A DNA stretch of 41,530 nt from Gemmobacter nectariphilus (lineage in GTDB: Bacteria > Pseudomonadota > Alphaproteobacteria > Rhodobacterales > Rhodobacteraceae). The DNA is taken from contig DYMU01000023.1 in the NCBI GenBank assembly GCA_020721445.1, positions 1 through 41,530 on the forward strand. Direction: 5' to 3'. Both the position numbers and the translations under genes were made by a program. Below the pieces are notes generated by a model, which was given only the letters and a program-made list of their open reading frames with translations, was not told the origin of the DNA and did not search any database. This document shows positions 1-41,530 of this stretch, piece after piece. How positions within the stretch are numbered: the first letter of the stretch is position 1; the number at the start of each line of letters is the position of its first letter.

Positions 1-48
1 TCGCCCTTACCGCCACCGTCATAAGATTGAAATGAACGTCAACAGACC

Positions 49-1722
49 CTAGTCAAACACCCCATGGCAAAACCATCCCGGCGACAGGTCGGCACCATGG
101 GCGTAAAACAGCCACAACCGCTCACCCGCCTCGGTTTCCACCCGCCAATAGTCGCGCGCACCATTGCGCCAGTCGGGGTCGTCCAGCCACCATTCCGGCA
201 GCAACCGTTCCGGCCCGATCGCCACCCGCAGCGACAGGTTGCGACCGCGCCAGCGGAAGCTGGCCCCGGGCGTGGCCCCGGGCGTGGCCCCGCCATCCGC
301 CATCTCTACCCATTCGGGGCGCATCATCACGATCGGCCGTGGTCCGGGCGGGGTGGGCCAGGGCGCGGGGGCGGGGTCTGACCATGCGGCGGCAAGGACG
401 GTCGCGGTCTTGCCCGGAATATGGCTGTCGGCGGGGTGCAGGCGGGTGACTGCCTCGGTCCCCAGCCGTGCGCCCAGCTTGCCCACCAGATCAAGCACCG
501 CCGCCGCCGCATCACCCTGCGATGCGCCCCCCGGCGCGGCCAGCACCGCGCCCCGGCTTTGCTGGCTTGGCATGGTTTCCACCTGCGCCGCCACCAGCCG
601 CAGCCGGTCAATGCCAAAACCCGCCTCGATCTGATCCAGTTTCAGCACCAAAAGCGGGCGCAGACGGTCGGGGTCGGCGGCGGCGCGCGCCAGCGTCACC
701 TCGATGGCCGAAAACCCGCCATCGCTGCGCCAGGCCTCCAGCCGTGCCCGGCGACAGCCCATGCCCGCCAGCCGCAGCTTGTCGCACAGCGGTGCCAGCA
801 GCCTGTCCATCCCGGCGACCACATCGTCGCGCAGGCCGATGGGGTCGGGAAAACTCAGCCTCACCGCAAAATGCGGCGGGGCCGCGCCGGGGTTCACCGG
901 CTCGGGTTCCAGCCCCAACGCCTGATCCAGCCGCCGCAGCAGCACCGGGCCAAAGCGCCGGGTCAGGCCGGCACGGGGCAGGGCCATCACCTCGTCCACC
1001 CGCCGCAGGCCCAGCCGGCCCAGGCCTTCCACCACATCCGCGGGCAGGCGCAGCGCGGCCAGCGGCAAAGGCCCCAGCGCCGCGCGCAGATGCCCCGGTG
1101 CCGCCGTGGCTGCGCCGCCACTCTGCCGCTGGGATGCCGTGTCCCCATCGCGCCGCCCCCCGCCGTTGGACCGAACCGCCGCGCGTGACCGGGTGGCGCG
1201 GGCCTCTTGCTGGATCGCATCGCCGTTGCGCGCATTTGCCATGGTCATGCCCGCGAACCGCGCCAGGGCCCAGGCCGCGCCGCGCGTTTCTGCCAGACCT
1301 GCGCGCGGCGTCAGGCCCAGATCGGTGCAATCGGCCTCGATCTGCGCCAACAGCCCGTCTTCGCCGCCAAACAGATGCGCGCATCCGGTCAGGTCCAGCA
1401 CCATGGCATCGGGTGGCTCGGGCGCGACCCAAGGGGTGAACTTGCCTGCCCAACGGCACAGGCTGCGCAAGAACGCCTCATCCGCCGCGCGGTTTTCCGG
1501 CACGGTCACCAGTCCCGGGCACATCGCGGTGGCATCGCGCAACGGCTGGTCCTGCCGCAGGCCGGCCGCCTCGGCCTCGGGCGACAGCGAGATCAGCACC
1601 TGCCGGTTGCCGCGTTCCCCCACCACGGCAAATGGCAGGCTTAGTGCATCCCGCCGCTGGCGCAGCACCCGCTCTACCGCCAGCCGGGGAAACCACAAGG
1701 ACAGTATCCGCCGCAGGGCCAT
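49..1722 (-). CDS. imuB: ImuB, Y-family DNA polymerase-like mutasome protein
   Basis: 557 aa. ImuB is a catalytically inactive Y-family relative that connects DnaE2 (ImuC) and ImuA to the beta clamp in SOS mutagenesis of alphaproteobacteria. The N-terminus reads LSLWFPRLAVER (residues 7-18), where active Y-family polymerases carry the DxDxFFxxVE metal-binding motif, so the first catalytic aspartate is absent, as usual for ImuB. Palm/finger, helix-hairpin-helix and little-finger regions follow, then a C-terminal tail ending LSPGWFCHGVFD that is typical of the family. ATG at 1722 is preceded by AAGGGA. A perfect LexA box (1738-1752) lies 15 bp upstream, so imuB heads its own SOS transcript. imuA is not upstream; a divergent cytochrome gene is there instead, and dnaE2 is about 6.8 kb away. 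A 12-bp tandem repeat (262-294) encodes GATPGATPGA. Identification is firm. Confidence 0.93.
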   Translation of the reverse strand: MALRRILSLWFPRLAVERVLRQRRDALSLPFAVVGERGNRQVLISLSPEAEAAGLRQDQPLRDATAMCPGLVTVPENRAADEAFLRSLCRWAGKFTPWVAPEPPDAMVLDLTGCAHLFGGEDGLLAQIEADCTDLGLTPRAGLAETRGAAWALARFAGMTMANARNGDAIQQEARATRSRAAVRSNGGGRRDGDTASQRQSGGAATAAPGHLRAALGPLPLAALRLPADVVEGLGRLGLRRVDEVMALPRAGLTRRFGPVLLRRLDQALGLEPEPVNPGAAPPHFAVRLSFPDPIGLRDDVVAGMDRLLAPLCDKLRLAGMGCRRARLEAWRSDGGFSAIEVTLARAAADPDRLRPLLVLKLDQIEAGFGIDRLRLVAAQVETMPSQQSRGAVLAAPGGASQGDAAAAVLDLVGKLGARLGTEAVTRLHPADSHIPGKTATVLAAAWSDPAPAPWPTPPGPRPIVMMRPEWVEMADGGATPGATPGASFRWRGRNLSLRVAIGPERLLPEWWLDDPDWRNGARDYWRVETEAGERLWLFYAHGADLSPGWFCHGVFD

Positions 1723-1737
1723 GCCGAATCCCTTTAT

Positions 1738-1752
1738 GTTCGCCTAATGTTC
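1738..1752. promoter_or_regulatory. LexA (SOS) box of imuB
   Basis: GTTCGCCTAATGTTC is an exact GTTC-N7-GTTC direct repeat, the known LexA operator of alphaproteobacteria. It ends 15 bp upstream of the imuB ATG (minus strand) and lies about 150 bp from the divergent cytochrome gene, so imuB is the likely target. Confidence 0.85.
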
Positions 1753-1903
1753 CCATTTACCGCAACCGGATTGCACAGGCCACTGCCCTTCGCCCCGCCG
1801 ATGACATTCGTGTGAGGTCGCGGGGCCATGTCACAACAACACTGACGGAACCGATTGTCGCCCCTATACTCGACCCAGATTTCCCAGCCAGGAGCCTGAC
1901 AGC

Positions 1904-2338
1904 ATGAACATCATTACCAAAAGCCTGATCACCGGACTGATCCTTGTCGCCGGCGCTGCCGTGGCGAAAGAGGGGGTGCAAGACCCGACCGTGAAGGCCC
2001 GCATGGACCTGATGTCCACCATCGGCCAGAACACCAAGACGCTGAACGAAATGATGGCGGGCAAGGTGGCCTTTGATGCCGCCGCCGCCCAGACCGCCAA
2101 GGATGGCCTGATCACCGCCTCGACCCAGATCCTGGAAAAGTTTGAACCCGAGGCGACCGACCCGGTGTCCGAGGCCCGCCCGGAACTGTGGATGATGCTG
2201 GATGATTTCGAGGTCAAGGCCAACGCCCTGAACGCCGCGGCGACGGCGCTGGACACCTCGTCGCTTGATGGCCTCAAGGCCGGCATGGCGGGCCTTGGCG
2301 GGGCCTGCAAGGATTGCCACTCCAACTACCGCATGTAA
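1904..2338 (+). CDS. Class II cytochrome c (cytochrome c'/c-556 type)
   Basis: 144 aa. This is a small periplasmic haem protein of the four-helix cytochrome c'/c-556 family. A signal peptide (residues 1-21, ending AGAAVA) precedes a helical domain, and the single haem motif CKDCH (135-139) lies next to the C-terminus, which is diagnostic of class II cytochromes. Methionines 34 and 37 in the first helix could provide a distal ligand, which would favour a low-spin c-556 over a five-coordinate c'; this is inference. The RBS AGGAG precedes ATG 1904. The gene is divergent from imuB and followed by a strong terminator. Electron-transfer partners are not indicated by the neighbours. Confidence 0.9.
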   Translation: MNIITKSLITGLILVAGAAVAKEGVQDPTVKARMDLMSTIGQNTKTLNEMMAGKVAFDAAAAQTAKDGLITASTQILEKFEPEATDPVSEARPELWMMLDDFEVKANALNAAATALDTSSLDGLKAGMAGLGGACKDCHSNYRM

Positions 2339-2360
2339 GCCTGCACCCCGGCACCGCCAA

Positions 2361-2386
2361 AGCCCCCGGCAGCACCGGGGGCTTTT
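2361..2386 (+). terminator. Rho-independent terminator after cytochrome gene
   Basis: AGCCCCCGG-cagca-CCGGGGGCT forms a perfect 9-bp stem followed by TTTT, 23 bp after the cytochrome stop codon. Confidence 0.9.
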
Positions 2387-2399
2387 CTGTCAAACGGCC

Positions 2400-2681
2400 T
2401 CAGGTGCAATGAACCCGCACAATCCGGTCTGCCGCATCAATGTCGATGTTCAGCCGGTCGGGGCGATAATCCATCGTCACCGCCATGCCGGGGCGCAAGA
2501 TCCGGGTGTCTTGCCGGAACGTCATGCCTTGCAACACCGCCGCGGGCTGGCCGACCAGACCCTGCAACCCGTCCGCCCCGCAACTTGCCAGATCGGGGCC
2601 GGCCAGAACCTTGGGCAGACCCGCAGGCTGACAGCCCGCCAGAACCAGACCCACCAGAACCGCCACACTCCCTCGCGTCAT
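2400..2681 (-). CDS. I78-family peptidase inhibitor-like lipoprotein
   Basis: 93 aa from the ATG at 2681, which is chosen over an in-frame start 27 nt upstream because GGAAGGG sits at the right distance before it. The N-terminus is a lipoprotein signal with lipobox LAGC. The mature part contains a Cys followed by a segment resembling the I78 inhibitor core (GLVGQPAAVLQGM) and an end of the type RPDRLNIDIDAADRIVRVHC. I78 proteins are small potato-inhibitor-like folds that inhibit serine proteases; here it would be anchored in an envelope membrane. It is convergent with the cytochrome gene and divergent from frmA. The family call rests on these motifs only. Confidence 0.75.
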   Translation of the reverse strand: MTRGSVAVLVGLVLAGCQPAGLPKVLAGPDLASCGADGLQGLVGQPAAVLQGMTFRQDTRILRPGMAVTMDYRPDRLNIDIDAADRIVRVHCT

Positions 2682-2788
2682 CGCCAACACCCTTCCGCCT
2701 TGCGTCACGCCATCCTACCAGACAACCGCCCGCTTGCCATGCCTGCCGATGTCCTTCAGCATGCAGCCAAACTTCAGGAGTATCCCCC

Positions 2789-3919
2789 ATGCGCACCCGT
2801 GCCGCCGTCGCCCTTGCCGCAGGCCAGCCCCTTACCGTGATGGAGGTCAATCTGGCCGACCCCAAAGAAGGTGAGGTTCTGGTCGAGATCAAGGCCACCG
2901 GCATCTGCCACACCGATGAATTCACCCTGTCGGGGGCCGACCCCGAAGGCCTGTTCCCCGCCATCCTGGGGCATGAGGGCGCGGGCATCGTCATCGCCGT
3001 TGGCCCCGGTGTCAAAAGCCTGAAACCCGGCGACCACGTCATCCCGCTCTATACCCCCGAATGCCGCCAGTGCCCGTCCTGCCTCAGCCAGAAAACCAAC
3101 CTCTGCACCGCGATCCGCGCGACCCAAGGCCAAGGCCTGCTGCCCGACGGCACCACCCGGTTTTCCATGCTCGATGGCACGCCGATCTATCACTACATGG
3201 GCTGTTCCACCTTCGCCAACCACACCGTCGTGCCGGAAATCGCGCTGGCAAAGGTCCGCGACGACGCGCCTTTCGACAAGATCTGCTATATCGGCTGCGG
3301 CGTCACCACCGGCATCGGTGCCGTGATCAACACCGCCAAGGTGGAAATCGGGGCCAAGGCCGTGGTCTTTGGCCTGGGCGGTATCGGGCTGAACGTGATC
3401 CAGGGCCTGCGCCTTGCCGGGGCCGACATGATCATCGGGGTCGACATCAACAACGACAAGCGCGAATGGGGCGAACGCTTTGGCATGACCCATTTCGTCA
3501 ACCCGCGAGAGATTGACGGCCCCATCGTCCCGCACCTTGTCAACCTGACCAAAACCCCGTTCGACCAGATCGGCGGCGCGGATTACTCGTTTGACTGCAC
3601 CGGCAACGTGCAGGTGATGCGCGACGCGTTGGAATGCACCCACCGCGGTTGGGGGGTGTCGGTCGTCATCGGCGTCGCCCCCTCCGGCGCCGAAATCCAG
3701 ACCCGCCCGTTCCAACTGGTGACAGGCCGCATCTGGAAAGGCACCGCCTTTGGCGGCGCAAGGGGCCGCACCGACGTGCCGGGCATCGTCGACTGGTACA
3801 TGAACGGCAAGATCGAAATCGACCCGATGATCACCCATATTTTGTCGCTGGACGAGATCAACAAGGGGTTCGAGTTGATGCGGTCGGGCGAGAGCATTCG
3901 GTCGGTGGTGGTGTATTGA
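2789..3919 (+). CDS. frmA: S-(hydroxymethyl)glutathione dehydrogenase / class III alcohol dehydrogenase
   Basis: 376 aa, usual length. It oxidises S-hydroxymethylglutathione to S-formylglutathione with NAD+ in glutathione-dependent formaldehyde detoxification (called adhI or flhA in Rhodobacter and Paracoccus). Catalytic zinc ligands C40 (GICHTDEF), H62-E63 and C170 are present, as are the structural zinc cysteines 92, 95, 98 and 106 and the Rossmann motif GLGGIG (195-200). The start at 2789 is set by AGGAG at 2776-2780; an in-frame extension to 2585 is overlapped by the upstream gene and does not look like protein. The usual partner, S-formylglutathione hydrolase, does not follow. An AT-rich ATPase gene follows instead, possibly marking an insertion at the frmA 3' end. 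Confidence 0.96.
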   Translation: MRTRAAVALAAGQPLTVMEVNLADPKEGEVLVEIKATGICHTDEFTLSGADPEGLFPAILGHEGAGIVIAVGPGVKSLKPGDHVIPLYTPECRQCPSCLSQKTNLCTAIRATQGQGLLPDGTTRFSMLDGTPIYHYMGCSTFANHTVVPEIALAKVRDDAPFDKICYIGCGVTTGIGAVINTAKVEIGAKAVVFGLGGIGLNVIQGLRLAGADMIIGVDINNDKREWGERFGMTHFVNPREIDGPIVPHLVNLTKTPFDQIGGADYSFDCTGNVQVMRDALECTHRGWGVSVVIGVAPSGAEIQTRPFQLVTGRIWKGTAFGGARGRTDVPGIVDWYMNGKIEIDPMITHILSLDEINKGFELMRSGESIRSVVVY

Positions 3920-3983
3920 GGGGGGGAGACAGCTATTATCCACATGATCCAAATTTTGACCCGAGAAAGCTGGAGTTCTGAAC

Positions 3984-5273
3984 ATGGCAGACTTTGTTTA
4001 TGATGTGTTTGTCCCAAATGGCACTCCAACGCATACTTACGTAACGCGCCCTACAGAGAAGAATGAAGAGAAGCTGGCAGCCGGCTTAGAGATGCCAAAA
4101 ATGGTGATTTCCGTGTCTGGTCCATCAAAAACTGGAAAGACGGCACTTATTGATACTTGCATTACTTCAGATCGAATTATTCCAGTTTCTGGCCAGTCAT
4201 TGCGATCAGCGAACGAACTATGGCAGGCAGTAATGCGATGGATCGGTGGACCCGAGGAAATCGACAGAATAAAAAGTCGAGTTCTAAAAGGCGATACTGC
4301 GATGAAACTAAGTGGGGAAGTTGGAGTAATTTTAGCGAAAGCTCAAGTGGAGGGAGAAGTAAATGCCGGCGTAGAGATTACAAACCAAGTATCTGAAAAG
4401 TATGGCGTTGAGTTCTTTGAGGCCGTGGTCAAGGAGCTTAGTGGAAGCAGCTTTGTAGTATTCTTAGATGACTTCCATTACATTTCAAAGGATGCGCAGA
4501 TTGATATCGCTAAATCAATCAAAGCGATTTCAGAGCGTGGTGTTCGTATCTGCATTGCATCAGTGCCACACAAATCAGACGATATGGTGAGGGCAAATGA
4601 TGAGCTTACCGGTCGCATTGTCTCAGTTCTCTTCAACTATTGGACGGTTCAAGAGCTAGAAGTCATAGCGACGGCGGGATTTGGCGCTTTGGGTGTGGAT
4701 ATAGCTCCGTCAATTATACGACAACTTGCAACTGAAGCACTTGGCTCACCGCAGCTCATGCAATCTTTGTGCTTGAATCTGTGTTTAGAGAAAAAGATCA
4801 GATCCAAACAAAACTTAGAGTCCAGAACGGAGGTTTCAGTATCTGAATTAAGGGCTGCAATTGAAAGAACGACTCTGCAAACGGACTACTCAAGAACTGC
4901 TGAAAAGCTGCATACTGGAGCAAAGGAGCGAGGAACACAGAGGAAAGAATTCAACTTTAACGATGGTTCAAGTGGGGATGTCTATCGAGCCGTTTTGCTC
5001 GCTCTTGTTAAAAACCCGCCTAGACTCACATTTGACTATGATGAGATAATGAGTCGAATCAGATCAATCTGTGCAACTGAAACTCCTGCAGGATCAAGCG
5101 TGCAACTTGCTTTGAAGCAGATGGATGGGATCGCGCACGATATAAATCGGGAGTCTCCAGTCTGGGAATGGGATGATGACAAGCTTGAAATTACCAATCC
5201 ATACTTTATGTTCTATCTGCGTTCGTCAAATAAGATAGCTCAAATAAATAAGAATAAACTAGGAATGGTTTAG
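3984..5273 (+). CDS. AT-rich orphan P-loop ATPase (AAA/STAND-like), probably acquired
   Basis: 429 aa, function unknown. A short N-terminal strip contains HTYVTRP (17-23), resembling the TYVxR segment found just before the P-loop in AAA_35/STAND-like ATPases. Next come Walker A GPSKTGKTA (46-54), a Gly-rich amphipathic stretch (108-135), Walker B VVFLDDFHY (158-166) and a sensor-1-like strand RICIASVPH (188-196). A helical lid with GSPQL (254-258) follows, then a C-terminal part that looks like a winged helix (about 335-415, ending WEWDDDKLEITNPYFMFYLR), as in ATPase_2-type proteins. No effector, nuclease or transmembrane domain is visible. GGAG precedes ATG 3984. Sampled lines are roughly 42-52% GC, far below the neighbours, and codon use is AT-ending, which suggests horizontal transfer as a single cargo gene. 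A defence or regulatory role is possible but unproven. Confidence 0.8.
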   Translation: MADFVYDVFVPNGTPTHTYVTRPTEKNEEKLAAGLEMPKMVISVSGPSKTGKTALIDTCITSDRIIPVSGQSLRSANELWQAVMRWIGGPEEIDRIKSRVLKGDTAMKLSGEVGVILAKAQVEGEVNAGVEITNQVSEKYGVEFFEAVVKELSGSSFVVFLDDFHYISKDAQIDIAKSIKAISERGVRICIASVPHKSDDMVRANDELTGRIVSVLFNYWTVQELEVIATAGFGALGVDIAPSIIRQLATEALGSPQLMQSLCLNLCLEKKIRSKQNLESRTEVSVSELRAAIERTTLQTDYSRTAEKLHTGAKERGTQRKEFNFNDGSSGDVYRAVLLALVKNPPRLTFDYDEIMSRIRSICATETPAGSSVQLALKQMDGIAHDINRESPVWEWDDDKLEITNPYFMFYLRSSNKIAQINKNKLGMV

Positions 5274-5376
5274 CTGCCAAGAGGTAATTTTATAAGACTA
5301 ACTTAATAACTCCACAAAGCTTAACAAACCCTTAACTCCACACCCCTAACCCCTTGAAAACAAACAACTCAAATCC

Positions 5377-5393
5377 TGTCCCACAGTGGGACA
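5377..5393. promoter_or_regulatory. Perfect palindrome upstream of L,D-transpeptidase gene
   Basis: TGTCCCAC-A-GTGGGACA is an 8-bp perfect inverted repeat with a 1-nt centre. It lies about 115 bp before the transpeptidase start, near the point where base composition returns to GC-rich. It could be an operator or a mark of the island edge. No regulator can be named. Confidence 0.4.
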
Positions 5394-5506
5394 ACCCTCT
5401 CCCCCGCCCTCACCAAATCGTGACTCCCCCACCCCCCATCGTGAGTTGCGATCCGCCGGCCTTTCCGCGACCTTGACCCCCAAGCAGTCAAGAAAAAGGA
5501 ACCCCC

Positions 5507-6073
5507 ATGACCCATCTCCCCCGCCGCGGCTTTCTGGCCGGGACTGGCGCCTTTGCGGCCGCCCTCGCCGCCCCGTCGCTCTTGCGGGCCCAGACCACCG
5601 AAGGCGGCGCCCGCAACAACGTCTCCAGCTTCCGGATGCAGGCGTGGCAGGATCATTTCGACCAGTTGGGGCAAGGCGTGATCCTGGCCGACACCATCTC
5701 GCGCGCCGTGCATTTCTGGTCGGCCGATGGCAGCGATTACCGGATGTGGCCGTCGTCGGTGCCCTTGTCCGAAGACCTGACCCGGCGTGGCATGACCGAG
5801 GTGATCCGCAAGGTCGAAGGCCCGACCTGGCGCCCGACGCCCTCGATGCGCGAACGTGACCCCTCGCTGCCCGAGGTGATTCCCGCCGGCCCCACCAACC
5901 CGCTTGGCACCCACGCGCTGTATCTGTCGTGGCAATATTACCGGGTGCATGGCACGCATGACACCCGCAAGATCGGCCGCAAATCATCGGATGGTTGTGT
6001 GGGCCTCTATAACGAACACATCGCCGAGTTGTATCCGCTGGCAAAAGTCGGCATGCAGGTGAAGTTGATCTGA
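5507..6073 (+). CDS. L,D-transpeptidase (YkuD domain), Tat-exported
   Basis: 188 aa. It is a periplasmic peptidoglycan enzyme of the YkuD family, which forms 3-3 cross-links or attaches proteins to meso-DAP. The N-terminus LPRRGFLAGTGAFAAALAAP carries a twin-arginine signal (RRGFL at 6-10) and probably ends near LLRAQ (25-29). The catalytic domain is C-terminal: H149 in VHGTHD and nucleophile C164 in SSDGCVG, matching the family's HGT...S-x-GC pattern. AAGGA precedes ATG 5507. Its promoter lies in the 233-bp gap after the acquired ATPase. The precise reaction cannot be read from the sequence. Confidence 0.92.
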   Translation: MTHLPRRGFLAGTGAFAAALAAPSLLRAQTTEGGARNNVSSFRMQAWQDHFDQLGQGVILADTISRAVHFWSADGSDYRMWPSSVPLSEDLTRRGMTEVIRKVEGPTWRPTPSMRERDPSLPEVIPAGPTNPLGTHALYLSWQYYRVHGTHDTRKIGRKSSDGCVGLYNEHIAELYPLAKVGMQVKLI

Positions 6074-6136
6074 CTTTCCGCGTCTTTCGCACGGTTTTAA
6101 GATGACGCAGACAGGCTGACTTGCCAGAACAGGCAC

Positions 6137-6472
6137 ATGTCGGGGTGTGTGAGTGACGAGGAGATGATTGAGGCCGCCGTGCGTGTCCTGCTTTCCGACG
6201 AGCAGGACCTGCGCGCGCTTGTGCGTCTTCTGGTGATGCGCTGGCCAGACGCTGCGGCACTGCAGATCATTCATGTTTTGGCGATGGCGGCGGGCACGGT
6301 CGAACACATGCTGGCCAGCCCCGCGGCCACCCGCAGCGCGCAGGATTGCTGGCGCATGGCAGGCCTTGTCGGCGTGGACCTGTGCATGATGCAGCGCCTG
6401 GGCCTGCCAACCGGCACGGCGGCCGATCTTATGGCCTATTGGCGGGGGCATGATCGGTTTTTCCTGGGCTGA
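6137..6472 (+). CDS. Hypothetical small helical protein
   Basis: 111 aa, not recognised. The sequence is rich in Ala, Leu and Met and appears all-helical, with no signal peptide, no clear membrane span and no known motif; it contains MRWPDAAALQIIHVLAMAAG and several Cys/Met. Codon use matches the genome. ATG 6137 is used, although an in-frame GTG at 6149 is possible and neither has a strong Shine-Dalgarno sequence. It lies between the L,D-transpeptidase and the NYN gene on the same strand, with a 63-nt gap upstream and 54 nt downstream, so co-transcription with either is possible. Confidence 0.6.
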   Translation: MSGCVSDEEMIEAAVRVLLSDEQDLRALVRLLVMRWPDAAALQIIHVLAMAAGTVEHMLASPAATRSAQDCWRMAGLVGVDLCMMQRLGLPTGTAADLMAYWRGHDRFFLG

Positions 6473-6526
6473 TCACCCTTTCCTTGGCCCCGCCAAGATG
6501 CGACAAAGCCCTGAAGGAGACCCCCG

Positions 6527-7285
6527 ATGGCCGACACCCGCACCCCCCGCCTTTGCGTTCTGATCGACGCCGATAATGTGCCTGCCGGCTATGCCGAGGC
6601 GATCTTCGAAGAAATTGCCGCCTTGGGCGAGGCGTCGGTGCGCCGGATCTATGGCGACTGGTCGGCGCAGCGGCTGGCTGGTTGGGCCAAGAAGGTGGCG
6701 GCGCTGGGGTTGGTGGCGGATCAGCAGTTTTCCAACACCAAGGGCAAGAACGCCAGCGACATCGGTCTGGTGATCGCGGCGATGGATTTCCTGCACTCGG
6801 GCCTGTTTGACGGCTTTGTGCTGGTGTCTTCGGACAGCGATTTCACCCGGCTTGCCGCCCGCATCCGCGAACAGGGGCTGGATGTCTATGGCATTGGCGA
6901 GAAGAAAACGCCCGAAGCGTTTCGCATGGCCTGCAAGCGGTTCATCTATGTCGAAAACCTTGGGGCCCCGACGGATGAGGCGCCACGCACACCGACAACG
7001 CGCACCGAAACCACCGATGAGCCACCTGCACCCCGGACCTCTGCCACCACGAAAGATGCGCCGACCAAGGCCATTCCGCTGATCGTGGCGGCGATGCGCG
7101 CGATCGACCCGGATGGCGAATGGTATACGCTGGGGCCGCTGGGGCAGTTCATCACCCAAGCCAATCCGGATTTTGACACCCGCACCTATGGCGCGGCCAA
7201 GCTGTCGGATCTGGTGCGCAAGCTGCCGCGGTTCGAGGTGCGGCACGGCCCCGGCGGGCAGCTGGAGCTGCGCGACCTGTCGTAA
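6527..7285 (+). CDS. NYN (PIN-like) domain protein with C-terminal LOTUS/OST-HTH-like domain
   Basis: 252 aa. The N-terminal half is a NYN/LabA-type PIN-like nuclease fold. It has RLCVLIDADN (8-17) with D14 and D16, KNASDIGLV (74-82) with D78, and LVSSDSDF (99-106) with D103 and D105, together forming an acidic metal-binding centre. A Pro/Thr-rich linker (about 147-182) leads to a C-terminal domain (183-250: IPLIVAAMRAI..WYTLGPLGQFI..FDTRTYGAAKLSDLV..FEV) with the pattern of OST-HTH/LOTUS RNA-binding domains. This arrangement is known for bacterial LabA-like proteins and suggests RNA cleavage or processing, but the substrate is unknown. GGAG precedes ATG 6527. A terminator-like hairpin follows. 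Confidence 0.88.
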   Translation: MADTRTPRLCVLIDADNVPAGYAEAIFEEIAALGEASVRRIYGDWSAQRLAGWAKKVAALGLVADQQFSNTKGKNASDIGLVIAAMDFLHSGLFDGFVLVSSDSDFTRLAARIREQGLDVYGIGEKKTPEAFRMACKRFIYVENLGAPTDEAPRTPTTRTETTDEPPAPRTSATTKDAPTKAIPLIVAAMRAIDPDGEWYTLGPLGQFITQANPDFDTRTYGAAKLSDLVRKLPRFEVRHGPGGQLELRDLS

Positions 7286-7289
7286 CCGC

Positions 7290-7320
7290 GCACAGTGGTG
7301 GTGCAGCAGTGTGCCTTTTT
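7290..7320 (+). terminator. Probable terminator after NYN gene
   Basis: GCACAGTG (7290-7297) pairs with CAGTGTGC (7307-7314) with one G-G mismatch and is followed by CTTTTT. Confidence 0.6.
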
Positions 7321-7340
7321 GCAAGGGGCGGGCTGGCCTA

Positions 7341-7357
7341 TGTTCATCGGGTGAACA
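7341..7357. promoter_or_regulatory. Inverted repeat just upstream of monooxygenase gene
   Basis: TGTTCA-N5-TGAACA is a perfect 6-bp inverted repeat ending at the Shine-Dalgarno sequence. It could be an operator. It is not a LexA box, which in this group is a direct repeat. Confidence 0.4.
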
Positions 7358-7367
7358 GGAGGCCGGC

Positions 7368-8414
7368 ATGAACGATATTTCCTTGGGGCTTGACACCTTT
7401 GGCGACGTGAACCGCAGGGCCGACGGGCGGCTGTTGCCGATGGATCAGGTATTGCGCGATGTGGTCGATCAGGCGGTTCTGGCCGACCAGACCGGTATCG
7501 ACTTCATTGGTCTGGGCGAACACCATCGCGATGATTTTGCCATTTCCGCGCCCGAGATCGTGCTGGCCACCATCGCAGGACGGACCAGCCGCATCCGTCT
7601 GGGCACCGCCGTTACCGTGCTGTCGTCGGATGATCCGGTGCGGGCGTTCCAGCGGTTTTCCACCCTGAACGCGTTGTCAAGCGGCCGGGCCGAGGCGATC
7701 TTGGGTCGGGGGTCGTTCAGCGAAAGCTATGCCTTGTTCGGCTATGACATGAACAATTACGAACAGCTGTTCGAAGAAAAACTGGACCTGTTCGCCCGTC
7801 TGGTGCGCGAAAAGAAAGTGACCTTGCGCGGCGAAACCCGCGCGCCCTTGCGCAATCAGGTGGTTTATCCGCCGCTGGGGCCACAGGGCCTGACCACCTG
7901 GGTTGGTGTGGGCGGCAGCCCCGAGTCGGTGGTGCGTGTGGTGCGGCATGACCTGCAACTGATGCTGGCGATCATCGGCGGCGATCCGGCGCGCTTTGTG
8001 CCCTATGTTGACCTTTATCACCGCGCGGTGGAGCAGATGGGCACGCCGCCCCGTCCGATCGGGGTGCATTCCCCCGGTTTCGTGGCTGCAACCGATGAGG
8101 CGGCGCGCGAAGGCTTGTGGCCGCATTACCGCGAGATGTTCGGCCGTCTGGGGCGGGAACGTGGTTGGCCCCCGGTCACCAAGGACCGCTATCTGGCCGA
8201 GGTTGAGCATGGCTCGCTTTACGTTGGCAGCCCGGAAACCGTGGCGCGCAAGATCTCCAAGACGGTTCAGACCCTGGGCATCCAGCGGTTCGATCTGAAA
8301 TATGCCACCGGCCCGCAGCCGCATGGCGACTTGATGGAGTGTATCCGGCTTTATGGCGAAACCGTGCTGCCGATGGTGCGCGATATTCTGGCCAGCGGTC
8401 GCGCTGCTGCCTGA
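7368..8414 (+). CDS. LLM-class (luciferase-like) flavin-dependent monooxygenase
   Basis: 348 aa. It belongs to the bacterial luciferase-like superfamily: TIM-barrel enzymes that use reduced FMN or F420 to oxidise small substrates. Family landmarks are GLDTFGDV near the N-terminus, GLGEHHRDDF (about 45-54), SRIRLGTAVTVLSSDDPVR, a GRAEAILGRGS segment and a C-terminal LKYATGPQPHGDLME. The start at 7368 is fixed by AGGAGG at 7357-7362. A longer in-frame extension to 7113 overlaps the NYN gene and is not protein-like. The reductant is not determined. A flavin reductase gene exists at 32129 but is unlinked. The substrate is unknown. Confidence 0.9.
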   Translation: MNDISLGLDTFGDVNRRADGRLLPMDQVLRDVVDQAVLADQTGIDFIGLGEHHRDDFAISAPEIVLATIAGRTSRIRLGTAVTVLSSDDPVRAFQRFSTLNALSSGRAEAILGRGSFSESYALFGYDMNNYEQLFEEKLDLFARLVREKKVTLRGETRAPLRNQVVYPPLGPQGLTTWVGVGGSPESVVRVVRHDLQLMLAIIGGDPARFVPYVDLYHRAVEQMGTPPRPIGVHSPGFVAATDEAAREGLWPHYREMFGRLGRERGWPPVTKDRYLAEVEHGSLYVGSPETVARKISKTVQTLGIQRFDLKYATGPQPHGDLMECIRLYGETVLPMVRDILASGRAAA

Positions 8415-8438
8415 GCGCGCCGCATCTGGCATCGGTGG

Positions 8439-8471
8439 AAGCCTCCGGCGGGAGTATTTGGCAAGCAGCAA
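8439..8471 (+). repeat. Interspersed GC-rich repeat, copy 1 (subtype A)
   Basis: The core CCTCCGGCGGGAGTATTT is followed by GGCAAGCAGCAA. It lies between the convergent 3' ends of the monooxygenase gene and dnaE2. It matches copy 2 (11412-11446) in inverted orientation. Confidence 0.8.
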
Positions 8472-8499
8472 TTGCTGCGGCGATTTGCTTTGGCGGCTG

Positions 8500-11322
8500 T
8501 CAGGCGACAGGGGTCAACCATGGCCGCAGCAAGGCCATCGGATGCGCCCGCAGTGTCAGGCGCATTGCGACATAGTCTTCCACCACCGATTCGCCTGTGG
8601 TCATGGCCGGGAAGCTGACGCGCGGTTCCATGATCGCCTCGCCATCCATGTCTTGCGCAAACAGCGGCAAGGGCGCGGCGGGGGACAAGGCGCGGGCGGC
8701 CCAGAGGGCGGCGCGACGGTCAAGGCCCAGGGGCGCGAAGGCATCGGCCTCGGCCAGACGTGTCAGCGTGGCACTTGTCACCCCCGCCCTGCGCCAGACA
8801 TCTTCGACCGACAGATAGCCATTGCCACGGGCAAGGCTGACCCATCGCGCCTCATCCTCGGGCAGGCCCTTGATCTGGCGAAAGCCAAGTCGCAGGGCAA
8901 GGGTGCCGTGGTGATCCTCCATCCCGTTGTCCCATTGGCTGTGGTTGATGCTGGGCGGCAGCACGGTGACGCCATGCATCCGCGCATCGCGCACGATCTG
9001 CGCCGGGGCGTAGAAGCCCATCGGCTGGCTGTTCAACAGCGCGCAGGCAAAGATGCCGGGGTGGTGGCATTTCAACCAGGCGCTTGCATAGACCAGCAGC
9101 GCAAAGCTGGCGGCATGGCTTTCGGGAAAGCCATAGCTGCCAAAGCCCTCGATCTGCGAAAAGCAGCGCTGGGCAAAGTCATCGTCATAGCCGTTGTCAC
9201 GCATGCCTTGCAGGAAGCGGTCTTTCAGCGCGGTGACGTTGCCATGCTTCTTGAAGGTGGCAAGGGCGCGGCGCAACCGGTCCGCCTCGAGCGGGGAAAA
9301 GCCGGCGCCGACGATGGCGATCTGCATCGCCTGTTCCTGAAACAGCGGCACGCCAAGGGTTTTCGCCAGCACCGCACCAAGCGCATCAGACGGAAACTGC
9401 ACGATTTCCTGCCCGTTGCGGCGGCGCAGGAACGGGTGGACCATGTCGCCCTGTATCGGCCCCGGTCGGATGATCGCGACCTGTATGACCAGATCATAAA
9501 ACGTGCGCGGCCGCATCCGGGGCAGAAAGTTCATCTGCGCCCGGCTTTCCACCTGAAACACCCCCAGACTGTCAGCCCGGCACAGCATGTCATAGGTCTG
9601 CGCGTCCTCGGCCGGCAGGGTGGCCAGATCAAAGCGGCGGTGGTGGTGCTGGTCCACCAGATCAAACGCCTTGCGGATGCATGACAGCATGCCAAGCGCC
9701 AGAATATCGACCTTGAGGATGCCCAGCGTGTCGATGTCATCCTTGTCCCAGCAGATGACGGTGCGATCCTCCATCGTGGCGTTTTCGATCGGCACCAGCT
9801 CGTCCAGCCGCCCTTCGGTGATGACAAAGCCGCCGACGTGCTGGCTTAGGTGGCGGGGAAAGCCCTGCACCTCGTCAATCAGGCGCAGGGTCTGGTGCAG
9901 GCGGCGGTCGGTCGGGTCCAGCCCGATTTCGCGCAGCCGCGCCTCGGTTATCGCCTTTGGCCCGCCAAAGCCCCAGATCTGCGACGACAGCGCCGACAGC
10001 GTGTCTTCCGACAGCCCCATCGCAGCCCCCACCTCGCGCACCGCGCGCTTGCCGCGATAGTGGATCACCGTGGCGCACAGCCCGGCACGCATCCGGCCAT
10101 AGCGTTGATAAATATGCTGGATCACCTCTTCGCGGCGTTCGTGTTCGAAATCCACGTCAATGTCGGGCGGCTCATTGCGCGCCTCGGACACAAAGCGTTC
10201 AAACACCATGGTGCCAATTTCCGGGCTGACCGAGGTGACGCCAAGCGCATAGCACACCACCGAATTGGCCGCCGAGCCGCGCCCCTGACACAGGATGCCC
10301 CGGTCACGGGCAAAGCTGACGATATCATTCACCGTCAGGAAATAGGCCGCATAGCGCAGCTTGGCGATCAGCGCCAATTCATGCGCCATCTGCGCCTTGA
10401 CCTTGTCACTTGCGCCCTGCGGATAGCGCCAACGCAGCCCCTGCTGCGCCAGACGGGCCAGGCGCTGATCGGCAGTCTCACCCCCCGTTGCCTCGGACGG
10501 ATAGTCATAGCGCAGCTCGTCCAGCGAAAACGCGGCCCGCGCTGCCACCTGCGCCGCGTGGGTCAGCGCGGCCTCATACCCGGCGAACAGCCGGCGCAGA
10601 TCGGCGGGCTTGCGCAGGCGCTGCTCGCCATGCGGCAGGGCGCGGCGGCCCAGATCCTCAACCCGCACGCCAAGGCGCACCGCGGTCAGCACATCGGCCA
10701 AGCGCCGCCGCGCCGGGTGGTGCAGCAGCGGCAGGCTTGATGCCAGCAAGGGCAGGCCCAGCCGCGCGGCCAAAGCCTTGTGCCGCGCCATGCGGGCCCG
10801 GTCCTGCCCATCATACTGCGGGGCCAGCACCCATGAGCATTGGCCGGGAAAGCGCTGCACCAACCGCTCTGCCTGCGGTAGCCATGCCTTGAAGGGCATT
10901 CCCCCCGAACAGGGCGTCAAGCGCTGGTCGGGCGGGTGCAGCAACAACTCCAGCCCCGCGCCCCAATCCAAAAGGTCCGACAGGGCCAGATGACAGTCGC
11001 CCTTTGGCGCGCGCATCCGCCCCAGTGTCAGCAGCCGGCACAGCCGCCCCCAGGCCGTGCGGTCGCGCGGCAGGGCCGTCACCGTCAGTCCGTCGCGCAG
11101 CACCAGCCGTGCGCCTGCCAGCACCCGGGGCGGCACCGCGCCATCGCGCCCCATCTCACGCGCGCGCTGATGCGCCCGCACCACCCCGGCGACCGAATTC
11201 ACGTCGGTGATCGCCAACACAGCCAGCCCCAGATCGGCGGCAGCCTCCACCATCTCCTCGGGGTGTGATGCCCCGGTAAGGAAGGTGAAATTGGTCAGTG
11301 TGCACAGTTCGACAATGGGCAT
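8500..11322 (-). CDS. dnaE2: Error-prone DNA polymerase DnaE2 (ImuC), C-terminally short
   Basis: 940 aa from ATG 11322. This C-family polymerase performs SOS translesion synthesis with ImuB. The PHP domain starts VELCTLTNFTFLTGASHPEEM, with Cys where ELH is usual. The catalytic palm motif PDIDVDFEHERREEVI (about residues 380-395) is intact, as are the finger region (IIRPGPIQGDMVHPFLRRR) and the HhH region. The protein ends at VEDYVAMRLTLRAHPMALLRPWLTPVA, where most DnaE2 proteins continue for roughly 100 or more residues with an OB-fold, so the C-terminal domain appears to be missing. A GTG 33 nt upstream is in frame, but using it would place the LexA box (11337-11351) inside the coding region, so ATG is preferred. 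It is transcribed alone; imuB is 6.8 kb away. Confidence 0.93.
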   Translation of the reverse strand: MPIVELCTLTNFTFLTGASHPEEMVEAAADLGLAVLAITDVNSVAGVVRAHQRAREMGRDGAVPPRVLAGARLVLRDGLTVTALPRDRTAWGRLCRLLTLGRMRAPKGDCHLALSDLLDWGAGLELLLHPPDQRLTPCSGGMPFKAWLPQAERLVQRFPGQCSWVLAPQYDGQDRARMARHKALAARLGLPLLASSLPLLHHPARRRLADVLTAVRLGVRVEDLGRRALPHGEQRLRKPADLRRLFAGYEAALTHAAQVAARAAFSLDELRYDYPSEATGGETADQRLARLAQQGLRWRYPQGASDKVKAQMAHELALIAKLRYAAYFLTVNDIVSFARDRGILCQGRGSAANSVVCYALGVTSVSPEIGTMVFERFVSEARNEPPDIDVDFEHERREEVIQHIYQRYGRMRAGLCATVIHYRGKRAVREVGAAMGLSEDTLSALSSQIWGFGGPKAITEARLREIGLDPTDRRLHQTLRLIDEVQGFPRHLSQHVGGFVITEGRLDELVPIENATMEDRTVICWDKDDIDTLGILKVDILALGMLSCIRKAFDLVDQHHHRRFDLATLPAEDAQTYDMLCRADSLGVFQVESRAQMNFLPRMRPRTFYDLVIQVAIIRPGPIQGDMVHPFLRRRNGQEIVQFPSDALGAVLAKTLGVPLFQEQAMQIAIVGAGFSPLEADRLRRALATFKKHGNVTALKDRFLQGMRDNGYDDDFAQRCFSQIEGFGSYGFPESHAASFALLVYASAWLKCHHPGIFACALLNSQPMGFYAPAQIVRDARMHGVTVLPPSINHSQWDNGMEDHHGTLALRLGFRQIKGLPEDEARWVSLARGNGYLSVEDVWRRAGVTSATLTRLAEADAFAPLGLDRRAALWAARALSPAAPLPLFAQDMDGEAIMEPRVSFPAMTTGESVVEDYVAMRLTLRAHPMALLRPWLTPVA

Positions 11323-11336
11323 GGCAGCCTGGGTGT

Positions 11337-11351
11337 GAACAAACAAGGAAC
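11337..11351 (-). promoter_or_regulatory. LexA (SOS) box of dnaE2
   Basis: The minus strand reads GTTCCTTGTTTGTTC, an exact GTTC-N7-GTTC direct repeat, 14 bp upstream of the dnaE2 ATG. A GATAAT hexamer (complement of 11370-11375) lies just upstream, so LexA would block near the transcription start. Confidence 0.87.
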
Positions 11352-11411
11352 ACACCTAGCGCATCGCAGATTATCCTGCCAGTGAGTCGCCAAAAAAACC
11401 GCGAAAAGGGC

Positions 11412-11446
11412 TTGCTGCTTTTGAAATACTCCCGCCGGAGGCTTCG
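11412..11446 (-). repeat. Interspersed GC-rich repeat, copy 2 (subtype A)
   Basis: Read on the minus strand: AGCCTCCGGCGGGAGTATTT then CAAAAGCAGCAA. It begins 36 bp after the stop of the Trm112-like gene and lies upstream of dnaE2. It is inverted relative to copy 1, so the two bracket dnaE2. Confidence 0.8.
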
Positions 11447-11482
11447 ACATCAGCCCCCGGCGCCACCGCCGCAATGGGGCGC

Positions 11483-11692
11483 TCAGTCCAGCGTGCGGGC
11501 CTCGGACACCAGCATCACCGGAATGCCATCACGGATCGGAAATGCCAGATGGGCGGCCTTGGACACCAGTTCCTTGCGCGCCGCATCATAGCTCAGCACC
11601 GCATGGCTGACCGGGCAGACCAGACTTTCCAGCATCCGCGGATCAAAGGTCTGACCGACAGGCTCCATGTCCGCCTTTTCCAGATCCGTCAT
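11483..11692 (-). CDS. Trm112-family (UPF0434-like) small protein
   Basis: 69 aa. It resembles the bacterial Trm112/YcaR family: [21 protein letters not shown], then [25 protein letters not shown]. Trm112 proteins are small activators or partners of methyltransferases, but the bacterial role is poorly defined. Only one of the family's possible zinc cysteines (in LVCPVSH) is visible, which is common in bacterial members. Its start overlaps the stop of the Lon-domain gene (4 nt, ATGA type), so it is translationally coupled and the last gene of a cnoX-like - lon-domain - trm112 operon. Confidence 0.9.
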
Positions 11693-12333
11693 TGCATCAC
11701 CTCATCCGTGGCCCCGCCGCGCAGGGCAAATTCGATCAGCGTCACCAGCGTTTCGCGCCGGGTCGACAGCGATGGCGCCTCCAGCAGGGCCTGCTTGTCC
11801 TCGGGCGTGAACGGGCACAGCATCGAAAGCGAGTTGATCAGCAACTCGGTCTCGGCGTCTTTCAGGCTGTCCCAATCGGTGGACAGGTTCAGCGTGGTCA
11901 GATAGCGGCCCAGCACGGCCAGAAACGCCGGGCGGTCAAAGCCGGGGTCGGTTTCCTCTTCCCGGCTCAGGTCGCGGGTGAAGGGGGCCCAATCCACCAG
12001 ACAGCGGCGATAGGGGGTAAAGCCCTGCACCTCTTCGCGCACCCGAAAGCGGCTGCAACCGGCCAGGGTCACCATATAGCGCCCGTCTTCGGTTTCGGAA
12101 AATCCGGTCAGTCGCCCAGCACAACCGATGGCTTGCAGGCGCTTTTCGCCACCCGGCGTTTCGCGCGGCTGGATCATTCCGATCAGCCGGGTCTTGGTTT
12201 TCAGGCAATCCTCGATCATCGCCAGATAGCGCGGCTCGAAGATATGCAGCGGCAAGCGTGCCCGGGGCAGCATCAGCGCACCGGGCAGCGGAAAGATCGG
12301 GATTGTCTCTGGCAAGTCGGATGTTCTGATCAT
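11689..12333 (-). CDS. Lon substrate-binding (LAN) domain protein
   Basis: 214 aa. It has the N-terminal domain of Lon protease as a stand-alone protein: [35 protein letters not shown] at residues 10-44 is characteristic, followed by [29 protein letters not shown]. There is no ATPase or protease domain, so it is not Lon itself. The function is unknown, perhaps substrate or peptide binding. It starts 28 nt after the thioredoxin gene stop and overlaps the Trm112-like gene by 4 nt. The same three-gene order is common in Rhodobacteraceae (from memory, not checked here). Confidence 0.9.
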
Positions 12334-12360
12334 ACCGCAACACCTAGGCCGACGCGGGCG

Positions 12361-13266
12361 TCAGGCAAATATCATCGACGACAGTTTTCGCCGCCCCTTC
12401 AAAACAATCGGATCCTTTGCGGGCAGGGCGTCAAAGATGGTGAACAACTGGGTCTTTGCCGCACCGTCGTTCCATTCGCGGTCGCGGCGGAAAATCTCCA
12501 GCAACGCATCCACCGCCTCATCGGTCTTGCCAGCGGCCAAGAGGGCGGTGGCAAGGTCAAAGCGGGCCTGATGGTTGGCAGGGTCGGCCTCGACCGCGGC
12601 GCGGAAGTCCTGCTCGGGCCCGGCATTGGCGGCCTGCTTGGCCAACTCGATCTGGGCACGGGCGGCCTCAATCTCTTTGGCCTTGGCAATGGCCGCGGGG
12701 GCACCGGCCAGAAAGGCCTCGGCCTGATCCAGATTGCCAAGCGCCAGATGGCTGCGGATCAGCCCGCCATAGGCGGCGGCATTTTCCGGCTCTTCGCCCA
12801 GGATCGCGGCAAAGGTTTCGGCCGCATCGACCACCGCCCCCTCGGCCAGCATCTGTTCGGCCGCCTCGATCGCCTCGGCCAGACCGCCATCGCCACCAAG
12901 GGCGATCACGCGGTCAAGAAACTTCTTGATCTCTGATCCCGGCAGCGCGCCCTGAAACGCATCCACCGGCTTGCCCTGCCAGAAGGCATAGACCGTGGGG
13001 ATCGACTGAACCCGCAACTGCCCGGCGATCATCTGGTTTTCATCGACATTGATCTTGACCATGCGGACCTTGCCGCCCGCCGCCGTCACCGCCGCCTCAA
13101 GTGCCGGACCCAGCGCCTTGCAGGGGCCACACCATGGCGCCCAGAAATCGACGATGACCGGCACGTCGTTGCTGGCGTCAATCACGTCGGCCATGAAACT
13201 GGCCTCGGAACTGTCCTTGATCAATGCGCCCTTTGGCGCGGCGGTCGTCTCACCCAAATTGAACAT
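12361..13266 (-). CDS. cnoX: CnoX/YbbN-type thioredoxin-TPR protein
   Basis: 301 aa. The N-terminal thioredoxin domain has an intact WCGPC active site (45-49) in VIVDFWAPWCGPCK and the cis-proline segment SIPTVYAFWQG. It is followed by Ala-rich TPR-like helices to the C-terminus. This matches CnoX (YbbN), a holdase/redox chaperone that protects proteins from hypochlorous acid damage and hands them to GroEL or DnaK. The E. coli protein lacks the CxxC, whereas alphaproteobacterial ones keep it and may be redox-active. The start at 13266 (MFNLGE) has GGGGGAA upstream; an in-frame extension of 18 codons is not protein-like. It is the first gene of the operon with the Lon-domain and Trm112-like genes. 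Confidence 0.88.
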   Translation of the reverse strand: MFNLGETTAAPKGALIKDSSEASFMADVIDASNDVPVIVDFWAPWCGPCKALGPALEAAVTAAGGKVRMVKINVDENQMIAGQLRVQSIPTVYAFWQGKPVDAFQGALPGSEIKKFLDRVIALGGDGGLAEAIEAAEQMLAEGAVVDAAETFAAILGEEPENAAAYGGLIRSHLALGNLDQAEAFLAGAPAAIAKAKEIEAARAQIELAKQAANAGPEQDFRAAVEADPANHQARFDLATALLAAGKTDEAVDALLEIFRRDREWNDGAAKTQLFTIFDALPAKDPIVLKGRRKLSSMIFA

Positions 13267-13929
13267 CTGTTCCCCCGCTTGGCAGACTCTTTGACCCTTA
13301 TATGCGCGCCAAGGGCGCAAAGGCCAAGGGGGATGGGGCGTTTGCCTGTGCAGATTTCGGTGCCGGTTGGCCGAGACAACAGCGCCAACACGGCCCGATG
13401 GATCGTGACAGCGTGCCGCGCGATCAGATCAGGCCAGACTGTGGCGCAGACTTGCCCTTTGCCCTTGGCCCTCAGTCTGGCTGGCGCACCTGCATGTGTC
13501 ACATCGTATCCAATCTTGCCACAATAGACAGCCGTCAGCCCAAGCCCGCCTTGCCGCCATTTTGCCGGCATCCTGCTGCGATGGACTGAAATTTCGCAGA
13601 CCGCCGGCCCGAATCGGCGTTGGTCGGGCTGGCTTTGGTGCCGGCATCGCCCGGCCATTAACCGACAACGGTCCAACCCTGACGGACCGGAGATGCGAAC
13701 GAGGGTGGTTTTCGACAATATTTCGATTGGTCCACTTTGAATCGCTGTCGTCAATCATGCTCAATATTGGGTAAAGTGACGACTGGGGGCGACTGATACG
13801 AGTGTTGAGTATGTCGTTATCAAATCTGCCAAACGTGGTCCGTGCTTGCACAGGACACCTGTTCGGCGACACCATTGCCGCGCGGCAACTGTTGCCAGAA
13901 ACGAAACAAGTTGATGGTAGGGCAATCTG
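13267..13929. other. 663-bp intergenic region before the sugar transferase gene
   Basis: This is the divergent region between cnoX and the sugar transferase gene. It is GC-rich to about 13690 and then clearly AT-richer (for example 13710-13780), which suggests promoter DNA. Short open frames across it lack Shine-Dalgarno sequences and recognisable protein character, so no gene is called. A perfect 14-bp palindrome lies at 13875-13888. Confidence 0.6.
13875..13888. promoter_or_regulatory. Palindrome upstream of sugar transferase gene
   Basis: TTGCCGCGCGGCAA is a perfect 14-bp palindrome, 41 bp before the start codon at 13930. It is a possible operator for exopolysaccharide control. The regulator is unknown. 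Confidence 0.4.
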
Positions 13930-14637
13930 ATGTCGTTTGAGTTCCCCGAACATCCGCTTGGCGATGCCACGCCCGTCGCGGCTTTGCCAAAGTTTTCCGT
14001 CCCGGCGCTGATGCCAAAGCCGCGTCCCTTCGGACTTTATCGTGACCTGTTCAAGCGGGTATTTGACGTGTCGGCCATCGTGCTGGCAGCCCCGCTGGTT
14101 GTTCCCCTCATCGCTGCGGCGGCCGTTGCTGTCGCGCGGGAAAGCGGCCGCCCGTTCTACTGTCAAGAGCGCGTGGGCAAAGGGGGGCGCATTTTCCGGA
14201 TGTGGAAATTGCGCTCGATGGTTCCCGATGCGGATGCACAGCTGAAGGGCATCCTGGCATCCGACCCGGCGATGTGGTCGGAATGGAACACCGCGCAGAA
14301 ACTGCGCAACGACCCGCGGATTACCAAGGTCGGCCGGTTCTTGCGGCGGTCGTCGCTGGATGAATTGCCGCAACTGTGGAATGTGTTGATTGGTGACATG
14401 AGCCTGGTCGGACCACGGCCGATGATGCCCGAGCAGCGCGCGTTGTATCCGGGAACGGCCTATTACGCCCTGCGCCCCGGCATCACCGGTTATTGGCAGA
14501 CCTCTGGCCGGAACCGCACGACCTTTCACGCGCGGGCCGAGTATGACGCCATATATGAGGAAGGCGTGGCGCTGCGCACCGACCTGCGCCTTTTGCTGAA
14601 CACCGTAAGTGTTGTCGTAAAGGGCACTGGCTGCTGA
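13930..14637 (+). CDS. Sugar transferase, ExoY/polyprenyl glycosylphosphotransferase type
   Basis: 235 aa. It is an initiating enzyme of exopolysaccharide synthesis that moves a sugar-1-phosphate onto undecaprenyl phosphate at the inner membrane. A variable N-terminus (1-40) is followed by one membrane segment (about 45-70, FDVSAIVLAAPLVVPLIAA) and the catalytic bacterial sugar transferase domain: RMWKLRSMVPDAD, FLRRSSLDELPQLWNVL, GDMSLVGPRPMMPEQ and RPGITGYWQTSGRNRTTF. The length matches ExoY/PssY-type monotopic enzymes rather than long WbaP types. No other polysaccharide genes are adjacent, so it is a stand-alone locus here. The sugar specificity is not readable. Confidence 0.92.
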   Translation: MSFEFPEHPLGDATPVAALPKFSVPALMPKPRPFGLYRDLFKRVFDVSAIVLAAPLVVPLIAAAAVAVARESGRPFYCQERVGKGGRIFRMWKLRSMVPDADAQLKGILASDPAMWSEWNTAQKLRNDPRITKVGRFLRRSSLDELPQLWNVLIGDMSLVGPRPMMPEQRALYPGTAYYALRPGITGYWQTSGRNRTTFHARAEYDAIYEEGVALRTDLRLLLNTVSVVVKGTGC

Positions 14638-14822
14638 CCAGACACCGCATGTTGTGAACGTGCCGCTGCCCTGTCGCAAACATGGGGTGAATGGGCTGAT
14701 CATGTGATGTCCGCGTGACACCGCGGGCGCATGGCAAACCAAGTGCAGGCATGGTTCGGTCGGACGCTGCAATGCAGAGACGAAATGTCGCGACACCTGC
14801 GAAAAATGCGATATCCTTCCCA

Positions 14823-14849
14823 TCGCAAAAGCCTTGAGGCGATTTGCGA
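14823..14849. promoter_or_regulatory. Hairpin abutting the ribosome-binding site of the next gene
   Basis: TCGCAAA (14823-14829) pairs with TTTGCGA (14843-14849), with an inner GCCT-TG-AGGC stem. It ends 2 nt before the Shine-Dalgarno AGGGAGGG. It could be a leader hairpin affecting translation or an operator. Confidence 0.45.
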
Positions 14850-14862
14850 CAGGGAGGGCTGC

Positions 14863-15072
14863 ATGAAGAAGCTTGTTGCACTGGCCTGCATGGTCAGTTG
14901 GCTTGGATTTTGGGTCTTCGGCTATCTGGCGTTTACGGCAGATGTGCAGAACCATACGCAAATCCTTGTGGCGGGCGGGTTGGCTGGCCTTGGGTTTTTG
15001 ACGGGGATCTTTGCCTATCTGCGCCTGTGCAAGGATTGCCCGATGACCTACAGGCGCGTCCGGCAAGAGTGA
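14863..15072 (+). CDS. Small two-span membrane protein, unknown
   Basis: 69 aa from ATG 14863, chosen because AGGGAGGG lies just upstream and the protein then starts directly with a membrane helix (MKKLVALACMVSWLGFWVFGYLAF). An in-frame start at 14731 would add an unlikely 44 residues. A second hydrophobic segment (about 33-52, QILVAGGLAGLGFLTGIFAYL) and a short basic Cys-containing tail (LCKDCPMTYRRVRQE) follow. No family is recognised. It lies between the sugar transferase and the S49 peptidase gene on the same strand, with a 49-nt gap before the latter. Confidence 0.7.
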   Translation: MKKLVALACMVSWLGFWVFGYLAFTADVQNHTQILVAGGLAGLGFLTGIFAYLRLCKDCPMTYRRVRQE

Positions 15073-15121
15073 CGGCACGCTGCCCCTTGTTTGGTGCGGC
15101 GCTGCGGCCTACTTCTGCCAC

Positions 15122-15916
15122 ATGAAACAATACATCCCCTTTTTGAAGCAGGACCCGCTGGTTCCCGTCATTCGCCTGCAAGGGTCGATCGGCATGGGCG
15201 CGCGCAGTCTTTCGGACCAGTCGCTTGCGCCCTTGATCGAGCGGGCTTTCAGCCGTGGCAAGCCGGCGGCAGTGGCGCTGGTCATCAACTCGCCGGGCGG
15301 GTCACCGGTGCAGTCGTCGTTGATCGGCGCGCGCATCCGGCGGCTGGCCGAGGAAAAGAAGGTGCCGGTTCATGCCTTCGTCGAAGATATCGCCGCCTCT
15401 GGCGGCTATTGGCTGGCCACGGCGGCAGATCAGATCTGGGTGGACCCATCGTCGCTGATCGGGTCGATCGGGGTGATCTATGCCAGCTTCGGCTTTCCCG
15501 AGGCGATGCAGAAAGTGGGCGTCGAGCGGCGGGTGCACACGGCGGGCAAGTCGAAATCCTTTGCCGACCCGTTCAAACCTGAACGGCCCGAGGATGTGGA
15601 ACGCATCCACGCGATGCTGGCGCCCTTGCACCAGAATTTCATCGCGCAGGTCAAGGCCGGGCGCGGCGTGCGGCTGAAACCCGACGCCGACCTGTTCAAC
15701 GCCGATATCTGGGTGGGCCAGGCCGGGGTAGAGGTCGGTTTGGCCGATGGCGTGGGCCATCTGGTGCCGAAGATGAAGGAGTTGTTCGGCGAAAAGGTGC
15801 GGCTGGTGCCCTATGGCCAGCGGCGCGGCCTGTTGCAACGCTTTGGTTTTGCGATGGCTGACAGCGTGATGGCAACGGTGGAAGAGCGCGCGCTTTGGGC
15901 GCGCTATGGCCTGTAG
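15122..15916 (+). CDS. S49-family peptidase (SppA/SohB-like)
   Basis: 264 aa. It is a short signal-peptide-peptidase-like serine protease of the ClpP/crotonase fold. It contains ALVINSPGGSP (52-62), the nucleophile S93 in IAASGGYWLA and probable general base K145 in HTAGKSKSFADPF, a Ser-Lys dyad typical of S49. There is no N-terminal membrane anchor, unlike SppA or SohB of E. coli, so it may be peripheral or cytoplasmic. It is followed without a gap by a 61-aa membrane protein gene (stop TAG then ATG) and then an SDR gene, which points to one operon. Its substrates are unknown, possibly remnant signal peptides. Confidence 0.92.
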   Translation: MKQYIPFLKQDPLVPVIRLQGSIGMGARSLSDQSLAPLIERAFSRGKPAAVALVINSPGGSPVQSSLIGARIRRLAEEKKVPVHAFVEDIAASGGYWLATAADQIWVDPSSLIGSIGVIYASFGFPEAMQKVGVERRVHTAGKSKSFADPFKPERPEDVERIHAMLAPLHQNFIAQVKAGRGVRLKPDADLFNADIWVGQAGVEVGLADGVGHLVPKMKELFGEKVRLVPYGQRRGLLQRFGFAMADSVMATVEERALWARYGL

Positions 15917-16102
15917 ATGCTGTTCAAGATCATCCTGATCTTTCTGCTGGCCATGGTTCTGGTCGGCATGATCGGCAAGCTGGTGTTTCCATCGGCGCTG
16001 GACCGGATGAAAAGCAAGGCCCGGCTGAAGCCCGCTGTCTGCAAGACCTGTGGGCGTTATGTTGTTGGCAAAGGCGGCTGTGACTGCGGGAAAAAGGGCT
16101 AG
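15917..16102 (+). CDS. 61-aa membrane protein with C-terminal cysteine cluster
   Basis: One N-terminal membrane helix (MLFKIILIFLLAMVLVGMIGKLVF) is followed by a basic segment and AVCKTCGRYVVGKGGCDCGKKG, whose four cysteines in CxxC...CxC spacing look like a small zinc ribbon. No family name is recognised. Its ATG follows the stop of the S49 peptidase gene directly and the SDR gene begins 3 nt after its stop, so it is translationally coupled within the operon. It could be a membrane partner of the peptidase; this is inference from context. Confidence 0.8.
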   Translation: MLFKIILIFLLAMVLVGMIGKLVFPSALDRMKSKARLKPAVCKTCGRYVVGKGGCDCGKKG

Positions 16103-16105
16103 GCG

Positions 16106-16879
16106 ATGACGGCATTGGTGACGGGGGCAGGCAAGCGCCTTGGCCGCGCTATGGCACTGTATCTGGCGGGGCGCGGGCATGATGTGGCGGTGCACTACGC
16201 CACCTCGGTGGATGAGGCCGAGGCGGTGGCTGACGAGATCCGCGCAATGGGGCGGCGCGCAGCCACGGTGCAGGCCGACCTGCTGATCGAGGCGCAGGTG
16301 GAAAGCTTGGTGTCCCGCGCGGTGGCGGCCTTGGGGCCGCTGACGGTGCTGGTCAACAATGCGTCAATCTTTGAGCATGACACGGTGAAAACCGGAACCC
16401 GCAACAGTTGGGACCGGGCGATGGAAACCAACTTGCGCGCGCCATTCGTGCTGACCCAGGCCTTTGCCGCACAATGCCCGCCCGCCGTGATCGACGAAAA
16501 CGGCGAGCCTTTGGCCCAAGGTCTGGTGATCAACATGATCGACCAGCGGGTGCATCGGCTGACGCCCGAGTTCGCCAGCTATACCATCGCCAAGATGGGC
16601 CTTTGGGCGCTGACGCGGACGGCGGCACAGGCCCTTGCCCCCGATGTGCGGGTCAATGGCATCGGTCCGGGGCCGACCTTGCAGGGCGCGCGGCAGTCGG
16701 ACGCGCAGTTTGGCAAACAGCGGGCGGCGACCATTTCCGGGCGTGGCGCGCACCCGTCCGATATCACCGCAGCACTTGGGTTTTTCCTCGATTCGCCGGC
16801 CGTAACTGGGCAAATGATCGCCGTTGATGGCGGGCAGCATCTGGCGTGGCAGACCCCCGATGTGATGGGGATTGAGTAG
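16106..16879 (+). CDS. SDR-family oxidoreductase (FolM/pteridine-reductase-like)
   Basis: 257 aa short-chain dehydrogenase. The nucleotide-binding motif ALVTGAGKRLGRAMA (3-17), NNAS (88-91) and the active-site YTIAK (Y/K catalytic pair, about 156-160) are present, as is the C-terminal VTGQMIAVDGGQHLAW. The GKRLGR form of the glycine motif and an HY after the second strand resemble pteridine reductase/dihydromonapterin reductase (FolM) and favour NADPH, but substrate assignment is tentative. It is the third gene of the S49 peptidase operon, spaced by 3 nt. Confidence 0.88.
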   Translation: MTALVTGAGKRLGRAMALYLAGRGHDVAVHYATSVDEAEAVADEIRAMGRRAATVQADLLIEAQVESLVSRAVAALGPLTVLVNNASIFEHDTVKTGTRNSWDRAMETNLRAPFVLTQAFAAQCPPAVIDENGEPLAQGLVINMIDQRVHRLTPEFASYTIAKMGLWALTRTAAQALAPDVRVNGIGPGPTLQGARQSDAQFGKQRAATISGRGAHPSDITAALGFFLDSPAVTGQMIAVDGGQHLAWQTPDVMGIE

Positions 16880-17198
16880 ATCCGGCAAATCCCGCGGCGA
16901 AGTTGTCCACTTTTCGTGATTCGTTCACGCACCCGTTACACAAACATCTGATTTCACTGGATTTAACCAAGTGATGAAAAATCTTATCAATGAAATCAAA
17001 TGGTTACAATTGTGCCTATTTTTCGCGCATCTCAAGGAAACTGGCCAAAAACAAGGGAAAATTGCCGATACCGAAAGTTTCTCCGCAGACTTACCCACAG
17101 AAACGGTGGACTTCTTCTCTCTTGCCTCAGGGCCGATATCATTGCAGCGAGACGCCAGAATCAATGACTGAAATCGAAGCGTTTTCCGGGGGGTATTC
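16880..17198. other. AT-rich intergenic region before uvrC
   Basis: The 319 bp between the SDR gene and uvrC are markedly AT-rich from about 16910 to 17110. They hold an imperfect 12-bp inverted repeat (16946-16957 with 16991-17002) enclosing a smaller stem (TCACTGG/CCaAGTGA), and one near-DnaA-box, TTACCCACA (17091-17099). A 66-codon open frame (16971-17171) has no Shine-Dalgarno sequence. It is likely the uvrC promoter region. Confidence 0.55.
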
Positions 17199-19073
17199 TT
17201 GAGCGACATTGACCCGCAGATCCCTGCCCAAGCAACCGGGCAGGCCGTCATTCAGGGCTATCTCAAGACGCTGGATGCCTCGCCCGGCGTCTATCGCATG
17301 CTGAACGCCAAGGGCGAGGTGCTGTATGTCGGCAAGGCGCGCAACCTGCGGGCGCGGGTGTCGAACTATGCCCGGCCTTCGGGCCATTCGGCGCGGATTG
17401 CGCGGATGATCTTTGAAACCGCCAGCATGATGTTCCTGACCACCCGGACCGAGGTGGAGGCGCTGCTGCTGGAACAGAACCTGATCAAGCAACTCAAGCC
17501 GCGTTACAACGTGCTGATGCGGGATGACAAAAGCTTTCCCAACATCCTGATTTCAAAAACCCACGCCTTTCCGCAGTTGAAAAAGCACCGCGGCAAACGC
17601 AGCGAGAAGGGGTCATACTTCGGCCCGTTCGCCAGTGCCGGCGCGGTGAACCGCACGCTGAACCAGTTGCAGAAGGTGTTCCTGTTGCGCAACTGCACCG
17701 ATGCGATGTTTGAAAGCCGCACCCGGCCTTGCCTGCAACACCAGATCAAACGCTGTGCGGCACCCTGTGTGGGCAAGGTCAGCGCCGAAGGTTATGCGCA
17801 GCTTGTGGCCGATGCCGAGCGGTTCTTGCAGGGCAAGACCACCGATGTGCAATCCAATCTGGCCGCCGAAATGGCCAAAGCCTCGGATGAGATGGAGTTT
17901 GAGCGCGCCGCCGCCCTGCGGGACCGGATCAAGGCGCTGACTCAGGTGCAGCAGGCGCAAGGCATCAACCCGCGCGGCGTGGCCGAGGCCGATGTGGTGG
18001 CGCTGCATCTGGAGGGCGGGCAGGCCTGCGTGCAGGTGTTCTTCATCCGGGCCAACCAAAGCTGGGGCAACCGCGATTTCTATCCGCGCACCGGGGCAGG
18101 GGCGGAAGAGGCCGAGATTTTGACCGCCTTCCTGACCCAGTTTTATGACGACAAGGAACCACCCCGGCTGATCTTGCTGTCGCACACGGTCGAAGATGAA
18201 GACCTTGTGGTGCAGGCGCTGTCCGAACGGGCAGGGCGCAAGGTGGAATTGGCGGTGCCGTTGCGTGGCGAAAAGGCGGAACTGGTGGAAAACGCCGCCC
18301 GCAATGCCCGCGAAAGTCTGGCGCGCAAGATGGCCGAAGGGGCCACGCAGAACAAGCTGCTGGCGGGGCTGGCCGAGGCCTTCGATCTGGACCGCCCACC
18401 CGCGCGGATCGAGGTTTACGACAACGCCCATATCCAAGGCACCAATGCCGTGGGTGGCATGATCGTGGCGGGGCCGGACGGCTTTGTGAAATCGCAATAC
18501 CGCAAGTTCAACATCAAGTCGGATGCCGGGGCCAACTCGGACGACTTTGGCATGATGAAAGAGGTGCTGACCCGGCGGTTTGAGCGGCTGATCAAGGAAG
18601 ACCCTGAACGCAAGTCGGACATGTGGCCCGACCTGTTGCTGATCGACGGCGGTGCGGGGCAGGTGTCGGCGGTGGCCGAAATCATGGCCGAGTTGGGGGT
18701 GGATGACGTGCCCTTCATCGGCGTGGCCAAAGGCGTGGACCGCGACCATGGCAAGGAGGAGTTCCACCGTCTGGGCGAGCGGCCCTTTGCCCTGCAACGC
18801 AATGACCCGGTGCTTTATTTCGTGCAGCGCCTGAGGGATGAGGCGCACCGCTGGGCCAATGGCGCGCATGTGGCCAAGCGGGCAAAGGCTGTCGGGGTCA
18901 CACCTTTGGACGATATCCCCGGTGTCGGGGCCACCCGCAAACGCGCACTGCTGGCGCATTTCGGCAGCGCCAAGGCGGTGTCACGCGCCGGGCTGTCAGA
19001 CCTGACGGCGGTGGATGGCATATCCGAGGCGATGGCGCAGGTGATCTACGATTATTTCAACGTGCGAGGCTGA
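17199..19073 (+). CDS. uvrC: UvrC, excinuclease ABC subunit C
   Basis: 624 aa, full length. It makes both incisions in nucleotide excision repair with UvrA and UvrB. The N-terminal GIY-YIG nuclease ([30 protein letters not shown], from about residue 28) is followed by the UvrB-interacting UVR motif ([17 protein letters not shown], about 231-247). Next comes the RNase H-like C-terminal nuclease ([19 protein letters not shown], then [13 protein letters not shown]), and last the helix-hairpin-helix region ([20 protein letters not shown]). The start is TTG at 17199 behind a G-rich Shine-Dalgarno; no better ATG fits. No LexA box was found upstream. A hairpin follows the stop. Confidence 0.97.
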
Positions 19074-19076
19074 TGC

Positions 19077-19095
19077 CGGCAGCAGGGTGCTGCCG
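19077..19095. terminator. Hairpin between uvrC and desaturase gene
   Basis: CGGCAGCA-ggg-TGCTGCCG is a perfect 8-bp stem between convergent genes. There is no T-tract, so termination is likely but not certain. Confidence 0.5.
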
Positions 19096-19121
19096 ACACG
19101 AAGACGGCGATCTGCTGTGCA

Positions 19122-20168
19122 TTACGCCTTTTGTTCAGCCCAGACGCGGCCCGCCTCGCGGAAGGTGACCAGCCGCCGCCCGGCCTTGTCCCACAGGTGC
19201 AGCCGCGCGCAGGACAGGCTTTCGCGCAGCGTCAGAACCTGGGCTTCGGCCAAGGCCGGATAGTCGCGCAAGATCTCGGTCAGGCGGTAGAACGGGATGC
19301 GGGCATACAGGTGGTGCACATGGTGGATGCCGATATTTGCCGTCAACCAGGCAAGCGGGGCGGGAAGCCTGTAATGCGAACTGCCCAGCAGGGCGGCGTC
19401 ATGCAACTGCCAGTCGGCCTCATGGTCCCAATAGGTGTCTTCGAACTGATGCTGCACAAAGAACAGCCACACCCCGATGGTCGCCGCTGACACCACAGTC
19501 GGCACATAGATCAGCGCAACCACCTGCCAGCCGCCGAAATAATACAGCGTGCCAACCATCACCGCGATGCCCAGATTGGTGCCCATGGCCGACAGCCAAT
19601 AGCGCCAGCCCGACCGCATCAGCCCCAGTGGCAAGCGGTGTTCCAGCATGAACAGATAGGCCGGACCCAGGCCGAACATCACAAGCGGGCTGCGATAGGC
19701 GCGATACAAGGCGCGCCCGAACCAGCCGCGCTGATAGAACTCCTCGACCGTCAATGTCGCGACATCGCCGATCCCGCGCCGATCCAGATTGCCGGCATTG
19801 GCGTGGTGAATGGAATGGCCACGCTTCCACACCGTATAGGGCGTCAGCGTCAGCACGCCGATGATCCGCCCGATCCAGTCGTTGGTCTGGCGGCCGACAA
19901 AGAACGACTGATGCCCGCAATCGTGCTGGATCAGGAAAAGCCGCACCAGCCAGAACCCGTTCAACAGTGCAAGTGCCAAGGCCAGCCACGGGCTGACCGA
20001 CAGGGCGGCCCAGGCTGCGGCCCAAAAGGCCACAAAACCCGCGCCTGTCACCGTCAGTTCAAACAGCGACCTTGGGCGCGACGGGTCACGGTATTTTGCC
20101 AGGATCGGCAGCCATTTCCGGGCGCTTACCTCTTGGGCTTGCGTCAGGTCGTCAGTCAGGTTCGTCAT
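19122..20168 (-). CDS. Membrane fatty acid desaturase
   Basis: 348 aa from the second of two adjacent ATGs (20168; 20171 is equally possible). It is an integral-membrane di-iron desaturase. Three histidine boxes are present: HDCGH (about 87-91), HSIHH (about 123-127) and HHVHH near the C-terminal third. Several hydrophobic spans lie around them (FVAFWAAAWAALSVSPWLALALALL, TNLGIAVMVGTLYYFGG, LIYVPTVVSAATIGVWLFF). The box spacing fits acyl-lipid delta-12/omega-type desaturases; regiospecificity cannot be read. It is convergent with uvrC. Two perfect inverted repeats lie upstream (20180-20207 and 20232-20249). Confidence 0.92.
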   Translation of the reverse strand: MTNLTDDLTQAQEVSARKWLPILAKYRDPSRPRSLFELTVTGAGFVAFWAAAWAALSVSPWLALALALLNGFWLVRLFLIQHDCGHQSFFVGRQTNDWIGRIIGVLTLTPYTVWKRGHSIHHANAGNLDRRGIGDVATLTVEEFYQRGWFGRALYRAYRSPLVMFGLGPAYLFMLEHRLPLGLMRSGWRYWLSAMGTNLGIAVMVGTLYYFGGWQVVALIYVPTVVSAATIGVWLFFVQHQFEDTYWDHEADWQLHDAALLGSSHYRLPAPLAWLTANIGIHHVHHLYARIPFYRLTEILRDYPALAEAQVLTLRESLSCARLHLWDKAGRRLVTFREAGRVWAEQKA

Positions 20169-20179
20169 CAAGGGGCCTT

Positions 20180-20207
20180 TGCGGCTTGATCATTCGGTTC
20201 AGCCGCA
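20180..20207. promoter_or_regulatory. Inverted repeat adjacent to desaturase start
   Basis: TGCGGCT (20180-20186) and AGCCGCA (20201-20207) form a perfect repeat in the 5' region of the desaturase gene. It could be an operator or a leader hairpin. Confidence 0.4.
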
Positions 20208-20231
20208 CGAGGGCAGGCGGTGCTTCGGGTT

Positions 20232-20249
20232 GGCGACAGGTATGTCGCC
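20232..20249. promoter_or_regulatory. Inverted repeat in desaturase promoter region
   Basis: GGCGACA-ggta-TGTCGCC is a perfect 7-bp inverted repeat about 65-80 bp upstream of the desaturase start. It is a candidate operator or the end hairpin of rlmN-side DNA. Confidence 0.4.
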
Positions 20250-20310
20250 GGATAGGGTGACGCTACAAGACTATTGCAGGCAAAGGGGACGCGGCAAAAC
20301 GCGCATCGGG

Positions 20311-21498
20311 TCAGGCCTGCGGCAGACCCGCATCCGCTGCGATCTGGCGCGCCGATTTGCGGGCGCGTTCGGTGGCCGATTTCAACTGGCCGCAGGCAGC
20401 CATGATGTCTTCGCCGCGCGGGGTGCGAATGGGGCTGGCGTAACCGGCATGATAGATGATGTCGGCAAAGGCATGGATGCGGTTGCCGCTTGAGCGTTTG
20501 TATGGCGCGCCGGGCCATTCGTTGAACGGGATCAGGTTCACCTTGGCCGGGATGCCTTCCAGCAGTTTCACCAGCCGGTGGGCGTCTTCCTTGCTGTCGT
20601 TCACGCCGTCCAGCATGACATATTCAAAGGTGATCCGTTCGCTGTTCGACAGGCCGGGATAGGCCCGCAGCGCATCAAGCAAGGTGGCGATGTTCCAGCG
20701 CTTGTTGATCGGCACCAACTGGTCACGCACCTCATCGGTGGTGGCATGGAAGCTGACGGCCAACAGACAGCCGATTTCTGTCGCGGTGCGGGCAATTTCC
20801 GGCACCACGCCACTGGTGGACAGGGTGATGCGGCGGCGGCCAAGGGCGATGCCTTCGTTGTCCATCACCACCTTCATCGCATCGCGCACGTTGTCGAAGT
20901 TATACAGCGGCTCGCCCATGCCCATCAGCACGACGTTGGAAATCAGGCGCTGTTCGTCTTTGGGGGCGCCTTGAACTGGCCACTCGCCCAGATCGTCGCG
21001 CGCCAGCATGACTTGGCCGACGATTTCACCCGCCGTCAGGTTGCGCACCAGCTTTTGCGTGCCGGTGTGGCAGAACGAACAGGTCAGCGTGCAGCCGACC
21101 TGACTGGAAATGCACAGGGTGCCGCGGTCGGTCTCGGGGATATAGACCACCTCGACCTCGTGCCCGCCGGCAATACGGACCAGGTATTTGCGGGTGCCAT
21201 CGGTCGATACCTGCTTGTTGACGATCTCGGGCAGTTCCACCACGAAATGATCGGCCAGCAGTGTGCGGTAATCCTTGGCCAGATTGGTCATGGCGGCGAA
21301 ATCCCGCACGCCCCAGTGATAAACCCACTGCCAGACCTGCCCCAGCCGCATCTTGGCCTGCTTTTCGGGGGTTCCCGCCGCAATCAGGGCGGCCCGCAAC
21401 TGATCACGCGTCAAGCCGACAAGGTTGATCTTGCCGCCCTCTGGCAGCTTGCGCGGCAGGGTCAGCACATCCTGGGTGATCGGCGCGGAAATTGTCAT
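20311..21498 (-). CDS. rlmN: RlmN, 23S rRNA A2503 / tRNA A37 C2-methyltransferase
   Basis: 395 aa. Radical-SAM enzyme that methylates A2503 of 23S rRNA and A37 of some tRNAs. The cluster motif C136-x3-C140-x2-C143 ([12 protein letters not shown]) is present with C129 just before it and the second catalytic cysteine in the C-terminal AACGQL. Family segments [28 protein letters not shown] and [17 protein letters not shown] are intact. ATG 21498 ([10 protein letters not shown]) gives the usual length; an in-frame upstream ATG at 21564 adds 22 unlikely residues. It is transcribed away from ialB's terminator and toward the desaturase gene. Confidence 0.97.
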
Positions 21499-21571
21499 GT
21501 CTTGGTCCACTGGTCGGGAAGCGCCATGGTATACGGCAGTCACGATGAAAACGGAACCGGTCAATTGAAGA

Positions 21572-21594
21572 ACGCCCCTGTCATGCAGGGGCGT
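21572..21594 (-). terminator. Terminator hairpin after ialB
   Basis: ACGCCCCTG-tcatg-CAGGGGCGT is a perfect 9-bp stem. On the minus strand it is followed by a moderately T-rich TTCTTCAATT, 24 bp after the ialB stop. Confidence 0.7.
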
Positions 21595-21617
21595 GTCGGT
21601 CTTTCAGGGACATGCCG

Positions 21618-22142
21618 TTATTGACAGCGCTTTTCCGCCTCTTCCATCGCGGCGGTAAAGCCAACCAGACTGAAGGTATCCCTTGTCTGGGTGCCGCGGC
21701 CCGACGCCCCGGTCAGCACCGCGGTCGAGCCCTTTTTCATTGCGGTCAGCAGGGCATTGTCTGCCTCGGCCGTGGTGGGCCAAGCCCATTCGCCATCGGC
21801 AAAAAGTTCAAACGTGGCGCCGTCGATCTCCATCTTGACCATCGAGTCCTTGGCAAAGGGGTAACCGCCCGAGAACGACACCTCACCCTTGTCGCCTGCA
21901 CCGGGGCGGAAGGTCACGAACAACAGGATGTCGCCGCGCCGCACCGAAACCGGCTGACCGTCGCGGGTGTTTACGGTTTCCTTGGGCTTGGACACGCCCC
22001 AGCATTCTTTCGGGTTCTCTTCCGTGAACACATACCAGTCGGCTTTCACCTCAACGAGGTTGGTGGATTCCTGCGCGAATGCCGACGGGGCGGCACAAGC
22101 CAAGGCTGCCACAAGCGCAGCACGGATAAAGATGGATGTCAT
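21618..22142 (-). CDS. Invasion-associated locus B (IalB) family protein
   Basis: 174 aa secreted protein. The signal peptide MTSIFIRAALVAALACAAPSAFA ends with an AxA site. The mature part contains WYVFTEENPKECWGVSKPKETVN, RRGDILLFVTFRPG and FELFADGEWAWPTTAEADNALLTAMKKGSTAVLTGASGRGTQTRDTFSLVGFTAA, the pattern of the IalB family (named for a Bartonella invasion gene but widespread in free-living alphaproteobacteria; function unclear). ATG 22142 with GGAGG upstream is the start; in-frame sequence further upstream is not protein-like. A conserved Cys pair (in KECWG and the C-terminal KRCQ) may form a disulfide. Confidence 0.9.
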   Translation of the reverse strand: MTSIFIRAALVAALACAAPSAFAQESTNLVEVKADWYVFTEENPKECWGVSKPKETVNTRDGQPVSVRRGDILLFVTFRPGAGDKGEVSFSGGYPFAKDSMVKMEIDGATFELFADGEWAWPTTAEADNALLTAMKKGSTAVLTGASGRGTQTRDTFSLVGFTAAMEEAEKRCQ

Positions 22143-22315
22143 AACGTTCACAGCCTCCAAGCTGTTTTTGCCTTCGCCCTGCTGCCACCGCTTTTTGACG
22201 CGGCTTTTCCCGTGGCGTAAGGGCGTTCTACCCGATATCCCACTGATAATGCAAAAAGGCCAATCCGCGAAAGCCCCATGGGCAACAAATCGCGCATCTG
22301 TGACGGGACAAACCG

Positions 22316-23314
22316 ATGCAAACAGCAGAACCAATGGTCGAAGTCTGGCGCGGCGACCGACTGGAAAGCCAGCATGCCGGCCATGCGGTGATCTGGGGCG
22401 AGGCGGGGATGGCGCAGGTCTGGGGCAACCCCGCTGCGCTGATTTATCCCCGCTCATCGTGCAAGATGATTCAGGCGCTGCCCTTGGTCGAAAGCGGCGC
22501 GGCCGATGCCGTGGGGCTGACCGACCGCCATCTGGCGCTGTCTTGCGCCAGCCATCAGGGCGCGGCGCTGCATGTCGGCATGACCGGCCGCTGGCTGGCC
22601 GATCTGGGGCTGGCCGAGCCCGATTTGCGCTGCGGCGCGCACGAGCCCTATGACCGTGACGAACGCAACCGCCTGATCCGCGCAGATCAGCCTGCGTGCC
22701 AGTTGCACAACAATTGTTCGGGCAAGCATTGCGGCTTTCTGACCGCCACGCAGCACATGAAGGCCGGGCCGGAATATGTCGAGGTGGACCACCCCTTGCA
22801 GCGCGCGATCCGGCAGGCGACCGTAGAGGTGACGGGCGAGACGGTGGCAGGCTATGGCATCGACGGCTGCTCGGCGCCCAATTTCGCGATGTCGCTGGCC
22901 GGTCTGGCCCGCGCGATGCAGGCGTTTGCCGCGGCGCGCGACACCGGCGATGCCCGTCAGCGGGCGATGGTCAGGCTGCGTGATGCCATGGCGGCCCATC
23001 CCGAACTGGTCGCTGGCGAAGGCCGGGCCTGCACCGAGTTGATGCGCGCCATGGGCGGGCAGGTGGCGATCAAGACCGGGGCCGAGGCAGTGTTCGTCGC
23101 CATGATCCCGTCGCTGAAGCTGGGCGTTGCCGTGAAGATTGCCGATGGCGCGACCCGGGCATCCGAAGCCGTGATTGTCGCCATCCTGTCGCGTCTGGGG
23201 GTGCTGGACGCAGCACATCCGATGGCGCAAAAGCGCCTGCCCGCGGCGCAACGCAACTGGCGTGGGCTGGCAACGGGCGAGTTGCGGCTGGCTGCGGGCT
23301 TTGCGGCACGGTGA
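22316..23314 (+). CDS. Rhizobium-type L-asparaginase (class 3)
   Basis: 332 aa. It is similar to the R. etli inducible asparaginase family, which is unrelated to E. coli AnsA/AnsB and carries Ser-Lys pairs and a zinc site. It contains YPRSSCKMIQALPLVESGA (S47/K50 pair), SCASHQG (S79), LHNNCSGKHCGFL (C134 and K137) and YGIDGCSAPNF (C185), and ends ATGELRLAAGF. It probably hydrolyses L-asparagine to aspartate and ammonia. No signal peptide, so cytoplasmic. The start at 22316 lacks a strong Shine-Dalgarno; M7 is an alternative. It is divergent from ialB. Confidence 0.9.
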   Translation: MQTAEPMVEVWRGDRLESQHAGHAVIWGEAGMAQVWGNPAALIYPRSSCKMIQALPLVESGAADAVGLTDRHLALSCASHQGAALHVGMTGRWLADLGLAEPDLRCGAHEPYDRDERNRLIRADQPACQLHNNCSGKHCGFLTATQHMKAGPEYVEVDHPLQRAIRQATVEVTGETVAGYGIDGCSAPNFAMSLAGLARAMQAFAAARDTGDARQRAMVRLRDAMAAHPELVAGEGRACTELMRAMGGQVAIKTGAEAVFVAMIPSLKLGVAVKIADGATRASEAVIVAILSRLGVLDAAHPMAQKRLPAAQRNWRGLATGELRLAAGFAAR

Positions 23315-23489
23315 AAGGCCCCCGCCACAAGGACGAGGGCCCAACCAACTACCCAGCGTGACGACCCGGCAACCGAACTGGGTGGGGGCAATCTGTCGAT
23401 CACCGGGCCTTGCACGCTACGTCATGCTGTGATGCAGGATCTTCGTGGCGGAAATCCGGTGTGCATCGGGCTGTGCACGGGCCTTTCAC
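23311..23489. other. Possible structured RNA or hairpin-bounded region
   Basis: A perfect 11-bp inverted repeat, GTGAAAGGCCC (23311-23321) and GGGCCTTTCAC (23479-23489), encloses 157 bp with smaller complementary pairs such as ACCCAG/CTGGGT. It fills most of the gap between the asparaginase and DUF2794 genes and overlaps the asparaginase stop. The size resembles a small RNA, but no known family was recognised. Confidence 0.3.
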
Positions 23490-23550
23490 GGTGAAACTGT
23501 GGCCTCGGCTTCGGGCTTGATTTGTGCGGGCACCTGCGTAAGCTAAGGTG

Positions 23551-23898
23551 ATGACAATCCAGCCTCCCAGCCACCTTCCCTTTGTCACCTCGCTGCCCGA
23601 ACAGGTCAGCTTTGACCGGCACGAGTTGTCGCAAATCCTGACGCTGTATGGCCGGATGGTCGCCTTGGGCGAATGGCGTGACTACGGCATTTCCACTCTG
23701 CGTGACTTTGCGGTGTTTTCGGTGTTTCGGCGCACGGCCGAACATCCGATCTACCGGATCGAAAAACACCCCAAGCTGCGCGGCAAGCAGGGGATGTATT
23801 GCGTCGTCGGGATGGATGGGCAAATCTTGCGGCGGGGCGCTGATCTGTCGGTCGTGCTGCGGGTGCTGGAGCGCAAGCTGATCCGCCCGGTCGATTAG
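23551..23898 (+). CDS. DUF2794-family protein
   Basis: 115 aa. It matches the alphaproteobacterial DUF2794 family: VSFDRHELSQILTLYGRMVALGEWRDYGISTLRDFAVFSVFRR, then YRIEKHPKLRGKQGMYCVVGMDGQILRRG and LRVLERKLIRPVD. The function is unknown; it is a soluble alpha/beta protein with no signal. ATG 23551 is taken, and the GTG immediately before it (23548) could serve instead. Its stop codon interleaves with that of the convergent NlpC/P60 gene (TAG at 23896-23898 overlapping the complement of TTA at 23895-23897). Confidence 0.92.
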   Translation: MTIQPPSHLPFVTSLPEQVSFDRHELSQILTLYGRMVALGEWRDYGISTLRDFAVFSVFRRTAEHPIYRIEKHPKLRGKQGMYCVVGMDGQILRRGADLSVVLRVLERKLIRPVD

Positions 23899-24719
23899 GC
23901 TGCGATCCTGCGCAGGGCGGTGACCGGGCCACCCCCTTGTTCGATGATCCGCGCATTGGCCTCGGCCAAGCCTTCATAGGCCACAGACATCGTATGCCCG
24001 TTGGCGTGAAGAATGCGCCGGTCATCGACCATCATCGCCACATGCCCGCGCCAGAACACCAGATCACCGCGCTGCAAGGCGGCATCATCGGGCAAAGCCA
24101 CGCCAAGTGCCTGTTGCAGGTCGCTGTCGCGGGGGCAGGGCAGGCCGCAGGCGTGATAGGCCAGTTGCACCAGCCCCGAACAATCCAGCCCCGCGCGGCT
24201 GTTGCCCCCCCACAGATAGGGTGTGCCAAGGAAAGCCTCGGCCACCGCAACCGGGTCGGTCAGCCAATCACCGATGGCGCGCAGGTGCGACGCGGGCACG
24301 AAGCCGCCATCCACCTCGGCAAAGTTGCCCACCTGCCCCGTCACCCGCAGCCGTGCCCCCATCGGCATCACGTCGCAGAACGCCTGCACCGCCGGACCCG
24401 CATAGATATGCGTGCCAACCGACGCGACCCAATGGCTTGCCGCGCGCGGCGCGATCAAGACCGCGGCCCGCATCCAGCCACAATAGCCGTCCGCCTCGAC
24501 AAAGCCGAACGCCCAGCCGCCGACATCTTCGATCAGCGTAAAGCCGGTGCCGCGTGGCAATTGCCGCTCGCGCGGGCCGTCCGGGGTGCGCTGTAGGTCT
24601 ACCAAGGGTGCCCCCACCGTAAAGGCCATGCCTTCGCTGAACACCACCCCTTCGATCCGGCCTTGCAGCGACACATGCGCCACCCGTTCCGTTGCTGGCC
24701 AGAACCGCCTGTCCATCAC
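23895..24719 (-). CDS. NlpC/P60 cysteine peptidase with SH3-type domains
   Basis: 274 aa. It is a putative peptidoglycan endopeptidase. The N-terminal part (about 10-145) has two SH3-like segments (for example EDVGGWAFGFVEADGYCGWMRAAVL). The C-terminal NlpC/P60 domain has nucleophile C180 in AGLDCSGLVQ, H226 in WRGHVAMM and H238 in ILHANGH. No signal peptide is evident, which is frequent for this alphaproteobacterial version. Its ATG overlaps the aminopeptidase stop (24716-24719), so the two are translationally coupled and may act together on cell-wall or other peptides. Confidence 0.92.
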   Translation of the reverse strand: MMDRRFWPATERVAHVSLQGRIEGVVFSEGMAFTVGAPLVDLQRTPDGPRERQLPRGTGFTLIEDVGGWAFGFVEADGYCGWMRAAVLIAPRAASHWVASVGTHIYAGPAVQAFCDVMPMGARLRVTGQVGNFAEVDGGFVPASHLRAIGDWLTDPVAVAEAFLGTPYLWGGNSRAGLDCSGLVQLAYHACGLPCPRDSDLQQALGVALPDDAALQRGDLVFWRGHVAMMVDDRRILHANGHTMSVAYEGLAEANARIIEQGGGPVTALRRIAA

Positions 24720-26128
24720 AGGCCCAGCATGTCGGGCAAGGCATAAAGGATGGCCCGCGCGCCCTGTCCGGCCCCGCCCTTGGGCCGACCCGGCAGCTCG
24801 GATGGAACGTGACCATAGATGTCGAAATGCGCGTAGCGGGGCGTGTTGACAAAGCGGCGCAGGAACAGCGCGGCGGTGATCGCCCCGGCAAAGCCGCCCG
24901 ATGGCGCGTTGTCCAGATCGGCGATGCCGGGTTCGATCATCGGCTCATACGCGTCCCAGAACGGCAGGCGCCAGACCGGGTCGAACCCGGCGGCGGCCCC
25001 AGCTTCGATCGCCGCGACCATGGCGGGATCATCGCTGAAATAGGGGGCAAGGTCCGGCCCCACCGCCACCCGCGCGGCACCCGTCAACGTGGCCATGGAA
25101 ATCACCGTGGCACCCTCATCCTCGCAGGCACAGGTCAGGGCATCGGCCAGCACCAGACGGCCCTCGGCGTCGGTGTTGTTGACCTCGACCGTCAGACCCT
25201 TGCGACTGGTCAGGATATCGCGCGGGCGCATCGCGGCACCGGACACGCTGTTTTCCACCGCAGGCACCAGCACCCGCAGGCGCAACGGCAGGCCCAGCCG
25301 CATGATCATCAGCGCAAGGCCCATCACCGTGGCCGCCCCGCCCATGTCTTTTTTCATCAGCAGCATGCCCGAGGCGGGCTTGATATCCAGCCCGCCGGTG
25401 TCAAAGCACACGCCCTTTCCGACAAGCGTCAGTTGCGGGCCTTCGCCACCCCAGCGCATGTCCAGCAGCCGCGGCGCGCGGGCGGCGGCACGTCCAACCG
25501 CATGGATCATCGGAAAGTTCCGGGCCAACAGATCATCGCCGACGATCGCCGAAGCCTTGGCGCCAAAGCGTTGCGCCAGATCGAAGAACGCAGCTTGCAA
25601 CTCATCCGGCCCCATGTCGTTGGCCGGGGTGTTGATCAGGTCGCGGGTCAGATATTCGCCCTCGGCCATCGCCAGCAGGGTTTCGCCATCCAGACCTTCC
25701 GGCAGTTTCAGCCGCGGCAGGGTGGCCGGCGTCTTGGCCGGGCGATACCGGTCAAAGCGATAGCTGGCCAAAAGCCAACCCAACACCGCCTCTTTCGCGT
25801 GGCTTTCGGTCAAGGCGCCAGACAGGTGCCAATTGCCTGCGGGCAGTTTGGCCACCGCCTTGGCCACCCCAAACCGGCTGCGCGCCCGTGCCGGGGCGCG
25901 GCCAAGGCCGACAACCGCCCCCACCAACCCCGGTCCCGCCCCATCTTGCGCTGAACTGCCCGGCAGCAGCCGGACATCGCCCAAGCCGGCCTCAAACCCG
26001 GTGGCGCCAAGCCATTGCGCCCAGTCGGACCCGGGGCCTGCGCACCACGCGGGCAGGTCTTCAGCCGCCACCACATGCAAAGGAAGCGAGGGTGAGTCAG
26101 CATCGGCAAGGGCAGGCACGGCAATCAT
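24716..26128 (-). CDS. M17-family leucyl aminopeptidase
   Basis: 470 aa dinuclear-metal aminopeptidase that removes N-terminal residues from peptides. The C-terminal catalytic domain shows VGKGVCFDTGGLDIKP, MLLMKKDMGGAA and the signature NNTDAEGRLVLADAL, all with the expected Lys, Asp and Glu ligands. The N-terminal domain is divergent, as in PepB-like members. It is upstream of and overlapping nlpC/P60. ATG 26128 was used because the frame upstream does not extend as protein. An unknown helical protein gene lies 75 bp upstream on the same strand. Confidence 0.93.
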   Translation of the reverse strand: MIAVPALADADSPSLPLHVVAAEDLPAWCAGPGSDWAQWLGATGFEAGLGDVRLLPGSSAQDGAGPGLVGAVVGLGRAPARARSRFGVAKAVAKLPAGNWHLSGALTESHAKEAVLGWLLASYRFDRYRPAKTPATLPRLKLPEGLDGETLLAMAEGEYLTRDLINTPANDMGPDELQAAFFDLAQRFGAKASAIVGDDLLARNFPMIHAVGRAAARAPRLLDMRWGGEGPQLTLVGKGVCFDTGGLDIKPASGMLLMKKDMGGAATVMGLALMIMRLGLPLRLRVLVPAVENSVSGAAMRPRDILTSRKGLTVEVNNTDAEGRLVLADALTCACEDEGATVISMATLTGAARVAVGPDLAPYFSDDPAMVAAIEAGAAAGFDPVWRLPFWDAYEPMIEPGIADLDNAPSGGFAGAITAALFLRRFVNTPRYAHFDIYGHVPSELPGRPKGGAGQGARAILYALPDMLGL

Positions 26129-26203
26129 GGCAAAGATCCTGTTTGGTCAACGGGGGGCGGCGGGCAAAGCCTAGCCGTTTCCAGTTTGCCCGCAAGGCCC
26201 CCC

Positions 26204-26671
26204 TTAAACCGAAGATTGATCCAGCACATCCCTGTCTGGTCCCAGCGTGCGTTCGGCAATGCGGATCAACCGCGCCCAGACCGCCGAAAACGCGGTTGTG
26301 TCGCAACTCTCCAGACAGGTCCGCGCGTCAGAGGCGACCAGCCCCAGACTGATCATTCCCAGATTTTCGGCCATCCGTTGCAGGCGGCGCAACTGGCGCG
26401 CCAGATTGGCCAGATCATGCGCCCGGACCTGCACCGCCAGACCCGCCATGGTCAGCGCCAGTTCGCCCAAGGCCCGGGTCACCACCTGTTCGGCAGATGC
26501 CGTTCCCAGATTTCGATACAGCGACGCGATCGGTTCACCATTCTGCCGCACCCGTTCTTCCGGACGCAGCAGCACCACATTTTCAGCCCGCATGGCCCAC
26601 ACCTCATGAAATACACCCAACGGCAGGGTGCGCCTTGCATCCTGAAGAAAAGGTTGCGCTTGCAGCACCAT
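26204..26671 (-). CDS. Hypothetical helical protein, possibly HPt-like
   Basis: 155 aa, not assigned. It is mostly helical with the segment VQVRAHDLANLARQLRRLQRMAENLGMISL (about 81-110), whose His followed by Leu/Ala spacing recalls histidine phosphotransfer four-helix bundles, but the usual HxLKG motif is missing. There is no signal peptide or membrane span. ATG 26671 is used; MRAENVV (about residue 27) is a possible later start. It lies 75 bp upstream of the aminopeptidase on the same strand and is divergent from the carbonic anhydrase gene, with 63 bp between starts. Confidence 0.7.
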   Translation of the reverse strand: MVLQAQPFLQDARRTLPLGVFHEVWAMRAENVVLLRPEERVRQNGEPIASLYRNLGTASAEQVVTRALGELALTMAGLAVQVRAHDLANLARQLRRLQRMAENLGMISLGLVASDARTCLESCDTTAFSAVWARLIRIAERTLGPDRDVLDQSSV

Positions 26672-26734
26672 CCCTCTCGAATTTTCTGCGATTGCTGCCT
26701 ATGTACGATCGACCCTTAACGGAGGCCCGTCGGC

Positions 26735-27379
26735 ATGGATGCAGCTCGCCCCCTTCCCGCCTATCTGGTGCAGCGCTTTTACGGCTGGCGCGCCACCACC
26801 TATCAAGACAACAAGGCGTGGCTGCGGCGTCTGGCCGAAAGTGGCCAGTATCCGCGCGCCATGGTGATCTCGTGCTGTGACAGCCGGGTCCATGTGACGT
26901 CGATCTTCGGTGCGGATGAGGGTGAGTTCTTCATCCACCGCAATATCGCAAACCTTGTGCCGCCCTATAACCCCGATGGTGAATATCACGGCACCTCGGC
27001 GGCGGTGGAATATGCGGTCACCTCGCTGGGAGTGGCGCATCTTGTGGTGCTGGGCCATTCCAATTGCGGCGGCGTGAAGGGCTGCCATGACATGTGCACC
27101 GGCAAGGCCCCGGAACTGGAGGAGAAGACGTCCTTCGTGGGCCGCTGGATGGATATCCTGCGCCCCGGGTTCGAGCATGTCCGCGACCTGCCCGAAGTCG
27201 ACCGTCTGCGCGCGCTGGAAAAGCAGGGTGTGCTGGTCAGCCTTGAAAACCTGATGACGTTTCCCTTCGTGCGCGAGGCCGTCGAGGCGGACCGGCTGAC
27301 CTTGCACGGGCTGTGGAACGACACCGGCGAAGGTTTGCTGGAGCACTATGATCCCGAACTGGGCTTCGTTCCGGTCTGA
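26735..27379 (+). CDS. Beta-class carbonic anhydrase
   Basis: 214 aa zinc enzyme interconverting CO2 and bicarbonate. The signature ISCCDSRV supplies C47, D49 and R51; GHSNCGG supplies H108 and C111. This completes the Cys2-His-Asp zinc site and the Asp-Arg dyad. EFFIHRNIANLVPPY and the GTSAAVEYAV segment are conserved. Cytoplasmic, no signal peptide. GGAGG (26719-26724) precedes ATG 26735. It shares a bidirectional terminator with the convergent asd gene. Confidence 0.95.
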   Translation: MDAARPLPAYLVQRFYGWRATTYQDNKAWLRRLAESGQYPRAMVISCCDSRVHVTSIFGADEGEFFIHRNIANLVPPYNPDGEYHGTSAAVEYAVTSLGVAHLVVLGHSNCGGVKGCHDMCTGKAPELEEKTSFVGRWMDILRPGFEHVRDLPEVDRLRALEKQGVLVSLENLMTFPFVREAVEADRLTLHGLWNDTGEGLLEHYDPELGFVPV

Positions 27380-27444
27380 CGTCTCGGGCGGCGGCTTACG
27401 TCTTTCACCCGGAAAAATGCAAGCCGGCCCACAGCCCTGACATG

Positions 27445-27472
27445 AAAAAGCCCGCCTTTCGGCGGGCTTTTT
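27445..27472. terminator. Bidirectional terminator between carbonic anhydrase gene and asd
   Basis: AAAAAGCCCGCC-tttc-GGCGGGCTTTTT gives a 7-bp GC stem with A- and T-tracts on both sides. It serves both convergent genes. Confidence 0.92.
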
Positions 27473-27494
27473 GTGATTGGCGCGGCGCGTGACG

Positions 27495-28517
27495 TTACCC
27501 CTTCTTGAGGCAGCGGTTGCCCAGAACCTCGGCGATCTGCACCGCGTTCAGCGCCGCGCCCTTGCGCAGATTGTCGGACACGCACCACAGGTTCAGGCCG
27601 TTTTCGATGGTCTCATCCTGACGGATGCGGCTGACATAGGTGGCATATTCGCCAACACATTCCACCGGGGTCATGTAACCGCCGGGCTCGCGCTTGTCGA
27701 TCACCAGCACACCGGGCGCTTCGCGCAATATGTCGGTGGCTTCTTCCCAGTCAAGATACTCTTCAAACTCGATGTTGATCGCTTCGGAATGGCCGACAAA
27801 CACCGGCACCCGCACGCAGGTGGCGGTAACCTTGATCCTGGGGTCGAGGATTTTCTTGGTCTCGACGACCATCTTCCACTCTTCCTTGGTATCGCCGCTG
27901 TCCAGAAACACGTCGATATGCGGGATCACGTTGAAGGCGATCTGCTTGGGGTAGACCGATGGCGCCACTTCCTGACCCGGCACATACATGCCCTTGGTCT
28001 GGTTCCACAGCTCGTCCATCGCCTCTTTGCCGGTGCCTGACACCGACTGATAGGTACTGACCACCACCCGCTTGATCCGGGCCCGGTCGTGCAGCGGCTT
28101 CAGCGCCACCACCATCTGCGCGGTCGAGCAGTTGGGGTTGGCGATGATCATCTTGTTGCGGTAGCGCACGACATCATCGGCGTTCACCTCGGGTACGATC
28201 AGCGGGATGTCGGGGTCGTAGCGATAGAGCGACGAGTTGTCGATCACCACACAGCCCTGACTGGCCGCGCGTGGCGCATAGATCTTGGTCGCATCCGACC
28301 CGATGGCAAACAGCGCAATGTCCCAGCCGGTGAAATCAAAGGTATCCAGATCCTTGGTGCGCAGGGTCTTGTCGCCAAAGCTGACTTCGGTGCCCATGGA
28401 TTTGCGGCTGGCAAGGGCCGCGATTTCATCGACCGGAAACTCACGCTCGGCAAGGATGTTGAGCATTTCCTTGCCCACATTCCCCGTGGCACCCACGACA
28501 ACGACTTTATAGCCCAT
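27495..28517 (-). CDS. asd: Aspartate-semialdehyde dehydrogenase
   Basis: 340 aa. It reduces aspartyl-phosphate to aspartate semialdehyde in the lysine, threonine, methionine and diaminopimelate pathway. NADP-binding GATGNVGKEML (9-19), catalytic C130 in IANPNCSTAQ, the STYQSVSGTGK segment and a His-bearing VFVGHSEAINIEFE stretch are all in place. The length is normal. AGGAGGG precedes ATG 28517. It is monocistronic, with a terminator after it and a repeat-rich spacer before it. Confidence 0.97.
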   Translation of the reverse strand: MGYKVVVVGATGNVGKEMLNILAEREFPVDEIAALASRKSMGTEVSFGDKTLRTKDLDTFDFTGWDIALFAIGSDATKIYAPRAASQGCVVIDNSSLYRYDPDIPLIVPEVNADDVVRYRNKMIIANPNCSTAQMVVALKPLHDRARIKRVVVSTYQSVSGTGKEAMDELWNQTKGMYVPGQEVAPSVYPKQIAFNVIPHIDVFLDSGDTKEEWKMVVETKKILDPRIKVTATCVRVPVFVGHSEAINIEFEEYLDWEEATDILREAPGVLVIDKREPGGYMTPVECVGEYATYVSRIRQDETIENGLNLWCVSDNLRKGAALNAVQIAEVLGNRCLKKG

Positions 28518-28637
28518 CTGGCCCTCCTGACGTCACAAGACATGGCCCCTTAGCGCAAAGGGGGGGCAGGGGGAAGGGTTTGCCGTGGCGGATGCTGACA
28601 AAAGCTGCCGGGCGTGGCGCTTGGGGTGCGGGCGGCA

Positions 28638-28695
28638 GGGGGCGCTGCCCCCACGTCCCTGCGGGACGCTCCCCCGGGATATTTTTCGAAAGAGA
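28638..28695 (+). repeat. Interspersed GC-rich repeat, copy 3 (subtype B)
   Basis: This copy has a modular structure: hairpin GGGGGC-gct-GCCCCC (28638-28652), hairpin GTCCC-tgc-GGGAC (28655-28667), then CTCCCCCGGGATATTTTT and CGAAAG. It lies between the asd start and the MFS gene's 3' end. Confidence 0.75.
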
Positions 28696-28713
28696 AAGAT
28701 CAGGGCAGCAGGC

Positions 28714-29880
28714 CTAATCTGTGCGGTCGCGCGAAAAGGCATAGACGGCAAGACCTGCGGCAAGGAACAGCGCGATGAAGCCGAAGATCGCGGCATAGGG
28801 TGCGGTTGCATCGGTGGCCGGGGTGCTGGCATGGATGCGGCCGGTGGCAAATTGCAAGAGCCCCACCGGGGCGATGCCGAACAGGTTCAGGAGGGTGACG
28901 CCGCGCCCGGTCAGGTGCGCCGGAATGAAGGCACGGCCATGGGCGATGACCATCGGAAACGAGGTGCCGGTCAGGCCAAGCCCGGCCAGCAGGGCGATGG
29001 TCAGCCACGGGTCTGATGGCATCAGCCACAGGCCGACAAGACACCCCAGGGCCGCAAGGTTGCCGCCAAGGATCAGCCCCTTGCGGGTGTGCAGCACGCG
29101 TTCCAGCGGACCATAGGCAAAGCTGCCCGCGACCATGGCCAGCCCCATGATCAGGCTGACCTGCCCGATCCAGGCCGCATCGGCGCCGAACACGTCACGA
29201 AACAGCGGCCCGACCCAGAGGCCGCGGATGGCAGCCGAGGGCGCATAGCAGACCGCCATCATGATCAGCATCGGCCAAAGCGCGGGCATCCGCAGCAGAT
29301 CAAGCAGATTGCCCTTCTGGCGACCGGGGCTGCGGGCCGGATCGCGCACCCATGTCAGGATCGCCAGTGCCACCAGAGCGGTGATCGCGGCCAGCCCCCA
29401 GAGCGATGCGCGCCAGCCGATCGCCTCGACCGCAAGGGACAAAGGCAGCGACGATCCGATATTTCCAAGGTTGCCGATGCCGACCGTGGCCCCTGCCAGC
29501 GTGCCGAACACCGCGGGTCCGTAGGTTCGGGCGAAGATGTAGTAGGATGCCATCAGCACCGAGGAACAGCCGGTGCCGATCAGCGCCATAGCCAGTTTCA
29601 TCACCAACGGCCCGGTCGCCATAGCGAAAAGCGCCGCGCCAAGCGCCCCGATGGCCAGCAGGGCAGCGGTGGTGCGGCGCGGGCCGATGCGGTCGAGGGC
29701 TTCGCCGACCGGGATCTGCATCACCGCAAAGGCCACGAACCAATAGCCCGAAGCCGCGGCAAGATCGCTGGCTGTTGCCCCCAGATCAGCTTGCAGCACC
29801 GGCGTCAGCACCGCCAGAAAGGCGCGGTAGAACTGGCTGAGGACATAGGCGGCCAACAGGGCGGCAATTCCGGCGCGCAT
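28714..29880 (-). CDS. MFS transporter
   Basis: 388 aa with about twelve hydrophobic helices. It belongs to the major facilitator superfamily: ALDRIGPRRTTAALLAIGALGAALF matches the loop 2-3 motif (GxxxDRxGRR type). YVLSQFYRAFLAVLTPVLQADLGATASDLAAASGYWFVAFAVMQIPVG is a typical first pair of helices. ATG 29880 is supported by AAGGA upstream and by the onset of a membrane helix; the in-frame extension to 30177 is not protein-like and overlaps the next gene. The substrate is unknown. The divergent-looking spacer of 172 bp to the upstream aldo/keto reductase gene holds no gene. Confidence 0.9.
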   Translation of the reverse strand: MRAGIAALLAAYVLSQFYRAFLAVLTPVLQADLGATASDLAAASGYWFVAFAVMQIPVGEALDRIGPRRTTAALLAIGALGAALFAMATGPLVMKLAMALIGTGCSSVLMASYYIFARTYGPAVFGTLAGATVGIGNLGNIGSSLPLSLAVEAIGWRASLWGLAAITALVALAILTWVRDPARSPGRQKGNLLDLLRMPALWPMLIMMAVCYAPSAAIRGLWVGPLFRDVFGADAAWIGQVSLIMGLAMVAGSFAYGPLERVLHTRKGLILGGNLAALGCLVGLWLMPSDPWLTIALLAGLGLTGTSFPMVIAHGRAFIPAHLTGRGVTLLNLFGIAPVGLLQFATGRIHASTPATDATAPYAAIFGFIALFLAAGLAVYAFSRDRTD

Positions 29881-30052
29881 CAGCGGGTCATCCTTGGACA
29901 AGGGGTGGCGGTGTGTGCAAACCTTACCCCGTGCGTCTTTTCCGGGTGCGCACAGGTCGAACATGCGGCAAGGCAAAGCTTCGTCTTGCAGACACTGATG
30001 TCCTTGGCCGGGGAATAACGCATCTTGCCGGTCCCGGGGCCGCTGTTTTGCG

Positions 30053-30865
30053 TCAACTGAACTGCGCAGGGTCTGGTCCGCCCCGCGCGCCGATATCCAG
30101 CGCGGCCATGGCGGCCATCTCGGCCGCGTCCAGCGCAAAATCGAACACGTCAAGGTTCTGGGCCAACCGCCCCGCATGGGTGCTGCGCGGAATCACCGAA
30201 CAGCCAAGCTGCACGTGCCACCGCAAGATCACCTGCGCCGGGGTTTTGCCGGTGCGCGCCGCGATGGCCTGCACGGCGGGGGCGCCAAAGCTGCGGCCAT
30301 GGCCAAGGGGCGTCCAGCTTTGGGTAACAATGCCCAGCCGGTCATGCAGGGCGCGCAACTCGGTCTGCTGGAATTCGGGGTGCAACTCGATCTGGTTCAC
30401 CACCGGTATCACCCCGGTTTCGCCGATCACCCGCTCCAGATGCTCCGGCATGAAGTTCGACACGCCGATCGATGTCACCCGGCCGTCGTCGCGCAGCCGG
30501 ATCAAGGCGCGCCAGGTGTCCAGATACAGGTCCCGGGCCGGGCAGGGCCAGTGGATCAGAACCAGATCGGGGGTCAGGCCCAACCGCGCCACCGAGTCGT
30601 CAAAGGCGCGCAGGGTTTCGTCATGGCCCTGACGGTCGTTCCAGATTTTCGTGGTCACAAAGACCTGATCCCGAGACACGCCCGCAGCCCGCACGCCATC
30701 GCCCAGACCGGCCTCGTTGCCATAGATCGCGGCCCCATCCACCAGCGGATAGCCAAGCCCGATTGCCTCGGCCACCACCTGCGCGGTCTGAACCGCCGGG
30801 ATCTGCCACACGCCCAGACCAAGGGCCGGGATCTTGGCCCCGTCATTCATTCGCAGCATCTGCAT
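30053..30865 (-). CDS. Aldo/keto reductase (2,5-diketogluconate reductase-like)
   Basis: 270 aa NADPH-dependent reductase with a TIM-barrel fold. The catalytic tetrad is visible: D43 and Y48 (DGAAIYGNE), K73 (VTTKIWN) and H105 (LIHWP). GVSNF, NQIELHP and the cofactor segment VIPRSTHAGRLAQNL are also conserved. It resembles bacterial DkgA/DkgB-type enzymes; the physiological substrate is uncertain. GGAGGG sits 6 nt before ATG 30865; a second ATG two codons later is possible. A repeat element and a 355-bp spacer separate it from another, divergently transcribed, aldo/keto reductase. Confidence 0.93.
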   Translation of the reverse strand: MQMLRMNDGAKIPALGLGVWQIPAVQTAQVVAEAIGLGYPLVDGAAIYGNEAGLGDGVRAAGVSRDQVFVTTKIWNDRQGHDETLRAFDDSVARLGLTPDLVLIHWPCPARDLYLDTWRALIRLRDDGRVTSIGVSNFMPEHLERVIGETGVIPVVNQIELHPEFQQTELRALHDRLGIVTQSWTPLGHGRSFGAPAVQAIAARTGKTPAQVILRWHVQLGCSVIPRSTHAGRLAQNLDVFDFALDAAEMAAMAALDIGARGGPDPAQFS

Positions 30866-31220
30866 CGCATCCCTCCGGCAAAGTCCTGCGCAAGGAACAG
30901 CCATAGGCCACCGGATGCAAGGGGGAACCGGCGTCACCGCGGGTCAGGATTGCTGCTTTTCCAAATACTCCGGGGGAGGCGCGCGGCAGCGCGACGGGGG
31001 CAGCGCCCCCCGACGCAAGGGCTTGCCCCTGCCGTCAGGCAGGGGTGCAATGATCGAGGCCGTCGGTGCATGGGCTTTGAGCCGGGCTCTTTTCGGGCTA
31101 TCCTCCCGTTGTCGAATGTGACCATCTGGGGATCAGGCTGCTGCCGACCCCGAGAATCCGCGCGTGCCATGGCTTTGGTCCGGTGCCCGCCGCTCGCCGC
31201 TGAAACGGACCCCGCCGCTG
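30866..31220. other. Repeat-rich spacer between divergent aldo/keto reductases
   Basis: The 355-bp spacer contains repeat copy 4 (30949-31045) with three hairpins. No gene is visible. Promoters for both genes should lie here, but none is clear. Confidence 0.6.
30949..31045 (-). repeat. Interspersed GC-rich repeat, copy 4 (subtype B, long)
   Basis: Read on the minus strand it has the same order of modules as copy 3: a hairpin at 31026-31045 (CCCCTGCC-gtca-GGCAGGGG), a hairpin at 30996-31010 (GGGGGC-agc-GCCCCC), then CCTCCCCCGGAGTATTT and GGAAAAGCAGCAA. It lies between divergent genes, so it is not simply a terminator. Confidence 0.8.
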
Positions 31221-32114
31221 ATGGAAAAGATCGCCCTGTCGCCTGAACTGTCCCTGTCTCGCCTTGTCTATGGCATGTGGCGGCTGGGGGATGATGCCGA
31301 TACCTCGCCCCACCACGTGCAGGCCAAGGTCGAGGCCTGCCTTGCCCAGGGCATCACCACCATGGATCAGGCCGATATCTACGGCGGTTACACCGCCGAG
31401 GCGATTTTCGGCGCGGCGCTGAAAGCAGCACCTGCCTTGCGCGACCAGATCGAGATCGTCACCAAATGCGGCATCATTGCCCGGCTGGGCCGCCATGCGG
31501 GCGCGCGGGTGAAACACTATGACACCGGCGCCGCCCATATCCGTGCCTCGGTCGACGCATCCTTGCGGGCGATGGGCACCGACCGCATTGATCTGTTGCT
31601 GATCCATCGCCCCGACCCGTTGATGGACCCGCACGCGACGGGGGCGGCGCTGGATGCGCTGGTCGCCAGTGGCAAGGTGCGCGGCGTCGGCGTGTCGAAC
31701 TTTCGGCCCTGGGATTTTGCGCTGCTGCAAGCGGCAATGAAAACCCGGCTGCTGACCAATCAGATCGAGATCAGCCTGCGCGCGCATCAACCGCTGACCA
31801 ACGGCGACATCGCCTTTCATCAGCAACGCGGTCAGCCGCTGATGGCCTGGAGCCCGCTGGCCGGGGGCAGCCTGCTGTCGGGTGCCGATGCGCCCTTGCG
31901 CGATCTGCTGCACCAGACCGGGGCCGCGCAGGGCGTCGATTGGGCTGCGGTCGCCATCGCCTGGCTTTTGCGGCACCCCGCGCGCATCCTGCCGGTGATG
32001 GGCACCAACAGCCTGCACCGGATTGCCCGGCTTTCCGACGCGATGCGGGTGGAAATGAATCGCCAGACGTGGTTTCAGCTCTACACCTTGTCATTGGTGC
32101 ACGAGGTCGCCTGA
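31221..32114 (+). CDS. Aldo/keto reductase (YdhF-like)
   Basis: 297 aa. It is distinct from the reductase at 30053 and closer to the E. coli YdhF group: SRLVYGMWRL at the start, TTMDQADIYGGYTAE with D49 and Y54, K82 in VTKCGI, H129 in LLIHRPDPLMDP, and GVSNFRPWDF. The C-terminal ILPVMGTNSLHRI is the cofactor-binding part. ATG 31221 is chosen because homology begins just after it; its Shine-Dalgarno is weak and an in-frame ATG at 31164 is less likely. A flavin reductase gene follows after 14 nt, probably in one operon. Confidence 0.92.
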   Translation: MEKIALSPELSLSRLVYGMWRLGDDADTSPHHVQAKVEACLAQGITTMDQADIYGGYTAEAIFGAALKAAPALRDQIEIVTKCGIIARLGRHAGARVKHYDTGAAHIRASVDASLRAMGTDRIDLLLIHRPDPLMDPHATGAALDALVASGKVRGVGVSNFRPWDFALLQAAMKTRLLTNQIEISLRAHQPLTNGDIAFHQQRGQPLMAWSPLAGGSLLSGADAPLRDLLHQTGAAQGVDWAAVAIAWLLRHPARILPVMGTNSLHRIARLSDAMRVEMNRQTWFQLYTLSLVHEVA

Positions 32115-32128
32115 AGACGGATGGAGCG

Positions 32129-32629
32129 ATGATGACAGAATTGGTGTTCACCCCCGATGGCAACCCACGGGCGTTTCGCGATGCCCTTGGCCGCTTTGCC
32201 ACCGGGGTGACGGTGATCACAGCCGATACAGCCGATGGTCCGATGGGGTTTACCGCCAACAGCTTTGCTGCGGTGTCGCTGGACCCGGCGCTGGTGCTGT
32301 GGTCGCTTGCAAACGCGTCCAGCCGCTATCGCCATTTCGCGGCGGCGGAGCACTATTCGATCCATGTGCTGGATCAGACCCATACCGACTGGCTGACCCG
32401 CTTTGCCCGTGGCGGGGCCGGGTTTGATGGCCTGGGTCACGAGGTCAACGCCGAAGGCGTGCCCGTCGTTCACGGTGCCTTGGCCCGGTTCGACTGCGCC
32501 CAGCAGGCCACGCATGACGGCGGTGATCACCTGATCATCGTGGGCCGGGTGCTGCGGGCCAGCTATCGCGACGGGGCACCGCTGGTGTTCAGCCAGGGGG
32601 GCTATGGCGGGTTCGTCGCGGCGGGCTGA
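32129..32629 (+). CDS. Flavin reductase-like (FMN-binding split barrel) protein
   Basis: 166 aa. It contains FRDALGRFATGVTVITADTADGPMGFTANSFAAVSLDPALVLWSL, the FMN-binding core of the flavin reductase/DIM6-NTAB family, then YSIHVLDQTHTDWLTRFA and DHLIIVGRVLRASYRDGAPLVFSQGGYGGF. Such enzymes supply reduced FMN to two-component monooxygenases. The partner here is unknown; the luciferase-like enzyme at 7368 is distant. Two consecutive ATGs (32129, 32132) follow GGAG. It is probably co-transcribed with the aldo/keto reductase 14 nt upstream and is convergent with panC. Confidence 0.92.
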   Translation: MMTELVFTPDGNPRAFRDALGRFATGVTVITADTADGPMGFTANSFAAVSLDPALVLWSLANASSRYRHFAAAEHYSIHVLDQTHTDWLTRFARGGAGFDGLGHEVNAEGVPVVHGALARFDCAQQATHDGGDHLIIVGRVLRASYRDGAPLVFSQGGYGGFVAAG

Positions 32630-32687
32630 TGCGGAGGGGCCATTGCCGTGCGCGCGCCGATGATCCGCGCCCGGCCGTGGCCCGGCA

Positions 32688-33533
32688 CTAGACAGGGATG
32701 TTGTCGATCAGCCGCACCCCGTCCAGCCAGGCTGCTGCCAGCATCCGGCGCGGGCTGGCCGGGTCGTCTGATGGCATCAGCGTCTGGGCATCGCGCAATT
32801 CGATGTATTCCACCCGGTCAAACCCGGCCGCGCGAATGGTTTCTGCCGCTTCGCGAATGGCCATGCGGTCCGATTGTCCGGCGCGAATGTCATCCGCCGC
32901 CGCGGTGATCGCCCGATACAACACCGCCGCCTTGCCGCGCCCTGCCTGCGTCAGCCGCAGGTTGCGCGACGACATCGCCAGCCCGTCGGCCTCACGGATG
33001 GTTTCGCAGCCGATAATTTCCACCGGCAGGTTCAGATCGCGCACCAACCGCAGCACCACCTGCAACTGCTGCCAGTCCTTCTGGCCAAAATAGCCGCGGT
33101 CGGCCATGGTCATGCCGAACAGTTTGGTCACCACCGTGGCCACCCCGTCGAAATGCCCGGGCCGCATCCGGCCTTCCAGCGGTTCCGAAACCCCAGCCAC
33201 CGAAACCGTGGTCTTGAAGCCTTCGGGATAGACCTCATCGGTTGCGGGCGCAAAGATCAGGTCCACCGGCACCGTTGCCAGCAGTGCTGCATCGGCGTCT
33301 TCGCTGCGCGGGTATTTCAGCAGATCGGCCGGATTGTTGAACTGCTTGGGGTTCACGAAGATCGTGGTGATCACCCGGTCACAGTCGCGCCGTGCCGCGC
33401 GGGCAAGGCTGAGGTGGCCGTCATGCAACGCGCCCATGGTGGGCACCACGCCAATGCTGGCGCCATCCGCCCGCCAGCCACGCACATGCCGCCGCAGGTC
33501 GGCCACGGTTCGAACGATCACGGGCAAGCTCAC
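32688..33533 (-). CDS. panC: Pantothenate synthetase (pantoate-beta-alanine ligase)
   Basis: 281 aa. It joins pantoate and beta-alanine with ATP in the last step of pantothenate synthesis. [20 protein letters not shown] (28-47) carries the nucleotidylyl-transferase H37/H40 pair. [38 protein letters not shown] and [11 protein letters not shown]-like [13 protein letters not shown] plus the MSSRNLRL motif are intact. The start overlaps the panB stop by 4 nt, so the two genes form a coupled operon. Length and motifs are normal. Confidence 0.97.
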
Positions 33534-34360
33534 GGTTTGGCCTTCAGCACATCGGCAAAGCCGTGTTCCGGCGCCGGAAAGGTCCGCGCCCGCACCTCGG
33601 CGGCATAGGTTGCAATCGCCTCGTCCGCCTGCCTGCCCAGATCGGCATAGCGCTTGACGAACTTTGGCCGGAAATCGGTGAACAGACCCAGCATGTCATC
33701 GACCACCAGCACCTGCCCGTCGCAATCCACCCCGGCGCCAATGCCGATGGTCGGAATGCTCAGCGCGCGTGTGATCCGGCCAGAAAGCCCCTCGGGCACC
33801 TTTTCCAGCACGATGGCAAAGGCCCCCGCCGCCTCGCACGCCTTGGCATCGGCCATCACCTTGTCGGCCTCTTCGGCGCGGCCCACCACCTTGTAGCCGC
33901 CCAGCGTGTTCACCGATTGCGGTGTCAGCCCGACATGCGCCATCACCGGCACCCCGCGCGCGGTCAGAAAGGCAATGGTTTCGGCCATGTGAACCCCGCC
34001 CTCCAGCTTGACACCTGGCGCGCCGGTTTCCGCCATCAGCCGGGCCGCGTTGCGAAAGGCCTGCTGCGGGCCCTCTTCATAGCTGCCAAACGGCATGTCG
34101 ATGATCGGCATGGCCTTGGACAATCCGCGCACCACGGCGCGGCCATGCAGGATCATCATCTCCATCGTCACGCCTACGGTCGAGGGCAGGCCATGCAGCA
34201 CCATGCCAAGCGAGTCGCCCACCAGCGCCATGTCGCAATGTGGGTCGACCAGCCGGGCCACCGGCGTGGTATAGGCGGTCAAAACCACCAGCGGCGCGCC
34301 ACCCTTGCGCGCCTTGATGTCGGGCGGCAGAACCGGACGAACAGGGGCGGATGCGCTCAT
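33530..34360 (-). CDS. panB: 3-methyl-2-oxobutanoate hydroxymethyltransferase
   Basis: 276 aa. It makes ketopantoate from 2-oxoisovalerate and methylene-tetrahydrofolate, the first committed step of pantothenate synthesis. Conserved segments are [114 protein letters not shown] and [23 protein letters not shown]. It is the first gene of panB-panC and divergent from ettA. Confidence 0.97.
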
Positions 34361-34552
34361 GACTTTGGTCTCCTGCCGCGGGGGCGATTTCGAAACTGCC
34401 TGCCATCAGTGCATGACCGCGCGCGTCTGCGCAAGATTTTTGCGCTGCATCGCGGCGTCGGACGGACGCCATCTTCGCCCGGAGTCGCATTGCCCCCGGC
34501 CCCTGTTTCGCCTATCTGAAAGGCAAACCAGTCATCACGGGATCATCAGGCC

Positions 34553-36208
34553 ATGGCCAGCTATCAATATGTCTACCACATGGAAGGCGTCTCCAAGACC
34601 TATCCGGGTGGCAAGAAGTGTTTCGAGAACATACACCTGAACTTTCTGCCGGGCGTCAAGATCGGTGTCGTCGGGGTCAACGGCGCGGGGAAATCCACGC
34701 TTCTCAAGATCATGGCCGGGATGGACAAGGATTTCAAAGGCGAGGCCTGGGCCGCCAAGGGGGCCAAGGTCGGCTATCTGGCGCAGGAGCCGCACCTGGA
34801 CCCGACACTGGATGTAAAGGGCAACGTGATGCTGGGCGTGGCCGAGCAACAGGCGATTCTGGATCGCTACAACGAGCTGGCGATGAACTACAGCGACGAG
34901 ACCGCCGAAGAAATGGCTGCGCTGCAAGACCAGATCGACGCGCAGAACCTGTGGGAACTGGAGGCCACGGTGGGTGTGGCGATGGACGCGCTGCGGTGCC
35001 CGCCCGATGATGCCAATGTCGAAGACCTGTCGGGGGGCGAACGTCGCCGCGTGGCGCTGTGCCGGTTGCTGCTGGAAAAGCCCGACATGCTGCTCTTGGA
35101 CGAACCGACCAACCATTTGGACGCGGAATCGATTGCCTGGCTGCAAAAGCACCTGATCGCCTACAAGGGCACCATCCTGATCGTCACCCACGACCGCTAT
35201 TTCCTGGACGACATCACAAGCTGGATCCTGGAATTGGACCGCGGCCGCGGCATCCCGTATGAAGGCAACTATTCCGCCTGGCTGGACCAGAAAGCCAAGC
35301 GCATGCAGCAAGAAGCGCGCGAAGACAAATCCAAGCAAAAGGCGCTGGAAAAGGAACTGGAGTGGATCCGCTCGGGTGCCAAGGCGCGGCAGGCCAAGGG
35401 CAAGGCCCGGATCGCGCGCTACAACGAGATGGCGGGCCAGACCGTGCTGGAACGATCCTCGACCGCGCAGATCATCATCCCCAACGGCGAACGTCTGGGC
35501 AACAAGGTGATCGAGGTTGTCGGCCTGAAGAAACACATGGGCGACAAGCTGTTGATCGAAAACCTGTCCTTCACCGTGCCGCCGGGGGCCATCGTCGGTG
35601 TCATCGGCCCCAATGGCGCAGGCAAATCCACCCTGTTCCGCATGCTGACCGGGCAAGAGCCGACGGATGAAGGCACGATCACGCTGGGCGATACGGTCAA
35701 GCTGTCCTACGTAGACCAGTCGCGTGACGCGCTGGACCCCGACAAGAACGTCTGGGAGGAAATCTCGGGCGGGTCCGAGGTGATTCAACTGGGCGACATG
35801 CAGATGAACAGCCGGGTCTATACCGGGGCGTTCAACTTCAAGGGCACCGACCAGCAGAAAAAGGTCGGCCTGCTGTCAGGCGGCGAACGCAACCGGGTGC
35901 ATATGGCCAAACTGCTGCGGTCAGGCGGCAACGTGCTGCTGCTGGATGAGCCGACCAACGATCTGGACGTGGAAACCCTGCAAGCCCTTGAATCCGCGAT
36001 CGAAGAATTTGCCGGCTGCGCCATCATCATCAGCCACGACCGCTTCTTCCTTGACCGGCTGTGCACCCACATGCTGGCGTTTGAAGGCGACGCGCATGTC
36101 GAATGGTTCGAAGGCAACTTCCAGGCCTATGAAGAAGACAAGGTCCGCCGCCTTGGCCCGGACGCGCTGGAGCCGAAGCGGGTCAAGTACAAGCGGTTTA
36201 GTCGTTAA
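34553..36208 (+). CDS. ettA: EttA, energy-dependent translational throttle ABC-F ATPase
   Basis: 551 aa ABC-F protein with two ATPase cassettes in one chain and no membrane part. It binds the ribosomal E site and links translation to ATP level. Walker A motifs GVNGAGKST (41-49) and GPNGAGKST (about 353-361), signatures LSGGERRRVALC and LSGGERNRVHMAKLL, and Walker B LLLDEPTNHLD and LLLDEPTNDLD are all present. The EttA arm and linker region and the C-terminal HVEWFEGNFQAYEEDK are typical. The length equals that of alphaproteobacterial EttA. It has no partner gene. A GC hairpin follows. Confidence 0.96.
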   Translation: MASYQYVYHMEGVSKTYPGGKKCFENIHLNFLPGVKIGVVGVNGAGKSTLLKIMAGMDKDFKGEAWAAKGAKVGYLAQEPHLDPTLDVKGNVMLGVAEQQAILDRYNELAMNYSDETAEEMAALQDQIDAQNLWELEATVGVAMDALRCPPDDANVEDLSGGERRRVALCRLLLEKPDMLLLDEPTNHLDAESIAWLQKHLIAYKGTILIVTHDRYFLDDITSWILELDRGRGIPYEGNYSAWLDQKAKRMQQEAREDKSKQKALEKELEWIRSGAKARQAKGKARIARYNEMAGQTVLERSSTAQIIIPNGERLGNKVIEVVGLKKHMGDKLLIENLSFTVPPGAIVGVIGPNGAGKSTLFRMLTGQEPTDEGTITLGDTVKLSYVDQSRDALDPDKNVWEEISGGSEVIQLGDMQMNSRVYTGAFNFKGTDQQKKVGLLSGGERNRVHMAKLLRSGGNVLLLDEPTNDLDVETLQALESAIEEFAGCAIIISHDRFFLDRLCTHMLAFEGDAHVEWFEGNFQAYEEDKVRRLGPDALEPKRVKYKRFSR

Positions 36209-36216
36209 ACGTACTC

Positions 36217-36243
36217 GGGTGGTGGCAAGATGCACCACCACCC
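36217..36243 (+). terminator. Hairpin after ettA
   Basis: GGGTGGTGG-N9-CCACCACCC forms a perfect 9-bp stem 8 bp after the ettA stop. There is no T-tract, so the termination function is probable only. Confidence 0.5.
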
Positions 36244-36312
36244 GCCCCGTGCCAAGGGAACCATTCCACCCCCGGCGGCGTTCTTTCCGGCATACCAACC
36301 GGAGGACGACCC

Positions 36313-36390
36313 ATGAAAGGCGTATTTGCCTGGCTGATCGGCATCCCGATCCCGATCATCATCATCCTGTATCTGGTGGATGTGTTCTGA
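36313..36390 (+). CDS. 25-residue single-span membrane peptide
   Basis: The frame begins MKGVFAWLIGIPIPIIII and ends LYLVDVF: 25 residues, nearly all hydrophobic, with one transmembrane helix containing an IPIP kink. A strong Shine-Dalgarno (GGAGG, 36301-36305) lies 8 nt before the ATG, and the frame stops cleanly at TGA 36388-36390. Similar tiny IPIPIIIILY proteins occur in other proteobacteria as I recall, but their function is unknown to me. It lies between ettA and a cytochrome gene and has its own spacing on both sides. Confidence 0.75.
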   Translation: MKGVFAWLIGIPIPIIIILYLVDVF

Positions 36391-36490
36391 GCCGGCGCTG
36401 ATCTTGCGCGGGTGACGCCGCGCCCTTCCAGCGATCTGCGCTGATGCAAAGAATCAGTCGGCTGATTGTTCCCAGATCCCTGCGCGCTGA

Positions 36491-36519
36491 CGCAAATCAA
36501 CATCATTACAGCGCAAATC
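36491..36519. promoter_or_regulatory. Direct repeat in the cytochrome promoter region
   Basis: CGCAAATC occurs at 36491-36498 and 36512-36519, exactly 21 bp (two helical turns) apart, just before a TACACT hexamer (about 36523). It is a candidate activator site for the cytochrome gene. Confidence 0.4.
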
Positions 36520-36606
36520 TGCTACACTTATTGTGTGGTAGGGGTGCTGCCGCTGTTCCGGTCCTTCAGGGCACCCTCTTGGGGGACGATCCGCTTCCGA
36601 CACTGG

Positions 36607-36625
36607 TTGCGCAGGATTGGCGCAA
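36607..36625. promoter_or_regulatory. Inverted repeat upstream of cytochrome gene
   Basis: TTGCGC-N7-GCGCAA is a perfect 6-bp inverted repeat, 38 bp before the start codon. It could be an operator or lie in the leader. Confidence 0.35.
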
Positions 36626-36662
36626 TGCCGGGTCGGTGCTTGGCAATGAAGGGAAGAAGCAA

Positions 36663-37067
36663 ATGAAGCTTGGAATGATGGCTGTTGCGTTTGTCTCTGT
36701 TTTCGGGATGGGCGGATTTGCAGCGGCGCAGGGGCCGGACATCGGTAAGGGATTGTATGACGAATTCTGCATGACCTGCCACGGCGCGAGTGCAAAGGGT
36801 GGCGGGGAAATCGCGGATATTCTGACGATAAAGATGCCTGACCTGACCGCCCTTGCTGCGCGCAACGACGGCAAGTTTCCGATGCTGGAGGTGATCCATG
36901 TGATTGATGGGCGCACCGGCCTGCGGGCACATGGCGGGCCGATGCCGCTTTTTGGCAACATGTTCTCGTCGCAAAGTGCCGATCAGGGGCTGGGCTACGG
37001 CTCTGTGATCGAAACCCGCGGGCGGGTTCTGTCGCTGGCGATGTATCTGGAAAGCCTGCAACAATAG
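36663..37067 (+). CDS. Class I cytochrome c, periplasmic
   Basis: 134 aa. The signal peptide MKLGMMAVAFVSVFGMGGFAAA is followed by GLYDEFCMTCHGASAKGGG, with one haem motif C36-MT-C39-H40 near the mature N-terminus. Met residues in KMPDL and GPMPLFG are candidates for the sixth ligand. The fold is class I, unlike the class II cytochrome at 1904. ATG 36663 follows GAAGGGAAGAAG; the in-frame extension upstream lacks a signal peptide. The redox partner is unknown. The upstream region has direct and inverted repeats that suggest regulation. Confidence 0.9.
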   Translation: MKLGMMAVAFVSVFGMGGFAAAQGPDIGKGLYDEFCMTCHGASAKGGGEIADILTIKMPDLTALAARNDGKFPMLEVIHVIDGRTGLRAHGGPMPLFGNMFSSQSADQGLGYGSVIETRGRVLSLAMYLESLQQ

Positions 37068-37076
37068 CCCCGAACC

Positions 37077-37105
37077 AAAGGCCGCGGCCTTTGTGCTGCG
37101 GCCTT
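37077..37105. terminator. Hairpin between cytochrome gene and ychF
   Basis: AAGGCCGC (37078-37085) and GCGGCCTT (37098-37105) can pair; an alternative palindrome, AAAGGCCGCGGCCTTT, lies at 37077-37092. It is located between convergent genes and is likely a shared terminator. Confidence 0.55.
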
Positions 37106-37125
37106 GACGGTTTGTTCGGTGTCGG

Positions 37126-38223
37126 TCAGCCGCTGAACAGGAAATGCAGCACGTCGCCGTCCTTGACCTCATAGGTCTTGCCTTCAACGCGGAACTTGCC
37201 CAGCTCCTTGGCACCGGCTTCGCCCTTGCCGGCCACATAGTCATCAAAGGCAATGGTTTCGGCCCGGATGAAACCCTTCTCGAAATCGCCGTGAATCACC
37301 CCCGCCGCTGCGGGTGCAAGGGTGCCCTTCGGGATGGTCCAGGCGCGGGCTTCTTTCGGGCCAACGGTGAAGTAGGTCTGAAGGCCCAGCAGCGTATAGC
37401 CGGCGCGGATCAGCCGGTCGAGGCCGGCCTCATGCAGGCCCATTTCTTCCAGAAACATTGCGGCCTCGTCCGCCGGCAACTGGCTGATCTCTTCCTCGAT
37501 CCGGGCCGAGATCACCACCGTGGCGGCACCTTGCGCCCGTGCCATTTCGGCCACGCGGGCCGACTGGCTGTTGCCTGACGCGGCCGAGGATTCCTCGACG
37601 TTGCAGACGTAAAGCACCGGCTTGGCGGTCAGCAGTTGCAACTGTTCCCACACCCGCTTGTCATCGTCTGATACCTGCACAGTGCGGGCAGGCTTGCCCG
37701 CCTCCAGCGCCTTTTGCGCCTGTGCCAGCAGGCGGTCCTGATCGGCGGCATCCTTGTCGGCGCTTTTCAGCTTTCGGGCCAGATTGGCGCGGCGGCGTTC
37801 GACGCTTTCGAGATCAGCCAGCATCAGTTCGGTCTCGATGGTTTCGGCATCGGCGACCGGATCAATCCGCCCCTCGACATGGGTGATGTCGCCGTCTTCA
37901 AAGCAGCGCAGCACATGGGCGATGGCGTCACATTCGCGGATGTTGGCAAGGAACTGGTTGCCCAGCCCTTCGCCCTTTGACGCGCCGCGCACCAGCCCCG
38001 CGATATCGACAAAGGTCATCCGTGTGGGGATGATCTGCTTGGACCCGGCGATGGCGGCCAGACTTTCCAGCCGGGGATCGGGCACCGCAACCTCGCCCAC
38101 GTTCGGCTCGATGGTGCAGAACGGAAAGTTCGCAGCCTGTGCGGCGGCGGTTCGGGTCAGCGCGTTGAACAGGGTCGATTTGCCCACATTCGGCAGACCC
38201 ACGATACCCATCTTGAAACCCAT
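37126..38223 (-). CDS. ychF: YchF (Obg-like ATPase)
   Basis: 365 aa, the usual length. It is a universally conserved ribosome-associated ATPase of the Obg GTPase family, linked to translation and stress responses. P-loop GLPNVGKST (9-17), switch segment [44 protein letters not shown], a coiled-coil middle part (about 130-200) and the C-terminal TGS-type domain ([42 protein letters not shown]) are clear. ATG 38223 with GGAGGG upstream gives the canonical start. It is divergent from trpA. Confidence 0.97.
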
Positions 38224-38363
38224 CAGACCCTCCATCCGGCGACTGCACGGGTCATATGCGCGATAGGGCGCCGGATCAAGCCGGGCACACCCACAGGACC
38301 GGCATTGATTTTCTGCGCCAAGGCAGGCAAAGCGGGGCGCAACACAAAGGGATGGGGCCAGAC

Positions 38364-39155
38364 ATGACCAGAATCGACGCAACCTTCGCCAACCTGCGCG
38401 CGCAGGGGAAAAAGGGCTTCGTCGCCTATATCATGGCGGGCGATCCCGACATTGCCACCTCGCTTGCGGTGATGCAGGGCTTGCCGGGGGCTGGGGTCGA
38501 TATCATCGAACTGGGCATGCCGTTCACCGACCCGATGGCCGATGGGCAAACCATCCAATTGGCCGGGCAGCGGGCGCTGGAGCACCATATGAAGATGGAT
38601 CAGGTGCTGGACATGGTGCGGGCGTTCCGCAAGGGCGACACCACCACCCCGATCGTGCTGATGGGCTATTACAACCCGATCTATGCGCGCGGGGTTGACC
38701 GCTTCCTGACCGATGCGAAAGAGGCAGGCATTGACGGACTGATCGTGGTGGACCTGCCGCCCGAGGAAGACAGCGAATTGTGCCTGCCCGCCCAAGCGGC
38801 GGGGTTGAACTTCATCCGGCTGGCCACACCCACGACCGATGCCAAGCGCCTGCCCAAGGTGCTGCAAAACACCAGCGGCTTTGTCTATTATGTCTCGGTC
38901 ACCGGCATCACCGGGGCGGCCGCGGCGCAGGCGGCGGATGTCGGGCCCGAGGTGGCGCGGATCAAGCAATCGACCGACCTGCCGGTGATTGTGGGCTTTG
39001 GCATCAACACGCCCGAGGCAGCGCGCACGATTGCGGGCGTGGCTGACGGTTGCGTGGTGGGCTCGGCCATCGTGAAAGACATCGGCGCGGGCCGACCGGT
39101 GGCCGAGGTGCTGGCCAATGTCGCTGCGCTGGCCGCAGGCGCCCACGCAGCGTAA
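38364..39155 (+). CDS. trpA: Tryptophan synthase alpha subunit
   Basis: 263 aa. It cleaves indole-3-glycerol phosphate to indole and glyceraldehyde 3-phosphate, with TrpB taking the indole. Catalytic E49 and D60 stand in [47 protein letters not shown] and the phosphate-binding [13 protein letters not shown] and CVVGSAIVK are intact. ATG 38364 is preceded by AAAGGGATGGGG; the longer frame from 38256 is not protein-like. No trpB or trpF is adjacent, so it is separated from the rest of the trp genes, as in many Rhodobacteraceae (from memory). Confidence 0.97.
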
Positions 39156-39173
39156 TAGCAGGTCGTTAATCCG

Positions 39174-39203
39174 GGCAAACAGCCCGCCCAAGCGCTGTTT
39201 GCC
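39174..39203 (+). terminator. Hairpin after trpA
   Basis: GGCAAACAGC (39174-39183) and GCTGTTTGCC (39194-39203) form a perfect 10-bp stem 18 bp after the trpA stop. It lacks a clear T-tract but is probably a terminator. Confidence 0.6.
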
Positions 39204-39279
39204 GGGTCAGGTCAACGCGCGCGTGCGCTGCCGCCGGACGTGCGCCCTGCCCAAGGTGCAGCCTTGGGGCCGGGCGTCG

Positions 39280-40056
39280 TCACGCGGGCTTGCGCAGCAG
39301 GATGCGCCGCGCCTTGGGTGGGGCGGGCAGGTCTTCGATACGGCCCAGCGGCGTCAGGGCCAACAGTTGTTCGGCCGCCGTTGCGGCGCGCAGGTCCAGC
39401 AAGATCGCCCCGCCCGGCAGGACCTTGTCGCGGAAATAGCTGGCATAGGACGTGACCGGATAGTGAAACCCGCAAGACAGGAAGCTGACCACCAGATCCA
39501 CGTCTTCGGTGGCCCCAAGGTCTTGCGTGGCGGGGTTCAGCGTCGTGATCCGGTCTTCGGCAATGCCGTTCGCCAGCAACAGACGCCGCGCCACCGACAG
39601 GTTGGAATAGGCGGCACCTTCTTCGGCAAAGCCAAAATGACGGCGGTCATTGGTTTCGATGTCGATCAGCAAGACCGACGCCTTGGTGTCTTGCGCGATG
39701 AACAGATCAAACAGCGCATAGCCGCAGCCGATATCGGCCACCCGGCGCGGCGGATGGGCCAGCAGGGCCGGGGCAAGGCTGCGGTATTCGGCATGGATCA
39801 CGCCGGCTGCGCGGCGGGCAATCTCATCTCCCAGACGGTCTACCTCGGCCCGGATCGGGGCATCATCGCCGGCATTCCAGGCGCGGATCACCCGGCCCGA
39901 GCGGGGCACGTCATAGAGCACCTCAGACCTTTGCAGGATGATGTTGACCAGATCCTCTGCGCCAAACATCGACAGATCAAGGTTGCGGATCAGGGGCGTG
40001 TCAGCCTCGGCGGCGATGTCGATGGCAAGGTTGGCAGGCGCGGAGGGGAAGGACAT
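39280..40056 (-). CDS. SAM-dependent methyltransferase, substrate unknown
   Basis: 258 aa class I methyltransferase. Motif I is RVADIGCGYALFDLFIAQD (105-123), followed by an acidic end of strand 2 (VLLIDIETND) and DVDLVVSFLSCGFHYPVTSYASYF as motif IV, then VLPGGAILLDLRA. An N-terminal helical part (1-100) is present. The order SAM-binding first and a C-terminal beta strand are normal. I cannot name the substrate; the motif IV aromatic stretch suggests a small-molecule methyltransferase in a sugar or peptide pathway, but this is weak. It is convergent with trpA and divergent from the lipoprotein gene. Confidence 0.85.
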   Translation of the reverse strand: MSFPSAPANLAIDIAAEADTPLIRNLDLSMFGAEDLVNIILQRSEVLYDVPRSGRVIRAWNAGDDAPIRAEVDRLGDEIARRAAGVIHAEYRSLAPALLAHPPRRVADIGCGYALFDLFIAQDTKASVLLIDIETNDRRHFGFAEEGAAYSNLSVARRLLLANGIAEDRITTLNPATQDLGATEDVDLVVSFLSCGFHYPVTSYASYFRDKVLPGGAILLDLRAATAAEQLLALTPLGRIEDLPAPPKARRILLRKPA

Positions 40057-40553
40057 CTGGGCAGCTTTCTGTCACGGGCTGGTGGCAGATTAAGCCCAGC
40101 CCGCAGAAACGTGCAATCGGTGAAATCCGGGATCGCGCCAAGACGACGGTCGGATGGGCGCATCGGCGCGTCACTTGGCCGACTTTCCAAAAGCTGCGCG
40201 GGGTCGGGATGGACCTCGTCCCGCGCAAGGCCAGATGCGCCCGCTGGCGCTGCGCGGATCAGGCGATGATGGTGGCGCAAGCGGCTTGCGCCCAAGGTTG
40301 CGCCGAACACACCGTCGCCCCGGGGCCAGCCCCCGGACCCCCGGAGTATTTGCAAAGCAGCAAATCAAGGCGAAAGGCTGGCCGATCTGCTGTCGTGCCG
40401 GAACTTTTGCGCTTGGGGCACCGCAAGCTGTGCTGTCGCGGCGGTCCGGTCACGCGAGGCGCAAGTCACGCTACCGCGCGGTTCTTGCGGCGTGTCTTGC
40501 GCGCAGGTGTGCCACAGGCTATCCCCCTGGCATTCATTGCGAGGATGCTGCCG
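40057..40553. other. 497-bp intergenic region with repeat
   Basis: Between the divergent methyltransferase and lipoprotein genes there is no convincing gene; open frames lack ribosome-binding sites and protein character. It holds a GGCGCAAG-cgg-CTTGCGCC hairpin (40274-40292) and repeat copy 5 (40331-40366). Confidence 0.6.
40331..40366 (+). repeat. Interspersed GC-rich repeat, copy 5 (subtype B)
   Basis: CCCCCGGAGTATTT is followed by GCAAAGCAGCAAA, close to the core and tail of the other copies. A hairpin lies 38 bp upstream, matching the modular layout of copies 3 and 4. Confidence 0.7.
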
Positions 40554-41249
40554 ATGACGCCCGCCCGCCTGCTGCCTGCCCTTGGACTTTCGCTGTTGCT
40601 GCTGTCGGCCTGTGCGACCAATGATCTGGCAGAGCCGCCGGTTCCGCTGGGGGATTTCGCGCTCGGCCTGAATATCGTGGTGGCCGACAAGATGGAAAAG
40701 GTGCCGATCTCGCGGAATGCGACGGTCGAGGAATGGGAAGCGGTGATGATCAAGGCGGTCGATCAGCGCTTTGGCCGCTATGATGGCACCCGGCTTTTCA
40801 ACATCGGGATCTCGGTCGATGGCTATGCGCTGGCCCCGCCGGGCATTCCGGTGGTGGCGGCACCCAAATCGGTGCTGGTGATCACCGCCAATGTCTGGGA
40901 CGACGCCGCGCAGAAAAAACTGAACGCCGAAGGCAAGCAGTTCACGGTCTTTGAAAGCCTGTCGGGCGATACGGTGATCGGCACCGGGATTACCAAGACC
41001 AAGCAGCAACAGATGGATGCCTTGGCCTATAACGCGGTCAAGCGGGTGGAAAACTGGTTCCTTGACAACCCCGAGTGGTTCGGCCTGCCACCCAAGGGCT
41101 CGCCAGATGCCCCCAAGGCCGCCGTGCCGATGTCCTCGGTGCCGATGTCCTCTGGGCCGATGCCCGCAGGCCAGATGCCTGCCGCCCCTCTGGCGGCTAC
41201 CTCGCCCCCGATCAGCCCAAAGCCGATGGTTGCGCCAGTTTCTCCGTAA
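40554..41249 (+). CDS. Putative lipoprotein with Met/Pro-rich tail
   Basis: 231 aa. The signal MTPARLLPALGLSLLLLSAC gives a lipobox (C20). The mature domain (about 25-165) is not recognised; it contains GLNIVVADKMEKVPISRNATVEEWEAVMIKAVDQRFGRYDGTRLFNIGISVDGYALAPPGIPVVAAPKSVLVITANVWDD, which suggests an alpha/beta domain. The C-terminus is low-complexity, with repeated VPMSS and PMPAG units (about 195-215). The start at 40554 is favoured by GAGG 9 nt upstream; an ATG at 40545 is possible. It stands alone before tuf. Confidence 0.8.
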   Translation: MTPARLLPALGLSLLLLSACATNDLAEPPVPLGDFALGLNIVVADKMEKVPISRNATVEEWEAVMIKAVDQRFGRYDGTRLFNIGISVDGYALAPPGIPVVAAPKSVLVITANVWDDAAQKKLNAEGKQFTVFESLSGDTVIGTGITKTKQQQMDALAYNAVKRVENWFLDNPEWFGLPPKGSPDAPKAAVPMSSVPMSSGPMPAGQMPAAPLAATSPPISPKPMVAPVSP

Positions 41250-41388
41250 GTGGACACAGGTGCGGGTCTTGGTCGGGGCACGGCTGCGTTTTGGGCTGCG
41301 TGTCCTGATACCGGCGCGGACTGTGTCGGTCAGGTCGTTGTGGGTTTGCCGGGCACGCAAATAGCCCGTCTTTCCTGCCCGGCAGGTC

Positions 41389-41421
41389 TTGATTTTTCCC
41401 GGTCGGGCAGATAACTGCCCG
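41389..41421 (+). promoter_or_regulatory. Possible tuf promoter with palindrome
   Basis: TTGATT (41389-41394) and GATAAC (41410-41415) are weak -35/-10 candidates, 15 bp apart. The -10 overlaps a palindrome, CGGGCAG-ataa-CTGCCCG (41404-41421), and is followed by a GC-rich stretch, as in stringently controlled promoters. Inference only. Confidence 0.35.
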
Positions 41422-41475
41422 CCCGTGTAGCAAAGGGCCCGCACTGGGCCCCCGAGGAAGCAAGGGCGCTGGCGA

Positions 41476-41530
41476 ATGGCAAAGGCAAAGTTTGAACGGA
41501 ACAAACCGCATATCAACATTGGCACGATTG
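41476..41530 (+). CDS. tuf: Elongation factor Tu, 5' end only
   Basis: Only the first 18 codons are present before the window ends. They read MAKAKFERNKPHINIGTI, the canonical EF-Tu N-terminus leading into the first GTP-binding segment. EF-Tu brings aminoacyl-tRNA to the ribosome. No rpsL/rpsG/fusA genes lie upstream, so this may be the second tuf copy, which in many alphaproteobacteria precedes tRNA-Trp, secE and nusG (context from memory). A GGGCCC-gcact-GGGCCC hairpin (41435-41451) lies in the leader. Confidence 0.93.
   Translation, partial: MAKAKFERNKPHINIGTI

Follow-up and report, generated by a model that had tools for sequence, protein, structure and literature searches.

The 429-residue AAA+ ATPase gene of Gemmobacter nectariphilus described here (positions 3984 to 5273, forward strand, delimited from the ORF list, a profile match and composition) is probably an anti-phage cargo of PDC-S59 type that consists of this one gene and was acquired by horizontal transfer; we infer its role in defence. 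It lies within a 41,530-nucleotide stretch of contig DYMU01000023.1 (hereafter the window), between two host genes on the same strand that were assigned by Pfam: frmA, encoding a zinc alcohol dehydrogenase (2789 to 3919), and an L,D-transpeptidase (YkuD) gene (5507 to 6073).

The gene is of foreign origin. Its GC content is 0.44 and its GC3 0.40, as against a GC3 of 0.79-0.85 in six other genes of the window and a mean GC of 0.638 (sd 0.026, minimum 0.578) in 750 overlapping stretches of the same length outside the gene, which places it at z -7.6. The AT-rich tract continues past the gene to about 5380-5400, so that both the AT-rich frame and the AT-rich downstream flank to about 5380 are present as an earlier, sequence-only reading of this DNA had described them. 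The gene starts 64 bp beyond the frmA stop, and a putative ribosome-binding site, GGAG (3972 to 3975, forward strand), can be read 8 nt before the ATG. The left end of the foreign segment lies directly after the frmA stop, where the same reading had placed the insertion, in TGAGGGGGGGA, which is also found in G015, a near relative; on the right, the segment ends before a CGTGA...CATCGTGA tract common to two congeners, G002 and G005. Because the left and right flanks match G015 and G002/G005, respectively, the foreign piece is taken to span approximately 3931 to 5407. Near its right end is a palindrome, TGTCCCACAGTGGGACA (5377 to 5393), with one central mismatch and one exact copy genome-wide. 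A mobile element with defined ends was looked for and not found, as the ORF alone is common to the window and its relatives; beyond the ORF, upstream DNA is common to the homologous loci L005 and L007 over 229 bp and to L008 over about 100 bp. As claimed earlier, no transposase or integrase is seen beside the gene, nor is a prophage or defence island seen around this copy.

The frmA/L,D-transpeptidase interval, which had been proposed for comparison, is variable within the genus. The frmA search covered 16 genomes of the genus, including that of the window, and the sequence downstream of the frmA orthologue was read in 15 (among the frmA loci, L041 reaches the contig end after 254 bases and L052 has a partial frmA). 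The gene following frmA is of tRNA_edit type in 5/15 (G002, G005, G006, G010, G013), an NYN gene in 4/15 (G001, G003, G009, G011) and the ATPase in 1/15 (the window), with other content in the remaining 5/15 (G004, G008, G012, G014, G015); these labels were given by reading, and one gene of each named type, tRNA_edit and NYN, was examined with Pfam. The gene order in G002 and G005 is frmA, tRNA_edit, L,D-transpeptidase, and the window ATPase takes the place of the host tRNA-editing-domain gene found in these two congeners. S-formylglutathione hydrolase, which the sequence-only reading had expected after frmA, is seen there in none of the 15 genus genomes read and was dropped as the displaced gene, since congeners have a tRNA_edit gene in that place. 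A tRNA_edit orthologue was not found in the window's genome, an empty answer that is weak because the search had no positive control. The transpeptidase of G015 (L033/L016, G015:C16) is 94% identical, with a match that starts only at residue 52; it adjoins an apparent glycosyltransferase gene, frmA of this genome is on another contig, and the spot seems to be rearranged in G015 too.

A close copy of the ATPase is present only in its own genome among the 195 searched (own included), and two further matches are distant (20-44% local identity). The class-level search with alignment A1 gave matches in 6/385 genomes, with E <1e-30 in the window's own and two others, and phylum-level searches gave 15/398 genomes with alignment A5 and 43/398, mostly partial-domain matches, with the TIR alignment. 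One scan of genome contigs returned eight loci related to the window ATPase: four, from the alphaproteobacteria Maliponia, Oricola, Acidocella and Thalassobaculum, encode proteins that are 74-78% identical over the full length; a fifth, in a Rhodobacter MAG, is a partial copy (residues 1-220) close to the end of its contig; and the three remaining loci show 37-41% identity. The neighbours of these homologues are a B12-binding gene (L005), pseudouridine synthase and OmpA genes (L008), a transposase (L007), and a phage integrase with an HNH gene (L006). Such identity across orders, combined with differing neighbours, points to spread by horizontal transfer. At L012:1971-6018, in an alphaproteobacterial MAG, a 41%-identical homologue is flanked by succinate dehydrogenase flavoprotein and iron-sulphur genes, an arrangement that may be either an operon insertion or a fault of MAG assembly. 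Together with the window, L005, L008 and L012 make four chromosomal loci at which the ATPase stands alone among household genes. The patchy distribution, along with the prophage and plasmid homologues described below, supports the earlier notion of a lone, horizontally acquired cargo ATPase.

The gene might instead be an inert passenger, intact only through recent acquisition. It is indeed lone, AT-rich and situated just past the frmA stop, and no match to a sigma-70-like promoter was found upstream of it. However, the frame is full-length, the ATPase residues are invariant, and dN is well under dS across homologues that are 70-81% identical in DNA: among five close homologues, dN is 0.085-0.217 per region and dS 0.73-1.63 where computable (2-6/10 pairs per region, so that dS is poorly defined). 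Purifying selection on the ATPase is supported by these comparisons, and an inert gene is quite unlikely.

The protein shows the features of an AAA+ ATPase, as both Walker motifs are intact and conserved. Walker A comprises G46-T53 (GPSKTGKT; codons 4119 to 4142, forward strand) and Walker B comprises V158-D163 (VVFLDD; codons 4455 to 4472, forward strand), both identified by motif reading and alignment A3, close to the positions named in the sequence-only reading. All 37 rows of this alignment have the same residue at G46, G51, K52, D162 and D163, and also at R211, a candidate arginine finger by analogy with Orc-type proteins. The AlphaFold2 model built on the 37-row alignment (mean pLDDT 81, pTM 0.75) has pLDDT <50 at residues 90-95, 98-135 and 427-429 and is confident in the core outside an insert before Walker B; a Foldseek search of the PDB places archaeal Cdc6/Orc and PABY2304 at the top (E 6e-8 to 1.3e-7). 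Owing to this confident core and these matches, the model fits an Orc/Cdc6-like AAA+ ATPase with a lid and a winged-helix part, in line with the lid and winged-helix-like C-terminus proposed earlier; the C-terminal linker and winged-helix-like part would occupy residues 301-429 (4884 to 5270, forward strand), judging from model secondary structure and the Orc/Cdc6 matches. The archaeal Cdc6/Orc1 and PABY2304-type ATPases (1fnn, 2qen, 1w5s) share the AAA+ core, lid and winged helix with the window protein, but the TM-score by query is only 0.43-0.45 and the identity 11-14%, and they are not phage cargo. No Pfam or NCBIfam model matches the window protein at its cut-off, and the close copy is confined to one genome; neither a characterised housekeeping family nor a gene common to all close relatives, either of which would have refuted the earlier reading, was encountered. 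The AAA_35/STAND assignment made earlier was abandoned, AAA_35 scoring 12.4 bits against a gathering cut-off of 27, with the other four Pfam matches also under theirs. Pfam gave no match to a TIR domain in this protein, and PHROG 6841, which has no assigned function, matches it weakly (42.8 bits).

The PADLOC profile PDC-S59 (PDLC05049), which comes without a curated cut-off, matches residues 10-318 of the 429 with 98 bits (E 1.3e-28) and also matches all nine homologues scanned (46-645 bits). By this profile match, the window protein is a diverged member of PDC-S59, a PADLOC single-gene phage-defence candidate; it resembles the family in being encoded by a single gene of the same length class, but the match does not extend to its C-terminal 111 residues, and it represents a divergent branch, whereas P0004, P0009 and P0010 score 592-645 bits. 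PADLOC phage defence candidates are described in passages of PMC11514479, and the PDC label designates a candidate only. No experiment on any member of the family was found in the literature searched, including by profile name and by the accession of one member. The single-gene defence cargo proposed in the sequence-only reading is partly supported, by the candidate profile and by the prophage and plasmid homologues.

More distant relatives occur on plasmids. Searching plasmids with the window protein returned 14 records; P0004 as query returned 11, some of them among those 14, and the TIR-fused P0002 five. In the phage collection, the window protein matched a single record, and neither P0003 nor the L118 protein matched any. 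Eleven plasmid neighbourhoods of non-TIR relatives were fetched, eight of them annotated; restriction, abortive-infection or toxin-antitoxin genes occur in four of the eight (a raw count) and no evident defence gene in the other four. Reading of the neighbourhoods found no gene common to unrelated household loci that could be a conserved partner. A small ORF after the Bradyrhizobium L009 gene, without a Pfam match, was considered and set aside, as it is seen in two Bradyrhizobium loci only. The recurrent neighbours at viral loci are, by PHROGs, tail, lysis, connector and packaging genes (7/8 proteins scanned). The neighbourhoods thus show no partner, which is not to say that the ATPase acts alone. 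On a Selenomonas plasmid (L058:7217-9129), the homologue that lacks the insert faces two genes, one for a second AAA ATPase and one for Fic.

Relatives are also found in viral contigs. Three scans of these gave 34, 30 and 16 loci, the last 16 TIR-fused (80 in all); five of them are without a readable gene (L090, L112, L116, L121, L135), and the 75 used comprise 59 non-TIR and 16 TIR-fused loci, near-duplicates included. With seven P2 proteins as markers, a P2-type portal gene is no more than 1.5 kb away from 14/75 copies, and gpV or gpS no more than 1.2 kb away from 17/75; of the others, one has P2 genes further away and 43 have none of the seven markers. Thus, 31 of the 75 copies occupy one or other of two P2-prophage cargo sites. 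Annotated E. coli genomes illustrate each of them. APEC IMT5155 has the gene between the replication endonuclease and the portal; in PSS-08-1 it is flanked by gpV and by a gpS-like gene for virion morphogenesis and runs antisense to the late genes, an orientation that suggests its own expression in the lysogen. The portal-site type is found in 11/5426 E. coli genomes and relatives of the gpV/gpS-site type in 4/5426. The portal site is the gpA-gpQ place, a published hotspot at which several anti-phage systems have been validated (PMC9122126), and the main-text passages of that paper on the hotspot name no member of this family. Among the 59 non-TIR viral homologues, GC is more than 2 points below the flanks in 58 and above in one (mean difference 12 points); low GC is therefore a trait of the family.

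These positions bear on a further explanation, namely that the ATPase maintains or regulates a prophage or plasmid, its winged helix binding DNA in the manner of Orc/Cdc6 and serving the replication, transcription or copy control of the former carrier. The closest folds are Cdc6/Orc initiators, and relatives are carried by plasmids and phages, as this explanation would have it. However, the viral copies at the two P2 sites occupy accessory cargo slots rather than replication modules, the gene is alone at the four chromosomal household loci, and the sister clade has a TIR domain. A maintenance or regulatory role is consequently unlikely, and an anti-phage cargo is preferred.

A sister clade has a fused TIR domain. 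A C-terminal TIR_2 domain scores above cut-off in 5/5 TIR-fused relatives tested, from the clade that includes P0002. These proteins (TIR_2 plus AAA; e.g., L138-L141, L146-L161) share with the window clade the order of ATPase, lid and winged helix, and they occupy the same two P2-prophage sites as its kin, with L159 at the portal and L147, L148, L150, L153 and L161 at gpV/gpS (6/31 loci at the two sites, L161 being a near-copy of L150). They differ in the C-terminal TIR and in a short Walker A-B spacer, which measures 43-52 residues in 21 TIR-fused sequences as against 83-116 in 75 non-TIR sequences, of which 58 are at 106, 108 or 109 (this set differs from the 75 viral loci, as it combines rows from the window, genomes, plasmids and viral contigs, near-duplicates among them). 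By a slightly different ruler, the spacer is 42 in 5/5 TIR rows (P0002 included) versus 81-114; two further non-TIR members have spacers of 91 and 114, and the Selenomonas L058 protein has 65 and no TIR. In a midpoint-rooted tree of 50 rows with flagged long branches, a single branch (98/92) separates the insert rows, L058 within their clade, from all others, and another (100/96) does the same for the TIR rows. The insert/TIR contrast thus appears to have arisen once, as far as these data show, and repeated effector swapping between insert and TIR was rejected because the tree needs only one change per label.

Since the prophage cargo sites hold both TIR and insert forms, the protein could also be a phage-encoded exclusion or counter-defence protein that helps the prophage encoding it to withstand competitors or host systems, and not general host defence. 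The lone chromosomal copies without a prophage and the plasmid copies that adjoin restriction systems argue against this, and we consider it very unlikely. At the gpV/gpS site, TIR-fused genes are sense to the late genes in 5/5 cases and insert-type genes antisense in 11/12 (L073 is sense), a strand contrast that may reflect different expression. On a Pantoea plasmid (L141:4995-11227), two further TIR genes and a CBASS phospholipase come after the TIR-fused relative, and on a Curtobacterium plasmid (L139:4986-8430) such a relative has a caspase-family gene and one more TIR gene nearby.

The insert of the window clade precedes Walker B (residues 95-140, 4266 to 4403, forward strand; delimited from alignments, with pLDDT <50 over most of it), has a hydrophobic centre, GVILAK, and is roughly 45 residues long, with a near-fixed length and no counterpart in the TIR-fused clade. 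It is for the most part less well conserved than the stretches on either side: the share of the commonest residue is 0.37-0.47 in the insert, compared with 0.46-0.62 before and 0.36-0.63 after it; in the 109-residue group the stretch after the insert is no better conserved than the insert itself. Among the five close homologues, mean identity is 67% in the insert and 77-86% elsewhere. The insert is rich in Gly, Ser, Thr, Ala and Lys, is nearly devoid of Tyr and Trp, and shows alternating polar and nonpolar tracts. Tested against column permutations in four length groups of 11, 17, 10 and 5 non-redundant rows, the alternation of hydrophobicity gives p 0.011, 0.001, 0.033 and 0.003 (window size 11) and p 0.001-0.046 over window sizes 9, 11 and 13; under a cruder grouping, p is 0.02 and 0.16. 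This pattern is consistent with two amphipathic strands that flank a hydrophobic tip. A simple beta-hairpin is weakened by the model of the homologue L110 (mean pLDDT 85), which has strands and a helix in the insert (block pLDDT 61-78); the window model is disordered there. The insert is missing in Selenomonas L058 without any gain of TIR, which makes it dispensable for some members.

In KAP P-loop NTPases, a segment between Walker A and B may contact the membrane, and KAP inserts are hydrophobic transmembrane helices. The window-clade insert is placed likewise between Walker A and Walker B, but has the Gly/Ser/Thr/Ala/Lys-rich composition described above instead of such helices. By extension, the ATPase could be a one-protein abortive-infection machine, in which the length-fixed amphipathic insert would be a membrane-active element, ringed ATPases would form a pore or breach the inner membrane, and the insert would stand in for the TIR of the sister clade. 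We offer membrane action as conjecture because of the L110 model, the near absence of Tyr and Trp and the insert-less L058, and the scheme as a whole is rather improbable.

A more general scheme can be proposed for the anti-phage cargo. It starts from what is observed, i.e., ancestry, foreign origin, intact motifs, prophage and plasmid carriage of relatives, and sites held in common with the TIR clade; defence, trigger, assembly and output are what we infer. The resting ATPase would bind nucleotide until a phage-derived signal, perhaps sensed via the winged-helix part, triggers ATP-dependent self-assembly, and the assembly would then stop the phage or the infected cell. The output in the sister clade would be the fused TIR domain, and in the window clade the insert before Walker B is the sole candidate module seen.

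The analysis turns a listed, apparently uncharacterised defence candidate into a testable pair of sister ATPases, of which the first has a TIR output and the second the insert only; because both occur at the same prophage cargo slots, a direct test of the role of the insert is possible. It also reveals a bare single-gene cargo in household loci, including, in one MAG (L012), a place between succinate dehydrogenase genes, and since the gene stands bare in such loci, neighbourhood-based searches for defence islands would miss this ATPase.
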